NCBI RefSeq assembly: GCF_004345675.1
Contig: NZ_SLWU01000007.1
Span: forward strand, 1 to 64,000
DNA from: Caldanaerobacter subterraneus
GTDB taxonomy: Bacteria; Bacillota; Thermoanaerobacteria; Thermoanaerobacterales; Thermoanaerobacteraceae
Length of the DNA stretch: 64,000 nt
Direction of reading: 5' to 3'
A program made the position numbers and the translations under genes. Positions 1 through 64,000 of this stretch are shown one piece after another. Positions within the stretch are counted from its first letter, which is position 1, and each line of letters begins with the position of its first letter. Under the pieces are notes generated by a model. It was not told where the DNA came from. It saw only the letters and a program-made list of their open reading frames with translations, and made no database searches.

Positions 1-232
1 CCTCTTCCTGTTTTTCTTTTTCTATTTTTTTGAATTTAAATTTTGCTAATTTATGGTTTTCTAAACTTTTTTCTTTTTTTCTTTGTTTTATTTTTTCATA
101 TTCCGGATCTTCTTTAATGGCTTTTTTTACTGTAAAAAGGCTGCAGTTGAGTATTTTGGCAATTTCTTTCTGTGTCATTCCCTCTCTATGTAGTTTCTGT
201 ATTTCTTTTATAAAAATTGCTGGGTAACTCAC
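1..232 (-). CDS. Partial HTH DNA-binding protein, runs off the left edge
   Basis: An open leftward frame starts at a GTG at 232, preceded by a GGGGG ribosome site, and continues past base 1. The visible 77 residues begin VSYPAIFIKEIQKLHREGM and contain a resolvase/sigma-region-4 style helix-turn-helix (TQKEIAKILNCSLFTVKKAI, about residues 20-39). A very lysine/glutamate-rich, probably coiled tail follows. It belongs to the leftward arm of the integrative element. The function is probably regulatory or replication/transfer related; no family can be named from the fragment. An AT-rich stretch of about 125 bases (233-357) separates it from the next gene, and I see no clear promoter there. Confidence 0.6.
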   Translation of the reverse strand, partial: MSYPAIFIKEIQKLHREGMTQKEIAKILNCSLFTVKKAIKEDPEYEKIKQRKKEKSLENHKLAKFKFKKIEKEKQEE

Positions 233-357
233 CTTGTTTTCCCCCTTAAAATATACTAGTTTCTTGGGAAATACTGGTGTTTTCAACCTTTTTTGTCTCC
301 TGTTTTTGGGTACAAAAAGACTATATAAGGCTATGTGCCCTTTTGCAAAAAGCTTTG

Positions 358-630
358 TTATAGGACTTTTCTTTCTTCTGCAACCCTTTTTAGCCATTCT
401 TTGAGCAGTTCTCGGTTTATTAAAAACTTTGTACCAACCCGAAAGGCTGGGAAGCCCGATTCTGGGTTGTGGGCCAGTTCTAGCAATTTATCTCTGCCGA
501 TTCCGGTGTATCTTGCTGCTTCCTCTATTGTTAGTGTTAATTTAGGATTCATGGCTTCCTTAACTGCTTCTTTTATGGTTTCTTGTAGCTGTTCAAGGAT
601 ATTCTCTTCTACTGCTACCTTTGAAGGCAT
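358..630 (-). CDS. Excisionase-like helix-turn-helix protein
   Basis: This 90-residue protein has an acidic, probably helical N-terminus (residues 1-30). It is followed by a MerR/excisionase-type winged HTH of the HTH_17 family: LTIEEAARYTGIGRDKLLEL, then PAFRVGTKFLINRELLKEWL. The pattern (sequence choosing a helix, then a wing ending in a residue block before a final helix) is that of Xis proteins and of helper DNA-binding proteins of integrative elements. Its position in the leftward arm, opposite the integrase, fits a directionality factor that helps excision. The excisionase role is inferred from family and context. It could also be a general transcription factor of the element. Confidence 0.7.
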   Translation of the reverse strand: MPSKVAVEENILEQLQETIKEAVKEAMNPKLTLTIEEAARYTGIGRDKLLELAHNPESGFPAFRVGTKFLINRELLKEWLKRVAEERKVL

Positions 631-678
631 ATTGTGATACCCCCTTTTAGGTAGTAAATTTTGAATATTCTATTTTCT

Positions 679-903
679 TTATGCAATTTCCGGTTTATTT
701 GCTTTATCGTTGTATAATTCTTCTATAGGCACTTCCAAGATTTTTGCTATTTCTGCTAAAGTTTCCGCTTTTATATTTCTTTTCCCACTTTCTATGTAAT
801 GGTAACCTGTTCCGCTTTTATATCCTATTTTTTGTGCAAGTTCTTTTTGTGACATTCTTTTTGCTTTGCGTAAAGCTCTGATTTTTTCTAAATTTACTTG
901 CAT
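679..903 (-). CDS. Cro-like XRE-family regulator
   Basis: A small Xre/HTH_3 protein of about 74 residues. The helix-turn-helix lies at the N-terminus (RALRKAKRMSQKELAQKIGY then an SGTGYHYIESGKRNIKAETL stretch), with a short tail. I place the start at the ATG at 903, because GGAGGG stands seven bases upstream. An in-frame TTG 15 bases earlier lies inside that ribosome site. It is the first gene of the leftward arm and is read from a near-perfect promoter whose spacer is an operator. That is the arrangement expected of a Cro-type partner of the divergent repressor. Function is inferred from domain and position. Confidence 0.8.
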   Translation of the reverse strand: MQVNLEKIRALRKAKRMSQKELAQKIGYKSGTGYHYIESGKRNIKAETLAEIAKILEVPIEELYNDKANKPEIA

Positions 904-954
904 AAGTAAACCCTCCAAATTGGTAGTTTGTTACCGTACTGGTAGCCTAAATAT

Positions 955-983
955 ATTATAAACTACCGAATTGGAAATGTCAA
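955..983 (-). promoter_or_regulatory. Leftward promoter of the element
   Basis: On the minus strand TTGACA (983-978) is followed after exactly 17 bases by TATAAT (960-955). The 15-base operator at 963-977 occupies the spacer almost completely, so bound repressor would block RNA polymerase. It reads into the Cro-like gene at 903. Confidence 0.85.
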
Positions 984-1012
984 TACTTAATTTTCCGATT
1001 TGGTAGTTTCAC

Positions 1013-1041
1013 TTTAAAAAAAATTTCCGTTGCGGTATAAT
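1013..1041 (+). promoter_or_regulatory. Rightward promoter of the repressor gene
   Basis: TATAAT at 1036-1041 lies 17 bases after a weak TTTAAA box (1013-1018). The operator at 1024-1038 overlaps the -10 box, and a perfect operator (1046-1060) lies just downstream. This suggests autorepression of the repressor gene. The weak -35 box makes this less certain than the leftward promoter. Confidence 0.6.
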
Positions 1042-1082
1042 TATATTACCAAAATGGTAAAAACAAAAAGGGGGATAAAAAG

Positions 1083-1505
1083 TTGTTAGGAGAGAGAATT
1101 AGGAAAGCAAGGTTAGCAAAAGGTTTGACACAAAAACAATTAGCGGAAATGTTAAATATAACAGACGCAACTGTTAATAGATATGAAAAAGGTATAAGGA
1201 AACCAGATCCTGAAATGCTTAAAGCAATAGCGGATGTTTTAAATGTATCTATTGATTATCTTCTTGGCAAAACAGATATTCCTAATATTCATATACCCGA
1301 AAGTTATTCTCAAAAGCATGAAGTTACTAAACGAGATTTAGCACAATATGAGGACTTCGTAAAGCATGTTAATGCTTTTTTTATGGATGATAAAGTTGCA
1401 GATGAAGATAAAGAAAAACTTTTTAAAGACATATCCGAACTTTTCTGGAAGGCCAAAGAAATAAACAAACAAAAATATGGAAGGAAAAAGAAAAAAGCTG
1501 ATTAG
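1083..1505 (+). CDS. XRE-family repressor of the integrative element
   Basis: A 140-residue protein with a canonical N-terminal HTH_3 domain (residues 1-60, including LTQKQLAEMLNITDATVNRY and an SIDYLLGKTD end). A charged C-terminal region follows, with no recognisable peptidase domain. The TTG at 1083 is taken as the start, because GGGGG precedes it and XRE repressors typically begin just before GERIRKAR. It is the likely lysogeny or ICE-maintenance repressor acting on the six operators upstream. The downstream ImmA/IrrE-type peptidase is the probable inactivator of this repressor, as in ICEBs1 (ImmR/ImmA). That pairing is known for the family; it is inferred here. Confidence 0.85.
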   Translation: MLGERIRKARLAKGLTQKQLAEMLNITDATVNRYEKGIRKPDPEMLKAIADVLNVSIDYLLGKTDIPNIHIPESYSQKHEVTKRDLAQYEDFVKHVNAFFMDDKVADEDKEKLFKDISELFWKAKEINKQKYGRKKKKAD

Positions 1506-1507
1506 AG

Positions 1508-1568
1508 AGGTGCTTCACATGTATGAGAATAGGTGTATTAAAAAAATTTATAAAAAAGTGAAGCACCT
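1508..1568 (+). promoter_or_regulatory. Inverted repeat hiding the ribosome site of the ImmA-like gene
   Basis: AGGTGCTTCAC at 1508-1518 is perfectly complementary to GTGAAGCACCT at 1558-1568, an 11-base stem with a 39-base loop. The left arm contains the AGG of the ribosome site, and the ATG at 1519 is the first loop position. The right arm lies inside the coding sequence. In mRNA the fold could reduce initiation. Confidence 0.6.
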
Positions 1569-1974
1569 TGTACGAGAACATGAAACAAGAGACCCTAAAA
1601 AACTTGCGGAGTATTTAGGAATTCATGTAGTATACAAAAGCTATTCTCTATATACAAAAGGTTATTTTATAAAAACCCTGCGGAATAAATTTATTATTGT
1701 TAATGATGAGCTGGATGAAAACGAAAAGAAAATCGTCCTGGCACATGAGCTGGGACATGCCGTGCTTCATTCTGCTAAGCCTATTTCTTTCATCAGAGAG
1801 TATACACTTTTCCCAGTTGGAACGTATGAAGAAGAAGCAAATATATTTGCTGCGGAATTATTGATTGATGATAGTGATATAGAAGAGTTAAAGTATCTTT
1901 CAGTATCCCACATTGCTGCTGTTCTGGGTGTTAGTGAAGGACTTGTAAAATATAAACTTTTAAAGTTTTTATAA
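1519..1974 (+). CDS. ImmA/IrrE-family metallopeptidase
   Basis: A protein of about 151 residues with the zinc-peptidase motif HELGH (AHELGHAVLH, around residue 76). It has a downstream EEANIFAAELLI segment whose glutamate is the usual third ligand, then a short winged C-terminal part (VSHIAAVLGVSEGLVKYKL). ImmA/IrrE enzymes cleave the cognate XRE repressor after a signal and induce the element. I start at the ATG at 1519 (AGAGAGG six to eight bases upstream) rather than the in-frame ATG at 1477, which lies inside the repressor gene. It lies 13 bases after the repressor stop, so the two are co-transcribed and probably work together. Confidence 0.85.
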   Translation: MYENRCIKKIYKKVKHLVREHETRDPKKLAEYLGIHVVYKSYSLYTKGYFIKTLRNKFIIVNDELDENEKKIVLAHELGHAVLHSAKPISFIREYTLFPVGTYEEEANIFAAELLIDDSDIEELKYLSVSHIAAVLGVSEGLVKYKLLKFL

Positions 1975-2000
1975 AAAAATTTTACGCAGGAGGAGATGTT

Positions 2001-3176
2001 ATGGCTAAGAAGACGAATTATGTTAAAAACGGAAAAGAGTATTACCGTGTAACAGTTACTATTGGGAGAGATGAAAATGGAAAGCTAATACGTAAAGAAT
2101 TTTATGGAAAAACAAAAAAGGAAGCTGAAGCAAAGAAAGAAGAATATTTAAACGGAATAAGAAACGGATTGAATGTTGATTTTCAAGATGTTACTTTGGG
2201 AGATTTAATGCATACATGGCTTTTTGAAGTAGTGAGAATGTCAAGAAAGCCTGCTACGTTTGTGAAATATGAAGGACATTATAGAAATTACATAAAAAAT
2301 AGTGAACTATATGGAATGAAAATCAGTATCATAAAGTCGATACAAATACAGAGGTATTACAACAAGCTATATCAGCAAGGGAAAAGCAGTAAAACAATAA
2401 AAGCTTTGAACAATTTTTTGAAGACGTTTTTTAATTATGCAGTAGATGAAGGATATTTAGCTAAAAATCCATGCACAGGGAAGAAAATAGTTATACCCGG
2501 TACTCCAGAAGAAAAAATTGAAACAGAAATTGAAACTTTTTCTGATGAGGAAATAAAGAAAATTAAAGAAGCATTAAAAGGGCATCGTCTGAAGGCACTG
2601 TTTTTGCTGGCTTTTGGAACAGGTCTAAGGCAGGGAGAATTGTTGGGATTGAAATGGACAGATATTGACTTTGAAAAAAAGGAATTAAGGGTTCAGCGTA
2701 TGATTAAACAAGTTACTATTATTGATGAAAAAGGAAATAGAAAATATAAAACTATTGAACAAATACCAAAAACAAAAAACAGCATAAGGACAGTTCCAAT
2801 TCCATCATCACTTATACCAATGCTAAAGGAGCACAGAAATAGGCAAAGGGAAGAAAAATTAAAGGCAGGCTCAGTCTACCTCAATGATGTTGAAAAAGGA
2901 TATGTGTTTACAACAGAATTGGGCAATACTATAGATGCAAGTAACCTTTTAAAGACATATAAAAAAATTTTAAATAGAGCAGGAGTACCTTATAGAAAAT
3001 TTCATGCCATACGACACACGTATGCAACAAAACTATTTGAAAGGGGCGTACCACTCAAAACAGTATCAGAATTATTAGGGCACTCCAACATCTCTATCAC
3101 AGCAAATATTTATACTCATGTAATACCTAAACAAAAAACTAACGCAGTAGAAACACTAAATGACCTTTTTATTTAG
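2001..3176 (+). CDS. int: Tyrosine recombinase/integrase
   Basis: A 391-residue phage-type integrase. The N-terminus (residues 1-55) is an arm-type DNA-binding domain (YYRVTVTIGRDENGKLIRKE). Then come a SAM-like core-binding domain (about 65-165) and the catalytic domain (about 180-385). Catalytic residues are visible: Arg in GTGLRQGELLGL (about 211), H-x-x-R in FHAIRHTYAT (about 335-338), His in LLGHSNISIT (about 361) and the nucleophile Tyr in NIYTHV (about 371). A strong AGGAGGAG precedes the ATG. It catalyses site-specific integration and, with a Xis, excision. It is the last gene before the chromosome resumes, so attP/attR is probably immediately downstream. Confidence 0.93.
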   Translation: MAKKTNYVKNGKEYYRVTVTIGRDENGKLIRKEFYGKTKKEAEAKKEEYLNGIRNGLNVDFQDVTLGDLMHTWLFEVVRMSRKPATFVKYEGHYRNYIKNSELYGMKISIIKSIQIQRYYNKLYQQGKSSKTIKALNNFLKTFFNYAVDEGYLAKNPCTGKKIVIPGTPEEKIETEIETFSDEEIKKIKEALKGHRLKALFLLAFGTGLRQGELLGLKWTDIDFEKKELRVQRMIKQVTIIDEKGNRKYKTIEQIPKTKNSIRTVPIPSSLIPMLKEHRNRQREEKLKAGSVYLNDVEKGYVFTTELGNTIDASNLLKTYKKILNRAGVPYRKFHAIRHTYATKLFERGVPLKTVSELLGHSNISITANIYTHVIPKQKTNAVETLNDLFI

Positions 3177-3316
3177 AAAAACAGCTTTTTAAAGGCTTTG
3201 TTTTATTCCCACACTTTTCCCACAAAAGTTTTAGAAAGTTATAGAATGTTTTAGTACGTTAAAGTACAAAAAAGCAGTATTTATGCGAGTTACGGGGCAA
3301 TATAGGGAATTATAAA
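3177..3316. other. Probable attachment-site region beside the integrase
   Basis: A 140-base AT-rich gap between the integrase stop and the chromosomal PIG-L gene. It contains near-repeats (TTTTAGAAAGTTATAG and AATGTTTTAGTACG followed by TTAAAGTAC) that could be integrase arm sites. No tRNA gene or terminator is visible. Calling it the att region is inference from position only. Confidence 0.35.
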
Positions 3317-4726
3317 TTACTTGGAAATGACATACATATTCCAAGGTATCTTATCTATAAGGCGATTCCTGTAAATAGAATCTGCTCCCATAAATATATA
3401 CCTCAAATTGTCAACATGAGGAATGTTCACTTCAATCCATATTCTATTTCTCTCTATAAAAGGTTTTGACGCTATCACGTTTGTCAGGGAATTCTCTGCT
3501 CTCTTGTACTCGTACAGTTCCCCATTTACTACCCCTAAATCTATCCTCTTTATGTCACCTGGGTCCTTGTAAAACAGCCTCATTTCAATATGGTATATCA
3601 CTTTTTTAGAAATTGGCTTTGCCGATTCTAAACCAACGTACAGCTTGTTGTCATGGTAAAAAGCTGCAAGTTTAGTCAAAGCAGCACTCCTGTAAATTTC
3701 TTCGTTTAACATACCCCCCGTATACACTTTAAGAAGGGTATGAGGCAGATCAGCATCTCTCAAATCAGGCTTTGAAGACACAACTGGTATACTTATCACA
3801 GGCTTGGTAGCAAACAACTCAGTCTTTCTGACAAATCCCATCAAAAATGGCTCCATAACTTCTGTCTGGGTTCTATACTGTTTTATTGCAGCCTGTTTCA
3901 TATTCACTTCTTTAGGAGTAAGCTCAAAAGCCTGCCATTCTGTGTTGCTGTTTTTCATGTCTACTGGAGGCAACATAGGCCTATTTTTTTCTGCCATCCA
4001 AGGAACAGGCCATTGAGGGTGGTGAACTAAAAACATGTGTTCTCTGACATTTAAATTCATAACAGTAATTGTATATCTTACAAAATTGCTCACTGCCCAG
4101 TGGTCAGGATGAATGTCATCCGCAAGAGGGTAGTATATATCAGTAGGCTTAAAATCTTTTATTATCTCGGTAAGCTCATCTACCAATGTCTGACCGGTAT
4201 AAGGAGCTCTTGGCTTATAAACCGTATCGTAAGGAGCATAGGCCACACGAGTACCGCCACTTACGCGGGGCCTGTTATTATCCCAATATTGGCTCCACAA
4301 AAACCTCGTGCTTCCATCCGCAAATCCCAAAAAAATTAAATCTTTTCTGGGAAGCCCGAGAATTCTCATTGCAGCAATGCTTTCCTGCTGGCGAGCCAAT
4401 CCCAGTTTGTAAAAATCTCTAGGAGTAGGATTCTTTTTTCCGCAAAAAACCATTGCAGCTTTTTTATAGCTTTCACCACTTGTGACAACCACCACTTTTA
4501 CAGGCCTTTTTAATTCAACCGCTCTTTGGATAACACCTGCCATACCCAGAGTTTCATCGTCCGGATGAGGAACTATAATAAGTATTCTCTGCCCTGGGTC
4601 GTCAAAAGTAGGCACGGTAGCTTTTTCTGTGAAATTTGCAATAGCCATTCCCCAGTTCATTATATAGGAAACTCCGATAAGCAAAGCAGTAAATAAAGAA
4701 AAATATATAGTTCGCCTTGTAATCAT
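3317..4726 (-). CDS. PIG-L family deacetylase, membrane-anchored
   Basis: A protein of about 469 residues. An N-terminal hydrophobic segment (about residues 5-25) would anchor it or act as a signal. The LmbE/PIG-L fold follows, with the zinc motif PHPDDE (ILIIVPHPDDETLG, about residues 45-58) and the downstream HPDH (DDIHPDHWAVSN). The C-terminal 150 residues form a separate beta-rich region. The family hydrolyses N-acetyl groups from GlcNAc-type sugars, so a surface glycan substrate is plausible but not shown. The start is taken at the ATG at 4726, where ATGGAGG lies eight bases upstream, rather than the ATG at 4741. It transcribes away from the dipeptidase gene. Confidence 0.8.
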   Translation of the reverse strand: MITRRTIYFSLFTALLIGVSYIMNWGMAIANFTEKATVPTFDDPGQRILIIVPHPDDETLGMAGVIQRAVELKRPVKVVVVTSGESYKKAAMVFCGKKNPTPRDFYKLGLARQQESIAAMRILGLPRKDLIFLGFADGSTRFLWSQYWDNNRPRVSGGTRVAYAPYDTVYKPRAPYTGQTLVDELTEIIKDFKPTDIYYPLADDIHPDHWAVSNFVRYTITVMNLNVREHMFLVHHPQWPVPWMAEKNRPMLPPVDMKNSNTEWQAFELTPKEVNMKQAAIKQYRTQTEVMEPFLMGFVRKTELFATKPVISIPVVSSKPDLRDADLPHTLLKVYTGGMLNEEIYRSAALTKLAAFYHDNKLYVGLESAKPISKKVIYHIEMRLFYKDPGDIKRIDLGVVNGELYEYKRAENSLTNVIASKPFIERNRIWIEVNIPHVDNLRYIFMGADSIYRNRLIDKIPWNMYVISK

Positions 4727-4810
4727 ACTCTTTGCCTCCATTCTTGCTTATTATTTTACCATAGATTTATGAACAAATTATTACAGGATAATTAATTTTT
4801 AATTAATGAA

Positions 4811-4866
4811 CTCAAATTCTGAAAATCTTTCTCAGTGTGATACAATCATATTGAGAAGAATTTGAG
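4811..4866 (+). promoter_or_regulatory. Promoter flanked by nested inverted repeats
   Basis: An extended -10 (TGATACAAT, TACAAT at 4841-4846) lies between two nested inverted repeats: CTCAAATTCT (4811-4820) with AGAATTTGAG (4857-4866), and TTCTCA (4829-4834) with TGAGAA (4852-4857). No good -35 box is seen. The symmetry could be an operator for a dimeric regulator of the dipeptidase gene that follows. Confidence 0.45.
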
Positions 4867-4878
4867 GAGGGGATAAAA

Positions 4879-5811
4879 ATGTTTGTAGATTTTCACTGCG
4901 ATACCCTGTACAGGCTGGTAGATAAAGGAACTGATTTCTTTGAAAGGACAGAAGAGAGGCATGTAGATTTCCCCAGAATGAAGGAGGGAAAAGTGCATCT
5001 TCAAGTTTTTGCAGTGTTTGTAGACCCTAAATTTATGAGAAAGAATGCAGCTACAATGGCTTTAAAACTAATTGATAAAATGCATGAAATAATAGATAAA
5101 AGCAGCGAAATTGAATTGGTACTAAGAGGAGAGGATATTGACAGAATAAAAAGCGAAGGAAAAATTGGAGCTTTGCTCTCAATTGAAGGGGGAGAAGCCT
5201 TAGAAGGAGAAATCGCTTTACTAAGAATATTTTACAAATTGGGAGTAAGAGCTATCACTTTGACCTGGAGTTTAAGAAATGACTTAGGGGATGGAGTCGA
5301 GGGAGTTCCTGATGCTGGGCTCACATCTTTTGGAAAGCAAGTAGTAAAAGAAATGAACCGGCTTGGTATGATAGTAGACGTATCCCATCTCAATGAAAAA
5401 GGCTTTTGGGATGTTATAGAAATAAGCGAAAAACCAGTAATAGCTTCCCATTCAAACGCTAAAGCTTTGTGCTCCCACAGGAGAAATCTGACAGATGAGC
5501 AGATAAAAGCAATCGCTCAAAAGGGAGGAGTAATTGGTATAAATTTCGCTCCTCAATTTTTAAAAGATGACAAAAGAGCAACGATAGAAGATGTATTAAA
5601 TCACATAGATTACATGGTGGACTTAGTTGGAGAAGACTACGTAGGATTTGGATCTGACTTTGATGGCATAAGTTCCACACCAGAGGGGTTAGAAGATATA
5701 TCAAAATTCCCGAAAATTGTAGAAGGGCTTATAAAAAGAGGATATACACAGGAACAAATTGATAAAATCACTCACAAAAATTTTGAAAACCTCATAAAAA
5801 AGATTTTATAA
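4879..5811 (+). CDS. Membrane dipeptidase (peptidase M19)
   Basis: A 310-residue renal-dipeptidase-like zinc hydrolase of the amidohydrolase superfamily. It has the HxD metal motif at the extreme N-terminus (MFVDFHCDTLY), the bridging glutamate in LLSIEGGEAL (about residue 105), HSNAKALCSHRRN (metal and substrate histidines, about 193-204) and the terminal GFGSDFDG aspartate. These enzymes hydrolyse dipeptides, including D-containing ones. Bacterial members without a signal peptide, like this one, act in the cytoplasm. A GAGGAGGGG ribosome site precedes the ATG, and a strong terminator follows at once, so it is a single-gene unit. The true substrate is not evident. Confidence 0.9.
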   Translation: MFVDFHCDTLYRLVDKGTDFFERTEERHVDFPRMKEGKVHLQVFAVFVDPKFMRKNAATMALKLIDKMHEIIDKSSEIELVLRGEDIDRIKSEGKIGALLSIEGGEALEGEIALLRIFYKLGVRAITLTWSLRNDLGDGVEGVPDAGLTSFGKQVVKEMNRLGMIVDVSHLNEKGFWDVIEISEKPVIASHSNAKALCSHRRNLTDEQIKAIAQKGGVIGINFAPQFLKDDKRATIEDVLNHIDYMVDLVGEDYVGFGSDFDGISSTPEGLEDISKFPKIVEGLIKRGYTQEQIDKITHKNFENLIKKIL

Positions 5812-5821
5812 AACAAAAAGT

Positions 5822-5846
5822 GCCCCGATCACCGGGGCTTTATATG
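5822..5846 (+). terminator. Terminator of the dipeptidase gene
   Basis: GCCCCG (5822-5827) pairs with CGGGGC (5833-5838) around a five-base loop, followed by a T-rich tail. Confidence 0.85.
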
Positions 5847-6022
5847 TTAAAGGGGGAGTCATTGGTTTAACCAAGTATACATTATACATAGGTTTTTTAA
5901 AAAAAGCAAGACCTTATCAAAATATTTTAAGAGGGATAGGGGGTTTTAGGGAGCTCGTCTAGATATATTATACCCAGTTTTCACTGATTTTAAATTAAAA
6001 GAGTGTTAAATTTTTATTAACT

Positions 6023-6050
6023 TTGTGTAAAAAATAAATTGTTGTATAAT
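6023..6050 (+). promoter_or_regulatory. Likely glyA promoter
   Basis: TATAAT at 6045-6050 with TTGTGT (6023-6028) 16 bases upstream; the glyA ATG is at 6085. The remaining sequence 5847-6022 is AT-rich, and I see no gene or riboswitch in it. Confidence 0.6.
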
Positions 6051-6084
6051 AGAGGTAGAAACACAAAAATGAGGGGGTAAAACA

Positions 6085-7326
6085 ATGGATATTGAAATAA
6101 TAAGAAAAACAGACCCAGAAATCGCAGAAGTCATATTAAAAGAACTCAACAGACAGAGAAACAAAATAGAGCTTATAGCCTCTGAAAACTTTGTGAGCAG
6201 GGCCGTAATGGAAGCAATGGGTACCCCTCTCACAAATAAATACGCAGAAGGGTATCCCGGAAGGCGTTATTACGGTGGCTGTGAATATGTAGATATGGCA
6301 GAGGAACTTGCAAGGGAAAGGCTTAAAAAGCTTTTCGGAGCGGAACACGCAAATGTGCAGCCTCACTCGGGAGCTCAGGCAAATATGGCAGCTTATTTTG
6401 CACTTCTAAAACCTGGAGATACTGTACTAGGAATGGATTTAGCTCACGGCGGACATTTAACCCATGGAAGCAAAGTCAATTTTTCTGGGCAAATATATAA
6501 CTTTGTATCCTATGGCGTAAGAGAAGATACAGGATACATAGACTATGACCAAGTAGAAGACCTAGCAAAAAAGCATAAACCAAAACTAATTGTAGCTGGC
6601 GCTAGTGCTTATCCAAGAATAATTGACTTTAAGAAATTTAGAGAAATTGCAGACAAGGTAGGAGCATATCTGATGGTAGACATGGCTCACATTGCCGGGC
6701 TTGTCGCAGCAGGTTTACACCCAAATCCTGTTCCTTATGCAGACGTAGTGACAACTACTACTCATAAGACTTTAAGAGGACCTAGAGGAGGAGCTATACT
6801 CTGTAAACAAGAACACGCAAAAGCCATCGACAAAGCCCTTTTCCCTGGAACACAAGGTGGACCCTTAATGCATATTATAGCAGCAAAAGCTGTATGTTTT
6901 AAAGAAGCCCTTTCAGATGAGTTTAAAGAATATCAAAAAAGGATTGTAGAAAACGCAAAAGCTTTAGCAAATGCATTAATGGAAAGAGGAATAAATTTGG
7001 TATCCGGCGGTACTGACAACCACTTAATGCTATTAGATTTGCGAAACACAGGAATAACAGGAAAGGAATTGGAAACTAGATTAGATGAAGTAAACATAAC
7101 TTGCAATAAAAACGCTATACCTTTTGATCCATTAGGACCAAATGTAACCTCTGGCGTAAGATTAGGTACACCTGCAGTTACCACCAGAGGAATGAAACCG
7201 GAAGACATGGTAGAAATAGCAGATATAATAGCTAATATGATAAAAGATGAAAATTACAAAGAAAAAGCGAAAGAAAGGGTAGCAAAACTACTTGAAAAAT
7301 ACCCTCTCTACCCAGACCTCTTATAA
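6085..7326 (+). CDS. glyA: Serine hydroxymethyltransferase
   Basis: A full-length 413-residue fold-type I PLP enzyme. It has the SHMT signatures [17 protein letters not shown] and [17 protein letters not shown] near the N-terminus, [13 protein letters not shown] before the active site, and the PLP lysine in [14 protein letters not shown] (about residue 227). It interconverts serine and glycine, charging tetrahydrofolate with one carbon, in the cytoplasm. GAGGGGG precedes the ATG. It stands alone between its own promoter and a terminator; a palindromic repeat lies directly after the stop codon. Confidence 0.97.
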
Positions 7327-7331
7327 CCCCA

Positions 7332-7398
7332 GACAAGGGGACGGTTCTTCCGTCCGGTTTCTCACAAAAAAATCGGACAAAGAAACCGTCCCCTTGTC
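7332..7398. repeat. REP-like palindromic intergenic repeat, copy 1
   Basis: GACAAGGGGACGGTT (7332-7346) is perfectly complementary to AACCGTCCCCTTGTC (7384-7398). The GGGACGGTT core and a flanking GACA(A/G) stem recur at 9727-9755. Such GGGGACGGTTC palindromes look like the REP-type repeats scattered through many clostridial genomes; the link to a REP-associated transposase is an inference. Confidence 0.75.
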
Positions 7399-7404
7399 CG
7401 GTTA

Positions 7405-7452
7405 AAAGAGCCTCCTTCTTGGTAAGAATCAGTGTGAGGCTCTTTGCTTTTT
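7405..7452 (+). terminator. Terminator of glyA
   Basis: AAAGAGCCTC (7405-7414) pairs with GAGGCTCTTT (7436-7445), followed by GCTTTTTG. Confidence 0.85.
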
Positions 7453-7539
7453 GTGTTTCAAAATAAACCAACCACTCACTAAAGCTTTTAATAGAGACAT
7501 TCTATAAAAATTTTACACCCTCAATATGCATAATTGCTC

Positions 7540-7568
7540 TTGACATAATGAAAAAATAAAGTTAGCAT
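7540..7568 (+). promoter_or_regulatory. Likely promoter of the flavin oxidoreductase gene
   Basis: A perfect TTGACA (7540-7545) is followed after 17 bases by TAGCAT (7563-7568). The Rex-like operator starts 12 bases downstream. Confidence 0.6.
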
Positions 7569-7580
7569 ATTACTTGATAA

Positions 7581-7598
7581 CTGTTAATAAATTAACAA
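7581..7598 (+). promoter_or_regulatory. Rex-like operator
   Basis: CTGTTAA-TAAA-TTAACAA matches the known Rex consensus TTGTTAA-N4-TTAACAA at all but the first base. It lies between the promoter and the start codon, as expected for a repressor that leaves DNA when NADH is high. No rex gene is in the window, so the binder is inferred from the motif. Confidence 0.75.
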
Positions 7599-7615
7599 TA
7601 TGAGGAGGATTTAAG

Positions 7616-9559
7616 ATGAGTGAATTCAAGTTTGAAAAGCTTCTAGAACCAATTCAAATTGGGTCAATGAAACTAAGAAATAGGATTATTATGCCTCCTA
7701 TGGTTACAAATTACGCTGCTGAGGATGGTGCCGTCACCGAACGTTTTAAAGCTTATCACCAAACCAGAGCAAAAGGTGGAGTAGGCTTAATTATTGTTGA
7801 AGCAACATACATTCATCCAGGTGGTAAAGGCTTTCAAAACCAACTTGGTATTTACAAAGATGAATTAATATCTGGTTTGAAAGAATTAACAGAGGCAGTT
7901 CATAAGTATGGAGCGAAAATTGCTGTGCAACTTTATCATGCCGGTAGGCAAACAACTTTGAAAGTTACTGGAATGCAAGTAGTTGCTCCGTCACCTATTC
8001 CTTGCCCAGTTAAGCAAGAAAAGCCCAAAGAATTATCAGTAGACGAAATAAAAGAGTTAATAGAAGCATTTGGACAAGCTGCGAGACGTGCTAAAGAAGC
8101 AGGGTTTGATGCTGTCGAAATCCATGGTGCTCACGGTTATTTAATTAATCAATTCTTATCACCATATAGCAATAAGCGAACCGATGAATACGGTGGAAGT
8201 TTTGAAAACAGAATGAGATTCCCATTGGAAGTTGTCAGGAGAGTAAGAGAAGAAGTTGGGCCAGATTTTCCTATTATATATCGCATGAGTGCTGAAGAGT
8301 ATGTTCCTGGAGGACTTACGATTGAAGATACTAAGATATTTGCTCAAAAGTTAGTAGAAGAAGGAATCGATGCTTTGCATATTTCGGGTGGAGTATATGA
8401 ATCTTCAGCAATGATTATCCAGCCTGCAGCTATACCTCAGGGTTGTTTTGTAGAAAACGCAGCTGCTATAAAGAAAGCAATTAATAGCAAAGTACCTGTA
8501 ATTGTTGTTGGTCGAATCAAAGATCCTATTATGGCAGAGCAAATCATCCGTGAGGGCAAAGCTGATCTAGTATCAATGGGAAGAGCCCTACTAGCAGACC
8601 CAGAATTGCCCAGGAAAGTTTCTGAGGGCAAGATTGAAGAAATAAGAAAATGCATTGGGTGTAATCAGGGTTGTATTGATCGTCTGTTCCAAGATATTGA
8701 TATTGGTTGCATAGCCAATGCATTAACTGGACATGAAACAGAATTTGACATGGAAAGCCTAGCAAAGACAAGAAAGAAAGTATTTATAATCGGTGGTGGC
8801 CCTGGCGGGTTAGAAGCAGCTAGAGTAGCAGCTTTGCGTGGCCATGAAGTAATTCTTTATGAAAAGCAACCAGAATTAGGTGGACAAATGCGAATTGCTG
8901 CTGTACCGCCTCATAAAGGGGAAATAAATGATCTGGCTGATTACCTCATCAATCAAGTAGAAAAATCTGGTATTACGATTGTAAAAGGCAAAGAAGCAGA
9001 TTTAAACACAATTCATGAAATTAAACCCGATGTGGTTATATTAGCAACAGGGTCTGAACCAATAATTCCTGAAATTCCTGGAATCAATCAAAAAAATGTT
9101 GTTACGGCCCATGATGTTTTAAAAGGGACAGTTACTGTTGGTAAAAAAGTAGCTGTCATTGGTGGTGGGTTAGTAGGTTGTGAAACTGCAGAATTCTTGG
9201 CTGATCAAAGTAAAGAAGTAACAGTAATAGAGATGTTGGATGATATAGCAATAGATGTTGGAAGTTTGGTAAGAGCTCTATTACTAAATCGTATGGCTGA
9301 GAAGAAGATTAAAGTATTGACAAAGAGCAAAGTTAAAGAAATATCAGGAGATAAAGTAACTATAGAAACAGTAAATGGAAACCAAGAATTAAGTGGTATA
9401 GACACTATCGTAATAGCAGTTGGGTCTAAACCCAAGAACGATTTATTGAAGTTAATTGAAAAAGAAGGTATACCTGTTTATGCTATTGGGGATTGCGTCA
9501 AAGCTAGAAAGTTTATGGACGCTATTCATGAAGGTTTCCGTTATGCTTACAGCTTGTAA
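7616..9559 (+). CDS. NADH:flavin oxidoreductase, 2,4-dienoyl-CoA/enoate reductase type
   Basis: A three-part 647-residue flavoprotein. Residues 1-335 form an old-yellow-enzyme TIM barrel (FMN), including EIHGAHGYLINQFLSPYSNK. A CxxCxxxC...C cluster follows (CIGCNQGCIDRL, about 345-365) for a 4Fe-4S centre. Then come an FAD Rossmann motif (FIIGGGPGGLEAARVA, about 388) and an NAD(P)H motif (VAVIGGGLVGCETAEF, about 510). This architecture passes electrons from NAD(P)H through FAD and the iron-sulfur cluster to FMN and reduces an activated C=C bond. The substrate cannot be read here: enoates, dienoyl-CoA or similar. The Rex-like site upstream suggests induction when NADH accumulates. AGGAGGA precedes the ATG. 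Confidence 0.9.
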   Translation: MSEFKFEKLLEPIQIGSMKLRNRIIMPPMVTNYAAEDGAVTERFKAYHQTRAKGGVGLIIVEATYIHPGGKGFQNQLGIYKDELISGLKELTEAVHKYGAKIAVQLYHAGRQTTLKVTGMQVVAPSPIPCPVKQEKPKELSVDEIKELIEAFGQAARRAKEAGFDAVEIHGAHGYLINQFLSPYSNKRTDEYGGSFENRMRFPLEVVRRVREEVGPDFPIIYRMSAEEYVPGGLTIEDTKIFAQKLVEEGIDALHISGGVYESSAMIIQPAAIPQGCFVENAAAIKKAINSKVPVIVVGRIKDPIMAEQIIREGKADLVSMGRALLADPELPRKVSEGKIEEIRKCIGCNQGCIDRLFQDIDIGCIANALTGHETEFDMESLAKTRKKVFIIGGGPGGLEAARVAALRGHEVILYEKQPELGGQMRIAAVPPHKGEINDLADYLINQVEKSGITIVKGKEADLNTIHEIKPDVVILATGSEPIIPEIPGINQKNVVTAHDVLKGTVTVGKKVAVIGGGLVGCETAEFLADQSKEVTVIEMLDDIAIDVGSLVRALLLNRMAEKKIKVLTKSKVKEISGDKVTIETVNGNQELSGIDTIVIAVGSKPKNDLLKLIEKEGIPVYAIGDCVKARKFMDAIHEGFRYAYSL

Positions 9560-9575
9560 TTTTAAGTCTTTACAA

Positions 9576-9616
9576 AAAAGGGGTATCCCAAAATATAGAT
9601 GGATACCCCTTTTATT
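9576..9616 (+). terminator. Terminator of the flavin oxidoreductase gene
   Basis: AAAAGGGGTATCC (9576-9588) pairs perfectly with GGATACCCCTTTT (9601-9613), followed by T-rich sequence. Confidence 0.9.
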
Positions 9617-9726
9617 ATTACTCCAAATTTAATTGTGCTTATAGCTCATTATAATAACCACTTCTTCATTGCCAATAAACGCGTAGACCTTTTTCAAATA
9701 GTTACTCTCCACTCCGTACATGGTGA

Positions 9727-9755
9727 CAGACAAAAGGGACGGTTCCTTTTGTCTG
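9727..9755. repeat. REP-like palindromic repeat, copy 2
   Basis: CAGACAAAAGG (9727-9737) pairs with CCTTTTGTCTG (9745-9755) around GGACGGTT-like loop sequence. It shares GACA(A)AGGGACGGTTC with the copy at 7332. It lies directly after the stop codon of the his operon and may help end that transcript, but there is no T-tract in that direction. Confidence 0.7.
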
Positions 9756-9756
9756 A

Positions 9757-10374
9757 TTATTTTTTATATCGCCTTTCAAGTTCATTGTATATGTCATTTA
9801 ATGTAATATTTTTCTCAACCAAAAGCACCATCAAATGATAAATTAGGTCAGATACTTCATACACTATCTCATCTTTTGAATCATTTTTCGAAGCGATAAC
9901 CACTTCTGTAGCTTCCTCTCCAACTTTTTTTAATATTTTGTCTATGCCTTTTTCAAAGAGATAGTTTGTATAGGATCCTTCTACAGGGTTTATTTTTCTG
10001 CCTTTTATCCTTTCATAAAGCTTATTTAGAATCTCTATGCCATCTTCAGTTTCTTCATCGAAACTTCTATAAAAACAGCTTATATTGCCTGTATGACAGG
10101 CAGGGCCTTTTGCTTCTACTTGAATTAAAAGAGCATCTTCATCGCAGTCATAAAATATCTTTTTTACCTTCTGCGTATTCCCTGAGGTTTCCCCCTTGTG
10201 CCATATCTTGCCTCTGCTTCTACTAAAAAAATATGTCTCTCCTTTTTCTAATGTAAGCTTCAAACTCTCCTCATTCATATATGCAAGCATTAAAACCTGC
10301 TTTGTGTAATAATCTTGCACAATTGCCGGTATAAGACCCTTTTCGTCAAACTTAAGCTCTTTTATGTCAATCAT
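9757..10374 (-). CDS. hisIE: Bifunctional phosphoribosyl-AMP cyclohydrolase / phosphoribosyl-ATP pyrophosphatase
   Basis: A 205-residue fusion. Residues 1-110 are the HisI cyclohydrolase ([33 protein letters not shown] and the zinc ligands in [13 protein letters not shown]). Residues 115-205 are the all-helical HisE pyrophosphatase ([30 protein letters not shown]). It performs steps 2 and 3 of histidine synthesis. It is the last gene of the leftward operon, 17 bases after hisF. The fusion order I-E is the usual bacterial one. Confidence 0.96.
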
Positions 10375-10391
10375 CCTCTACATCCTTTCTC

Positions 10392-11153
10392 CTACAATCT
10401 TACCGGTATACCCTCATCCTTTAAATATCTTTTCAACTCTTTTATATCAAGCTCTCCATAGTGAAATACAGAAGCAGCCAAAGCTGCATCAGCTTTTCCT
10501 TGTGTAAACACCTCTTTAAAATGCTCGGGTTTCCCTGCTCCTCCTGATGCTATAACTGGAATATTCACAGCTTCACTTATAAGCCTTGTAAGTTCAATAT
10601 CATATCCATCCTTTGTCCCGTCTTTATCCATACTTGTTAAAAGTATTTCTCCTGCACCCAAATCTTTCACCTTTTTAGCCCACTCAACAGCATCAAGTCC
10701 TGTGTTTATTCTCCCTCCATTTATATACACATTGTAGCCTGTGCCATCTGGTCTCTTTTTAGCGTCAATTGCCACAACAACACACTGGCTCCCAAACCTC
10801 AAAGCCGCCTGACGAATAAGTGTTGGCTGTTTTACCGCCTGTGTATTTATAGAAACCTTATCAGCTCCTGCTTTTAAAACTTCTCTTATGTCATCAATAT
10901 CAGAAATTCCTCCCCCTACAGTCAAAGGGATAAACACCTTTTCTGATGTTCTCTTTACAACATCTATCATAATTTTTCTTTTTTCATAGGAAGCTGTAAT
11001 ATCCAGAAATACAAGCTCATCGGCTCCTAATTCATTGTACCTTTCAGCTATTTCAACAGGGTCTCCAGCATCCTTTAAATTTACAAAATTTATTCCTTTT
11101 ACTACTCTTCCATCTTTAACATCCAGACATGGTATTATTCTCTTTGCAAGCAT
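10392..11153 (-). CDS. hisF: Imidazole glycerol phosphate synthase, cyclase subunit
   Basis: A 253-residue (beta-alpha)8 barrel. The catalytic aspartates lie in [15 protein letters not shown] (near residue 11) and [15 protein letters not shown] (second half). The phosphate-binding motifs GGGI and SGGAG sit at the end of the half-barrels. It pairs with HisH, using the ammonia HisH makes to form IGP and AICAR. The gene starts exactly where hisA ends (one base apart), so the two are translationally linked. Confidence 0.97.
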
Positions 11154-11876
11154 TTAAATTCCCTCTCTTTCTAATTCCAGCAATGCAGCTTTTAAGTCTA
11201 TCATACCAGTGTACAAGGCCTTCCCAATAATAGCACCAGTAACTCCCATATCTTTAAGCCTTTTTAAATCTTCAATTGAAGATATGCCTCCTGAAGCTAT
11301 TATTTCTACTCCTACCTTTAGCATATCCTTTAAAGCTTCAAAATTTGGCCCATGAAGTGTGCCATCTTTTGAAATATCAGTAAAAATTATTGTCTTTATC
11401 CCTATCTCTTTTATCTTCTCAGCCAACTCAGTATCCTTTATTTTAGTCCTTTCAAGCCATCCACTTACAGCAACTTCTCTTTTTTTTGAATCAATTCCCA
11501 CTATAGTCTTTTCTCCATAATGTGAGACAGAATAAAGAAGAAGGTCTTTATCATATATTGCAGCAGAACCTAAAATAATGTACGATACTCCAATTGAAAA
11601 AAGATAATCTAAAGCCTCTCTATTTCTTACTCCTCCCCCTACCTCTATTTCTACATTGCAGCAGTTCACAATCTTTTCAATAACCCCTGCATTTACCAGA
11701 TATCCCTGCCTTGCCCCATCCAGATCCACTACATGAATTCTCTTTGCACCACACTCTTGCCACATCTTAGCCACATCTGCAGGATTGTCATAATATACTT
11801 CTTTTGAATCAAAATTCCCTTTTGTGAGTCTTACACATTTCCCATCCAATATGTCAATTGCAGGTATTACAAGCAT
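11154..11876 (-). CDS. hisA: ProFAR isomerase
   Basis: A 240-residue barrel homologous to HisF. It has the N-terminal catalytic aspartate in [17 protein letters not shown], the second in [13 protein letters not shown], and phosphate motifs GGGVR and SGGIS. It carries out the Amadori rearrangement of ProFAR to PRFAR. Its start overlaps the end of hisH by ten bases. The C-terminal [13 protein letters not shown] is typical for HisA. Confidence 0.97.
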
Positions 11877-12478
11877 TTTATCATCTCTCCAAAATTTTTT
11901 AAAATTTTAAGCCCTGTCTCTCCGCTTTTTTCTGGATGAAACTGACAGGAAAAAACATTGTCTTTAATAATGACAGCTGGAATTTCTATCCCATATTCAG
12001 TAACTGCGTATTCAAAATCTTTTTCATTGCCATTTACATAATAAGAATGGACAAAATACACATAATCTCCATTTTTTATTCCTTTAAGAAATGGTGTGTC
12101 TTTTTTTATGGTCAAACTGTTCCACCCTACATGGGGGATTTTATTTCCTTTAGGAAGTCCTACAACATTGCCTTTAAATATTTTAAGCCCCTCTGTCTTG
12201 CCTCCCTCAAAACTTTTCTCAAATAAAAGCTGCATTCCCAAGCATATTCCCAAAAAAGGCTTTCCCTTTTCAATGTGTATTTTTATCTCTTCAGCCATAC
12301 CTGTTTTGATTAAAACCCTGATGGCATCTGGAAAGGCTCCAACTCCGGGAAGTATCAAGGCCTCAAAATTTTTTATTTCTTTTGCATCACTTGTAATCTT
12401 CGCATCGTATCCCACGTATTTTAAAGCTTTTTCAACGCTTCTCAAATTTCCCATTCCATAATCTATAATGCCTATCAA
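11867..12478 (-). CDS. hisH: Imidazole glycerol phosphate synthase, glutaminase subunit
   Basis: A 203-residue class I glutamine amidotransferase. The nucleophile cysteine lies in FLGICLGMQLLFE (about residue 80), with the oxyanion strand in ILPGVGAFP and the His/Glu dyad in CQFHPEKSG near the C-terminus. It makes ammonia for HisF. All catalytic residues are present. It lies 18 bases after hisB and overlaps hisA. Confidence 0.96.
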   Translation of the reverse strand: MIGIIDYGMGNLRSVEKALKYVGYDAKITSDAKEIKNFEALILPGVGAFPDAIRVLIKTGMAEEIKIHIEKGKPFLGICLGMQLLFEKSFEGGKTEGLKIFKGNVVGLPKGNKIPHVGWNSLTIKKDTPFLKGIKNGDYVYFVHSYYVNGNEKDFEYAVTEYGIEIPAVIIKDNVFSCQFHPEKSGETGLKILKNFGEMIKCL

Positions 12479-12496
12479 AATTCCACCCCTTTATGT

Positions 12497-13081
12497 TTAC
12501 AAAATCCCTTTAGTAGAAGGTATGCCATCTATTCTCTCATCCAATTTAAGTGCCTCATCCAACGCTTTACCCAAAGCTTTAAAAGATGCTTCTATAATGT
12601 GATGAGTGTTTACACCATGTAAAAGTTCTACGTGGAGTGTTATACCAAAATTATAAGCAAAAGCCCTAAAAAACTCCTCCACAGTCTCTGTTTCAAAATT
12701 CCCAACTCTTTCAGCTTTCAAAGGCAAATCATAATAAAGATAAGGCCTTCCACTTATATCAAGAGAAACTCTAACTAAAGCTTCATCCATAGGCACATAA
12801 AAAGTACTAAATCTTTTTATTGACTTTTTATCCCCTGAAGCTTTTAAAAAGGCAGTACCTAAGACTATTCCTACATCCTCTACAGTGTGATGAGTGTCTA
12901 CTTCCAGATCTCCTTTTGCTATTACTTTTAAATCAAAAAGGCCGTGCTTTGCAAAAAGAGAAAGCATGTGGTCAAAAAAGCCTATTCCCGTCTTTATATC
13001 ATATGAGCCTTTGCCATCTATATTAAGTTCGACATATATGTCAGTCTCTGCCGTTTTTCTTTTAACTTCCGCTTTCCTCAT
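12497..13081 (-). CDS. hisB: Imidazoleglycerol-phosphate dehydratase
   Basis: A 194-residue single-domain IGP dehydratase with the manganese-binding repeats GFFDHMLSLFAKHG, DTHHTVEDVGIVLG and NTHHIIEASFKALG. There is no phosphatase domain such as the one fused to HisB in enteric bacteria. No histidinol-phosphate phosphatase gene appears in this operon, so that step must be encoded elsewhere (probably a PHP-type HisK; inference). The ATG overlaps the hisC stop by four bases. Confidence 0.97.
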   Translation of the reverse strand: MRKAEVKRKTAETDIYVELNIDGKGSYDIKTGIGFFDHMLSLFAKHGLFDLKVIAKGDLEVDTHHTVEDVGIVLGTAFLKASGDKKSIKRFSTFYVPMDEALVRVSLDISGRPYLYYDLPLKAERVGNFETETVEEFFRAFAYNFGITLHVELLHGVNTHHIIEASFKALGKALDEALKLDERIDGIPSTKGIL

Positions 13082-14133
13082 GACAATATCTCCCTTAAAG
13101 CGTTTATTAAATAATCATTGGCATCAGAAGAACTCACAGTTATCCTTAAAGTCCCTTCCAACCCCTTCACATTAGAAAAATTTCTCACCAAAATTCCCCT
13201 TTCAACAAGTCTTTTGTGCACATCATTGGCATTTTCAAATTTACAAAGAACAAAATTTGCATGAGAAGGATACACTTTTATCCCATTAATTTTATTTAAC
13301 TCCTTTACCAGCTTTTCTCTTTCGTTTATAATGTAATTTACCCTCTCCTTTAAAACACCACTTTTTAAAACTTCTAATGCTATTCTCTGTGATAAAGAGT
13401 TGAGATTATAAGGAGATTTTACAAGATTTAAATATTTCACTATTTCTCCATTTGAGAGAGCATATCCCACTCTTAATCCTGCAATCCCAAAAGCTTTTGA
13501 CAATGTTCGCAGCACAATCAAATTTTCAAATCTATCTATATATGGCACAAGAGTTTTTCCATAAAATTCAAAATAAGCTTCATCAACTATTACAATCCCT
13601 CTTGCTTTTTCAATTATTCTGATTATATCCTCTTCATCTATTACGCTTCCAGTGGGATTGTTTGGATTGCACAAAAACACCAATTTAGGCTTATATCTTT
13701 CAACTGCTTCTGCAAATCTTTCAACATTATAAGTATAGTCCTCATTTAAATTCACAGCTATTTCATTCGCTCCTGCAATTTTACTGTATATGCTGTACAT
13801 TGCAAAAGATGGGTGAGGGTACAAAACTGTATCCCCTTTATCTACAAAGGCAAGCATTATAAGGTGTATTATTTCATCAGAACCATTTCCTACAAAAATA
13901 TTTTTAGGAGTGACACTGCAATATCTCGCTAACTCTTCTCTCAATTTTTCTGCCGTAGGGTCTGGATATATATTTACATGGATAGACTTTACAATATCCC
14001 CTATATTTTTCATTACCTCTTCAGGAAGTTCAAAAGGGGTCTCGTTTGCATCCATCTTATATTTATAAGGCACATTTTCCACTTCATAATTTTTAAATCC
14101 TTTAATTTCTTCCCTCAACAAATTCTCAATCAT
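13078..14133 (-). CDS. hisC: Histidinol-phosphate aminotransferase
   Basis: A 351-residue fold-type I aminotransferase. It has [14 protein letters not shown] near the N-terminus, the substrate/PLP motif [17 protein letters not shown] and the PLP lysine in [17 protein letters not shown] (about residue 215). It converts imidazole acetol phosphate to histidinol phosphate with glutamate. It overlaps hisD by eight bases, which indicates coupled translation. Confidence 0.96.
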
Positions 14134-15418
14134 TGTAAAACCTCACTTTTACAGAATTGGCATGGGCTGTAAGCTCTTCAGCTTCTGCCAAGGTTATGAC
14201 ATCATCTTTTACACTGCTCAAAGCTTCCTTAGAGTAATAAAGTACATTCATCTTTTTGACAAAATCCCTAACTGAAAGAGGAGAGAAAAATCTCGCTGTA
14301 CCACTTGTAGGAAGAACATGATTTGGACCTGCAAGGTAGTCTCCCAAAGGTTCTGGAGAAAATTCTCCTAAAAATACTGCTCCTGCATTTTTAATTTCGC
14401 CTAAAATTTCAAAAGGATTTTCAATGACAAGCTCTAAATGCTCTGGAGCTATTTCATTTGCAATACCAATTGCTTCTTTTAAATTATCTATAACAATTAT
14501 CGCGCCAAAATTTTTTAAAGACTCTGCAATTATTTCTTTTCGCTCAAGATATTCCATTTGTCTTTCAATTTCTTTTTTTACTTTTTCCGCTAACTCTTTT
14601 GAGGTTGTCACTAATATTGAAGAAGCCATTACATCGTGTTCTGCCTGTGAAAGAAGGTCTGCTGCTACATATTTTGGACTTGCTGACTCATCTGCAATTA
14701 CCAAAATTTCACTAGGTCCTGCCACCATGTCTATGTCTACATAGCCATATAGGGCTCTTTTTGCCATTGCTACATAAATATTTCCTGGACCAACTATTTT
14801 GTCCACCTTAGGTATTGATTCTGTGCCAAAAGCCAGTGCTGCAACAGCCTGTGCTCCGCCAATTTTATATATTTCTTTTATTCCAATTTTATCTGCCGCC
14901 ACAAGCACATAAGGGCTTATCCCCTTTTTTCCAGCAGGAGATACCATTACTATTCTTTCAACGCCTGCCACCTTTGCAGGAATACCATTCATCAAAACTG
15001 AAGAAGGATATGAGGCAGTTCCTCCAGGAACATAAATGCCTACAGAGGAAAGAGGCCTTAATACTTGCCCGTAAACTATTCCTTCTTTAAAATCCATCCA
15101 TGTCTTTTCCTTTTGCTTCTCATGAAACTCCGTAATATTTTTTATGGCCTTATCTAACGCTTTTAAAAAATCCTCTTTCACTTCCTCATAAGCTCTTTTT
15201 ATTTCTTCCTCTTTTACCTTCACTGTCTCGCTATTGAGATTTATTCCATCATACATATAGGTGTATTCAAATAACGCTTTATCCTTCCTCTCTCTCACAT
15301 TTTCTATTATGTCTTCAACCCTTTTTGCAATCTCTTTATTCTCCAATTTACTTCTATTCTGTATTTTATTAAAAATCCCTATATCGACTTCCTTAGTAAA
15401 ATCAAACATTTCTATCAT
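14126..15418 (-). CDS. hisD: Histidinol dehydrogenase
   Basis: A 430-residue zinc enzyme. It has [19 protein letters not shown], the signature region [16 protein letters not shown], the zinc ligands in LLSQAEHD and [13 protein letters not shown], and HANSVKVR at the C-terminus. It oxidises histidinol to histidine in two NAD-dependent steps. It starts two bases after the hisG stop, with GGGGGAT upstream. Confidence 0.97.
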
Positions 15419-15420
15419 CT

Positions 15421-16053
15421 CTATCCCCCATTTATAACTTCTCTCAGCTTTAAAATTATATCCTTTATTCTCTCGCTTTTTGTCTTCATGCTTGCCTTGT
15501 TAACTATAAGTCTCGCTGTTGAAGGAAAAATCTCCTCTATAACAACAAGGCCATTCTCTCTTAAAGTCCTTCCAGTCTCCACAATATCAACAATCACTTC
15601 TGATAATCCTACAATTGGAGCAAGCTCCACAGAGCCATTTAATTTGATTATCTCAACATTTTCACCTTTTTTCTTAAAAAATTCCTCTGCAACGTTTGGA
15701 AATTTAGTAGCAACTCTTTTATTTGTGAGAAAGCTGTCTTTAACATTGGGAGGACCAGCTACTACCATTCTGCAAAATCCAAATTTTAAATCTAAAACTT
15801 CGTATAAATCCTTTTTTTGCTCCAACAAAATATCCTTTCCACAAACCCCTAAATCTGCTGCACCGTGCTCCACATAAGTTGGAACATCCATAGGTTTTAC
15901 AAGCATAAACTTTATAGCATTTTTATTATCTTCTAAAATTAACTTCCTCGATATATCTTTTAACACATCATTAGAAATACCTGCTTTTTTAAATAAAACT
16001 ACTGCATCCTCTGTCATCCTGCCCTTTGGCAAAGCTATTGAAACAATATCCAT
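15421..16053 (-). CDS. hisG: ATP phosphoribosyltransferase, short catalytic subunit
   Basis: About 210 residues, the short form of HisG that lacks the regulatory C-terminal domain and needs HisZ. It has [26 protein letters not shown] and the PRPP loop region [15 protein letters not shown]. The ATG at 16053 follows GGGGGA by five bases and overlaps the hisZ end almost completely. The ATG at 16068 would place the ribosome site inside the gene. It catalyses the first committed step of the pathway. Confidence 0.95.
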
Positions 16054-16054
16054 G

Positions 16055-17194
16055 TCATTCCCCCACATCTACGACTTCATCAAAACTTTTTAAATCAATA
16101 TTTTCACACCTCTTAAAAGTGTACATCTCTACGACATTGCCTTCTTTTCTGAGTACATTAGCCTTTTCATAAGCTCTTCTTCTCTCTTCTTCTTTATACC
16201 TTACTAGCACTCTGCGGGGTTTTACCCATTCTCCCTTGCTTTGCCTTTGCAAAGCAAGCATAACTCTTTCTACACTTATTGCAAAGCCTGTAGCAGGCAA
16301 GTCTTTACCGTAAATCTTAAGGAGCTTGTCATACCTTCCTCCAGTGCATATAGCATAGCCAAGCCCTTTTACAAAACCTCTAAATATAATTCCTGTGTAA
16401 TAATTTAGATTTTGCACCATCCCCAAATCAAAACTTATATATTCCTTCATACCAAAGTCCTCAAGTATCTTATACACTCTATCAAGATACTCAAGCACTC
16501 CCTCCGTCTCTTTAAAATTTTCTTTTTTTAACTTTTCTAAAATCTCCTCCCCACCGAATAAAAGAGGAAGTTCCCTTAGAAGTTTAGCCTCTTCTCTTTT
16601 TATTTCTTTTTGTTTTATGAAATCTTCTATAGCAGATTGGTTTTTTTGCTCTAAAAGTTCTCTCAATAGATTTACATCTTCATTTCCTAGATTTAAATTT
16701 CTTACAATACTTCCAAATACTTCAGCATGTCCTATATCAATTTTAAAATCCTTTAAGCCTGTACTTTTTAATGCCTCTATAGAAAGAGCTATAACCTCCG
16801 CATCTGATTCTTCGTGATTTGTACCTATAAGCTCTACTCCTGCCTGTGTAAATTCTCTCATTTTACCTACTTGTGTGTCCTCATACCTATACACATTAGC
16901 TACATAGCATAACTTAAGTGGGTATCTGCCTTCCAACTTTGTAGAAACAATTCTGGCTATTTGAGCAGTTACATCAGGCCTTAAAGCTAAAATATTCCCC
17001 TTTTTATCAAAAAACCTGTACATGCTGTTTTCATCAAATAAATGAGAAAAATTTTCGCTGTACTCAAAAGTGGGAGGCATTATCTCTTTATAGCCAAAAC
17101 TTTTGAAAACCTCTCTAAATTTGTCCTCTATATTTCTCTTGAATTCATATTCTTCTGGAAGGAAGTCCTGCACTCCATCCGGCAAATATATCAT
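16055..17194 (-). CDS. hisZ: ATP phosphoribosyltransferase regulatory subunit
   Basis: A 379-residue HisRS-like protein. It has class II synthetase motifs ([50 protein letters not shown]) but no anticodon-binding function expected at its C-terminus. In the short HisG family HisZ binds HisG to make an octamer and confers histidine feedback inhibition. It is the first gene of the operon, just after a good promoter. A free histidyl-tRNA synthetase is unlikely because hisG follows in an overlapping frame. Confidence 0.94.
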
Positions 17195-17255
17195 TTAAAT
17201 CCCTCACATCGCTATGTCTTTGTAACGTGATAAAGTAATGAATTGTATCTCTTTT

Positions 17256-17284
17256 ATTGTATATTAATTTTATATGTATGTCAA
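17256..17284 (-). promoter_or_regulatory. Promoter of the his operon
   Basis: On the minus strand TTGACA (17284-17279) and TACAAT (17261-17256) are separated by 17 bases. The leader to the hisZ ATG is only about 55 bases, too short for a T-box or a histidine attenuator peptide. Confidence 0.85.
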
Positions 17285-17360
17285 GAAGAGACAAAGAATG
17301 GGAGAAAAGTACTTCATATTGTGGTATAATGTATTTACACAATGCAAAGAGGCGTTTCTT

Positions 17361-17627
17361 ATGAGGGAAGCTACAGAACTTTTGAGATATTCATTAGAAG
17401 ATGAATTAAAGAGAATAGTAAATATAATCATTGAGAAGTGCAACCCAGAAAAAATAATACTTTTTGGCTCAATGGCCAGTGGAACTGCCAAAGAGTAGAG
17501 TGATATTGACCTAGTTGTAATAATGGAAACAGATTTGAGATTTGTGGATAGAGCTTTGTATAGTGCTTTTGTCGGTTATTTGCCTGGTGGCAGGGAGTTA
17601 TCTCCCCGCCTCTTATTTTTTATTTAA
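17361..17627 (+). pseudogene. Broken MNT-type nucleotidyltransferase
   Basis: The frame from the ATG at 17361 reads through EKIILFGSMASGTAKE, stops at a TAG (17497-17499), and continues in the same frame with SDIDLVVIMETDLRF. Together these are the GSxxxG...DxD core of a minimal nucleotidyltransferase (often an antitoxin or adenylyltransferase paired with a HEPN protein). The TAG sits inside the catalytic motif, and homology fades after about 20 further codons, where a terminator hairpin begins. No HEPN partner follows. An extended -10 TGGTATAAT (17325-17330 for the box) suggests it once had its own promoter. Confidence 0.75.
17588..17626 (+). terminator. Terminator after the nucleotidyltransferase remnant
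   Basis: GGC-A-GGGAG (17589-17597) pairs with CTCCC-C-GCC (17602-17610) with one mismatch, followed by TCTTATTTTTTATTT on the plus strand. It separates the remnant from the convergent operon. Confidence 0.7.
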
Positions 17628-18525
17628 TAAGTTTATCCAAATTGTTTTTTATGCTGTTTATATCCTTCAAACTTACATACTGTCCAATACTTTTTCCATC
17701 AATTAATACATACTCGTTATTTTCATCTTTTTTTGCAAAACTTATCCTCTCTACTTTATCTTTCCCATATACATCAAAGGCAAAAGGCCGATCAGCAGAA
17801 ACGACGTTTTTCCCCTCGTCCAGTCCATTGATTTGCAGTAACACTATGCTATCTAAAAGATTGTCCATTTCTTCTTGTTTAAGAGTTTTCCCATCAAGCT
17901 GCCAATTGCCCTTCTCATCTTTTTTAAATTGAAATTCCTTACCGTTTTCATAAAAAACTAATTTTTTTATTTCATTTTTAGGCACAGTTACAACAAATTT
18001 CTCCATGTACTTGTACAAATAGTTATCGGTTAGAAAGAAATTTTCTATAGAAGAAGCATTTACCCTGTATATTTCATTGCTCTTATCTGTCCTAATGTAA
18101 TACCCTTCCATATAGTTCTCTTTGACTGGGGACTTATTCCCTATCATAAGGGAATAAGTGTATCCATTCTTTAATCTTCCTTCTACAACATAGGAAGGTT
18201 TTTCAAGTCCATAGGTAAACAAATCACCTTCCAATTTTCTGTCAAAAGTGAGAGAAGTCAAATTGTCTAAAAGCTCATCTACATAAATACTGTCAGCCTT
18301 GTAACTGACAGGACTTGTTATATACCAGTCATTTCCTTCTTTTTGAAAGGAAATTAAAGCCTTACCCTGTTTTTCTATCTTCAAAGAAGCTACATCTTCT
18401 TTTTTAAAAGTAAAAATTTTATTATCTTCCTTGACAGGCTTGCTTGTTTTTAACTCGTAAAAATAGTACCCTCCAAGAAGGACTAATATGAGCAACAATA
18501 TGACAGTAGTTTTAAAAATTTTCAT
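17620..18525 (-). CDS. DUF4340 membrane-anchored protein
   Basis: A 301-residue protein with one N-terminal membrane segment (residues 5-26, TTVILLLILVLLGGYYFYEL). A long extracytoplasmic beta-rich region follows, with the repeated theme 'YGLEKPSYVVEGRLKNG' and 'IGNKSPVKENYMEGYYIRTD' typical of DUF4340. Its start overlaps the GldG-like gene by four bases. In many bacteria DUF4340 proteins sit at the end of a GldA/F/G-like ABC operon, and their exact role is unknown. Here it is probably an accessory exported subunit of the transporter or of a surface process. Confidence 0.85.
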   Translation of the reverse strand: MKIFKTTVILLLILVLLGGYYFYELKTSKPVKEDNKIFTFKKEDVASLKIEKQGKALISFQKEGNDWYITSPVSYKADSIYVDELLDNLTSLTFDRKLEGDLFTYGLEKPSYVVEGRLKNGYTYSLMIGNKSPVKENYMEGYYIRTDKSNEIYRVNASSIENFFLTDNYLYKYMEKFVVTVPKNEIKKLVFYENGKEFQFKKDEKGNWQLDGKTLKQEEMDNLLDSIVLLQINGLDEGKNVVSADRPFAFDVYGKDKVERISFAKKDENNEYVLIDGKSIGQYVSLKDINSIKNNLDKLIK

Positions 18526-19910
18526 GCTGTTTTCCTCCTATACCACATGTATCCTCCCACTATCCACACTGCCAATGGGATGATGACAACTGTAGTATAA
18601 AAGAGCATAACTGCCTGTTTTCCTGTCAAAAAAATCTGATTGAACTCCAAAGATTTAGGTCTTATGGAAATCTGAGTAGTCTTATTAGCCAGCCAGTTAG
18701 CGGTATTCATAAGAAAATCCCTGTCAGCCTCCAATGTTATTATTTTGTCCGTAAACATCATGCTGCTGCCAACAAGTACCATTTTCATACCTGTCTTTGA
18801 ATCAGATACCGCAACAGCCAAACTTAAAGGCCCTTTAATGTCTCCATTTTCAAACTTCATTGTCTTTGAACTAAAATTCGTCTTGCCCCAGGCTTTGTCA
18901 CTAGTTGACAGCAATTGTTCAATTTTAATATTCTCAGCTGGCTTTTCCGCATAAGATATACTCCTTGCCATTGGCATTACTACATATAAATTTGAAAGGT
19001 CTAGTTTGTTCGTAATTGTGTGAAATTTATACTGCGGAACTGGTGACAATGGATCCATAAAATAATTTCTAGCAGGGTCTACAACTGCGTCATTGTCAAA
19101 TTTCACACCCCAGGTAGATAAAAGTTCATTTACAGATTTTTCTGTTAAAGGACCGTATTCTGCTCCCATTGCAATGATTGCTTTGCCACCTTTTTCAAAA
19201 TAAGCTTTTAGAGCCTGCATTTCTTTATCGGAAAAATCTCTGCGCGGGTTTACAATGACAAGCAAAGCTGTATCCTCCGGTATACCTCCTGCCTGTCCTA
19301 TATTGAGGTCTTCCACATTGTATCCTTCTCCCTTTAAAGCATTTTTAAAGGTGACCAAGTAGTCAATACTATTTAATTCATCGTGCCCTTGAAGAATATA
19401 AGCTTTTAGCTTTTTTGTCTGAGTCACATCAATAATAGCCTGAGTAAACTGCTGCTCTCCATTAAATGTGGCAGTATTAGGTTCATTTCCAAATCCGAAA
19501 ATATCATAGGAATTCACTACCTGCCTTTTTTCAGAAGGTCCACTCCCAGAGATAAAAAGGACTGTATCGTAATCGGTGATGCCGTATTTTTGCGCAATTG
19601 CTGGTTCTTTGTCAGGGTCTACGAAGTGAACACTTATCTCCTTAGACACGCTTCTATACTGGTCGAGCAAATTTTTGACCATCTCCTTTGAATCGGTTCC
19701 ATCTTTGAAAAAAGCGTAAACCGTGACATCGGTTTTAAGATTTCTAAGCACTTGTTTTGTCTGATCCGAAAGGGTGTACTGCTTATTTTTGGTTAAATCC
19801 CATTTTACAGGTTTTTGTGCCACTATCACATTTGCAAGTATCAAAATAGCCAATAGAATAGCTGTCATTAAAAATGCATTTGTCCCATACTTCAGCCTAG
19901 TACTGTTCAC
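18522..19910 (-). CDS. GldG-like ABC transporter auxiliary protein
   Basis: A 462-residue protein with an N-terminal membrane segment (about 12-30), a large extracytoplasmic ABC_transp_aux domain (YTLSDQTKQVLRNLKTDVTV, then a Rossmann-like GQAGGIPEDTALLVIVNPRR) and a C-terminal membrane segment (about 435-455). It starts at a GTG preceded by AGGAGG. GldG works with GldF and GldA in Bacteroidetes gliding. In Firmicutes the same set occurs without gliding, so export or envelope function is the safe statement. It follows the permease gene by 11 bases. Confidence 0.85.
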   Translation of the reverse strand: MNSTRLKYGTNAFLMTAILLAILILANVIVAQKPVKWDLTKNKQYTLSDQTKQVLRNLKTDVTVYAFFKDGTDSKEMVKNLLDQYRSVSKEISVHFVDPDKEPAIAQKYGITDYDTVLFISGSGPSEKRQVVNSYDIFGFGNEPNTATFNGEQQFTQAIIDVTQTKKLKAYILQGHDELNSIDYLVTFKNALKGEGYNVEDLNIGQAGGIPEDTALLVIVNPRRDFSDKEMQALKAYFEKGGKAIIAMGAEYGPLTEKSVNELLSTWGVKFDNDAVVDPARNYFMDPLSPVPQYKFHTITNKLDLSNLYVVMPMARSISYAEKPAENIKIEQLLSTSDKAWGKTNFSSKTMKFENGDIKGPLSLAVAVSDSKTGMKMVLVGSSMMFTDKIITLEADRDFLMNTANWLANKTTQISIRPKSLEFNQIFLTGKQAVMLFYTTVVIIPLAVWIVGGYMWYRRKTA

Positions 19911-19921
19911 CTTAATACCTC

Positions 19922-20629
19922 CTAACTCCAGCGTTTTCTATCTATAACTCTTATTGTGGCAAAGATAAAGAAGATAACTACGCTCAAGAAAAACACAATA
20001 TCATTTAAATTAACAATTCCATTTTGAAAATTATTCAACCTATCAAAAAATGACAGACTCTTAAAAATTGCTTTTGCTTTACCAGTAAAAACATCTCCCA
20101 GCCAGCTTATTACCCAAAATACAAGTATCAAGGCAAATCCGATTACCCCTGCCACCATTTGATTCTCTGTAAGAGAAGAGGCGAAAAGCCCTATTGAAAT
20201 AAAGGCAATTCCAGACAGGAAAAGCCCTATATAACCCGATATGATGGGCCCCATATCCGGTGAAGAGTATATTTTAAGGTAGAGAGGGTAAATAAATGTT
20301 ATCACAAGCGTTATAAAGTACACAAAAACTGCAGATAAAAATTTGCCAATCACAATGTCAAAGACTGTAACAGGAGAAGTAAGCAAAAGCTGATCTGTCC
20401 CCATTTTCATATCTTCAGAAATTAGCCTCATCGTCAAAATAGGAGCAACAAACATAAAAACTGTCACCATACTTCCTAAAACAGGGCTTAGCTCAGCATA
20501 ATGAGTAGTCAGCACAAATGTTGCAAAAAAGTATCCCGAAATCAACAAATAAAAGCCCATAAGCACATACGCGGCAGGAGAAAAGAAATAGCTCTTAAGC
20601 TCCTTCTTTAATATTTCTAACATCTTCAT
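19922..20629 (-). CDS. ABC transporter permease (GldF/ABC-2 type)
   Basis: About 235 residues with six predicted membrane segments. It begins MKMLEILKKELKSYFFSPAAY, the usual start of ABC-2 permeases of the NosY/GldF kind, and has RLISEDMKMGTDQLLLTSPV after the second helix. The ATG at 20629 has AGGAGGAAA eight bases upstream. It overlaps the ATPase gene by 35 bases, so the two are translated together. It forms the channel of the transporter with the ATPase encoded upstream. Confidence 0.88.
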   Translation of the reverse strand: MKMLEILKKELKSYFFSPAAYVLMGFYLLISGYFFATFVLTTHYAELSPVLGSMVTVFMFVAPILTMRLISEDMKMGTDQLLLTSPVTVFDIVIGKFLSAVFVYFITLVITFIYPLYLKIYSSPDMGPIISGYIGLFLSGIAFISIGLFASSLTENQMVAGVIGFALILVFWVISWLGDVFTGKAKAIFKSLSFFDRLNNFQNGIVNLNDIVFFLSVVIFFIFATIRVIDRKRWS

Positions 20630-21572
20630 CGTAACTTTCCTCCTCTGTTGTAAGTTCAAGAAAGACCTCTTCCAAGCTGTATCCCAATGGTCTTAGTTCC
20701 AATATTGGGAGCCCTTCTTTGGCAAAGGCAAAAAATACATCTTTTCTTATATCTCTATCATTAGAAGACTCCACTGTAAGTTTTACCATCATATCTTCTT
20801 CAATTTCCGCTTCCACATTGATAACTCCGTCAATGTTTTCTACAGTCTTTACCACTTTATCATAGGGACCTTCTGCTTTTATGAAATATCTTCGAACATT
20901 TTGCAAAGCTATCGACAGGTTTTCTGTCTTATCCATTGCCACAATTTTCCCTTTGTTTATTATTATCACTCTGTCGCACACCATGCTAACCTCTGGCAGT
21001 ATATGGGTACTCAAAATAATAGTGTGCTTTCCCCCCAATTTTTTTATTATATCCCTTATTTCTTTAATCTGCTTGGGGTCAAGTCCAACAGTCGGTTCAT
21101 CTAAAACGAGGACTTCTGGGTCACCTATTATAGCTTGCGCAAGGCCCACTCTCTGTCTGTAACCTCTTGAGAGGTTTTTAATGAGCCTTTTCCTTACCTC
21201 CAGCAGTCCTACTTCATTCATTATTCTCTCCACATCTTCCCTTCTCCTTTTAGCGGGGACTCCTTTTATTCCCCCTACAAAGTGAAGGTACGCCTCCACC
21301 GTCATATCCAGATATAGAGGTGGTGTTTCAGGCAAATATCCTATATGCTTCTTCGCTTCAATTGGCTGTTCAACTATGTCATACCCTGCAATTTTTATGG
21401 TACCACTTGTAGGAGGCATGTAGCCCGTTATCATCTTCATAGTGGTCGTCTTGCCTGCACCGTTGGGCCCTAAAAAACCCACTATTTCACCTTTATCAAC
21501 AGAAAAACTTATATTATCCACTGCTTTTCGCGTGCCGTATATTTTTGTCACATTTTTTAGCTCTACCATCAT
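20595..21572 (-). CDS. ABC transporter ATP-binding protein (GldA-like)
   Basis: A 325-residue ATPase. It has Walker A GFLGPNGAGKTTTMKMI, the signature LSRGYRQRVGLAQAI, Walker B VLVLDEPTVGLDP and the H-loop ILSTHILPEV. A C-terminal extension of about 90 residues ends LGYSLEEVFLEL, usual in exporters of the CcmA/GldA type. It is the first gene of the four-gene leftward operon (ATPase, permease, GldG-like, DUF4340). The substrate is unknown. The start could be either of two adjacent ATG codons. Confidence 0.9.
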   Translation of the reverse strand: MMVELKNVTKIYGTRKAVDNISFSVDKGEIVGFLGPNGAGKTTTMKMITGYMPPTSGTIKIAGYDIVEQPIEAKKHIGYLPETPPLYLDMTVEAYLHFVGGIKGVPAKRRREDVERIMNEVGLLEVRKRLIKNLSRGYRQRVGLAQAIIGDPEVLVLDEPTVGLDPKQIKEIRDIIKKLGGKHTIILSTHILPEVSMVCDRVIIINKGKIVAMDKTENLSIALQNVRRYFIKAEGPYDKVVKTVENIDGVINVEAEIEEDMMVKLTVESSNDRDIRKDVFFAFAKEGLPILELRPLGYSLEEVFLELTTEEESYDEDVRNIKEGA

Positions 21573-21674
21573 CCTTGTCTCAGTCCTCCATTTTACATAG
21601 TATGGAAATTATATCATGAAATTTTTAAAAATCTGTGTACAAACTGTTAAGACTTAGTTAAGACCGAAAAGTCA

Positions 21675-21725
21675 TTAAAGAGGCATTTTGTGCTGACAAG
21701 AAGAAGACACAAAATGCCTCTTTAA
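21675..21725 (-). terminator. Long perfect hairpin after the glucan synthase gene
   Basis: TTAAAGAGGCATTTTGTG (21675-21692) pairs base for base with 21708-21725, an 18-base stem with a 15-base loop. It lies next to the glucan synthase stop codon and probably acts as a terminator, although the T-tract is interrupted. The GGCATTTTGTG core recurs at 58438-58491. Confidence 0.75.
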
Positions 21726-24700
21726 TTAACCCATCACGACAAGCACTCTAAAGACTTTATTTTCATCTTTAAGGGGTACAAATTTATCCACAGGTTCCCC
21801 ATCTAAATAAATCTCTCTTACGCCTTTGTTCACTCTATCTGGATTTATCACCTTTATTACGTATTTGCTGTGGCCATGGGCATATTCTATCACAAAACTT
21901 TCCCAGTTTCGAGGAACGCAGGGGTCTACTGTGAATTTATCTCCATATTTTTTTAACCCCAGAATATGTTTAACTGCCACCCTGTACATCCAGCCTGCTG
22001 CCCCTGTGTACCAAGTCCACCCTCCTCTTCCCGCATGAGGGTCAACTGCGTACACATCTGCAGCCATCACATATGGTTCTACTTTGTATTTCATGCATTC
22101 TATAGGGGTCCTGGTGTGGTTTATTGGGTTTATCATGTTGTAAAGCTTCCAGGCTGTATCTCCATCTCCTAGCTCTGTAAAGGCAAGTATTACCCAGGCA
22201 GCTGCATGGGTATACTGCCCGCCGTTTTCCCTCACTCCGGGCACATAACCTTTTATATACCCCGGATTTAAATCCCCAGAATCAAAAGGCGGCGTCAAAA
22301 GCTTGATTATCCCTTCTTCTTCATTCACCAGATAATTCACGACCGCTTTCATGGCTTCTTTTGCTCTTTCTATTCTTCCGCCTTTAGAAATTAAAGCCCA
22401 CGACTGTGATATAGAGTCGATCTTGCACTCCAAGTTGTTAATGGACCCGAGTGGAGTGCCGTCGTCAAAATATGCTCTTTTGTACCAACTGCCATCCCAA
22501 GCATTTTCCTCTATTGACTTTAAAAGCCTCTCTGCTTCCTTAATGTATTTTTCTTTTCTTTCAATATCTCCCATTTTTTCAGAGATAGAAGCAAACTTCT
22601 TTAGGACAGTGTATAAAAACCATCCCAGCCATACACTCTCCCCCTTCCCTCTATGCCCCACCTTGTTCATTCCATCGTTCCAGTCACCTGTTCCCATTAG
22701 AGGAAGGCCGTGTTCCCCAAATTTCAAAGCATAATCTATGGCTTTGACACAGTGCTCATACACCGTTCCTTTATGAGAAGAAATAGAGGGAACAGAATAT
22801 CTCTCCTCTTCCTCTTCCTTGAGAGGAAGGTCTTCTAAATATCCCGCTTTTTCTTCTAATATTGCCCAATCTTCTGTCTTCTCTACATAGTCAGCTACTA
22901 CATAAGGAAGCCATAGAAGGTCATCTGAAAATTTCGTCCTTATTCCCTTGTTTAAAACAGGATGCCACCAATGCTGTACATCTCCTTCTATAAATTGATG
23001 CTCACAAGCATTTATTATCTGCCTTTTTGTAAACTCTGGATTCAAAAGTACCACATTCATGGCATCCTGCAATTGGTCCCTAAATCCATATGCACCCCCT
23101 GACTGATAAAATGCTGAGCGCGCCCACAATCTACAGGCTATCGTCTGATAGGGTAACCACCCATTTACAAGCAAATCAAGAGATTTATCAGGCGTATTTA
23201 CCGTGAGTTTACCCAAAATTTCCCCCCAAAATCCTTTTACCTTTTCTAGTTCTTTTTTACAGTTTTCTACTTTTGAATATTTCAAAGCCAAATCTTTTGC
23301 CTCTTTCTTCTCTTTAGCATGTCCTAACAGGATTGATATCTCTTTCTCTTCACCAGCTCCTATTTCTACAGAAAACTCAATTGCACTGCAAGGATCAACC
23401 GCCAGTCCTTCTGAATTAGAAAGAGTTTCATAGGAAAGAGCTTGAGGGCTACTTAAGTCAAAACCTACCCCTATAAACTCCCCTCTTTCGCTCTCATAAG
23501 AGTTTATCCCCTCTGATGTGGCTAGAAATGCTATTCTATTAACAAAATCTTCATTGTACACATTTCTTATATACAAAATCCTTTCTTCCTTATCAAATTC
23601 AGAAGCAATATACTGCGACGTAGCCTCATCCGTGACCCCTAGAACTGGCCTAATGTAATAAACTATCTGGATTTTTCTGCTATTTTTAGATGTGTTTTTT
23701 AATTTAATCAAATTTATCTTTACAGAATCTTCCTTAGGAACAAACATTGTGAGCCTGCTTTTTAATTCGCAACTTGCGCTTTCAAAAGTAGAATATCCAA
23801 AACCATGTCTTATATAGTAAATACCTGAATTTCCTGCTGGATGCGGAGTAATTGTCCATTTCTCTCCTGTAATTTCGTCTATTAGATATATCACTTCTCC
23901 ATGAGGGTCTAAAACAGGGTCATTGTACCAGGGAGTAAGCTTGTATTCCCTGCTATTTTCTGCCCATGTATAACCTGCCCCCACCTCAGAAACCTGAAAA
24001 CCAAAATTGGGGTTGGAAATTATGTTTATCCATGGCGCCGGACTGCTTTTCCCTTCCCATTTTATTACATATTCTTTTCCATCAGGGGTAAAACCTCCAA
24101 ACCCATTGTAATACTGAAGTTCTATTTCTTCCAGCCCATCATCTCTACAGCTTGAAACTTTTTCTTGGAAGCTTCTAGGTTTTAATGCCTTTTTGTGAAC
24201 TTTAACCATTATTTGGTCATAAATAGATTCATTTTTGCCGTCAAATTTGAGAGCTGCTACAGCGTTTAAAAGGTAGAAATCATCTTCTTTTAAGTTATTT
24301 TCTTGAAGCAAATATACTCCTCCATATTTTCCAAATACATCGTAAGCAAAGGTGGTATTTATAACCTCTTTTATTTTGTCGTTTAAAGGTTGCAAGTATC
24401 CGCTTTTGTCCTTGTTCACTATCACAAGGTCAATGTTTATGCCCTTCATCCTCCAGTATTCATAAGCTTTCAAAAACCATTTTACCAACTCTATCTCTTC
24501 CATCTTTTCCACTTCTAAAAGCACAATTGGCAAATCTCCCGAAATTCCATGAGCCCACAATCCCGATTGCCCTTTTGTGTTTTTCAGTATCATTTCTTCT
24601 CTCATTTTTCTTTGAGGGCTTGCAAAAATGAGATAGGGGAGCATTCTCTGAAATAATCCCAATTCTCTTGGCTTTAAGTTTATATACTCCAGTTCTACTC

Positions 24701-27700
24701 TGCTTCTAGTCCATGACATCTCAAAAGCTCTTTCTATAGCATTTTCCTCTTTATACTTTGAAACGATTTTTACTGCTTCTTCTTTTGTCTCTGTGATGGC
24801 CGAAATATACGCTATTTTCGCAACGCCCCCCGGCATTATTCTTATTCTCTTTCTCAGACTTACAATTGGGTCTAAAACAGCTCCTTCTGTGTTAGAAAGA
24901 GGCTGATCTGGCTCAAGAGCCAAAGGTTTTCTCACGCTTCTCCCTCTACCTATAAACTTAAGCCTATCCGTCTCAAACTGGGTGTCTCCCATCGCCTCCC
25001 CACTTAAAACCACGACTTTATGTAAAGCCCACAATCTAGACTTTTCTGGATCTCTTGGCCTTCTGCACACTATAATCGCATCCTCATCCTTCAAAAACTC
25101 CGTCTTTACAAATAGCTTGTTAAAAGCAGGGTGTGCTACATCTGAAGGCAAATCCATCAAACTTATCTCAGAAAAACTGGTAATCTCAAGTATCTGGGGG
25201 TATTTGCTGTGGTTTTTCAAAGTAAGCCTTCTTATCTCCACATCATCTTCAGGCGACACAGTAATCTCCAAATAACTATCTATGCCGCCTACTCTCTTAA
25301 AGTACTCAGCTTTGTCGGCAGAGAAAACCACCCTGTAATGCTGCCCTTTTTGATAAAAAGGCGCAAAAGTGGCTGACCACACCTCGTTTGAATCCACGTT
25401 GCGTATAAAGATAAATGTGCCGTAATCTTGAGCAATGTCTTTTCTCCACCTGTTTAGGAAAATACCTTTAATATTCTTGCTGTATCCTGTACCTTTCTCT
25501 GTAAGCATCACAAAATATTTGCCGCTAGAAACAATGTGCACCTCTGGAATCCAGCTTCTCGATTCTCCCAGAACTCTCACAAAGTCTAAATCTTCTTTTC
25601 GTATTTTTTGAATTTTCCTTGGTTCTTCTCTTTCTTCTCTAGTCATATCCAGATAGATAGGAGCTTTTTCTTGCAACAAAATTTGTGTAGCTTTCACTCT
25701 CGGATCTCTGTGAAATCTTTTTTGCATTATATTTTCATGTATAAAATTATCTATCGCCACAAAAATCATGCCTTGATGATGGGCCATAAAACTTTTGACA
25801 ATGGCATTCTTTTTCCCAAAAGGCACCCTCTCCGGAGTGTAATCAATTGCCTCATACAATCCGTACTCTCCTTCTGCTCCTTCCTTTTTTAAAAACTCTA
25901 TATTTTTCATAACTCCTTCTGGGTCAACAGAAATTGCCAAAATAGACCCGTAAGGAGCTACTACCTTGTCATGGGAAAGTCCTCTTTTCAGTCCCAAAAT
26001 TGGAACACCAAAAGCCTTGTATTGATAGTTAAGGCTCATATCAAAGGCATAAAATCCTGACTCAGAAATACCCCATGGAATACCCAATTTAACTCCATAC
26101 TCTTTTTGCACTTTTGCCGCAAAAGAATAAGTCTCATCCAATAAAGTATTTTCATAATTTTTCATTATCAAAAGGGGCATAAAATACTCAAACATCGTCC
26201 CTGACCATGAAACCAGTCCTTTAGACCTATTCGCCCTTGTAAGCATCCTTCCTAATTTAAACCAGTGTTTCTTGTCAACTTCTCTTTTGGCAATGGCAAT
26301 AAAGCTTGCCTGTCTTGCTTCAGAAGCAAGCAAGTCATAATAGGACTTAGTAAGCTTTTCTTCCTCTACATTGTATCCAATAGAGAAAAGTTGCCTCTTT
26401 TCATCGTACAAATGCTTGAACTCTGTCTTTTCAATTATATCTTCAATTTCCTGTTTTAATTTCAATATCCTCTCTTTTAACTCCTCAATTTTTTCAACAG
26501 CTCTCTGTATCTGTTTTATCTTAAATTCAGGCAGTCCTTCCTTCTTTGCTCTAAAAGTTTCCTCCAGATATTTCTCATACACTTTTTTCAGCTCTTCAAA
26601 AGAATTGCATTCATTAAAAATTTCTCCATAACCTCCCTCAGCATCTTCAAATTCCAGCCACGGCATAAATTCTCTAATCTCATTTTTAAATTTTTTTACA
26701 ATATCTCTTAGTCTTTCCTCCTCTACCTCTTCTAAATCATCTAGAATTTTTTTCCATGCAAGAGGGTCTATATCCCCTTTTTTGAGAAACTCCTCAAAGA
26801 GACTCTTATCAATTCTTTCAATCTTCAGCATTCTGACAGTATCTTTTAAACCTCTTAAAAACTCCAAGTCAATAACAGGCTTATCTAAAAACTCTTCCAA
26901 AGCCTCTTTAACGATAATCAAATATCCAACCAAATTACCGCTGTCCACCGTAGACACATAATAAGGTCTTAAGGGTTTAAGTGTGCGCGTGTCGTACCAG
27001 TTAAAAAGGTGTCCATTCCATTTTTCCATCTTTTTTATGGTATTTATAGTGTTTTCAATACGATCTACCATTTCACTGGTGGTTATGTACCCCAAATCCC
27101 TTGCACCAACAGTTGAAACAAGGTAAAGACCAATATTGGTAGGAGACGTCCTTTCTGCTATGCCGTTTGGAGGGTCTTCCTGAAAATTATCAGGCGGCAG
27201 GTAATTTTGAGCTTCTGTAACTGTATCTTCAAAAAATTTCCATGTCTTTCGCGCAATCAATCTCACCTCTTCTATATCCTCATCCAAAATAAATTTTATT
27301 TTGAGAAGGACAGGTTGACTTATGTAAAAAGCTACATAGGGTGAAAAAGCCCAGAGGAAAAATACTCCCACTGCAAAAATCAGAGCCCCAGGTTTAAAGT
27401 AAGCTGTTAAAAGGATTAATACCACTCCTTTTAGCAATACCACCCACATTCTCTTTACAAAGCTTATAAAATCATTTTTCAGCCTCTTTTCCATATCTGC
27501 AGCTGTTACCCATTCCAAAAGATTCCTCTTAGTTATGTACATCCTGCTAATAGTTCTTATTATGGCATCTGCCATAATATAGGCATTATATGGCAAAAAG
27601 ATAAAATTAAGCAGTGCTTGGTAAAAAGCTGCCTCAACTCCCGTTATAACTGCCCTATGCCTTTTTTCTAAATACTGCCTTAACTGACCTCTAAAAATCA

Positions 27701-30314
27701 AATCAAACAGAGTAAGTATCACAGGAAAAAACACAGTTAAAGCAGCAACCGCTACCCAGAATAGAGCACTTGCTGGCAAAACTGAAAATCCAAGAAAAAG
27801 CATTACGATCAGAGAAAGTGAAATTAAACTCCTCCTCAGATTATCCATAATTTTCCATTTAGTTATCAAAGAAAGAGGGTTTCTTATCAGTTCTCCTCTC
27901 CTGTTCCTTATTTTCGACCTCAAATAAGGCAAAAGTTGCCAGTCGCCTCTTACCCATCTGTGCAGCCTCATCATGTAAGAATTGTACTTTGCAGGAAATC
28001 CATCTATCAATTCAATATCTGTCACCAAACCGGTCCTCACAAAAGACCCTTCTAGAAGGTCATGGCTTAATATGGAATTATCCGGTATAGTGTCCTTCAA
28101 AAGCTCTCTAAATACGTCGACATCAAATATGCCTTTGCCCGTGTAAATTCCTTCACCGAATAAATCCTGGTATATGTCAGAAGTCGCTGTGGTGTATGGG
28201 TCTATACCTCCTTCTCCACCGTATATCTTAGAAAATAAAGAGGCGTTAGCGCTTTCTATATCAACGCCAATTCTGGGCTGAAGTAGACCATACCCCTCCA
28301 CTACAATTCCCTCGTCTCTGTCAATTATGGCTCTGTTTAGAGGATGCAGCATTGCTCCCACTAACTTCTTAGCCGTATCTATAGGCAAATTTGTATCAGC
28401 GTCCAGCGTTATTACATATTTGATTCCAAGTTTAGACACATCATCGCTTACTATGTAAAATGTGGTATCCTTCTCCCCTCTTAAAAGGTCAACAAATTCC
28501 ATTAAAGCTCCTCTTTTTCTCTCCCATCCCATCCAGCTCTTCTGCATTTCGTTGTAAACTCTTTTTCTGTGGAAATAGTAAAATACCTTCTCACCATTTT
28601 CGGCATACTTCTCATTCAATTTTTCAATCTCTTCTAAGGTCGCTTTCACTATCTTTTCATCTTCAGGCATCACTTCAAGGGGAGCATCTTTGAAATCCCC
28701 TAAAATTCCAAAGTATAGATTTCTTTCCCTGTTTGCGTGATAATACACCTCCAAGTTCTCCACAAGCTCTTTTGCCTTCTTCTCATCCGGCAAAAGAGAA
28801 GATATGACGACAAAGGTCTTGGCATCATCCGGTATTCCATCTTTTAATTCAATTTTCGGCAGCATTACTGGCTTAAAAATGTGCATTAACACCCAGTTAG
28901 TCAGCTGAATTGAAATTTCACTTAAAGGAATAGCCAAAACCAAAGAAGATGCAAATAAGTTCCAAAAGCTACCCGTAAAATGGCGCAAATAACCAAGACT
29001 AATTATCTCGCCCAATGCAAAGAAAAGAATTATCAACCCAAAGTAGACAGTTGCCGGATTTTTCTGCCTTATCCTGTAAAAATCAAAAAATCTCCTCTTT
29101 TTATTGTTAAGCTTGCTCTCTAATATGCTTCTTCCTTTTCCTATGAGATAAAATCCTACGTGATTTATGTAACCCAGGTTTTCCCCCTGGTCAGCGACTT
29201 CCCTTGCGCATTCAACTGCCTTTTTGGCCACGTATGTCTCTGACACGTTGTAATACCTAGCCAACTTCTCTATTTCATGCCTGTAGTAATCTTTTGATTC
29301 GAAATCCATTTTTGGATAAGTACCATCAGGGTCCTGTTTTAAAACCTGTTCTACAGGGCTTAATGTCTCAAAAATCTCAGCCCAGTCCAATGAGGAGACT
29401 GTTTTTAAACTTACAATAGCATTACCTATTGATACCTGCCTTTTTGCCTGGAAATAGTGCGCCTTTTCAGCAATATCGTTTATGCTAGAATCATACTCCA
29501 TGAGAATTTTCTCTAAGGTTTTTAGAATGTCTGAAGAATTGCTTCCTTCTCTCTTTATCCTGCTCACAAGATATTCTACAAACTGAAGAGGAAATCTGTC
29601 CACAACTTTTATATTGCTCTTTATTAGCTTCTTTACCTCTTCATAAGGCATCTCTTTTTCCATCAATGCTGATAATATTTTTTCTGCCTTTCCCCTTTGA
29701 AGTCTTGATTCAACAATTTCCTCGCATACTTTCTTTATCTTTTCAATCAAAGCAATGCGTATCATAAGGCTCAAAGCCCACAACTCAGAAGTAGTGAGCA
29801 AAGCCTTTTTCTGATATGCCTTTATGAAATTGATAATTCCCTTTTCCTCAATCTTTCCATCTGTGTGCAAAACAAGCTCAAAAGCCAAAGCGTACACTCT
29901 AGGATATCCTTTAAAAACGCCGCTTTTAAGAACCGGCAGGCCAGCGTAGTACTTTCTAGTCAGGCTTTTTCTTATCTCCTTCACCTGTTCTTCAATTACA
30001 TAAAAATTGTCTAAAAGCCATTCTTCTTCTTGAGAAATATACGTATCTTTCTCTTTTAAAAGATTGTTCAAACTCCTGTACACACTTTTTATGTACTCAT
30101 AATTTTTATTCATTCTAGGAACTAAAAGAAAGGAAGCTCTGTTTCTATTTGCTATTACGTGATTCTGAGCTAATTCCTCAGCGTGCTTTTCCATTTCTTC
30201 TGAACTTAAGATTATATCGTCAAACTCTCTCATTGAATCATCTACTTCAATCTTTTTACTTTTTAAGTAAATCCCTGCCAAAAGTAATATCAAAACAAAT
30301 ACCGCATACCACAA
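21726..30314 (-). CDS. Cyclic beta-1,2-glucan synthase (GT84-GH189-GH94)
   Basis: A 2862-residue membrane enzyme, the largest gene of the window. It starts at a TTG preceded by AGGAGGAG and begins with a membrane segment (residues 1-18). Residues up to about 1000 hold a glycosyltransferase 84 module with LDADTNLP (about 635), RLHRWVRGDWQ (about 788) and several membrane helices. About 1000-1600 is a glucoamylase-like cyclisation domain now classed GH189 (SWSGTMFEYFMPLL near 1370). The C-terminal 1200 residues are a GH94 phosphorylase-like domain with GTGDWNDGMNKVG (about 2540, catalytic Asp) and GGQYTHAAAWV (about 2700). The enzyme polymerises UDP-glucose into beta-1,2-glucan, trims it by phosphorolysis and closes the ring. 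A Thermoanaerobacter homologue served to define GH189 (established knowledge). Confidence 0.93.
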   Translation of the reverse strand: MWYAVFVLILLLAGIYLKSKKIEVDDSMREFDDIILSSEEMEKHAEELAQNHVIANRNRASFLLVPRMNKNYEYIKSVYRSLNNLLKEKDTYISQEEEWLLDNFYVIEEQVKEIRKSLTRKYYAGLPVLKSGVFKGYPRVYALAFELVLHTDGKIEEKGIINFIKAYQKKALLTTSELWALSLMIRIALIEKIKKVCEEIVESRLQRGKAEKILSALMEKEMPYEEVKKLIKSNIKVVDRFPLQFVEYLVSRIKREGSNSSDILKTLEKILMEYDSSINDIAEKAHYFQAKRQVSIGNAIVSLKTVSSLDWAEIFETLSPVEQVLKQDPDGTYPKMDFESKDYYRHEIEKLARYYNVSETYVAKKAVECAREVADQGENLGYINHVGFYLIGKGRSILESKLNNKKRRFFDFYRIRQKNPATVYFGLIILFFALGEIISLGYLRHFTGSFWNLFASSLVLAIPLSEISIQLTNWVLMHIFKPVMLPKIELKDGIPDDAKTFVVISSLLPDEKKAKELVENLEVYYHANRERNLYFGILGDFKDAPLEVMPEDEKIVKATLEEIEKLNEKYAENGEKVFYYFHRKRVYNEMQKSWMGWERKRGALMEFVDLLRGEKDTTFYIVSDDVSKLGIKYVITLDADTNLPIDTAKKLVGAMLHPLNRAIIDRDEGIVVEGYGLLQPRIGVDIESANASLFSKIYGGEGGIDPYTTATSDIYQDLFGEGIYTGKGIFDVDVFRELLKDTIPDNSILSHDLLEGSFVRTGLVTDIELIDGFPAKYNSYMMRLHRWVRGDWQLLPYLRSKIRNRRGELIRNPLSLITKWKIMDNLRRSLISLSLIVMLFLGFSVLPASALFWVAVAALTVFFPVILTLFDLIFRGQLRQYLEKRHRAVITGVEAAFYQALLNFIFLPYNAYIMADAIIRTISRMYITKRNLLEWVTAADMEKRLKNDFISFVKRMWVVLLKGVVLILLTAYFKPGALIFAVGVFFLWAFSPYVAFYISQPVLLKIKFILDEDIEEVRLIARKTWKFFEDTVTEAQNYLPPDNFQEDPPNGIAERTSPTNIGLYLVSTVGARDLGYITTSEMVDRIENTINTIKKMEKWNGHLFNWYDTRTLKPLRPYYVSTVDSGNLVGYLIIVKEALEEFLDKPVIDLEFLRGLKDTVRMLKIERIDKSLFEEFLKKGDIDPLAWKKILDDLEEVEEERLRDIVKKFKNEIREFMPWLEFEDAEGGYGEIFNECNSFEELKKVYEKYLEETFRAKKEGLPEFKIKQIQRAVEKIEELKERILKLKQEIEDIIEKTEFKHLYDEKRQLFSIGYNVEEEKLTKSYYDLLASEARQASFIAIAKREVDKKHWFKLGRMLTRANRSKGLVSWSGTMFEYFMPLLIMKNYENTLLDETYSFAAKVQKEYGVKLGIPWGISESGFYAFDMSLNYQYKAFGVPILGLKRGLSHDKVVAPYGSILAISVDPEGVMKNIEFLKKEGAEGEYGLYEAIDYTPERVPFGKKNAIVKSFMAHHQGMIFVAIDNFIHENIMQKRFHRDPRVKATQILLQEKAPIYLDMTREEREEPRKIQKIRKEDLDFVRVLGESRSWIPEVHIVSSGKYFVMLTEKGTGYSKNIKGIFLNRWRKDIAQDYGTFIFIRNVDSNEVWSATFAPFYQKGQHYRVVFSADKAEYFKRVGGIDSYLEITVSPEDDVEIRRLTLKNHSKYPQILEITSFSEISLMDLPSDVAHPAFNKLFVKTEFLKDEDAIIVCRRPRDPEKSRLWALHKVVVLSGEAMGDTQFETDRLKFIGRGRSVRKPLALEPDQPLSNTEGAVLDPIVSLRKRIRIMPGGVAKIAYISAITETKEEAVKIVSKYKEENAIERAFEMSWTRSRVELEYINLKPRELGLFQRMLPYLIFASPQRKMREEMILKNTKGQSGLWAHGISGDLPIVLLEVEKMEEIELVKWFLKAYEYWRMKGINIDLVIVNKDKSGYLQPLNDKIKEVINTTFAYDVFGKYGGVYLLQENNLKEDDFYLLNAVAALKFDGKNESIYDQIMVKVHKKALKPRSFQEKVSSCRDDGLEEIELQYYNGFGGFTPDGKEYVIKWEGKSSPAPWINIISNPNFGFQVSEVGAGYTWAENSREYKLTPWYNDPVLDPHGEVIYLIDEITGEKWTITPHPAGNSGIYYIRHGFGYSTFESASCELKSRLTMFVPKEDSVKINLIKLKNTSKNSRKIQIVYYIRPVLGVTDEATSQYIASEFDKEERILYIRNVYNEDFVNRIAFLATSEGINSYESERGEFIGVGFDLSSPQALSYETLSNSEGLAVDPCSAIEFSVEIGAGEEKEISILLGHAKEKKEAKDLALKYSKVENCKKELEKVKGFWGEILGKLTVNTPDKSLDLLVNGWLPYQTIACRLWARSAFYQSGGAYGFRDQLQDAMNVVLLNPEFTKRQIINACEHQFIEGDVQHWWHPVLNKGIRTKFSDDLLWLPYVVADYVEKTEDWAILEEKAGYLEDLPLKEEEEERYSVPSISSHKGTVYEHCVKAIDYALKFGEHGLPLMGTGDWNDGMNKVGHRGKGESVWLGWFLYTVLKKFASISEKMGDIERKEKYIKEAERLLKSIEENAWDGSWYKRAYFDDGTPLGSINNLECKIDSISQSWALISKGGRIERAKEAMKAVVNYLVNEEEGIIKLLTPPFDSGDLNPGYIKGYVPGVRENGGQYTHAAAWVILAFTELGDGDTAWKLYNMINPINHTRTPIECMKYKVEPYVMAADVYAVDPHAGRGGWTWYTGAAGWMYRVAVKHILGLKKYGDKFTVDPCVPRNWESFVIEYAHGHSKYVIKVINPDRVNKGVREIYLDGEPVDKFVPLKDENKVFRVLVVMG

Positions 30315-30394
30315 GGCCCGTCAACTCCTCCTACATCGCAGTTTTTATGCTAAAAATATTATTCCCCCAAAATTAACTTTTTAAAGCAAAAAAT

Positions 30395-30418
30395 AAAAGC
30401 CCTACTAAAAGGGCTTTT
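30395..30418 (-). terminator. Terminator of the RNA methyltransferase operon
   Basis: AAAAGCCCT (30395-30403) pairs with AGGGCTTTT (30410-30418). On the minus strand it is followed by an ATTTTTT tract. Confidence 0.9.
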
Positions 30419-31800
30419 CATTCCTCCCATACTTCTATATCTCTTAGCCACTTCGGAAAATAATTTTTAACTACTCCCTTTGCAACTCTGCCCCAGCCAG
30501 CTGGGAAATTTTCTGCTGTAAAAAGTATCCATCCATCTTCTTCGTCAAGTTCAAAGGTCTCTCCATTTAGATATTTTTCTCTCTGAAATTTGTCAAGCTC
30601 TAATACCCTTTTAATCTGGCTTGGCTTTAATCCCATAGCCAACCAGTGAGAAGGTTCAAATCGATTTTTTTTGAGCTCTCCCATAAGCCAGCCATGCCTG
30701 TAAATCCTTATGCCTTTTAATTCCGGCAGATCCAAAGGCACATGATACACAAAGTTATTGTCTACTTGAAGATTTAGTATCTCCAAATCTAAATCGAGAT
30801 ATTTATCTGCAAACTGATAAAAAAGCTCTAATTCTTTTTGATGTTTCTTTTTCTCAACTTTTCTCTTAAAATTTACATTCACATCTTCTCCATTCTTTTT
30901 GAGCTTTGCGATAAAATGTCCCTCTCCCCTTACCTTGTGAGGCCATAGCCTCATGCATTTTTCAAGTTCTTTAGGGCCGTCCACCCACTCGGGATGCCCT
31001 TTATCAAAAAAGTGACTTAACTCGCTTTCTACTACCTCAAATTCCGGGTTTTCTTCTAAAAACTTCTTTATGACCCCTTCGTTTTCTTCCGGCGAAAAAG
31101 TGCAGGTAGAATATACCAATACCCCCCCTCTTTTAAGCAAAGGTGCTACGCTTCTCAAGATATTTCTCTGAGTTATAGAACAGCTCAATACATTATTTAA
31201 AGACCATATTCTCCTAGCAGCAGGGTCTTTTCTAAACATTCCCTCTCCAGAACAAGGCGCATCTACTACTATTTTGTCAAAATACCCTTCAAAAGCTTGA
31301 ATTAACCTCTCCGGCCTTTCATTTAAGAGAACTATATTTCTTATTCCCATTCTAGCCACATTTTCTTCTAAAGCCCTTATCCTCTTTCTATCTATCTCAT
31401 TTGCCACAATAAGGCCTTCATCCCCAATTTTAGATGCAATGTGAGTAGTCTTTCCTCCCGGGGCAGCGCTCACATCCAAAATTTTCTCACCAGGCTTGGG
31501 ATCTAATACCTCCACTACAGCCATTGCCGTAGGCTCTTGTATGTAATAAAGTCCTAACACATGGTACAAGTGATTCCCTGCTTTTTCTTCTTTTTCATAG
31601 TAAAACCCTGTTGGACACCACGGAATGGGTTCTATCTCAAAAGGCGCAATTTTTTTAAAATTTTCCACATCAATTTTCAAAGTATTTACTCTCAATCCCT
31701 TTTGAGGCTTTTTCTCATACTCCTTCAAAAAGGCTTCGTACTCTTCCTTTAAAAGCTCCTTCATCCTCTTTAAAAACTCTTCTTTGACCGGTACTTTCAT
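30418..31800 (-). CDS. rsmF: RsmF-type RNA (cytosine-C5) methyltransferase
   Basis: A 460-residue protein of the NOL1/NOP2/Sun family. It has the SAM motif DVSAAPGGKTTHIA (about residue 105), the first catalytic cysteine in VDAPCSGEGMFRKDP and the second in VYSTCTFSPEENE (the TC nucleophile). The C-terminal half has the extra PUA-like and ferredoxin-like domains of YebU/RsmF, ending AENFPAGWGRVAKG. It methylates rRNA cytosines; the exact target is not readable from sequence. AGGGG precedes the ATG, and it lies 18 bases after the Gfo/Idh/MocA gene. Confidence 0.9.
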   Translation of the reverse strand: MKVPVKEEFLKRMKELLKEEYEAFLKEYEKKPQKGLRVNTLKIDVENFKKIAPFEIEPIPWCPTGFYYEKEEKAGNHLYHVLGLYYIQEPTAMAVVEVLDPKPGEKILDVSAAPGGKTTHIASKIGDEGLIVANEIDRKRIRALEENVARMGIRNIVLLNERPERLIQAFEGYFDKIVVDAPCSGEGMFRKDPAARRIWSLNNVLSCSITQRNILRSVAPLLKRGGVLVYSTCTFSPEENEGVIKKFLEENPEFEVVESELSHFFDKGHPEWVDGPKELEKCMRLWPHKVRGEGHFIAKLKKNGEDVNVNFKRKVEKKKHQKELELFYQFADKYLDLDLEILNLQVDNNFVYHVPLDLPELKGIRIYRHGWLMGELKKNRFEPSHWLAMGLKPSQIKRVLELDKFQREKYLNGETFELDEEDGWILFTAENFPAGWGRVAKGVVKNYFPKWLRDIEVWEE

Positions 31801-31818
31801 CTCTTATTACCCCTATTT

Positions 31819-32940
31819 TTAAAACTTTATAGTTTCACCATTATTTTCAGCAGATAAAATTATTTTATCCAGTACAACTTGGTCTTTATAAGCCTCTTCA
31901 AATGTAGGTGTCTCCTCAAATACAATTTCACTTTCTACAATGTTTGTAAAAAAGTTTATAAGGCTTGCCATGTGCATATCTACCATCCAACCCAGTGAGT
32001 ATTTTTCGGGGGGATAAATTGAATTCACATATTTGCTAAATTCACTTTTATTATCATAATCCCCTGTTATCTCTTTATTCTCTTGCTTTTTGTACAAAAT
32101 AGCATATCTCGGGTGCTTTGTAGATATTTTTATCGACCCTTTAGTACCATAAATTTCAAATTTCGTCTCTTCCTCAATATCAGGAGATATTCTAGAAGCT
32201 TCCATGGTTCCCCAGCCTCCTCCCTCCAGTTCTACCTCTACACTTGTCCAGTCATCCACATCTACGCAATCGTAAATTTCTGAACCTTTCTCCACGGGTC
32301 TTTCTTTAAAATAAGTTTTAGAAATCGCCCTCAAAGATTTTATCTCCCCCAGCATGAACCTTACTGCATCTACAAGGTGTATCCCCATATCCAGTATAGC
32401 TCCACCACCAGAAGTGGACTTTTTCAATTTCCACGAAATAGGCCTTTTAGGGTCCATATATCCAGAGTGAAGCATCAAAGCCTTAAAATTTAAAATTTCT
32501 CCTATTTCCCCATTTTTAATCATATCCCTTGCCTGTGTTATAGCAGGCATAAACCTGTACATCAAAGCTGTCTGATGTATTAGTCCTTTCTTTTTTGCAC
32601 TCTCCATTATATCATAGGCTTCCTTACTGTTTACCCCTATAGGCTTTTCAAGATACAAAGGTATACCTCTTTCTATGGTCTTCATGGCTTGTTCATAATG
32701 AAGGTAATTGGGAGTACATATATCAACAGCATCTGAATTTTCTAAAACTTCCTCTAAGCTCTTTGCCCCTTTTTCAAAAAAATGAGGTATGTCATTGAGG
32801 TTGTTTTTATAAACTCTTCCCAGTTTAACTTCAAAAGGAAGATTTTTAAATATAAGTGGCATTGAAAAGCAGGCAATAGCGTGAATTGATCCAATAAACC
32901 CAAGTCCAGCAAATCCGAGTTTTATCATTTTTTTGCTCAC
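31819..32940 (-). CDS. Gfo/Idh/MocA family oxidoreductase
   Basis: A 373-residue NAD(P)-dependent sugar or inositol-type dehydrogenase. It has the N-terminal Rossmann motif LGFAGLGFIGSIHA, the family lysine in LYLEKPIGVNSKEAY (EKP motif, about residue 96) and the C-terminal alpha/beta domain with GGGAILDMGIHLVDAVRFML. It starts at a GTG eight bases after AAGGAG. The substrate cannot be deduced, and the neighbour RNA methyltransferase gives no hint. Confidence 0.88.
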   Translation of the reverse strand: MSKKMIKLGFAGLGFIGSIHAIACFSMPLIFKNLPFEVKLGRVYKNNLNDIPHFFEKGAKSLEEVLENSDAVDICTPNYLHYEQAMKTIERGIPLYLEKPIGVNSKEAYDIMESAKKKGLIHQTALMYRFMPAITQARDMIKNGEIGEILNFKALMLHSGYMDPKRPISWKLKKSTSGGGAILDMGIHLVDAVRFMLGEIKSLRAISKTYFKERPVEKGSEIYDCVDVDDWTSVEVELEGGGWGTMEASRISPDIEEETKFEIYGTKGSIKISTKHPRYAILYKKQENKEITGDYDNKSEFSKYVNSIYPPEKYSLGWMVDMHMASLINFFTNIVESEIVFEETPTFEEAYKDQVVLDKIILSAENNGETIKF

Positions 32941-32998
32941 ACAATCACTCCTTATTTTCTATAAAATCTACAAAATAATTATAGCACTAAAATATTTA

Positions 32999-33023
32999 AA
33001 AGGTAGCTTCTAACGCTACCTTT
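32999..33023 (-). terminator. Terminator of the hom-metY-metX operon
   Basis: AAAGGTAGC (32999-33007) and GCTACCTTT (33015-33023) form a nine-base stem, followed on the minus strand by a TTTTAAATATTTT tail. Confidence 0.85.
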
Positions 33024-33053
33024 AGACTTATAGAGTTTCTCAGTCTACCTTTC

Positions 33054-34166
33054 CTATATACAGGCTGCCTCTTTTTTATCTTCTTCACTTTTTTCTATAA
33101 ACTCAGAAATTATCGGCCCAATCTTGTCTATATCCACCAGAAAAGCGTCATGCCCCTGAATAGAAGAAATCTCTTCAAAGCTTCCTCTGCCCCCTACTGC
33201 ATTTAGCTTCTTAATAAATTCAATCATATATTTTGAGGGAAAAATCATATCCGTATCTATCCCAATCATCAATACCTCTGCCTTAATTCTTTTTAAAGCA
33301 GCTTTCAAGCTCCCGTAGGGTTTTGTTATGTCGTGCTCATTCATAGCCCACAGGATGTAAAGATATGAGTTAGCATCAAAGCGGTTTATAAAGGAAAGGC
33401 CGTGGTAATCCAGATAATTCTCTACCTCAAAATTCATTCCATTTTTTGCCCTTCCAAATCTCACGTCAAAAAGTTCACCGCTTTTATAAGTAATCATTCC
33501 CAGCATTCTAGCAGTGCTCAAACCTTTATGAGGTTTTTCAGGTTTATCGTAATAATCTCCTCCGTAAAAATGCGGGTCATTCAAAACAGATTGTATGCCA
33601 ACGTAATTATAGGCTATGTTAAGAGGCGTTAACTTATAATCCGCAGCAATTACAACAGCTTTTTTAACAATATCTGGATATGTCACTGCCCATTCCAGTG
33701 CCTGCATTCCCCCCATAGACCCCCCTATCACAACCTTTACTTCATCTATCCCTAGATAGTCCAAAAGCAATTTCTGCACTCTTACCATATCCCTTATATT
33801 AATTTTAGGAAACTTAAGCCCATACGGTTTTCCTGTAGAAGGATCTATAGATGAGGGTCCTGTTGTGCCATAGCAGCTTCCGAGAAAATTAGAACATATT
33901 ACAAAGTATCTCTCTGTATCTATATACTTCCCCGGGCCAATCAAACCGTCCCACCAACCAGGATTGTTCTTCCCCGGATGCACTCCAGCTGCATGGGCAC
34001 TGCCACTTAAAGCGTGTTCTACAAGTATTACATTGTCCTTTTTTTCATTCAATTGCCCGTAAGTTTCATACACAATTGTAAGCTCTTTAAAGCCATAACC
34101 GCTTTCCGTAGTAAAAACAGGATCCCCTTTTAAAGTAACTTTTTTCTCTTCTACTATCATTCCCAT
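33054..34166 (-). CDS. metX: Homoserine O-acetyltransferase
   Basis: A 370-residue alpha/beta hydrolase. It has the nucleophile serine in GGSMGGMQALEW (about residue 147), the NNPGWWDGLIGPG region, FLGSCYGTTGPSSIDP, the acid in IGIDTDMIFP and the base in IQGHDAFLVD. It acetylates homoserine with acetyl-CoA for direct sulfhydrylation by MetY. It is the last gene of the SAM-riboswitch operon, six bases after metY. Homoserine succinyltransferase activity in some relatives cannot be excluded by eye. Confidence 0.94.
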   Translation of the reverse strand: MGMIVEEKKVTLKGDPVFTTESGYGFKELTIVYETYGQLNEKKDNVILVEHALSGSAHAAGVHPGKNNPGWWDGLIGPGKYIDTERYFVICSNFLGSCYGTTGPSSIDPSTGKPYGLKFPKINIRDMVRVQKLLLDYLGIDEVKVVIGGSMGGMQALEWAVTYPDIVKKAVVIAADYKLTPLNIAYNYVGIQSVLNDPHFYGGDYYDKPEKPHKGLSTARMLGMITYKSGELFDVRFGRAKNGMNFEVENYLDYHGLSFINRFDANSYLYILWAMNEHDITKPYGSLKAALKRIKAEVLMIGIDTDMIFPSKYMIEFIKKLNAVGGRGSFEEISSIQGHDAFLVDIDKIGPIISEFIEKSEEDKKEAACI

Positions 34167-34172
34167 CCCCCC

Positions 34173-36762
<2,590 letters not shown>

Positions 36763-36783
36763 TTTGCACCTCCAGAAAAATTT

Positions 36784-36950
36784 TTAGGCCCTCTTCAATG
36801 AGAAGAGGGCCTAGTAATCACAATTACTCGGCCTCTCCTCTCATCTCTCAGGCTGGGTAACCCCAACCTGCAGGAATTGGCACCAAGCACTTACGTGCCG
36901 GTTGCCGGGTTTCATCGGGCCAGTCCCTCCACCACTCTTGATAAGAGGAT
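36784..36950 (-). ncRNA. SAM-I riboswitch (S box)
   Basis: The minus strand carries the S-box core, including CTTATCAAGAG, TGGTGGAGGGACTGG, CCCGATGAAACCC, GGCAACC and CCTGAGAGATGAG elements in the right order. It ends with a strong terminator: AGGCCCTCTTC (36786-36796) pairs with GAAGAGGGCCT (36802-36812), followed by a run of A/T. Binding of S-adenosylmethionine should favour this terminator and stop hom-metY-metX transcription. Confidence 0.95.
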
Positions 36951-36985
36951 TGAGCCATTTTATTAAATTTTGCGCGTTGTAATCT

Positions 36986-37014
36986 ATGTTATCACTTTGA
37001 AACTCTAAAGTCAA
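36986..37014 (-). promoter_or_regulatory. Promoter of the SAM-riboswitch operon
   Basis: On the minus strand TTGACT (37014-37009) and TAACAT (36991-36986) are 17 bases apart, a few tens of bases upstream of the riboswitch aptamer. Confidence 0.75.
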
Positions 37015-37104
37015 GAACTTTTTTTGTACTCTTTCTTAAATTTTTTCAAGGATACGAAAAAGATTTCCAAGCATAAGCTTCTGCTTTACTGTATTATTAA
37101 ATTT

Positions 37105-37790
37105 TTAAATTGCAAAACAACATAATATACTAGCAAAAGAAATTGTATTCACCCAGTATAAAAGCTCACTTTTCATTTTAACAATATATAAATCAATTAC
37201 AGGCTTAAAGCCCGTTCCAAGTAGCTCTAATGCAAAAATAAAGACAAATACTTTAAAAGCCCTAATGAATACTTCCTTTATATTCTCATCTGCCTCAACA
37301 TCCTTGGTAAGCTCACCCATCCCACTTTCTCTTTTTGCAAAAAATGTTCCTATCAATCCTAGAGCTAAAATTGCAATTATTATATCCAGCACCTATTAAT
37401 CGTGCAAGATAAAAAAGTCAGCATGCAATTTAGATACAACAATAGTAGCCAATGGTTCTCCTACAGGCGTTAAAGCAGCACCAAAACCTATGGAGAAACA
37501 AGCAATGACAAATTAAATTTATTTTATTTTTTCTAGAAAGAGGCAAATAGTTTACCACCTCAACCAAAACCAAAGATGCAATTATTGCTGTGATAATACC
37601 TGACATAAGCCCAAGAACAACAATTATAATAAAAGCAAAAAGTCTCAAAGATATTTCATCAGTAATCTTTTCCACGCAGTTAAGTCTATATAATTGTGTA
37701 AAAAGGGGTTGAGCCATTACCCACCCTCTATCCCGAAAATAGAACACTGCCGAAAAAGACAAAAAAACAATAACTATATAAACCCTATAG
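37105..37790 (-). pseudogene. DUF1646 transporter remnant
   Basis: Three frames must be joined to read one protein. From high to low coordinates: LRLFAFIIIVVLGLMSGIIT and VLVEVVNYLPLSRKNKINL, then in another frame ACFSIGFGAALTPVGEPLAT and VSKLHADFF, then LGLIGTFFAKRESGMGELTK and LLGTGFKPVIDLYIVKMKSE. This order is that of DUF1646 membrane proteins (putative transporters). The N-terminus is missing where the IS110 element starts, and the C-terminal third is missing after LLYWVNTIS. The two open frames of 95 and 110 codons here are pieces of this one gene, not separate proteins. Confidence 0.7.
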
Positions 37791-37857
37791 CATTCCGCTT
37801 CAAAAAAATTACTCTATAGGTCTTACGAGGCATTGTGTTAAATTGTGTATACAAACC

Positions 37858-39123
37858 TTACACTGCATTCTCCACGGTGACTTTTAATCCTAATGCCTCT
37901 AATTTCTTGATGGATTGTCTCACAATTGCTTCTTTCTTGCGTTCTTCGTAATAGTTTACTCCTAACTCATTATATCTCTCTTTTCGCTTTAATAAATAAT
38001 ACACAATCGTAAGAATACTGTGAGCTACAGCAACTGCAGCGCGATTGGCTCCTCGCCGGGCAGCTATACGGTGATACTGCGCTGATAAATATGTATCTTT
38101 CGTGTGAGCAGCAGCTCTTGCAGCTTCTACTAACACAGACCGTAGTTTTTCGTTCCCTTTTCGTGTTCTACCCGATTTTCTTTTCCCTGCACTTTCATTG
38201 TTACCTGGAGCTACTCCTGCCCAAGAGCAAAGATGAGCAGCTGAAGGAAATTGGTCCATGTTTGTACCAATTTCAGCTATTATGTGTTCAGCTGTGCGTC
38301 TGCCCACTCCTGGAATAGTGTCTAAACGCTCCAGGTCCTCCTCAAAAGGGAGCATTCGCCTCTTTATCTCTTCATCCAATAAGGCTATTTGTTCATCGAG
38401 AAAATCTATATGTGCCAGCTGTGTCTTTAACATTAATCTTTGATGTGGCCCTATTAAACCATTTAAAGCTTTCTTTAGTTCTTCTTTCTTATTCTTTAAT
38501 CGTTTCTGAGCCAATTCGGATAAAATGGCAGGATCTTCTTCTCCATTAATTATAGCTTCAATCATCGCACATGATGATTCCCCCAGTATATCTGTAGTTA
38601 CAGAAGCAAGTTTAATATTTGCTCCCTCTAATACTTTTTGCATCCGGTTTATTTCTCTGGCACGTTCTTCTATTAAGCTCCGTCGATATCTTATTAATTC
38701 CCGCAATTCCCGCTGCTCTCTTGAAGGAATATAACTGCCCTGCAGTAAACCATGCTGCAATAATCCTGCAATCCACTCCCCATCCTTTACATCCGTTTTT
38801 CTGCCCGGTACATTCTTAATATGATTAGCATTTACTACCATTGGATTGAGCCCCTCAATCTCAAGAATGTTGTAAATGGGCTTCCAGTAAGAACCTGTAC
38901 TTTCCATCGCTACATGTGTACAACTTTTACTTTTAATCCAGTCCACCATAGCTAGCATATCTTCAGTCATTGTGGAAAATGTACGTATTTCTTTTTCTTC
39001 TGGTGTAATTACACAAGCTACTACAGTCTTTTTATGAATGTCTAAGCCACAACAGCGTGGATATATAACTTCCATTTGTATCATTGTCCAGCGGCTTTTA
39101 GATTTGAAGGGCTGGTGCAACAA
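37858..39123 (-). CDS. IS110-family transposase
   Basis: A 421-residue protein with both IS110 domains. The N-terminal RuvC-like DEDD domain has CGLDIHKKTVVACVI, VAMESTGSYWKPIYNIL and NANHIKNVPGRKTDVKDGEW (D, E, D and D residues present). The C-terminal Transposase_20 domain has DTIPGVGRRTAEHIIAEIG, FPSAAHLCSWAGVAPGNNES and the conserved serine region. The reading frame is intact and all key residues are present, so it may be active. Family knowledge: IS110 recombinases are guided by a bridge RNA from the non-coding end of the element. Confidence 0.93.
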   Translation of the reverse strand: MLHQPFKSKSRWTMIQMEVIYPRCCGLDIHKKTVVACVITPEEKEIRTFSTMTEDMLAMVDWIKSKSCTHVAMESTGSYWKPIYNILEIEGLNPMVVNANHIKNVPGRKTDVKDGEWIAGLLQHGLLQGSYIPSREQRELRELIRYRRSLIEERAREINRMQKVLEGANIKLASVTTDILGESSCAMIEAIINGEEDPAILSELAQKRLKNKKEELKKALNGLIGPHQRLMLKTQLAHIDFLDEQIALLDEEIKRRMLPFEEDLERLDTIPGVGRRTAEHIIAEIGTNMDQFPSAAHLCSWAGVAPGNNESAGKRKSGRTRKGNEKLRSVLVEAARAAAHTKDTYLSAQYHRIAARRGANRAAVAVAHSILTIVYYLLKRKERYNELGVNYYEERKKEAIVRQSIKKLEALGLKVTVENAV

Positions 39124-39262
39124 CCTCTATCGATTATTCTATCCCGCGTGCTTCCATATTGGAGCAACAGTCTGTGGTGCACCCGGTCGTTGTGGTTCAG
39201 TCTAACCATCGAGCTCGAAACATCAAAATAAAAACGACCTGCCTTCACCAGCCGCTAAAAAA
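39124..39262 (-). ncRNA. Candidate IS110 bridge RNA region
   Basis: The non-coding stretch upstream of the transposase is GC-richer than its surroundings and shows nested pairing. GGTCGTT (39185-39191) pairs with AACGACC (39233-39239). Between them lie GGTT (39194-39197) with AACC (39204-39207) and the palindrome CGAGCTCG (39210-39217). A TATAAT box on the minus strand (39268-39263) could start the transcript. This is the position where IS110 bridge RNAs are encoded. The assignment is an inference from position and folding. Confidence 0.5.
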
Positions 39263-39321
39263 ATTATACTAGATTTTATGAGTATTTTCATCCTCTGCTG
39301 GTGATGCTTATTGCATCATGA

Positions 39322-39600
39322 ATGTCTAACCAGAGGAATTCTACACAAAAATTTGGACTTGACCTTTCCACGCCAATTCTTAATTTTTCCTTAAATAATG
39401 TAAAAATCAATCTTGCAGTTGAAACTGCTAAGGTTATTGATGAAACTTATATTAAAATCAAAGGTAAGTGGCATTATCTTTTTGCGGTTTGTGATTGCTT
39501 AAGGAGCTTTATTCTCTTAAAATATCTTTTTAAAAATGAAATGGAATCTGTCAGCATCTTTGTAAAACGGTATTTTAATGCTGCTGTAAGATTTGTTCAA
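39322..39600 (+). pseudogene. DDE transposase fragment
   Basis: A short plus-strand frame contains VIDETYIKIKGKWHYLFAVC and LLKYLFKNEMESVSIFVKRY. These match the middle of IS6-like DDE transposases (first catalytic Asp in the DET motif). The regions before and after are missing, and homology ends near 39590, where the convergent small gene begins. It is a remnant of an older insertion sequence. A six-base hairpin (TGATGC/GCATCA, 39303-39319) lies just before it. Confidence 0.65.
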
Positions 39601-39922
39601 GTTGTTCAATGGTGGGTATACCCTCAAAGACTTTCTTACCATCCAGTATCCAGGCAATTTTACCACCTTTTATATTGTATTTAAGGAGATAAAGAAAAAA
39701 GAAAAAATTCCTCGAATCTACAACCTCAACCTCGATTTCTGGGTGGTTTTTATAAAGATATTTCAATACTACTGATAAATTTACAGGGTCATCCGCCGAT
39801 GGGTGGACGCTAAAGTCTTTTACTTCTCTTAGGTCTACAACACAACATCCTGTAGTATTGCTAAAAAATTCAGCAAAGACCAAGAGGCGCCGTTTAGCGC
39901 CTCTTTTTTTAACATCATTCAT
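39575..39922 (-). CDS. Small uncharacterised protein after cstA, possibly thioredoxin-fold
   Basis: A 115-residue protein starting five bases after the cstA stop, with GAGGAGGAG at the end of cstA as ribosome site. The middle (PVNLSVVLKYLYKNHPEIEV) and the end (KIAWILDGKKVFEGIPTIEQ) look like the latter part of a thioredoxin-like fold, but there is no CxxC active site. The first 20 codons are unusual: they contain a hairpin with a T-tract in the opposite direction. I do not recognise a named family. It is probably co-transcribed with cstA. Confidence 0.6.
   Translation of the reverse strand: MNDVKKRGAKRRLLVFAEFFSNTTGCCVVDLREVKDFSVHPSADDPVNLSVVLKYLYKNHPEIEVEVVDSRNFFFFLYLLKYNIKGGKIAWILDGKKVFEGIPTIEQLEQILQQH
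39882..39912 (+). terminator. Plus-strand terminator-like hairpin
   Basis: AAGAGGCGC (39882-39890) pairs with GCGCCTCTT (39897-39905) around CGTTTA, followed by T residues. It would stop rightward transcription coming from the transposase fragment, but it lies inside codons 6-15 of the leftward small gene. Confidence 0.65.
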
Positions 39923-39926
39923 ATAC

Positions 39927-41561
39927 TTACGCCTTCTCCTCCTCTTTGTTTTTCTTAATTAATGCTAGGTAAGCTTCCACAACCAGCCAAACAGCCAACA
40001 CAATAAGTATTATAGAAACAATTCCTAATGGAAGTGTAGGGCCACTAAGATTAGCCTTGATTAGCAGTATCAATGCTGCCAAAGTTGTCACAATCATAAA
40101 CACCATGGGCAAGCCAGTAAACCAAGCCGGTTTCTTCAATCCCTTCATTATGTAGGCTGTTATGCCTAATAATGCTAGACCTGCTGTTAATTGATTAGCT
40201 GAACCAAATACCGGCCAAATGAGCTTCCAAACTGGAGTTTCACCACTTTTCATAAATACTAATACCAAAGCTGCCAAAACCGTAATGAGTGTTGCAGTAT
40301 ACTTATTAAGTTTACCTGAGGTTAACTCTTGAAGCTGATACCTGCCTAAACGCGTCGCAGTATCCAGTGAGGTAAGTATAAATGTGTTAATAGCAAACAT
40401 TCCAAAGGATATACCAACTTTTTCTGGCAAACCAAATAAACTCCAAAACTTAGCAAAACCGACACCGTAAGTGTACTGTGGATTAGGTGGCAAACCTTCA
40501 GCAGGAGACAAAATTTTACCAGCCATTATTACAGTAATCAAAGCTATAACAGCAACTACTCCTTCTAATAACATACCTCCATAACCAATAAGCTTAGCAT
40601 CTTTTTCATTTTTCAGCTGTTTTGCCGTTGTTCCACTGCCCACCAAAGAGTGAAATCCACTAATCGCGCCACATGCAATGGTGATAAACAGGATGGGCCA
40701 CAGGTAGTTACTACCACCTGCATACCAACCTTTAAAAGCCTCTAAGTTTACAGGATACTTGCTACCGCCAAATAAGATACCTATCGTGCTGATAAGCACA
40801 CTGAAATACAAAAACCAGGAAGAAAGATAATCTCTAGGTTGGAGTAATAACCAAACAGGAAGCACAGAAGCAAACGAAATATAGACAATTAATATCCAAC
40901 GCCATGTATTAACATCCAGCTTGAACACAGATTGCACCCACGGTGAATAGTTGCCCCAGAAAATTGCGCCTATCAGAAATGGAAGCATAATAACAGTGCC
41001 CCAGCCCAAGGATAAATTGTACTTATATACCAGCAAGCCGAAAATGACAGCCATTACTATATACAGAACTGCACTGAAAGCAACAGCAGGGTCCCCAGCA
41101 AAAGAAGTAACTGCCAGTTCCAAAAAAGCTGCCACCACCAGCACTAATGCAAACCAAGCAAATGCATTGAATAATACTTTGGCCCGTTTACCTATGTAGC
41201 GGTTTACCAGTTCTCCTACACTAAGACCTTTGTGCCGTATGGAACCTACAATAGCACCCATGTCATGAACACCGCCAAAAAAGATAGAACCAATCACAAT
41301 CCATAAATAAGCAGGAAGCCAACCAAACATGGAACCAGCTGCAATAGGTCCAACTATGGGGCCTGCACCTGCAATACTGGAAAAATGGTGCCCTAAAAGA
41401 ATCATTGGATGAGTTGGTACATAATCGATGCCATCGTACAATTCGTAAGCGGGAGTTTTGTTGTTATTATCCAAGTTATACAGTTTTTCTTGCCATCTCC
41501 CATACAACCAATAAGCTAGGACAAACAATAATACCGCCACTACAAATAACGTTAAAATCAC
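39927..41561 (-). CDS. cstA: Carbon starvation protein CstA-family transporter
   Basis: A 544-residue membrane protein with about 15 predicted helices. It has the CstA hallmarks LLGHHFSSIAGAGPIVGPIAAG near the start, GGVHDMGAIVGSIRHKGLS, ACGAISGFHSLVGSGTTAKQ and ILTSLDTATRLGRYQLQE. It is the shorter Firmicutes form (E. coli CstA is about 700 residues). CstA/BtsT proteins import peptides or pyruvate; the substrate here cannot be told. GAGGAGG precedes the start. A small gene of unknown function lies on each side in the same direction. Confidence 0.92.
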   Translation of the reverse strand: MILTLFVVAVLLFVLAYWLYGRWQEKLYNLDNNNKTPAYELYDGIDYVPTHPMILLGHHFSSIAGAGPIVGPIAAGSMFGWLPAYLWIVIGSIFFGGVHDMGAIVGSIRHKGLSVGELVNRYIGKRAKVLFNAFAWFALVLVVAAFLELAVTSFAGDPAVAFSAVLYIVMAVIFGLLVYKYNLSLGWGTVIMLPFLIGAIFWGNYSPWVQSVFKLDVNTWRWILIVYISFASVLPVWLLLQPRDYLSSWFLYFSVLISTIGILFGGSKYPVNLEAFKGWYAGGSNYLWPILFITIACGAISGFHSLVGSGTTAKQLKNEKDAKLIGYGGMLLEGVVAVIALITVIMAGKILSPAEGLPPNPQYTYGVGFAKFWSLFGLPEKVGISFGMFAINTFILTSLDTATRLGRYQLQELTSGKLNKYTATLITVLAALVLVFMKSGETPVWKLIWPVFGSANQLTAGLALLGITAYIMKGLKKPAWFTGLPMVFMIVTTLAALILLIKANLSGPTLPLGIVSIILIVLAVWLVVEAYLALIKKNKEEEKA

Positions 41562-41590
41562 TTTAAAACCCTCCTCACTATTATATATTT

Positions 41591-41611
41591 CTAAAGCCCT
41601 TAGGGCTTTAG
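41591..41611 (-). other. Hairpin between the small gene and cstA
   Basis: CTAAAGCCC (41591-41599) pairs perfectly with GGGCTTTAG (41603-41611) and includes the stop codon of the 122-residue gene. There is no T-tract, so it may be an RNA processing or stability element rather than a terminator. Confidence 0.45.
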
Positions 41612-41968
41612 TGCTTGTTTAACCTCTCTCCTCATATCGTCAAATAACCTTTCTGTACCCTCCAAAAAACCAATGTACGCCCATCCCCTCAACCCAAACC
41701 AAAAAGACTTCCTACTCATTTTCCCTTGACCAGGTAACAAAAATCTCTGCATCATTACGTCGGGAATAGGCTTAATTAGCGGCACAAGCTCATCCACCGT
41801 TAAATCTACTACAATAAAATCCAGCAACTTATAATCAGCAATTTTTCCTAGTATTCCACTCTTTTCCATGATAAAAACTCTTCTGTATAAACGGTGTCCC
41901 CTAAACTCATGGGGTTCATAATAAAACTCTCTCAGTTTATTTTCATCTAAAATCAATTTGTATTGCAT
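41600..41968 (-). CDS. Uncharacterised protein upstream of cstA
   Basis: A 122-residue soluble protein starting at an ATG preceded by GAGGAGG. It begins MQYKLILDENKLREFYYEPH and holds the stretch VVDLTVDELVPLIKPIPDVM. It has no membrane segment and no cysteine cluster. I do not recognise the family. It is the first gene of a probable three-gene unit with cstA, 38 bases upstream of it, so it may regulate or assist the transporter. A TATAAT on the minus strand (42015-42010) could be its -10 box, though no good -35 is seen. Confidence 0.7.
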   Translation of the reverse strand: MQYKLILDENKLREFYYEPHEFRGHRLYRRVFIMEKSGILGKIADYKLLDFIVVDLTVDELVPLIKPIPDVMMQRFLLPGQGKMSRKSFWFGLRGWAYIGFLEGTERLFDDMRREVKQALKP

Positions 41969-42024
41969 TTCGTCCTCCTCTCACTTCCTTTCTTGCTTGC
42001 TATAGTTCTATTATAGTAGTTTTA

Positions 42025-42540
42025 ACGTATACATGATTTATCTAACAAAAAATCATTTTCCCATTTTTCACATACTACCACGATTTTCTTGGTAAATTCT
42101 TCTATTACAATTATATATTCTGTGTCATTTTTCAAATTAATTCAGCCTAAAACATATAAAATTTTTCAGATTAAATAATCTTGTGATAAAATTAATGCTA
42201 AAGGAAGATGAAGAAGTAGTTTACCAGGCACAAAATGAAATCAGTTTATGAGAGGAGTAACTTTCGCTACTCTGAATTTCTATTATATCTCAATTAACCT
42301 AAATTGTCAATAACCTGTTTTGGCGGTATGCTCTTGGAAAGTGAAAAATTTTTTAAAAAAACTGTTTTAATTTGATAAGTAAATGTTTCCTCGGTCTTAT
42401 AAAAGACTATTGTAATTTGAAAATGTTCGAAGTTTTAGCACAAAAATAGATTAATTCTATTTTCATTAATGGTTGTGTTTTATTAAGCATGGAGGCTTAC
42501 TCCTGAAGAAGCCTTGGAAATTGTAAAAAAAAGCAAAGAG
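42025..42540. other. Long AT-rich intergenic region
   Basis: About 500 bases with no supported gene. It holds a hairpin GAGTA/TACTC (42256-42275 region) and short AT runs. At 42497-42547 it holds a remnant of the first codons of the KdpD-like gene in another frame (LTPEEALEIVKKSKEE). I see no riboswitch consensus that I can name, although the length would allow a leader. Confidence 0.4.
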
Positions 42541-42557
42541 GAAAACTGAAAATATTC

Positions 42558-43616
42558 TTGGGATACGCTCCTGGCGTTGGAAAAACTTATGCTATGTTAA
42601 ACGAAGGAAATAGGCGTCTCAAAAGGGGACAGGATGTCGTAATAGGCTATGTAGAAACCCATGGAAGAAAGGACACAGAAGCTCAAATAGGAAATTTAGA
42701 AATAATACCTCGGAAAAAAATTGAATATCACGGTATGATATTGGAAGAAATGGACGTAGATGCTATAATAGCACGAAAACCCGAAGTAGTTCTAATTGAC
42801 GAGCTAGCCCATACCAACGCTCCTGGTTCAAAACACAAAAAGAGGTATGAGGATGTCCAAGAAATTCTGGAACACGGAATAAACGTGCTCACTACCCTAA
42901 ATATACAGCATATAGAAAGCTTAAACGATATAATTCAGCAGATCACAGGGATAGCAGTAAGAGAAACAGTACCTGACAGCATAATAGATAACGCAGATGA
43001 AATTGTAGCAGTAGATTTAACTCCAGATGCTCTGATAAACAGACTAAAAAGAGGGGATGTATACCCCTTAAGTAAACTGGATGAATGTCTTTCTAATTTT
43101 TTCAGAAAAGGCAATTTAAGTGCTTTAAGAGAATTAATGTTAAGACTCACCGCTGAAGAAGTAGACCTGGAGTTAGAAGAATACATGAAAGAGCACGGAA
43201 TAGAGGATACATGGGAAACAAATGAGAAAATAATGGTATGCATAACGCCAAATCCTCTATCTAAAAAACTCATACGAAGAGGTGCAAGAAGGGCGAGAAG
43301 ATTTAAGTGTGACTGGGTTGTCGTATACGTGGACTGCACTCATTTTTTGGCACCAAAACTTACTGAAAAAGACAAAGAAGTTTTAGAAAGTCATTTTATG
43401 CTCGCAAAGCAATTAGGTGCAGAAGTTTATACCTTAAGAGGAAAGAGCGTCTCCGATGAACTTTTGAAGTTTGCTAAAAAAATGCACATAACCCAAATAA
43501 TAATCGGACACTCTCAGAGGTCATGGCTTCAGACCTTGTTTAGAGGCTCTACTGTAATAAAATTGATTAAAAAAGCTAAAAATATCGAGATACACGTAAT
43601 TCCTTACACAAAATAA
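42558..43616 (+). CDS. Stand-alone KdpD-type sensor module (KdpD + Usp domains)
   Basis: 352 residues equal to the cytoplasmic N-terminal part of KdpD. It has Walker A (GYAPGVGKTYAML, residues 2-14), Walker B-like VVLIDELAHTNAPGSKHKKR (about 80-100) and VLTTLNIQHIESLNDI, then a universal-stress-protein domain from about residue 220 (KIMVCITPNPLSKKLIRRGA to the end). The four membrane helices and the histidine kinase of full KdpD are absent. The TTG at 42558 is the only usable start of this frame. The natural beginning (LTPEEALEIVKKSKEE, then KLKIFLGYAPG) is split by a one-base shift near 42545. No kdpABC genes lie nearby. The antiporter gene follows after 21 bases, so ion or osmotic sensing is likely. 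Confidence 0.8.
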   Translation: MGYAPGVGKTYAMLNEGNRRLKRGQDVVIGYVETHGRKDTEAQIGNLEIIPRKKIEYHGMILEEMDVDAIIARKPEVVLIDELAHTNAPGSKHKKRYEDVQEILEHGINVLTTLNIQHIESLNDIIQQITGIAVRETVPDSIIDNADEIVAVDLTPDALINRLKRGDVYPLSKLDECLSNFFRKGNLSALRELMLRLTAEEVDLELEEYMKEHGIEDTWETNEKIMVCITPNPLSKKLIRRGARRARRFKCDWVVVYVDCTHFLAPKLTEKDKEVLESHFMLAKQLGAEVYTLRGKSVSDELLKFAKKMHITQIIIGHSQRSWLQTLFRGSTVIKLIKKAKNIEIHVIPYTK

Positions 43617-43637
43617 AAGCTCAAGGGGTAATGAAAA

Positions 43638-45026
43638 ATGCAGAACAAATTTGGATTTTCCCTTTCAATTTTTCTGTTCACATTAATTCTCACCATGACA
43701 ATGGTTCTATTTTTCCATAAACCACCTTATATTCCTCTTTTTATAAGCTATATGTTTACATTTTTTGCTTTATTAAAATACTTCTCCGCCAAGGAACTAC
43801 TAAACATGTCCCTAAAAGGTGTAAAAAGAGGGATAAACGTGATGATAATACTGCTTCTTATAGGAGCACTAGTCGCACTCTGGAAGCAAAATGGAACACT
43901 TCCAGCCCTTATATACTACTTTTCCCGCTTTTTAAAGCCACATGGATTCCTTTTGACCTCTTTTGTCATCACCTCAACAATATCCATGATTCTGGGAACC
44001 GCTGTGGGAACAGCCAGCACCATTGGAATAGTAATAATTGGACTTGCTCATGCCTTTGGATACCCTCTCCCTGTAGTGGCTGGTGCTGTAATTTCGGGTT
44101 CTTTCATAGGAGACAGAACATCCCCTTTGGCAGGAAATGTAGCTCTTCTTTCCGATATGGGAGAAATACAGCAGTACAATGTATTAAAATCCCTGTTTAA
44201 AACGGCAATTCCTGTATTTACAATTACAGCTTTTTTGTACTACCTCTTTGACTATCATTTAAATTTTTCTGCCAAATATGACATTAGCAATCTCTTCACA
44301 ATAATAGTACAGAGCTATCGATTAAGTGCAATATTATTCATCGCACCGCTCACAATAATAATATTGGCCCTTTTTAGAATCCCCACAAAGACAAACCTTG
44401 CAATTGCTGTATCAATTTCCTTCTTAAGTTCAATAATTTTGGGGTACTCCCCTCTTGACTCATTAAAAGTAATTCTTACAGGAAATACCTTTTATTCTCC
44501 TGAATTTAAGTCCATTTTTAGCGGTGGCGGAATGGTTTCAATCCTCCCAATGATAGGAGTAGTAACCTTCGCTACTGCTTTGGCAGGAATATTAGAAGAT
44601 ACAGGAATAATAAAAAGCGTATTTCAAAGCATAGATAAAATTAAAAATTTCAAACTTGCCTATTTAGTCACTATGCTTTTAAGTACTCTCATGGCAGTAA
44701 TAACCTGCAACCAAGCTTTATCCGTAATTTTGCCCTCGCGAATAATGATAAACGTATATGAAAGATTAGAAATTGCAAGAGAAGAAATGGTAAGAGCCAT
44801 AGCAGATTCTGGAATGATACTGGCAGGAATAATACCCTGGAATTTGGCAGCCATGCTACCTGCTGCAGTATTAGGAGTAAAAGTAACTGAATATTTGCCC
44901 TATGCATACCTAAACCTTTTATTTCCCCTCTTATCAATAGCTTTTGTTTTTGCAAAAGACGCAAATGAGTTGATAAAATTTTATCAAAAATTTGTTGAAA
45001 AGGGCAGAAATTTATTGCAAAATTAA
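43638..45026 (+). CDS. NhaC-family Na+/H+ antiporter
   Basis: A 462-residue membrane protein with 11-12 predicted helices. Family signatures are IGALVALWKQNGTLPALIYY, the long SGSFIGDRTSPLAGNVALLS segment (transport-site Asp and Pro-rich turn), GGGMVSILPMIGVV and ITCNQALSVILPSR. NhaC-type carriers exchange sodium (or malate/lactate in some cases) for protons. AGGGG precedes the ATG. It probably forms one transcript with the KdpD-like gene upstream and the DUF2148 gene 37 bases downstream. Confidence 0.85.
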   Translation: MQNKFGFSLSIFLFTLILTMTMVLFFHKPPYIPLFISYMFTFFALLKYFSAKELLNMSLKGVKRGINVMIILLLIGALVALWKQNGTLPALIYYFSRFLKPHGFLLTSFVITSTISMILGTAVGTASTIGIVIIGLAHAFGYPLPVVAGAVISGSFIGDRTSPLAGNVALLSDMGEIQQYNVLKSLFKTAIPVFTITAFLYYLFDYHLNFSAKYDISNLFTIIVQSYRLSAILFIAPLTIIILALFRIPTKTNLAIAVSISFLSSIILGYSPLDSLKVILTGNTFYSPEFKSIFSGGGMVSILPMIGVVTFATALAGILEDTGIIKSVFQSIDKIKNFKLAYLVTMLLSTLMAVITCNQALSVILPSRIMINVYERLEIAREEMVRAIADSGMILAGIIPWNLAAMLPAAVLGVKVTEYLPYAYLNLLFPLLSIAFVFAKDANELIKFYQKFVEKGRNLLQN

Positions 45027-45063
45027 ATATGTGAAGTTTAAAAACAGGGGGGAATAAAAGGCT

Positions 45064-45582
45064 ATGGTAGATGTAATAGAACTAGCTGCTCATTTAATGG
45101 CTTTATCAGCTCGAACAGCTCCTAAAGCCACAGGAAAAGATTTTATCAAAACAAAAGTTGTAACAGGAGACGATTTGATTCGACTTGCAGAAGACATGAT
45201 AAAATACGGTGAAGAGACAGGTAAAAGAAATTTTGACAGGGACGGAAATAACGTAGCAAAATCCGGCGCTGTCCTGCTCATATCTTTAAGCAACGCACAA
45301 AAGGTAGGTTTAAACTGTGGAGCCTGCGGATACGATTTTTGCAACGACATGCCAGATTTTAGAAAAGGCGCGGAATTTGACGGTCCCATATGCGCCTGGA
45401 GGTTAATCGACCTTGGAATAGCAATAGGTTCTGCTGTAAAAACTGCAAGCATTTTAAATGTGGACAACAGAATCATGTACAGAATTGGGGTGAGCGCCAA
45501 AAGGCTTAAAATGATTGAAGGCGAAATTGTAGTGGGAATACCTCTTTCTGCTACAGGCAAAAACATATATTTCGACAGATAA
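45064..45582 (+). CDS. DUF2148 ferredoxin-like protein
   Basis: A 172-residue protein with the DUF2148 pattern. It has ALSARTAPKATGKDFIKTKV, then a cysteine set (NCGACGYDFCNDMP, with GPICAWRLIDLGIAIGSAVK) that could hold an iron-sulfur cluster, and a C-terminal VVGIPLSATGKNIYFDR. The family is common in anaerobes and its biochemical role is unknown. GGGGGG precedes the ATG. It is the last gene of its transcript and ends in a clear terminator. Confidence 0.85.
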   Translation: MVDVIELAAHLMALSARTAPKATGKDFIKTKVVTGDDLIRLAEDMIKYGEETGKRNFDRDGNNVAKSGAVLLISLSNAQKVGLNCGACGYDFCNDMPDFRKGAEFDGPICAWRLIDLGIAIGSAVKTASILNVDNRIMYRIGVSAKRLKMIEGEIVVGIPLSATGKNIYFDR

Positions 45583-45612
45583 AAATTCCCCTCTCGAAAA
45601 GGGGAATTTTTT
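45582..45612. terminator. Bidirectional terminator
   Basis: AAAATTCCCC (45582-45591) pairs with GGGGAATTTT (45601-45610). T-rich tails in both directions serve the convergent DUF2148 and YitT genes. Confidence 0.9.
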
Positions 45613-45613
45613 C

Positions 45614-46462
45614 TCACATATTTTTGAACCCTTCACCCAACACCTCATGGGCAGTAGAGAGTATTACAAAAGCAGAGGGGTCAATGCTTTTTACCAAATT
45701 TCTCAGTGTAGTAACCTCTCTCCGGGTAACTACACAAAGCAGCACATTTTTCTCTTGCTTGGAATATCCTCCTCTCCCTTTAAGCTCTGTAACACCTCTT
45801 TCCATCTCCTCAAGTATAGACTTTGTGATTTCCTCATACTTGTCAGAAATTATTATGGCTATTCTTTCGTCCCCACTGCCTTCCTGGATTAGGTCAATTA
45901 CTTTGATAGTGATAAACTCTGTAGCAAGAGCATACAAAGCTAGCTCAGGGCTAAAAACTATCCCTGCCATGGTAATTATTATAAAGTCTATGATGAGTAA
46001 GATTCTTCCTACGCTCAAAAAATGAATGTACTTGTGTAAAGTCATTGCCGCCATGTCAGTGCCACCAGTAGTAGCGCCATATTTTATGACAATGCCAAGT
46101 CCAACCCCCATTATTATTCCGCCGTAAACTGCTGCCAGCATTGTATCATGGGTCAAAGGCTTCAAAAAAGCGAGAGCATCTATAGAAACCCCCAGCAAAA
46201 TCGTAGAATAAAGGGTTTTCGCTCCAAACCCTGTCCCTAAAACTTTTGTAGCAATTAAAAAAAGGGGAATATTAATAGCCAAGGTCACAGCTCCTATGGG
46301 CCATCCAAACAAGTGCTGCAATACTACTGCAAGGCCACTAACTCCTCCAGGTGCAATCTTATTAGGCGCCAGAAATAAATCTAAAGAAAGGGCCACAAGA
46401 ATTGTACCTACTGTCACCCAGAAAAAATCTATTATTACTTTTTTTGCAGTAATCTTCCTCAT
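45614..46462 (-). CDS. YitT family membrane protein (DUF2179)
   Basis: About 282 residues. Five to six membrane helices in the first 190 residues include SLDLFLAPNKIAPGGVSGLA and the GATTGGTDMAAMTLHKYI turn. A C-terminal soluble DUF2179 domain of about 85 residues follows (RIAIIISDKYEEITKSILEE). YitT proteins are widespread in Firmicutes; their function is unknown and a transport role is suspected. I use the ATG at 46462 with AGGAAAA upstream. Its own upstream region was the target of the IS607-type insertion. Confidence 0.88.
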   Translation of the reverse strand: MRKITAKKVIIDFFWVTVGTILVALSLDLFLAPNKIAPGGVSGLAVVLQHLFGWPIGAVTLAINIPLFLIATKVLGTGFGAKTLYSTILLGVSIDALAFLKPLTHDTMLAAVYGGIIMGVGLGIVIKYGATTGGTDMAAMTLHKYIHFLSVGRILLIIDFIIITMAGIVFSPELALYALATEFITIKVIDLIQEGSGDERIAIIISDKYEEITKSILEEMERGVTELKGRGGYSKQEKNVLLCVVTRREVTTLRNLVKSIDPSAFVILSTAHEVLGEGFKNM

Positions 46463-46494
46463 ATTTTCCTGGTTACCCAAACTGTACAAAAATC

Positions 46495-46640
46495 TACAGT
46501 TTAGACAGCTGGGGTATTTATAGTCCGCCCTTCAGACTTTCCCAGCCCCAGCAGGCGGTTTTTGGGAAAGCCATAGCCCCTGCCCCAAGAAGCAGGAACT
46601 TGCGCCCTTAAGGGTCTCTCCACTTACCCTGAATTAGTAA
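46495..46640 (-). ncRNA. Candidate TnpB guide RNA (omega/reRNA) at the element end
   Basis: The sequence downstream of tnpB is GC-rich and strongly structured in an AT-rich genome. CTTTCCCA (46537-46544) pairs with TGGGAAAG (46563-46570). CCTGC (46579-46583) pairs with GCAGG (46592-46596). AGTC (46522-46525) pairs with GACT (46535-46538). A long-range GCTGGGG (46508-46514) pairs with CCCCAGC (46547-46553), which could form a pseudoknot. Guide RNAs of TnpB are produced from this place, overlapping the tnpB 3' end. The guide itself would be the flanking sequence beyond the element end, near 46495. Confidence 0.6.
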
Positions 46641-48044
46641 TTCTTTCAGGGTAGAGAAGTCTCTTTTTACCTTCTCAGGAGAGAGTGGTGTTACCACCGC
46701 TACCTTGAGAACTTGCCAGAAATCATTGGCACTAAAACTTGTTCCATACAGAGGTCTTAGCACCTTTCCTGACTCACTCTCAAGGCTTTGTAAAAATTTT
46801 ATTGCTCTGTTTATCTCTTTTAAGTGCCTTTTCTTCAAATACTTGTTTTTGACAGTATTTTTTACATGCTTTTTTAATTCTTCTAATTCTTCTACAGTCA
46901 ATGTGTTGAGAAAGTTTATATAGTTATTCGGTATTTTTTCTTCTTTGCCCAACCCTCTTCTTGCTATTACATAGGCTGCTGATATATCTTTTGTTATCAT
47001 GTACTGCGGAGAATATTTTAACATGCCTATTATTGATGTGTAAGAAGGGTCTACTTCTATTACTTCTATCCCTTCTCTTTTTGCCAGAGTTTTTATTTTT
47101 GAAAGAAGGGATTTATAGCTAAAGCTGTGCCTTATCCTTCTTGATTTCCTCCCTGAAAAGTCTCCTCTTTTGCCTTTTTCTTTTATGTCTAATTCTTCAA
47201 TCACTATTGCCTTTCTTTTCTCTTTTGCTATTTTTACTATCTCATGAGCATACTGCCATCTGAAGTATTCTCTTTTGTCTTTACTGCCACTTGATAGTTC
47301 TGGCATTGGTATATTCCCATAGCTTATTAAATTACCTTTTTCATCTACTTCTGCCCATGATATGTTGTCTGGATATGCATTTACATCTATTCCTATGACT
47401 CCTTTGTCAGTTGTTATTTTTATTTTCGGATATTCTTCTTCTATAGCAAAATAGGCGTATATATTGCCATTTTTAAGTTTTAATTCTACAGAGTAGGGTA
47501 TATTTGATTCCGCAATTTTCTGAAGGAGTTCTTCTCTGTTTTTATTCTTTTTCCATCCCGCTTCTATTTTTGCATATACATATTTTCTTTCTCCCACGTT
47601 TATCCTTAAGAAAGTGCCATTTTCTTTTACTTTTATCCTTGTGTTGAGATTTCCTTTTTTGCTCTTATCCCCTCTTGAATATAGATTTCCTTTTCTTTTT
47701 TCTTGCCACTTTGTTTTTAATTTTTGATATTCCTTCCCATTTATATGGCGATTTTGAAGTTTTTTAAATAAGTCTCTTCCTCCAAAAATGACTTTCTTTG
47801 GATTATTCCCTAATTCCTTGGAGGATTCTAATACGCTTCCTGCTTTCATTATTGCGTCATCTACATATCTTGAGTTTAACTCAAAAGGTTCCTGAAGGTC
47901 TCTTTTTAGCGTTTTTCTGTCATGGCCTTCTAGAAGCCTTTTATATGCATATCTCATGCAGGAAGACCATCTTCTCATTAAGTCTAATACTGTTTGCTTG
48001 TCCTTTTGATTTAGAAAAATGAGTTTAGCCTGTATCACTATCAT
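46608..48044 (-). CDS. tnpB: TnpB-family RNA-guided nuclease, zinc-finger-less variant
   Basis: A 478-residue IS607-associated TnpB. It has an N-terminal OrfB_IS605 helical/wedge region (residues 1-200). The RuvC catalytic acids are present: D220 in GVIGIDVNAYPD, E283 or E284 in IVIEELDI, and D353 in ITKDISAAYVIARRGLG. The YTS box is present (VDPSYTSI, 331-338). The two CxxC pairs that normally sit between YTS and the last Asp are absent; only about 16 residues separate them. A C-terminal helical tail of about 110 residues follows. The frame is open, so the protein could still make guided cuts although its own transposase is dead. Confidence 0.88.
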   Translation of the reverse strand: MIVIQAKLIFLNQKDKQTVLDLMRRWSSCMRYAYKRLLEGHDRKTLKRDLQEPFELNSRYVDDAIMKAGSVLESSKELGNNPKKVIFGGRDLFKKLQNRHINGKEYQKLKTKWQEKRKGNLYSRGDKSKKGNLNTRIKVKENGTFLRINVGERKYVYAKIEAGWKKNKNREELLQKIAESNIPYSVELKLKNGNIYAYFAIEEEYPKIKITTDKGVIGIDVNAYPDNISWAEVDEKGNLISYGNIPMPELSSGSKDKREYFRWQYAHEIVKIAKEKRKAIVIEELDIKEKGKRGDFSGRKSRRIRHSFSYKSLLSKIKTLAKREGIEVIEVDPSYTSIIGMLKYSPQYMITKDISAAYVIARRGLGKEEKIPNNYINFLNTLTVEELEELKKHVKNTVKNKYLKKRHLKEINRAIKFLQSLESESGKVLRPLYGTSFSANDFWQVLKVAVVTPLSPEKVKRDFSTLKELLIQGKWRDP

Positions 48045-48535
48045 GTTTTTTATCGCCCCTTTGTCCGTAAATTCTTGCTGCGAAAGATGTTACTATTGCT
48101 ATTAAGATATTTAAAGTATTTAAAGCCAAATCTCACTAGCCTATCAGGATATTCTATTACAACTTTTTCAACTTCTCCTCTTTTTATCTTGTTCAAAAAC
48201 TTTAATAACCCCCTTCTATTTTCATTTACTCCACTTGCTATTTCGGATATAACTTCATACTGCCATCCTTTTGAATTGGCATATTCTTCTAGCCTTCTAA
48301 TCTGATTCTTAAGATATTCTTCCTGTTTATTTGTAGATACTCTTGCATACAAAACTACTTTTGGTTTTGGTTTTTCTTCTAGTATACCTAATAACTTCAT
48401 TATATCCTCTTTCTTGTACCTTCTTCTCCCTTTTGGTGTTCTTACTGGAGTTATTAATCCTTCTTTTTCCCAATTTATTAATCTAATTCTACTTATATCG
48501 TATAACTCTTTAACTTTTTTTATAGTTAGTAACTT
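48025..48535 (-). pseudogene. tnpA: IS607 serine transposase TnpA remnant
   Basis: The piece read from 48535 gives a MerR-like HTH (KLLTIKKVKELYDISRIRLI) and then the serine recombinase domain (VVLYARVSTNKQEEYLKNQI, with the nucleophile Ser in VST). No start codon remains: the codon before KLL is TAA where family members have ATG. The region after VRFGFKYF has an internal deletion of roughly 35 codons, after which the proper ending (TSFAARIYGQRGDKKHDSDT) is in another frame. The open frame of 116 codons at 48050-48400 is therefore only part of a broken gene. Confidence 0.8.
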
Positions 48536-48596
48536 TTATTATCATCTAATTAAAATTGTTTTACTATTAATTTCAACTGTTTTGAACCTCCTTTGC

Positions 48597-49331
48597 TTAA
48601 AAATCTCCTTTTAATCTAGCTAAAAGCACTTTAAAAGCAAATTTGGGAAGTGCTGACATCCTTTTATAGCGCCAGGGCTCTTGTATCAGACGGTATAGCC
48701 ACTCAAGTCCAAGCTTTCTATAAATTTCTGGTGCTCTTTTTGCTTTGCCTGCAATAACATCAAAGCTTCCTCCAACCCCCATGGCTATCTTCACTTTAAG
48801 CTTCTCCTTATTTTTATATATCCACTTCTCCTGCTTAGGAGCTCCTAATGCCACAAAAAGCACCTGTGCAGCCCTTTTATTTATGTCTTCAATGATGTTT
48901 TCTTCTTCTTTTTCATTAAAATAACCGTGATGAAATCCAACTATTTTAAGAGAAGGGTAAAGATTTTTTAAATTACTTTGTGCTTTTTCAACAACTTCCG
49001 GTTTTGCTCCTAAAAGATATATCGAAACATCTTTATGAGATGCCCATTTTACAAATTCCATCATCAGGTCAAAACCAGCAACCCTCTCTTTTAAAGGCTT
49101 ATTGAAGACCTTTGAAGCAAACACTACTCCACTGCCATCTGGCACATTAAGGTTAGTCTCATTCAAGATTTTTTTATACTCTTCGTCCTTCTGAGCCATC
49201 ATTATGATCTCTGCATTAGGAGTTGCCACTATGTGAATCCTATCCTCTTTAAGATAACCTTTTAAAATTTCAACTGCTTCGTTCATTGTAACCCTATGTA
49301 TTGGTACTCCAAATATATACAACTTATCCAT
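48597..49331 (-). CDS. tagA: WecG/TagA/CpsF-family glycosyltransferase
   Basis: A 244-residue GT26 enzyme. It has VATPNAEIIMMAQKDEEYKK with the NAD-like region, NVPDGSGVVFASKVFNKPLK (catalytic Asp of this fold in the PDG), VALGAPKQEKWIYKNKEKL and a C-terminal appendage (RKLGLEWLYRLIQEPWRYKR) that completes the active site at the membrane. TagA adds ManNAc to undecaprenyl-PP-GlcNAc, the linkage unit of wall teichoic and related polymers. The structure of a Thermoanaerobacter TagA is known (established knowledge). It lies 12 bases after csaB. Confidence 0.93.
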   Translation of the reverse strand: MDKLYIFGVPIHRVTMNEAVEILKGYLKEDRIHIVATPNAEIIMMAQKDEEYKKILNETNLNVPDGSGVVFASKVFNKPLKERVAGFDLMMEFVKWASHKDVSIYLLGAKPEVVEKAQSNLKNLYPSLKIVGFHHGYFNEKEEENIIEDINKRAAQVLFVALGAPKQEKWIYKNKEKLKVKIAMGVGGSFDVIAGKAKRAPEIYRKLGLEWLYRLIQEPWRYKRMSALPKFAFKVLLARLKGDF

Positions 49332-49343
49332 ATTATTACACCT

Positions 49344-50423
49344 TCACTTAAACAGTATTTCAAAATTCATTTCTGCTTTTTTCTTTAATTCCTCCAGATA
49401 ATCAGCCATCTTTTTCACGTAATCTTCTCTGTTTTTCAAAATGTCCCCCACTCTTTCTAAAATAGACTCTGCTGTAAATGAATTTACATCCCCTACGCTC
49501 TTTTCTCCTATAGAATGAAGAAAACCGTCTATTTTTGGGTCATAAGATATTCCTACAAAAGGAACTAGCGATATAAAAGCGAAAATCAGAGAATGAAGCC
49601 TTATGCCGATTAAAAACTCGCTCCTTTTTATAATAGCCAGAATTTCTTCTACATCATACTTTTCTGTTAAAATATCAGAAGGCATTTTCATGTAAGTGGC
49701 AATCCTGTCGCTTTCTTCTATATCTTCATGATAAAAAGGCAAAAAAACGATTCTGTATCCGTATTCCTCCGATATGAAATCTGCCGCCCTCGCCAGTTCT
49801 ACTCTTGAAAGCTCGAAATTCCCCCATTCCCTTGGGCATATCAAAAGGTATTCTTGAGAAAGAAGGTCTATTCCCTCTTTTTCAAGAATTTTTTCAAACA
49901 CCCTGTCGTCAACTTCTTCAAGAGGAAAATTTATCGCAAAATCAGCTGCAATTTCAACTTCCCTTTTAATCCCTAATTCCTTCAGCAAAAACTCATAAGA
50001 GAGCTGATCTCTCACTGTTATCCCATCTACTTTATTCAAAACAATACTAGCAAGCCATCTATCAAATTTTTTCTCTACAGGACCTATTCCCTGCCCTACT
50101 ACATACACTTTCTTCCTTAAAAGTTTGCCCAATATCATTATCCCAAGATAATACCACAGACTTCTGCTACTAGTTTTATCCTGGATAAGACTTCCACCAC
50201 CGCTTAACACTACGTCTGCTCTTTTTATTGCCCGGAAAATCTCTTTAAGAGAATTTCTGTTCGCAGCTTTGACTTTGTACTTCCTGCTGGTTTCGATAGG
50301 TTTATTAGACAGAACTGTTATATCCTCTACCCCTCTTTGCTTTAACCCATACACAATGCATTTCAAAACTGCTTCGTCACCTATGTTGTCAAACCCGTAA
50401 TACCCTGATATAACAGCTTTCAT
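49344..50423 (-). CDS. csaB: Polysaccharide pyruvyl transferase CsaB
   Basis: A 359-residue PS_pyruv_trans protein. It has GYYGFDNIGDEAVLKCIVYG at the N-terminus, VVLSGGGSLIQDKTSSRSLW, YVVGQGIGPVEKK, DQLSYEFLLKELG and the C-terminal GIRLHSLIFAFISLVPFVGI. CsaB adds ketal pyruvate to a cell-wall polysaccharide so that SLH-domain surface proteins can bind. Thermoanaerobacter has an S-layer, which agrees with this role. It starts two bases after the DUF5693 gene. Confidence 0.92.
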   Translation of the reverse strand: MKAVISGYYGFDNIGDEAVLKCIVYGLKQRGVEDITVLSNKPIETSRKYKVKAANRNSLKEIFRAIKRADVVLSGGGSLIQDKTSSRSLWYYLGIMILGKLLRKKVYVVGQGIGPVEKKFDRWLASIVLNKVDGITVRDQLSYEFLLKELGIKREVEIAADFAINFPLEEVDDRVFEKILEKEGIDLLSQEYLLICPREWGNFELSRVELARAADFISEEYGYRIVFLPFYHEDIEESDRIATYMKMPSDILTEKYDVEEILAIIKRSEFLIGIRLHSLIFAFISLVPFVGISYDPKIDGFLHSIGEKSVGDVNSFTAESILERVGDILKNREDYVKKMADYLEELKKKAEMNFEILFK

Positions 50424-50424
50424 A

Positions 50425-52437
50425 TCAATACTCCTTTTTTGTATTTTTTAAAATCTTGCTTAACAGCCAGATGCCAATCAATCCAATTAAAGCCCCCAGA
50501 ACCCATGCAAACAAAGTCCTCTTTATAGCGATGATAAGCACACTTTCCACATGACTGAAGGTATTGGTTATGGACAAAATACCAATAGAGCCCAAAAGTC
50601 CTGCTACAAAAGCCCAGCCATTGAATTTTTTCAAAGCAGTGTAAAGGCCAATTAAAAGCGCAGGGTCTCCGATTAAAAATTCTTTTGTGCGAGGCCTAGC
50701 AATTAGAGTATGTTCAAGAAAGTCTCTGAATTTAAGCTCAAGTTCAGTAGGTTTTATTATTGGCTCATTGCCAGTTCTAGATATGTAGAGAATTCCTGCT
50801 ACCGCAGCTATCACAAAAGCCATCACATGCCATACTTTCAAGTCCAAATCTAAAAACTCCTTAATTTTGCTCCAGAAAGCCTTAAAATTGTGAGTCTCAT
50901 ACACTCTCCATATGTAGTAAAAAACATAGAATATAAGCGGTAGTATAAATGAAAATTTCACACCTCTAAAATAGTCAATTTTTAACATGTACTTGCTGTC
51001 TGCCATTATAGCTCCTATGGACAAAGCTCCAGCAAAGGATATCGCAAGGGAAATAAAAAATATCTTTAAAGCATGCCAAACAAAATTATTTTCTCCTTTC
51101 CCTTTTAAAAACTCATCCAACCTGTTTACATAATAAGCTATCCCTAAAGAGGGAAATACTATAGAATAAGCCAAAGCAACTGTTTTTACACCCAAATCGT
51201 TGAATCTGCTCATCAAAATCCCTGAAACGCCAATTACACCTATTATCCCTAAGATCGCTAATACCCTTCTACTCACACCAAATAATTCTAGAATTAAAAG
51301 CCCAGCTGCAACAACTCCCAAGCTGATAAGAACTTCCATGAATTTCCCTTGATGCACTTCAGGAAGTGGCTTGGCAATGCCAACTTTCAAACCTGCTCTT
51401 TTTATGTAGTCAGTAGCATCCTTAATCATCGCTATATTCTCTTTAATATTGTATTGATGGCTTTTAGAATCATCTATCTTAGCTCTCACATATATAATTC
51501 TCACATTCCTCTCTATGATACCTCTAAACCATTTACTTACAATTTCTTCCCAATCGTATTTTTGAGTCTCCTTTTCTGAAAGGCCGTATACCTTTATACC
51601 CCTATAACCGGTAAATTTTGCAAATTTACTCATACCTTCCTGCAGCTTTTTGCCCATGGGAACATCAATAATCCCCACATTTATCCCGTTTTCCTTGAAC
51701 AGTGAAGCTGCATACGAAATTTTCTCTGGATTTCCAAGCACATCTGTCCCGTTGAAAATAACCGTTCTAACTCCGTATTTTTTTAAAATACTTACATATT
51801 CTGTTATATCCCTATCCTTTATTCCCGTGAAATTTTCAACGCGAGGTATTAAGTCAAAACCAAGGGATTTTATGTAAAAAAGCTCATTTTCATCAAATCC
51901 CAAACCCTTTGTCACAAATACCTCTTTAGGCTTGTTTATTATAAAAGCAAAATCATTCCCTTTTGAAAGGATTATTAAGTCTTTCGGTGACACTCTTTTA
52001 GTTAAAGCTTCTTTTAAAAACTTAAAAGTATTTGCATTTTTTGTACTCACTACAATGTAATTGCTATACTTTTCTATATCTTTAGTTGAAAGTCCCTTGA
52101 GGTAGTCCTCTAAAGCCAAATTTCCCAGATTGCCAGAAAGAAGATATAGATTTTCAACATCTTTTAAGAGGCTTACAGATATTTTCCCTGCCTGCTGGAG
52201 GCTCTCCAGAGTCACTTCATTCACAGCGACTCCATCCATACCTGCTTCCTTCATTTTAGTCAATATAGACTTTAAATCTTCTCCCGTAAAAGAAGCAAAA
52301 TCTTTAAGGCTTTTCAAATCCCCCACAAATTCTACGGTATCGTATTCATTTTCAGCCTTCATTCTTCCAAAATCTACTATTAAAGATACAATTAAAGAAA
52401 AAATTATTGTGAAAATAAGCATCCTTTTAAGATTCAA
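50425..52437 (-). CDS. DUF5693 family membrane protein
   Basis: About 670 residues. One N-terminal membrane helix (MLIFTIIFSLIVSLIVDFGR) is followed by an extracytoplasmic region to about residue 370 (SIEVT-type barrel with GVAVNEVTLESLQQAG and VIFNGTDVLGNP). Eight or nine membrane helices make up the C-terminal 300 residues. I start at the TTG at 52437, six bases after GGGGAGTGG, which places the helix at the N-terminus. The frame is open to 52485. DUF5693 proteins are always found next to csaB/tagA in related bacteria, so a role in making or exporting a cell-wall polymer is inferred. Confidence 0.85.
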   Translation of the reverse strand: MNLKRMLIFTIIFSLIVSLIVDFGRMKAENEYDTVEFVGDLKSLKDFASFTGEDLKSILTKMKEAGMDGVAVNEVTLESLQQAGKISVSLLKDVENLYLLSGNLGNLALEDYLKGLSTKDIEKYSNYIVVSTKNANTFKFLKEALTKRVSPKDLIILSKGNDFAFIINKPKEVFVTKGLGFDENELFYIKSLGFDLIPRVENFTGIKDRDITEYVSILKKYGVRTVIFNGTDVLGNPEKISYAASLFKENGINVGIIDVPMGKKLQEGMSKFAKFTGYRGIKVYGLSEKETQKYDWEEIVSKWFRGIIERNVRIIYVRAKIDDSKSHQYNIKENIAMIKDATDYIKRAGLKVGIAKPLPEVHQGKFMEVLISLGVVAAGLLILELFGVSRRVLAILGIIGVIGVSGILMSRFNDLGVKTVALAYSIVFPSLGIAYYVNRLDEFLKGKGENNFVWHALKIFFISLAISFAGALSIGAIMADSKYMLKIDYFRGVKFSFILPLIFYVFYYIWRVYETHNFKAFWSKIKEFLDLDLKVWHVMAFVIAAVAGILYISRTGNEPIIKPTELELKFRDFLEHTLIARPRTKEFLIGDPALLIGLYTALKKFNGWAFVAGLLGSIGILSITNTFSHVESVLIIAIKRTLFAWVLGALIGLIGIWLLSKILKNTKKEY

Positions 52438-52503
52438 GTTTCCACTCCCCTTTTCTCTTAACGGAAAGGATAAATACATGACCATTCATATTATATCACA
52501 ACA

Positions 52504-52540
52504 ACAAAAAAAGAGGAACTTGAATGGAGCAAGTTCCCCT
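52504..52540 (-). terminator. Terminator of the ndoAI-ndoA unit
   Basis: GGAACTTG (52515-52522) pairs with CAAGTTCC (52530-52537), with one mismatch and one further pair outside. On the minus strand it is followed by TTTTTTTG (52512-52504). Confidence 0.9.
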
Positions 52541-52889
52541 AAAAATCAATCAATCCCAAGCTTATTTGTAAAGCCTCATTGACCTTTTCCATCATTTCCT
52601 GATCAAGATGTCCTATTTTCTCCCTCAAACGCTTTTTATCAATAGTCCTTATCTGTTCCAAAAGAATCACAGAATCTTTCTGAAGGCCATATTCAGCCCC
52701 ATTTATCTCTACATGGGTGGGCAGCTTTGCTTTATTGATCTGTGATGTTATTGCCGCTACGATCACAGTGGGACTATACTTATTCCCTATATCATTTTGA
52801 ATTATAAGTACAGGCCGAATTCCACCCTGTTCAGAGCCTATCACAGGGCTTAAATCGGCATAAAATAAGTCTCCTCTTTTCACTACCAT
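52539..52889 (-). CDS. ndoA: EndoA (MazF-type) mRNA interferase toxin
   Basis: A toxin of about 116 residues. It has the PemK/MazF fold motifs [60 protein letters not shown] and [18 protein letters not shown]. The catalytic Arg/Thr residues of the family are in place. It cuts mRNA at short motifs when its antitoxin is lost. I take the ATG at 52889; an earlier in-frame ATG at 52895 also exists. It overlaps the antitoxin stop by a few bases. Confidence 0.93.
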
Positions 52890-52891
52890 AA

Positions 52892-53167
52892 TCAATCACA
52901 CTTTTTCAGTTTCATTTCATAACCTGCAAAACATTCATTTTCTGCGGTTAGGCCCATTTCCGCAAGTTCAGAATTTATAGCTGCCATCTCCATATAACCC
53001 TTTTTCATGCTTTCTCGTATCTGCGCTTTTTTCCTCTCACGTATATACAATTTCATCGCTTCCCTTATAAACTCACTGCGATTTCTGTTTTCCATAGCGG
53101 CAAGAACATCAACTTCTTCCAGCAGGCTTTGAGGCAAACTGACGAGAATCCGCTTTGTTTCGCCCAC
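52892..53167 (-). CDS. ndoAI: EndoAI antitoxin (ribbon-helix-helix)
   Basis: About 91 residues. The N-terminal RHH/CopG fold is [20 protein letters not shown] then [18 protein letters not shown]-terminal tail ([13 protein letters not shown]) neutralises the toxin. The GTG at 53167 has AAGGAGGT seven bases upstream and is the better start; the frame extends to another GTG at 53188. It directly precedes the toxin and follows alr, the standard order alr-ndoAI-ndoA in Firmicutes. Confidence 0.92.
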
Positions 53168-53255
53168 TTTCAGGACCTCCTTACGCACCTATATAATTCA
53201 TTATATACCACCATATATATGATGTCAACGATTTGTAAATTTTATACTATAAAAG

Positions 53256-54425
53256 TTAAATTTTTAAATAATTTTTTACATCGAAAACTTCTCCTCTGTA
53301 AATATATATTCTAGGTACCCTTCTAGATATTCCACAATATACTTCGTGAGGAATAGTGCGAAGTTTTTTAGCTATATCATCTGCCGTTATCCTCTTTCCT
53401 TCCTGCTCTCCAAATATGACCACCTCGTCTCCTACCTCTACTCCCTCTACTTCTGTCACATCTATCATGGTCTGGTCCATGCATACTCTACCTACTATCG
53501 GCACATATTTACCTCTAACCAGCACTTCATGGTTATTTGAAAGAAGTCTGTTGAGTCCATCCGCATATCCTATCGGTAGAGTAGCTATTTTGCTAGGCCT
53601 TTTAGTTATAAAAGTTCTTCCATAGCTTATAGAAGTATTTTCCGGCACTTCTTTTATGTAGACTATTTTGGTCTTAAAGTTCATGGCAGGTCTTAAGTCT
53701 AAAATTTTATTAACATCATCAGAAGGGTAACTGCCGTAAAGAGTTATTCCGGGCCTTACCATGTCAAGATATGCATAATTTAAATCAGTTATAGCTCCGC
53801 TGTTAGCAATATGCTTCAAAGTGATATTTACTCCTCTTTTTTCTAAACGCTTTAGCATATCCGCAAATCTTTCAAACTGTTCCCTCGCATAGTCCTTATC
53901 TTTTTCGTCGGAAGTAGCAAAATGACTAAATATGCCTTCCAATTCAATCCCTTCAAGCTTTGACATCTCTTCAATTTCTCTTTCTGCTAAATCAAAATCA
54001 GTATACCCTATCCGTCCCATCCCTGTATCAATTTTTACATGAATTTTTGCTTTTTTTCCTTTCCTACTGGCTATTTCCCCTAACTCCTTTACATACTTTA
54101 AATCAAAGGCGGTAAAAGTCACATCTTTCTCCACAGCCTCTCCTGCCTGGCTTAAAGGGGTATAACCCAAAATTAGGACAGGGGCAGTAATCCCGTAGCT
54201 TCTCAATTCCAATGCCTCTTCTACTGTAGCAACAGCAAGATAATCAACACCATTTTCTACTAATGCTTTCGCAACGTGATACGCCCCATGGCCATACGCA
54301 TTGGCCTTTACAACCCCCATCACTTTAACCCTATCTCCAACCACCCTCTTTATTTCCCTAAAATTATGGACTATACTGTCCAAATTTACCTCTACCCTTG
54401 TGGGCCTTATCTCATCAAACATCAA
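53256..54425 (-). CDS. alr: Alanine racemase
   Basis: A 389-residue fold-type III PLP enzyme. It has the PLP lysine in MGVVKANAYGHGAYHV (about residue 40), KIDTGMGRIGYTDFD, the HIANSGAITDL and MVRPGITLYG segments, the second catalytic base Tyr in TSISYGRTF (about 268) and GRVCMDQTMIDVT near the C-terminus. It makes D-alanine for the cell wall. It is followed by the EndoAI/EndoA pair and preceded by a lipoprotein gene. Confidence 0.96.
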   Translation of the reverse strand: MMFDEIRPTRVEVNLDSIVHNFREIKRVVGDRVKVMGVVKANAYGHGAYHVAKALVENGVDYLAVATVEEALELRSYGITAPVLILGYTPLSQAGEAVEKDVTFTAFDLKYVKELGEIASRKGKKAKIHVKIDTGMGRIGYTDFDLAEREIEEMSKLEGIELEGIFSHFATSDEKDKDYAREQFERFADMLKRLEKRGVNITLKHIANSGAITDLNYAYLDMVRPGITLYGSYPSDDVNKILDLRPAMNFKTKIVYIKEVPENTSISYGRTFITKRPSKIATLPIGYADGLNRLLSNNHEVLVRGKYVPIVGRVCMDQTMIDVTEVEGVEVGDEVVIFGEQEGKRITADDIAKKLRTIPHEVYCGISRRVPRIYIYRGEVFDVKNYLKI

Positions 54426-54440
54426 AAATCCCCCTCTTGT

Positions 54441-55073
54441 TCATCTCATCGACTCTTTAATCGTTCCTTCAGAAAACAGGTCATCCTGAAGCTTAAGATT
54501 ATACTGAAAATCCTTATAGGTAATTTTAGCAAAAAGCTCATTGTTTATATCAAAAATACGCAGCTCCACAGGTATTAAATCTTTTTTTGAAAAAATCATC
54601 TCCTCTTTGTACATAACGACATTTCTTTCTGGTATAGGAACTGTAACTAAGTAAGAGTTGTCTAAAACCTTTTTCTCTATCTCCCCTCCCGCTTCAAAAT
54701 AATTTTTTGCAAAAGACGAAATCATTGAAAAAAGAGGAATTTCTTTTTCATTTTCTGCTACAAAAATCTGGTCCACTTTTCTAAAATATACGTAGCTTCT
54801 TTTGCCATCGTACACCACAATCTTGTCCGGCTGTTCTTCTTTTTCAAAAACTTCTAGCCGAAATTTCCCTTTGCTGTAAAATTGAAATACAGTAAAACTG
54901 GTATCAAATTTGTTGTAATATAACTCTACTGTAGCCTCTGCAGTATAGCTCTCCATTTTTGAAAGTTTACTCTTTATGCTCTCAAAAGGGTCTCTTATCT
55001 TCTTTTCTTCTCTTGAACAGGAGGCAAGTAAAAATAACATAAGCAAAATTAGCACAAATGCCCTTTTTTTCAA
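54441..55073 (-). CDS. LolA-like lipoprotein
   Basis: A 210-residue protein with a lipoprotein signal (FVLILLMLFLLASC, lipobox LASC at about residues 16-19, Cys19). A half-barrel follows (SYTAEATVELYYNKFDTSF, then KIVVYDGKRSYVYF) of the LolA/outer-membrane lipoprotein-sorting type. In this Gram-positive it would sit on the outer face of the membrane. It lies between nnrDE and alr in a gene order common in Clostridia. Its role is not established; an anti-sigma or stress-sensing role is sometimes suspected in relatives. Confidence 0.8.
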   Translation of the reverse strand: MKKRAFVLILLMLFLLASCSREEKKIRDPFESIKSKLSKMESYTAEATVELYYNKFDTSFTVFQFYSKGKFRLEVFEKEEQPDKIVVYDGKRSYVYFRKVDQIFVAENEKEIPLFSMISSFAKNYFEAGGEIEKKVLDNSYLVTVPIPERNVVMYKEEMIFSKKDLIPVELRIFDINNELFAKITYKDFQYNLKLQDDLFSEGTIKESMR

Positions 55074-55079
55074 TACCTA

Positions 55080-56618
55080 TCACCCTTTTAAACCTTCACT
55101 TAACGCCTCAGGAATACTCTCTAGTATATCCACTGCTGTCATCCCATATTCGCCTTTTGACTTTTTCGCTACATCCCCTGCTTTCCCATGATAAAATACC
55201 CCATAAACTGCTGCTTTTTCCTCTTCAAAGCCCTGCCCCAAAAGAGAAACAATCATGCCTGTCAGCACATCTCCACTTCCTCCTGTTGCCATTCCAGCAT
55301 TTCCAGTGCTATTTATATATATGCTCCCATCCCGAGTAGCTATTACAGTTCTAGCACCCTTTAGCACGAGTGTAACCTCATATCTCCTCACAAAAGACCT
55401 TGCCACTTCAAATATGTTGTTTTTTATATCTTCAATTTTAAGACCAGTAAGTCTTGCCATCTCTCCGTAATGAGGTGTCAGGATCACTCTCTTGCCTTTT
55501 ACCACCTCCAATCGCCCTACCAGCGCATTTAAAGCATCAGCATCCAGCACCAATGGCTTTTCCGTATTTCTTATAACATCTTCTATAAGCTTAGAAACCT
55601 CTCCCTCATGAGTCAATCCTGGGCCAATAGCTACAGCATCGCTCTGTTCTATAAGTTCAAGTATCTGAGATAAAGACTTATAAGAAATAACTCCTCCCTC
55701 TTCATTAAGACCATAAATTATAGCTTCATATAGGGCACTTTGAATAACAGGTTGGATGCTTAAAGGCACAGTTAATCGCACAAGGCCACTGCCTGTCTTA
55801 ACAGCGCTTTTAGCTGCCATAAAAGCTGCCCCGGTCATACTTCTCGACCCAGCAACTATAAGGACTTTTCCGTAATCTCCCTTGTGCGTATCCGGGTTTC
55901 TGCTCTTTAGAGCCACATCCTGGGGAACAACATAGTGATACGATGGTCTGACCTCTGCAGCAAGACGAGAAGGAATCCCTATATCGGCAATTTTTACCTC
56001 TCCAGCATATTCAATTCCAGGATATATTAAAAGGCCAGGCTTTAAAAAGTGCATGGTGATAGTAATACGAGCCTTTACAGCAGCTCCCTCTACTCTCCCA
56101 GTATCAGCATTAAGCCCTGAAGGGATATCTACTGCTACCACAAACTTCTCTGACTGGTTTATAAGCTCTATTACTTCTTTTGCAAGCCCAGTGACTTCTC
56201 CTCTTAACCCTGTACCATAGATAGCATCCACAACTAAATCAGAATCTTTGAGGGTCTTTTCTAAAAACTTCAAATGCTCTTTTTGCGTCACTTCAGCTAC
56301 ATAGATTCCCAGATTCCGTATAGCTTCAAGGTTAACTCTCGCATCTCCGGAAATTGAACCAATGCTTCCTATCACAAATACTTTTACGTCTATCCCCCAA
56401 TTATAAAGATTCCTAGCTACTACATAGCCATCTCCACCATTATTCCCTCTCCCTGCGATCACAACTGCACTGCTTAATCCATTTTCCTCCATCACCCGTT
56501 TCACTTCACAGGCCACTTCTTTTCCAGCATTTTCCATCAAGCATATAGAAGGAATCCCCATCTTTTCTATAGCTATCCTGTCAACTTCCCTCATCTGTTG
56601 CGATGTTAACACTATCAA
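55080..56618 (-). CDS. nnrDE: Bifunctional NAD(P)HX epimerase/dehydratase
   Basis: A 512-residue fusion. The N-terminal YjeF_N/NnrE epimerase (residues 1-215) has AGRGNNGGDGYVVARNLY and DAIYGTGLRGEV. The C-terminal ADP/ATP-dependent dehydratase NnrD (about 225-505) has AIGPGLTHEGEVS, ILTPHYGEMARLTGL, VLKGARTVIAT and ATGGSGDVLTGMIVSL. It repairs hydrated NADH and NADPH, which form faster at high temperature. The gene overlaps acpS by four bases, the usual clostridial arrangement. Confidence 0.95.
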   Translation of the reverse strand: MIVLTSQQMREVDRIAIEKMGIPSICLMENAGKEVACEVKRVMEENGLSSAVVIAGRGNNGGDGYVVARNLYNWGIDVKVFVIGSIGSISGDARVNLEAIRNLGIYVAEVTQKEHLKFLEKTLKDSDLVVDAIYGTGLRGEVTGLAKEVIELINQSEKFVVAVDIPSGLNADTGRVEGAAVKARITITMHFLKPGLLIYPGIEYAGEVKIADIGIPSRLAAEVRPSYHYVVPQDVALKSRNPDTHKGDYGKVLIVAGSRSMTGAAFMAAKSAVKTGSGLVRLTVPLSIQPVIQSALYEAIIYGLNEEGGVISYKSLSQILELIEQSDAVAIGPGLTHEGEVSKLIEDVIRNTEKPLVLDADALNALVGRLEVVKGKRVILTPHYGEMARLTGLKIEDIKNNIFEVARSFVRRYEVTLVLKGARTVIATRDGSIYINSTGNAGMATGGSGDVLTGMIVSLLGQGFEEEKAAVYGVFYHGKAGDVAKKSKGEYGMTAVDILESIPEALSEGLKG

Positions 56619-56998
56619 CTGTTTTCACCTCCTACTGCAATAGCAACGCTCACCGCATAATCAGAGGTATGAGAAATGGACAATTTTATCTCTTTTATCC
56701 CTTTTTCTGCTGCTATAGCCTTAGCCTTTCCTTTTAGTACGACTTCGGGCTTACCGTACTCATTGTGTATTATCTCTATGTCCTGCCAACTAAATCCTCT
56801 TATCCCCGTCCCCAAAACTTTTGAAACGCTCTCTTTTGCTGAAAAAAATCCTGCTAAGTGGGGCCATGGGTTTTTCTTTTTCCTTAAAAGCTCCCTTTCC
56901 TTTTCCGTAAAAATTCTTTCAAGAAAATGCGGCCTTTTCTCCAATATTTTTTTTATCCTTTCTACTTCCATTATGTCTGTTCCAACAAAAATTTCCAT
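56615..56998 (-). CDS. acpS: Holo-[acyl-carrier-protein] synthase
   Basis: About 127 residues. It has the magnesium site Asp in IFVGTDIMEVERIKK (about residue 8) and the Glu in AGFFSAKESVSKVLG (about 58). It moves the phosphopantetheine arm of CoA to ACP. The ATG at 56998 has GGAGGGATGAG upstream; the in-frame ATG at 57025 has no such site. It overlaps nnrDE by four bases. Confidence 0.95.
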   Translation of the reverse strand: MEIFVGTDIMEVERIKKILEKRPHFLERIFTEKERELLRKKKNPWPHLAGFFSAKESVSKVLGTGIRGFSWQDIEIIHNEYGKPEVVLKGKAKAIAAEKGIKEIKLSISHTSDYAVSVAIAVGGENS

Positions 56999-57067
56999 CT
57001 CATCCCTCCAACAGTAAATCTCCAATAATATTATTCTCCTTTATTTCGCAAATTCCTTCAAAAAAAA

Positions 57068-57090
57068 AGAAGGCGTAACACCTTTTTTTA
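57068..57090 (-). terminator. Terminator of the DUF6514 gene
   Basis: AAGG-(T.G)-G with TTA loop (57070-57084), then on the minus strand a run of nine T. Short but with a long T-tract. Confidence 0.7.
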
Positions 57091-57450
57091 AATCGCCACC
57101 TTGTGCAATTTTACCTGTATGTCGTAATCTCTAATCAAGTCCTCCCACATATCGTCCAAAATCTCCGGCAGGTGAATTGGAGAAACCTGCATCTCTTTAA
57201 ACAACTGAGCCAGCTTGTCCACTTTTTCAAAGTAAGGACTTACATTGGCTACTTTTTCCTCTACCACTTCCACCCTTTTTTCTCCTTCAAAAACCTCCTC
57301 TAGAACTTCAATGCCGTAAGACGGCAATTTCACTTGTTCTTTTCCGTTAAAAACCTCTACTTCAGACACAATCACTGAATAACGTGTAAAAATAGTCCTG
57401 TCCTCAGCCTCCCTTGTCGATATGTACCCGTTCACTTTCCTGTAATACAT
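57088..57450 (-). CDS. DUF6514 family protein
   Basis: A 120-residue soluble protein. Its beta-rich first half (ISTREAEDRTIFTRYSVIVS, then LPSYGIEVLEEVFEGEKRVE) and helical end (VDKLAQLFKEMQVSPIHLPE then DDMWEDLI) match the short clostridial DUF6514 family. The function is unknown, and there are no catalytic motifs or membrane helices. It stands alone with its own terminator, between acpS and the HTH pair. Confidence 0.75.
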   Translation of the reverse strand: MYYRKVNGYISTREAEDRTIFTRYSVIVSEVEVFNGKEQVKLPSYGIEVLEEVFEGEKRVEVVEEKVANVSPYFEKVDKLAQLFKEMQVSPIHLPEILDDMWEDLIRDYDIQVKLHKVAI

Positions 57451-57700
57451 TTTACTACCCCCTCCGCCTTATTTTTTAGGATTAATTCTTAACTCACAAT
57501 CCATATTATTATATTCTATTTTTTTCTAAAAAATCCTTTATTTTTTCGAAAATTTTTTATCGACAGAATATATCTCTTTTTTACGCCAATAGCCAATTGT
57601 CAGACTGTCTTTTGCTTTTATACCTCTTTTTATAAAGTCGAATATTGGAAAAAATCTTATTTACATCCAAATATGTAATCAAAAATGTCGAAAAAATTTT
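57451..57700. other. AT-rich intergenic region, no gene
   Basis: About 250 bases of over 70 percent AT upstream of the DUF6514 gene and downstream of the small HTH gene. It contains GTCGA/TCGAC-like pieces (57560 and 57635 regions) and T-runs. I see no open frame, RNA consensus or strong promoter that can be placed with confidence. Confidence 0.4.
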
Positions 57701-57886
57701 TTAGAGTTTTAATATCTTTTTTATCTTTTCTTTGTACTTCTTGCCTGACCTTGCTCCTCTTAAGATCATGCTAAGATACGGCTCACTCGTCCCTATAAGC
57801 TGTGAAAGTTCCTTTTGCGTCATGTTAAGCTCTGCTAATCTATCATTTACTAGCTTTCCAAACTCGGTAAGCTTTCTCTTTTTCAC
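57701..57886 (-). CDS. Small XRE-like HTH protein
   Basis: About 61 residues: a basic start (KKRKLTEFGKLVNDRLAEL), then one HTH (MTQKELSQLIGTSEPYLSMI) and a basic end (RGARSGKKYKEKIKKILKL). I use the GTG at 57886, six bases after GGGGGTG; the frame is open to 57922. It is read leftward from a good promoter that includes an operator half-site in its spacer, opposite the 123-residue regulator. The size and arrangement are Cro-like. Confidence 0.75.
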   Translation of the reverse strand: MKKRKLTEFGKLVNDRLAELNMTQKELSQLIGTSEPYLSMILRGARSGKKYKEKIKKILKL

Positions 57887-57970
57887 TTTTTCACCCCCTT
57901 GAAAGAACAGTGTAAAAGTCAAAATATTTGTGATAAAATTAATTATGATTAAGAATTAACACTACATTAA

Positions 57971-57999
57971 ATATATATCTGAATTGCGAAATTGTCAAT
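57971..57999 (-). promoter_or_regulatory. Leftward promoter of the small HTH gene
   Basis: On the minus strand TTGACA (57999-57994) and TATATT (57976-57971) are 17 bases apart. The left arm of the inverted repeat (57977-57989) lies inside the spacer, so binding would block it. Confidence 0.8.
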
Positions 58000-58019
58000 A
58001 CTAATATCGTAATTCAGAT
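57977..58019. promoter_or_regulatory. Inverted-repeat operator between two HTH genes
   Basis: ATCTGAATTGCGA (57977-57989) and TCGTAATTCAGAT (58007-58019) are complementary except at one position, separated by 17 bases. It is the likely binding site of one or both divergent regulators. Confidence 0.75.
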
Positions 58020-58036
58020 ACAAAGGAGGATTTGGG

Positions 58037-58408
58037 ATGAATTCTGTAGGAGAAAGAATACGATACGCCCGAAAGAAAAACAACTTGACAATACCTGCTC
58101 TTAGCAAATTGACAGGATTATCCCCAGGAAATTTAAGCGACCTTGAAAACAATAAGTCAATGCCTTCCTCAAACGCTTTAATCAAACTAAAAAACGCATT
58201 AAACGTCTCTATTGACTGGCTTTTGACCGGTGAAATGCCTTCAGAAGTAAAGGAAGAAGAAGAGAAATATTCTGTAGACAAAAGTGAAGATCTTCTCCTA
58301 AAAGCTATAAAAGAACTCCCCGAAGAAAGGAAAAGGGACATAGAAGGATACGTAAAGGTGTGTCTTAACACAACTGACCTAGAAAAATACTTTGAAGAAA
58401 AAAATTAG
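58037..58408 (+). CDS. XRE-family transcriptional regulator
   Basis: A 123-residue protein with an N-terminal HTH_3 domain (residues 4-66, GERIRYARKKNNLTIPALSK then LSPGNLSDLENNKSMPSS and SIDWLLTGEM). The acidic C-terminal part ends in a helical region (ELPEERKRDIEGYVKVCLNT). AAAGGAGG lies seven bases before the ATG. It probably represses itself and the divergent small HTH gene through the inverted repeat. There is no other phage gene nearby, so this could be a remnant of a lost element or a chromosomal switch. Confidence 0.85.
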   Translation: MNSVGERIRYARKKNNLTIPALSKLTGLSPGNLSDLENNKSMPSSNALIKLKNALNVSIDWLLTGEMPSEVKEEEEKYSVDKSEDLLLKAIKELPEERKRDIEGYVKVCLNTTDLEKYFEEKN

Positions 58409-58437
58409 ATTAATTATTAATCATTTCTTTTCAAAAA

Positions 58438-58491
58438 AAGTGGCATTTTGTGTCCTTTATCACTCTGAGCTACTTACACAAAATGCCACTT
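58438..58491 (-). terminator. Long hairpin terminator of the DUF503 operon
   Basis: AAGTGGCATTTTGTGT (58438-58453) pairs perfectly with ACACAAAATGCCACTT (58476-58491). On the minus strand a T-tract follows. It shares the GGCATTTTGTG/CACAAAATGCC core with 21675-21725. Confidence 0.85.
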
Positions 58492-58496
58492 ATATT

Positions 58497-58784
58497 TTAC
58501 ACTTTTATGGTATCCATTTCTATATCTTCTATATACGCATCCGTGCTCTGCTCAATATAATCTATTACCTCTTGCACTATCTTATTAGTCAGCAAAGCAT
58601 CACTTCCGCATACAGAAAAACCTATTACAATTGACTTATGGGCGTCTTGATTTTCCACTTCTGAAATAGACACATTGTAGTGACTTTTCACTTTTCCTAT
58701 AATGCTCTTTGTAATCATCCTTTTTTCCTTTAAAGAATGCACCCAGTTAGCTCTTAAGTAAAGCTTGCAATATGACACAACCAT
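58497..58784 (-). CDS. DUF503 family protein
   Basis: About 95 residues. It has LYLRANWVHSLKEKRMITKS and VIGFSVCGSDALLTNKIVQE, the conserved features of the DUF503 (YlxP-like) fold. The family is small and soluble with no proven activity; in Bacillus the gene often lies near rbfA. The ATG at 58784 follows AAGGGG, and the frame also allows earlier starts within the YdcF-like gene end. Its 3' end is just before the long hairpin. Confidence 0.85.
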   Translation of the reverse strand: MVVSYCKLYLRANWVHSLKEKRMITKSIIGKVKSHYNVSISEVENQDAHKSIVIGFSVCGSDALLTNKIVQEVIDYIEQSTDAYIEDIEMDTIKV

Positions 58785-58786
58785 CA

Positions 58787-59365
58787 CTACCATCCCCTTA
58801 AGTAGGTATACAGCAATGCCAGTACTTCCCTTAAAAAACCATAAACCTCATCTCCAACATACTCTTTTACAAAAACTCCCGAAAAACTCGCATCTATTCC
58901 AATCCTCTTTGCTATTACGCTCGCTCTCTTTAAATGGAATTTATTTGAAACGATTATTGCAGTTTTTAATGAATTTTTCTCCATAATTTCCTTGGAAAAA
59001 AGTAAATTCTCATAAGTAGAAAAAGATTTATTGTCAAGCAAAATATTTTTAGAAGCAACTCCCTTTTCAAGAAGATACCTCTTTCCAGCTTCCGCTTCTG
59101 AAATGCTCTCTCCTGGTCCTTTTCCTCCAGAAATTATTATATAATGGCCATACCCTTCTTTATATAGCTTTAAAGCCTCTTCAAGTCTCTCCTTAAAAAA
59201 TGGACTCGGCGTATCCCCATACACTGCACACCCCAAAACTATTATCGCATCAGACTTTTTCGGTTTTTCTGTAAACCCAAAGGAAACTATCTGGTATGCC
59301 AATATTGCAATAATGCTAACCAATGCAAAAATTAAAACAACAACCAATTTTAGAAATCGACTCAT
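58787..59365 (-). CDS. YdcF-like DUF218 membrane protein
   Basis: 192 residues. One N-terminal membrane helix (residues 6-30) is followed by a DUF218 domain with AIIVLGCAVYGDTPSPFFKE, YIIISGGKGPGESISEAEAG, NILLDNKSFSTYENLLFSKE and AIIVSNKFHLKRASVIAKRI. Relatives SanA/ElyC/YdcF act in envelope barrier or lipid carrier metabolism. The domain would face outward, and the exact reaction is unknown. It ends right at the DUF503 start, so the two are co-transcribed. Confidence 0.85.
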   Translation of the reverse strand: MSRFLKLVVVLIFALVSIIAILAYQIVSFGFTEKPKKSDAIIVLGCAVYGDTPSPFFKERLEEALKLYKEGYGHYIIISGGKGPGESISEAEAGKRYLLEKGVASKNILLDNKSFSTYENLLFSKEIMEKNSLKTAIIVSNKFHLKRASVIAKRIGIDASFSGVFVKEYVGDEVYGFLREVLALLYTYLRGW

Positions 59366-59465
59366 TTAAAATACCTCCAAGACTTTGCACAACAATGAAA
59401 ATCTAATACAATTATACACTATAAAAATTAATTTCCAAGGATTTATTTTTGATAGAATAAATTCG

Positions 59466-59490
59466 TGAACTTTTTTCTTTTTTTAGCGTT
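59466..59490 (+). promoter_or_regulatory. Candidate ECF (sigma-Y-like) autoregulatory promoter
   Basis: TGAAC (59466-59470), a 16-base spacer of mostly T, then CGTT (59487-59490). This is the -35/-10 pattern of ECF sigma promoters (TGAAC...CGTC class, as for sigma-Y of Bacillus). It lies about 26 bases before the sigma gene start. Confidence 0.6.
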
Positions 59491-59515
59491 TAATTTAAGG
59501 AAAGGTGGGCAGGTG

Positions 59516-60046
59516 ATGGAAGAGAAAGAATTGATATATAAAGCCAAAAATGGCAATAAACACGCTCTAAATGAACTCCTCTTACAAAACTATAATACTT
59601 TACTGAGATATTGCATTAAAATGACAGGCAATCCTACACTTGCCCAAGATATTGCACAGGATACAATGCTTAAAGCTATTTTAAATATTAAAAAATTTGC
59701 CCCTGAAGCTAAATTCTCTACATGGCTTTTAAAAATTGCCACTAATACATTTAAAGATTATTTAAGAAAACATAAAAATGTTGAACTTGTTGAAGAAATG
59801 TCTACAAATAACACGGAAAACATAGAAGAAACCGCTATTTCAAACCTTCAATATAAGGAACTAATGAACATTTTAATGAAACTTCCTTATGAGAAAAGAG
59901 CAACTTTTATTTTAAAACACTATTATGGTTACAAATACGAAGAAATTGCACAAATACTAGATTGTCCTGTAGGAACGGTGCGTTCGCGTTTACACAATGC
60001 TATAAAAGAAATAATGAAGGAAATGGAAAGAAGGGATTTGCTGTGA
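59516..60046 (+). CDS. sigY: ECF RNA polymerase sigma factor (SigY-like)
   Basis: About 176 residues. Region 2 has YNTLLRYCIKMTGNPTLAQD and IAQDTMLKAILNIKKFAPEA, and KFSTWLLKIATNTFKDYLRK is the DNA-melting part. Region 4 has YGYKYEEIAQILDCPVGTVR and SRLHNAIKEIMKEM. I start at the ATG at 59516, where AAAGGTGGG lies upstream. It heads an operon whose gene order (sigma, anti-sigma-like, two small membrane proteins, ABC ATPase, permease) matches the Bacillus sigY-yxlCDEFG operon. It is probably autoregulated. Confidence 0.88.
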   Translation: MEEKELIYKAKNGNKHALNELLLQNYNTLLRYCIKMTGNPTLAQDIAQDTMLKAILNIKKFAPEAKFSTWLLKIATNTFKDYLRKHKNVELVEEMSTNNTENIEETAISNLQYKELMNILMKLPYEKRATFILKHYYGYKYEEIAQILDCPVGTVRSRLHNAIKEIMKEMERRDLL

Positions 60047-60459
60047 AAAAAAAGTGTAAAGAAATACAAAACAAAATAATCGATATGCATTACGGTGAAA
60101 TTGACGAAAATATAGAAATTATTTCACATATTGAAAATTGCAATGATTGCAATAGATTCAAAGAAAAATTAGAGCTGGCATTAGATTATATGAAAATTTT
60201 AGATACACAAGTTGACACCTCAGCCTTAGAAATAGACATTACAAAAATTATAGAAAAAGCTTATCAAATAGAAAATAAAAGAAAAGAAAAATTCGAACTC
60301 CTTATTTTCATTGCCGCATCAATAGTCTTTTTAATATCATCAATCTTGTTTATAACAAACTTGGATATACGGATATACTTTTATCTACAAATATTCCTGT
60401 ACCTTAATTTACCATTAATCTTAATACCTTTTTACAAATTAAAAACTCCAAGGAGATGA
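60043..60459 (+). CDS. Anti-sigma factor with zinc-binding motif (YxlC-like)
   Basis: About 138 residues. It starts at a GTG that overlaps the sigma stop codon (GTGA). Near residue 37 it has HIENCNDC, the H-x3-C-x2-C motif of zinc-binding anti-sigma domains, then a helical linker and two membrane segments (about 80-100 and 108-130). This is the standard architecture of a membrane anti-sigma factor, and the position after sigY agrees. The zinc-binding role is inferred from the motif. Confidence 0.8.
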   Translation: MKKKCKEIQNKIIDMHYGEIDENIEIISHIENCNDCNRFKEKLELALDYMKILDTQVDTSALEIDITKIIEKAYQIENKRKEKFELLIFIAASIVFLISSILFITNLDIRIYFYLQIFLYLNLPLILIPFYKLKTPRR

Positions 60460-60463
60460 TAAA

Positions 60464-60805
60464 ATGTCAATATCTAAAAACACATTAATTTTTCTAATAA
60501 TTGTAATACCCTTATTATTTCTTCAAGCTTTATGGATTTTTATAGATGCAAAAAAACGTGGTGAAAAATACTACTGGGCATGGGGACTTTTCGGACTTCT
60601 AAATATACCTTCCTCTTTAATCATATACCTTTTTGTAACGAGGTATGGACATTTCAAATGCCCTAATTGTGGAAAAACAGTAAAAAATGATTACAAATTC
60701 TGCCCCTATTGCGGTGCTTCTTTAAAGAAAACATGCCCGAAATGTGGAACCGAAATAAAAGAGGATTGGACATACTGTCCCGAATGCTCAACAAAATTAA
60801 AATAA
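60464..60805 (+). CDS. Membrane protein with double zinc ribbon
   Basis: A 113-residue protein. Two membrane segments in the first 60 residues (about 5-25 and 40-58), with a PLDc_N-like sequence ALWIFIDAKKRGEKYYWAWG, are followed by two zinc ribbons. The cysteine pairs are CPNCG, CPYCG, CPKCG and CPEC, spaced in a DZR pattern. It corresponds in position to YxlD/YxlE of the sigY operon. Its role is probably as a modulator of sigma activity; in Bacillus YxlD/YxlE act as negative regulators with YxlC. Function here is inferred. Confidence 0.75.
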   Translation: MSISKNTLIFLIIVIPLLFLQALWIFIDAKKRGEKYYWAWGLFGLLNIPSSLIIYLFVTRYGHFKCPNCGKTVKNDYKFCPYCGASLKKTCPKCGTEIKEDWTYCPECSTKLK

Positions 60806-60823
60806 TTTGAGGAGGGCAAAATC

Positions 60824-61030
60824 ATGTTAAATAAATTAAGCAACCCTGAATTAATAAAACTCATTCTTCCTTTATTTATAATCCAATTGGGACTTACGGT
60901 ATTTTCAATTTACAGACTTTCAAAAGACAAAGTTAAATATCTCCCAAAATGGGCGTGGCTTTTAATTATAATCTTTGGAGAGATACTAGGTTGCATTATA
61001 TTTTTAACTATAGGCAGGGAGAGAGAATAG
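60824..61030 (+). CDS. Small PLDc_N-type membrane protein (YxlE-like)
   Basis: 68 residues with two membrane helices (about 12-32 and 44-62). It contains IYRLSKDKVKYLPKWAWLLI followed by GEILGCIIFLTIGRERE, the PLDc_N (phospholipase D nuclease N-terminal) signature. This is the YxlE-type protein of sigY operons. AGGAGGG precedes the ATG, and the ABC ATPase gene follows one base after the stop. Confidence 0.75.
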   Translation: MLNKLSNPELIKLILPLFIIQLGLTVFSIYRLSKDKVKYLPKWAWLLIIIFGEILGCIIFLTIGRERE

Positions 61031-61031
61031 C

Positions 61032-61958
61032 ATGATAAAAGTTTTTAATCTAACAAAAAAATATGGAAATTATGAAGTTTTAAAGGGAATAAGTTTTGAA
61101 ATTGAAAAAGGAACCATATACGGCTTATTAGGGCGTAATGGCGCTGGCAAAACTACCACAATGAATATTTTAACAGGACTTATTGATTATAATAGGGGCG
61201 AGATATACATCAATGGCAAAATGTTAGACAAAAATAAAAGAAAACCACTTGAAGAAATAGGTTATTTGCCTGAAAGCCCTACTTTTTATACCTATATGAC
61301 TGGAAGCGAATATCTTCTCTTTATAAGTAAAATAAGAGGTATTCCTTACAAAAAAGCTAAAAAAGAAATAGATAAACTCCTTGATCTAGTTAAATTAAAA
61401 GAAGCCGCTAATAAAAAAATACAAACTTATTCAAGAGGAATGAAACAAAAATTAGGACTTGCAGTAGCTCTTTTAGATAATCCTGAAATAATTTTTTTAG
61501 ACGAACCAACATCCGCTTTAGATCCAGAAAGCAGATATGATATATTTAATCAAATTTTGGAAATGAAGAAAAATGGAAAGACGATTTTATTATCCACTCA
61601 TATCCTGAGCGATGCAGAAAGAGTCTGTGATTATATCGGTATACTCGATAAAGGTAAAATTATTTTTTCAGGAAAAATCAAAGAATTAAAACAAAAATAT
61701 GCTCTACCCATATACGATATTGTCTTCGAAAATTTGCCTCATAACATCAAAGAAAAGCTTAATAATGTAAAATGGATTGCTGACATTAAAATAAAAAATG
61801 ATACTGTAAGTATTTACATAAATGACATTGAATTAGCAAAAAAGAATATCCTCAGTGAACTATCAAAGCTTGATATACCTGTTATTTCACTACAGCAAAG
61901 AGAAAATACACTTGAAGATATATTTATAAGGCTGGTGAAGCAAAATGAATACATTTAA
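61032..61958 (+). CDS. ABC transporter ATP-binding protein (YxlF-like)
   Basis: A 308-residue ATPase. It has Walker A GLLGRNGAGKTTTMNIL, the signature YSRGMKQKLGLAVALLDN, Walker B IIFLDEPTSALDP and the H-loop ILLSTHILSDAERV. The C-terminal part is a typical exporter-type appendage. It shares the sigY operon and overlaps the permease gene by 14 bases. The substrate is unknown; in Bacillus the related YxlFG is suspected of toxic-peptide export or resistance. Confidence 0.9.
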   Translation: MIKVFNLTKKYGNYEVLKGISFEIEKGTIYGLLGRNGAGKTTTMNILTGLIDYNRGEIYINGKMLDKNKRKPLEEIGYLPESPTFYTYMTGSEYLLFISKIRGIPYKKAKKEIDKLLDLVKLKEAANKKIQTYSRGMKQKLGLAVALLDNPEIIFLDEPTSALDPESRYDIFNQILEMKKNGKTILLSTHILSDAERVCDYIGILDKGKIIFSGKIKELKQKYALPIYDIVFENLPHNIKEKLNNVKWIADIKIKNDTVSIYINDIELAKKNILSELSKLDIPVISLQQRENTLEDIFIRLVKQNEYI

Positions 61959-62700
61959 AGCGTATTTAAAAAAAGAAATGCTAGAATCGTGGAGACAGTA
62001 CAAGTATCTACTACTTTTTATTGGGATTATTCTCTTTGCCATACTCGACCCCATACTCCTTAAATTGCTTCCAGAAATACTTAAGAGTAAAATAAACGGT
62101 GATTTGGCTTCTCTAATACAAATCGACATAAAATCTGCTGTACAAAATTACATAAAAGACTTAAACCAAGTAACACTACTTATAGTACTTTTAACTCTAA
62201 TGGGAAGTTTAAGTGACGAAATATCTTCACAAAAACTCATTTTTCCATATTCTAAAGGCGCCAACTTATCTTCTATAGTAATTGCGAAAATACTCCATTA
62301 CGCAGTTACAATATCAATTTTTATAATATTCGGTTTTATCATAAATTATTATTATGCAGTTACACTTTTTAGTGAAAACATCATCGCTTTTAAAAATGTA
62401 TTGATATCAGCCGCATTAATTTCAATTTATTACTTTTTCGTTATAATATTACTCATGTTTTTAAGCAGCATTTTCAAAAAAGGCGTATTAGCCGCATTAC
62501 TGGTATTAATGCTTCACATAATATCAGCGCTATTAGTAAATATTGATAAAATAGCCAAGTTCATTCCTTACAACCTTATCTCACTTGCAAATTCTTTTAC
62601 TACAGAAAATATATTAACCACAATTTTTTCTGTGTTGCTATATTGTATAATCCTTTCTTTACTGACAATTAAAAATTATAAAAACAACACTTTTGCTTAG
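61945..62700 (+). CDS. ABC transporter permease (YxlG-like)
   Basis: A 251-residue ABC-2 permease with six predicted membrane helices. It begins MNTFKAYLKKEMLESWRQYK, as usual for this type, and has a charged loop after the first helix (LKSKINGDLASLIQIDIKSA). It forms the membrane part of the sigY-operon exporter. It is the last gene of the operon. No good T-tract terminator follows at once; the hairpin at 62740 may serve. Confidence 0.85.
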   Translation: MNTFKAYLKKEMLESWRQYKYLLLFIGIILFAILDPILLKLLPEILKSKINGDLASLIQIDIKSAVQNYIKDLNQVTLLIVLLTLMGSLSDEISSQKLIFPYSKGANLSSIVIAKILHYAVTISIFIIFGFIINYYYAVTLFSENIIAFKNVLISAALISIYYFFVIILLMFLSSIFKKGVLAALLVLMLHIISALLVNIDKIAKFIPYNLISLANSFTTENILTTIFSVLLYCIILSLLTIKNYKNNTFA

Positions 62701-62739
62701 AAAAAACTAGGAAAAATCTTATTTATTCCTTTATTTAGA

Positions 62740-62797
62740 TTCACCCCTTTTCCTTCTAGCGCGTATTATAAATAGAGCGTTAGGGAAAAGGGGTGAA
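62740..62797 (+). promoter_or_regulatory. Hairpin burying the ytaF ribosome site
   Basis: TTCACCCCTTTTCC (62740-62753) pairs perfectly with GGAAAAGGGGTGAA (62784-62797). A further stem CTAGCGC/GCGTTAG lies inside. The right arm includes the GGGGTG ribosome site of ytaF (ATG at 62803). TATTAT in the loop (62764-62769) could be a -10 box. Confidence 0.7.
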
Positions 62798-62802
62798 AGT
62801 AT

Positions 62803-63432
62803 ATGGAATGGTTGATCATCCTCGGATTTGCAGTATCAGCCAGTATAGACAATTTTGGCGTAGGGATTTCATATGGCATAAGAAAAATACAAATAAACAT
62901 TTTTTCAAACACAATAATAGCTGTAATCGCCTTCCTTTTTAGCCTCTCCGGAATACTTTTTGGCAAATGGCTGAATAAAATTCTTCCCGGGACTCTACCT
63001 GTAATAGTTGGAGCCTTCTTGCTTTTCATAATAGGCCTTAGAATTATTCTGATGGCTCTTCCTCGAAAAGGGGCAAATCCAATACCTTCAAAAGATTGTA
63101 CTAACCCAAAATCTATAAAAAGCATTTTAGAAAATCCCGAAATTGCCGATTTAGACAAATCTGGAGAAATAAGTGTAGGTGAAGCCATCCTTTTAGGAAT
63201 TGCTCTTTCTGCAAATGCTCTGACAAACGGTTTAGGAGCAGGGCTTTTAGGTTTTTCCCCTTTTACAATATCCTTTACTACAGCAATAGGAAGTTTTATA
63301 TCGGTGTGGGGAAGAGTAAAACTAGGTTCAAAAGTTGCCAACATAAAGATTGGGTCTTTTACAATAGGACAATTTGGCACTGTAATAAGCGGAATAATTC
63401 TACTTATCATAGCCTATAAAGCGCTGTTTTAG
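62803..63432 (+). CDS. ytaF: YtaF sporulation membrane protein (MntP family)
   Basis: 209 residues with six predicted membrane helices in two halves of three. It has GFAVSASIDNFGVGISYGIR in the first half and GIALSANALTNGLGAGLLGF in the second, the duplicated MntP/LysE-type motif. A loop of about 45 residues between them has IADLDKSGEISVGEA, an EF-hand-like acidic segment. The YtaF family is linked to sporulation in Bacillus; its substrate is not known, and manganese or calcium is guessed from the fold. GGGGTG precedes the ATG. Confidence 0.88.
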   Translation: MEWLIILGFAVSASIDNFGVGISYGIRKIQINIFSNTIIAVIAFLFSLSGILFGKWLNKILPGTLPVIVGAFLLFIIGLRIILMALPRKGANPIPSKDCTNPKSIKSILENPEIADLDKSGEISVGEAILLGIALSANALTNGLGAGLLGFSPFTISFTTAIGSFISVWGRVKLGSKVANIKIGSFTIGQFGTVISGIILLIIAYKALF

Positions 63433-63458
63433 CAATAACATATCTTTTGATTTGCGAA

Positions 63459-63464
63459 TATAAT
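63459..63464 (+). promoter_or_regulatory. Likely -10 box for the peroxiredoxin gene
   Basis: A perfect TATAAT lies 34 bases before the ATG at 63498. No good -35 box is seen. No clear PerR-box palindrome is visible. Confidence 0.45.
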
Positions 63465-63497
63465 GTAGTAGTCAAGTAAAAGCTAAGAGGTGATTAT

Positions 63498-64000
63498 ATG
63501 GAAACAGAAGCAATAGAAAATATACCAAGAGTCTGTCTCCCTCAGATAGGAGCTCCGGCTCCCGACTTTAAAGCCAACAGCACGTTTGGTCCTATTAAAC
63601 TTTCCGATTACCGCGGAAAATGGGTAGTGCTTTTTTCTCACCCGGGGGATTTTACACCTGTATGTACTACAGAATTCATAGCCTTCACACAGGTTTATAC
63701 TAGTTTTGTAGAAAGAAACGTACAGTTAATAGGCTTAAGCGTGGACAGCAATCCTTCTCATCTTGCTTGGGTTGAAAATATATATAAAACCACAGGTGTA
63801 GAAATTCCCTTCCCTATAATTGAAGACAAAGACATGAGAATTGCAAAACTATACGGAATGATATCTCCTGCAGAAACTTCTACAAGCGCTGTCAGAGCAG
63901 TATTTATAATAGATGATAAGCAAATACTCCGCCTCATCCTCTACTATCCGCTAGAAATAGGAAGAAATATACAGGAAATAATACGAATAATAGATGCTCT
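63498..64000 (+). CDS. Peroxiredoxin (AhpC/TSA, Prx6-like), 3' end outside
   Basis: The first 167 residues are visible, starting at an ATG seven bases after AGAGGTG. It has GAPAPDFKANSTFGPIKLSD, the peroxidatic cysteine in SHPGDFTPVCTTEF (P-x3-T-x2-C, about residue 49), LIGLSVDSNPSHLAWVENI and the Arg region SAVRAVFIIDD. The family reduces hydrogen and organic peroxides; Prx6-type members have about 220 residues. The C-terminal dimer arm, which would show whether a resolving cysteine exists, lies outside the window. Confidence 0.92.
   Translation, partial: METEAIENIPRVCLPQIGAPAPDFKANSTFGPIKLSDYRGKWVVLFSHPGDFTPVCTTEFIAFTQVYTSFVERNVQLIGLSVDSNPSHLAWVENIYKTTGVEIPFPIIEDKDMRIAKLYGMISPAETSTSAVRAVFIIDDKQILRLILYYPLEIGRNIQEIIRIIDA

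Follow-up and report, generated by a model that had tools for sequence, protein, structure and literature searches.

Switches of this kind usually pair a strong promoter of the lytic type with a weak repressor promoter that possibly needs activation, and the mosaicism of immunity regions in phages has long been known. The repressor ImmR of ICEBs1 is described as having six sites, three per promoter (PMC4207663, PMC8960796). SetR of SXT/R391 is described as having four operators (OL and O1-O3) in the gap before its own gene (PMC4542580). The locus presented here is very likely the immunity switch of an integrative, and very probably conjugative, element of the ImmR/ImmA type, with a mechanism that would employ a repressor, a peptidase and a Cro-like protein.

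Gene order and limits of the element

The window, which is the whole stretch of DNA that was analysed, comprises bases 1-64000 of contig C7; the draft genome to which this contig belongs has 2.58 Mb in 79 contigs. The element is truncated at the left because the window begins at the contig end. From the contig break rightwards, the features are:

1-235, minus strand: HTH protein, the outermost gene
358-630, minus strand: excisionase-like (xis) protein, 90 residues (Tn916-Xis, 1e-8; TIGR01764, 5.5e-15)
679-903, minus strand: Cro-like HTH protein, 74 residues (open reading frame; HTH_3, 2e-14)
Between the Cro-like gene and the repressor gene: gap of 179 bp holding the six sites
1083-1505, plus strand: ImmR-like XRE repressor, 140 residues, with an HTH at about 1-66 and a C-terminal part at 67-140 (HTH_3, 5e-22; ICEBs1 ImmR 7t8i, E 7e-12)
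1477-1974, plus strand: ImmA-like M78 metallopeptidase with HELGH in its translation (Peptidase_M78 PF06114, 4e-25)
2001-3176, plus strand: tyrosine integrase, 391 residues (Phage_integrase, 2e-33)

As judged from DNA comparisons, the element probably ends near 3321-3332. DNA similar to a related element in genome G009 extends as far as 3321, and from 3332-3333 onwards the window resembles the chromosomes of eight of nine other genomes of the genus; the ninth, G009, matches the element part only.

Next to the end of the window element is the 3' end of a gene that, by eye, is PIG-L-like; for the G009 element, inspection by eye suggests a border at the 3' end of a tRNA gene (L198 3200-3420). The two elements have related integrases and apparently different target sites. 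A second divergent pair of XRE-like genes, possibly the switch of another mobile element, is present on a short contig of the same genome (G000:C59:2619-3246).

Relation to conjugative elements

In its integrase, its peptidase, the C-terminal part of its repressor and its xis, the G009 element is of the same type as the window. Beyond xis come genes for a helicase, a DHH protein and a sigma factor, and ~13 kb from the switch a T4SS pilin and PrgI are encoded. A frameshift interrupts the repressor gene of this element in its C-terminal part (L198 5142-5528), so this copy may be deregulated. The element in genome G007 is on a 9-kb contig, on which no transfer genes were seen; its matches to the G009 element, in blocks of 69-85%, are the reason for treating it as a relative.

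Contig C28 of the window's own genome has a PrgI gene that scores over the cut-off and a VirB4-like ATPase whose best model is below the curated cut-off. The contig aligns with the G009 transfer region in pieces, at 65-80% identity. C28 and the left end of C7 were compared for an exact overlap of their ends and none was found. The two are likely to belong to one element, although this link to transfer genes has to be inferred because the window starts at a contig end. The preliminary description of this DNA spoke of a small integrative element. Neither the size nor a non-conjugative nature finds support, because the closest element with enough sequence, that of G009, carries conjugation genes, and at such a distance from the switch.

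The putative operator sites and promoters

The six putative operators are 15 bp long and were scored at the 10 half-site positions against YTACC-N5-GGTAR. They are listed here with the two promoters; 'invariant' refers to four aligned gaps:

912-926: putative site 1, CCTCC-AAATT-GGTAG, 8/10 positions; CC and GGTA invariant
931-945: putative site 2, TTACC-GTACT-GGTAG, directly downstream of the leftward -10, 10/10; CC and GGTAG invariant
963-977: putative site 3, CTACC-GAATT-GGAAA, within the 17-base spacer of the leftward promoter, 9/10; CTACC and GG invariant
992-1006: putative site 4, TTTCC-GATTT-GGTAG, between both -35 regions, 9/10; GGTAG invariant, left half poor in G014
1024-1038: putative site 5, TTTCC-GTTGC-GGTAT, over the rightward -10, 8/10; kept in L119, sub-threshold in G014 and L121
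1046-1060: putative site 6, TTACC-AAAAT-GGTAA, at the expected start of the repressor transcript, 10/10; both half-sites invariant
955-983, minus strand: leftward promoter TTGACA-17-TATAAT, for cro, xis and onward genes as a presumed operon; 12/12 consensus, both hexamers invariant
1013-1041, plus strand: rightward (repressor) promoter TTTAAA-17-TATAAT with a weak -35; 10/12, -10 invariant, -35 not

The site centres are at 919, 938, 970, 999, 1031 and 1053, which gives spacings of 19, 32, 29, 32 and 22. The layout is as the preliminary description had it: the array is flanked by the genes of the 74-residue Cro-like protein and the 140-residue XRE repressor, one site (963-977) is in the 17-base spacer of the TTGACA/TATAAT promoter (983..955), and one (1024-1038) is over the -10 of the opposite promoter (1013..1041). 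The same description gave all six sites the form TTACC-N5-GGTAA. Six sites are indeed present, in a number and clustering beyond chance, but to call them matching is an overstatement, since the exact form occurs in one of the six (1046-1060) and the full YTACC-N5-GGTAR in two.

At threshold 8 the gap has six sites, whereas 5000 dinucleotide shuffles of the gap have 0.40 on average and 3 at most, none of them reaching six. Other 179-bp stretches of the window hold no more than 3 sites at this threshold. Threshold 7 is weak: 71 of the 5000 shuffles get six sites and another stretch of the window also has six. The pattern had been fixed beforehand by the preliminary description, and a palindrome search with no preset pattern was therefore added. 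In the window it chose the same palindrome and recovered five of the six sites, a result equalled by none of 60 shuffles. Genome-wide, the strict pattern is at chance level, being found at 10 places (two of them in the array) versus 9 for a reversed control; with two mismatches allowed, there are fewer occurrences than in the control (346 versus 647). A random frequency elsewhere in the genome had been named beforehand as an argument against the sites and, taken literally, this is what the scan gave. The signal, however, lies in the cluster. The evidence is therefore the cluster and its conservation, not the rarity of the pattern. When 20 genomes of the family were searched for similarity to the gap, no other copy of the array turned up in the window's own genome, where the gap matches only itself; the search also returned a 29-base match in G008 and the expected match in G014.

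Conservation of the array in relatives

Out of 197 loci, 190 were scored (L001-L007 were left out; L008 is the window itself). The same HTH type, defined as at least 47 of 62 residues, is found at the window's own locus, L118 and L119, L011 (genome G014), L121 and L120. L120 has sequence only from within the repressor onwards, which leaves it out of the count. With 99% identity over 3539 bases, L118 and L119 represent one phage type and were counted as one relative; L118 is assigned to a tailed phage because its contig has tape measure, distal tail, holin and amidase genes. This phage type has six sites at offsets -172, -153, -120, -91, -60 and -38, compared to -171, -152, -120, -91, -59 and -37 in the window. 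G014 and L121 have five sites each. Site 5 is the least conserved, being sub-threshold in two of the three independent relatives, and site 4 has just one good half left in G014. The 184 loci with other HTHs have a mean of 0.34 hits, and three or more hits at threshold 8 occur in six of them: L035, the mutually near-identical L122 and L127, and L124-L126, which have the same sites. The palindromes of these six are mostly related but different. Conservation in three independent relatives, as read from the aligned DNA, favours function over chance.

Two Clostridia loci, L048 (2919-2964) and L097 (1466-1511), each have two CTACC-N5-GGTAR sites 31 bp apart before an XRE gene whose recognition helix differs: the palindrome is the same, the protein apparently another. 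As these XRE loci are unrelated, the motif is not exclusive to the window repressor. ImmR-like phage loci (L122, L127, L246, L247, L252 and L257) have repeats of palindromes that keep the 5-5-5 shape but differ in their letters. Not all of these are clear: 0, 1, 12 and 0 of 60 shuffles were as good for L246, L247, L252 and L257, respectively.

A scan of viral contigs for the spaced pattern gave two stretches, on L244, which is L121's own contig, and on L245. The latter is taken as chance because it is inside coding sequence and lacks these genes. Marinitoga camini virus 1 is 69% identical in DNA over 184 bases of the repressor HTH, but no site in its examined stretch reaches a score of 9.

Close to its operator array, L244 carries a row of genes (9691-11952): one is RAMP-like (E 4.8e-4, narrowly missing the curated cut-off), the next has no Pfam match and another is PAPS reductase/CysH-like. 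DnaB, RusA and PD-(D/E)XK genes are close by. We take the row to resemble type IV CRISPR sets with cysH.

Proposed mechanism

The reading of the locus as a switch is based on the sites, the promoter-like hexamers, the gene order and the conservation in relatives, from which we infer all binding, activation, cleavage, transcript starts and protein-site preferences. Dimers of the 140-residue repressor would bind the six 15-bp palindromes. On sites 1-3 the repressor would turn off the strong leftward promoter and, with it, cro, xis and probably the transfer genes. On sites 4-6 it would control its own weak promoter, with activation at low repressor levels, most plausibly from site 4, and repression from sites 5 and 6 at high levels. 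Removal of the repressor by the ImmA-like peptidase would switch the element on. The Cro-like protein, the product of the first gene of the leftward operon, may then keep the repressor promoter off via the same sites. That Cro shares the sites is not evident from the sequence, because its recognition helix and that of the repressor differ by eye. Small HTH genes occupy the place of the Cro-like gene in both related elements examined, G009 and G007.

The last step is where this mechanism meets its most serious competitor. The repressor alone might use the six sites, with the Cro-like protein acting elsewhere or as an antirepressor, and there would be no true competition of the CI/Cro type. The difference between the recognition helices, SGTGYHYIE and TDATVNRYE (placed by eye), agrees with this, and the available portions of the ICEBs1 accounts describe ImmR and ImmA and name no Cro. 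The Cro-like gene nevertheless travels with the operators, 43-52 of its 74 residues being identical in three operator-sharing relatives and only 23 and 26 in two others, and a second conserved palindrome is not visible by eye in the alignment of the four gaps. We consider action of the repressor alone possible but rather doubtful. Divergent cro and repressor genes across multiple operators would also suit a switch of the lambda CI/Cro type, in which the repressor cleaves itself under stimulation by RecA. Such a switch is very improbable: a Pfam scan of the repressor at E 0.01 found no S24 self-cleavage family, an absence that disfavours the lambda CI type, an M78 peptidase is adjacent, and the closest solved chain is ImmR. 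(A remnant resembling S24 was suspected from the letters of the L121 repressor, but Pfam did not support it.) Least probable of all is that the palindromes arose by chance in AT-rich DNA. Single strict sites do occur genome-wide at chance level, and at threshold 7 the gap is equalled by 71 of its 5000 shuffles and by one other stretch of the window. Clustering at threshold 8 together with positional conservation in three independent relatives rules out chance for practical purposes.

Mosaic structure of the immunity region

The similarity between the window and its relatives changes abruptly along the locus. The G009 element is 77% identical in DNA to the window in xis, 79% in the C-terminal half of the repressor, 88% in immA, 84% in int and 66% in the outermost HTH gene. 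The corresponding values for the G007 element are 89% in xis, 79% in the C-terminal half of the repressor, 79% in immA and 56% in the outermost HTH gene; its int scored 57%, but the contig ends inside this gene. The cro gene, the gap and the HTH are only 44-59% identical to those of G009 and G007, compared to 73, 66 and 81%, respectively, for L119. The blastn alignments of this block are single and of ~73% identity for L119 (675-1516), L121 (713-1259) and G014 (694-1280), whereas G009 gives just a 56-base piece of the HTH (73%) and the G007 block begins at 1182. In a profile with 60-base steps, identity to G009 and G007 falls at ~630-690 and recovers at ~1290-1350; that to G014 and L121 does the reverse. 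The region so delimited is:

650-1310, edges approximate: putative exchangeable specificity cassette of cro, the six operators and the repressor HTH (identity profile, blastn blocks)

The proteins follow the same pattern. The window repressor is identical to that of L119 at 58 of the 66 residues of its HTH and at 54 of the 74 residues of the rest. The two counts are 54 and 12 for G014 and 49 and 12 for L121, as opposed to 31 and 55 for G007, 26 and 52 for L010 and 25 and 53 for L038. Out of the 74 residues of Cro, 50 are identical in L119, 52 in G014 and 43 in L121, versus 23 in G007 and 26 in G009. L010 and L038, which have the same C-terminal half and another HTH, have palindromes of their own, TTGCC-N4-GGCAA and GTGAA-N5-TTCAC (0 of 60 shuffles as good in each case). 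The palindromes of G009 (1 of 60 shuffles) and of G007 (three copies of a short motif) are less clear. Because the C-terminal half is kept with other HTHs and other palindromes, specificity seems to move as a cassette.

The three loci that share the block with the window (L119, G014 and L121) are phage or phage-like: a Gam-like gene lies close to the switch in L119, an ERF gene in G014 and a Bro-N gene in L121. PF03354, the one terminase model used, had no hit in the three viral fragments and one in genome G014, on another contig.

We give an even chance to the proposal that cro, the six operators and the repressor HTH form a portable immunity cassette, which may have been exchanged, in either direction, between tailed phages and conjugative elements. 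Its junctions would be just outside cro and in the repressor linker, and the C-terminal half would stay with its ImmA partner. The same mosaic could have arisen with no exchange of a cassette, by faster divergence of the HTH, the operators and cro in one lineage. Selection on immunity can make specificity regions diverge fast, just a handful of loci were compared, and the region is not wholly alien to the related elements, given the 56-base piece that still aligns with G009 and the reach of the G007 block into the HTH. Such divergence is nonetheless unlikely, because the edges in the identity profile are sharp, the HTH and C-terminal identities run opposite ways among relatives, and cro, the gap and the HTH resemble those of L119 far more than those of G009 and G007, elements that share xis, the C-terminal part of the repressor and immA with the window at 77-89%. 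A search of the literature on module exchange between phages and conjugative elements or on swaps of repressor domains, which included the available part of PMC6550527 and left most subscription journals outside, found no paper on this case.

If the cassette is real, a conjugative element would have its immunity specificity in common with prophages that are otherwise unrelated to it, and each would exclude the other, while two conjugative elements that differ in this block alone could coexist. Natural hybrids, having the same C-terminal half and peptidase with a different HTH, Cro and palindrome, or the reverse, make the separability of immunity specificity and induction testable, as well as the idea that phages compete with conjugative elements through an immunity code common to both.

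Comparison with known systems

The preliminary description compared the locus to the lambda switch, and part of this likeness holds. As in lambda, a repressor and a Cro face each other across several palindromic operators, here repeated three near each promoter, and a strong lytic promoter is combined with a weak repressor promoter. The Cro-like HTH gene is the first of the presumed leftward operon. Unlike lambda, where the operators are in two regions, OR and OL, the window has all six sites in one 150-bp gap, its repressor shows no S24 domain, and a peptidase gene adjoins the repressor gene.

The system of SetR also belongs to a conjugative element and has a repressor with several operators before its own gene. 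It is described as lambda CI-like and has four sites, and the available text mentions no ImmA-like peptidase (PMC4542580). Rco of pLS20 is described as an XRE regulator that controls conjugation from divergent promoters (PMC4207663). It differs in having two operators with proposed DNA looping, and in being relieved by Rap sequestration rather than by a peptidase (PMC8014075).

The nearest parallel is ImmR/ImmA of ICEBs1. The best solved relative of the window repressor is the DNA-binding domain of ICEBs1 ImmR (7t8i, E 7.4e-12, residues 2-63). Neither the loci nor the matches listed for ICEBs1 ImmR included ICEBs1 itself in recognisable form. In both elements an XRE repressor is followed in the same direction by an M78 peptidase and an integrase, and xis is divergent. 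Both appear to have six sites, three near each of two divergent promoters, the ICEBs1 promoters being described as ~130 bp apart (PMC4207663, PMC8960796). The number of sites had been thought unusual for an integrative element, which is not so: with six sites, three per promoter, already published for ImmR, both the number and the grouping are those of the known ICEBs1 design. The window is distinguished from ICEBs1 by palindromes with letters of the TTACC type and by a Cro-like gene ahead of xis. It offers a compact, conserved operator array for a repressor of the ImmR type, with two promoters and six sites that are all readable from the sequence. Nothing in the mechanism is outside known kinds, and the Cro-like gene is a feature added to them.
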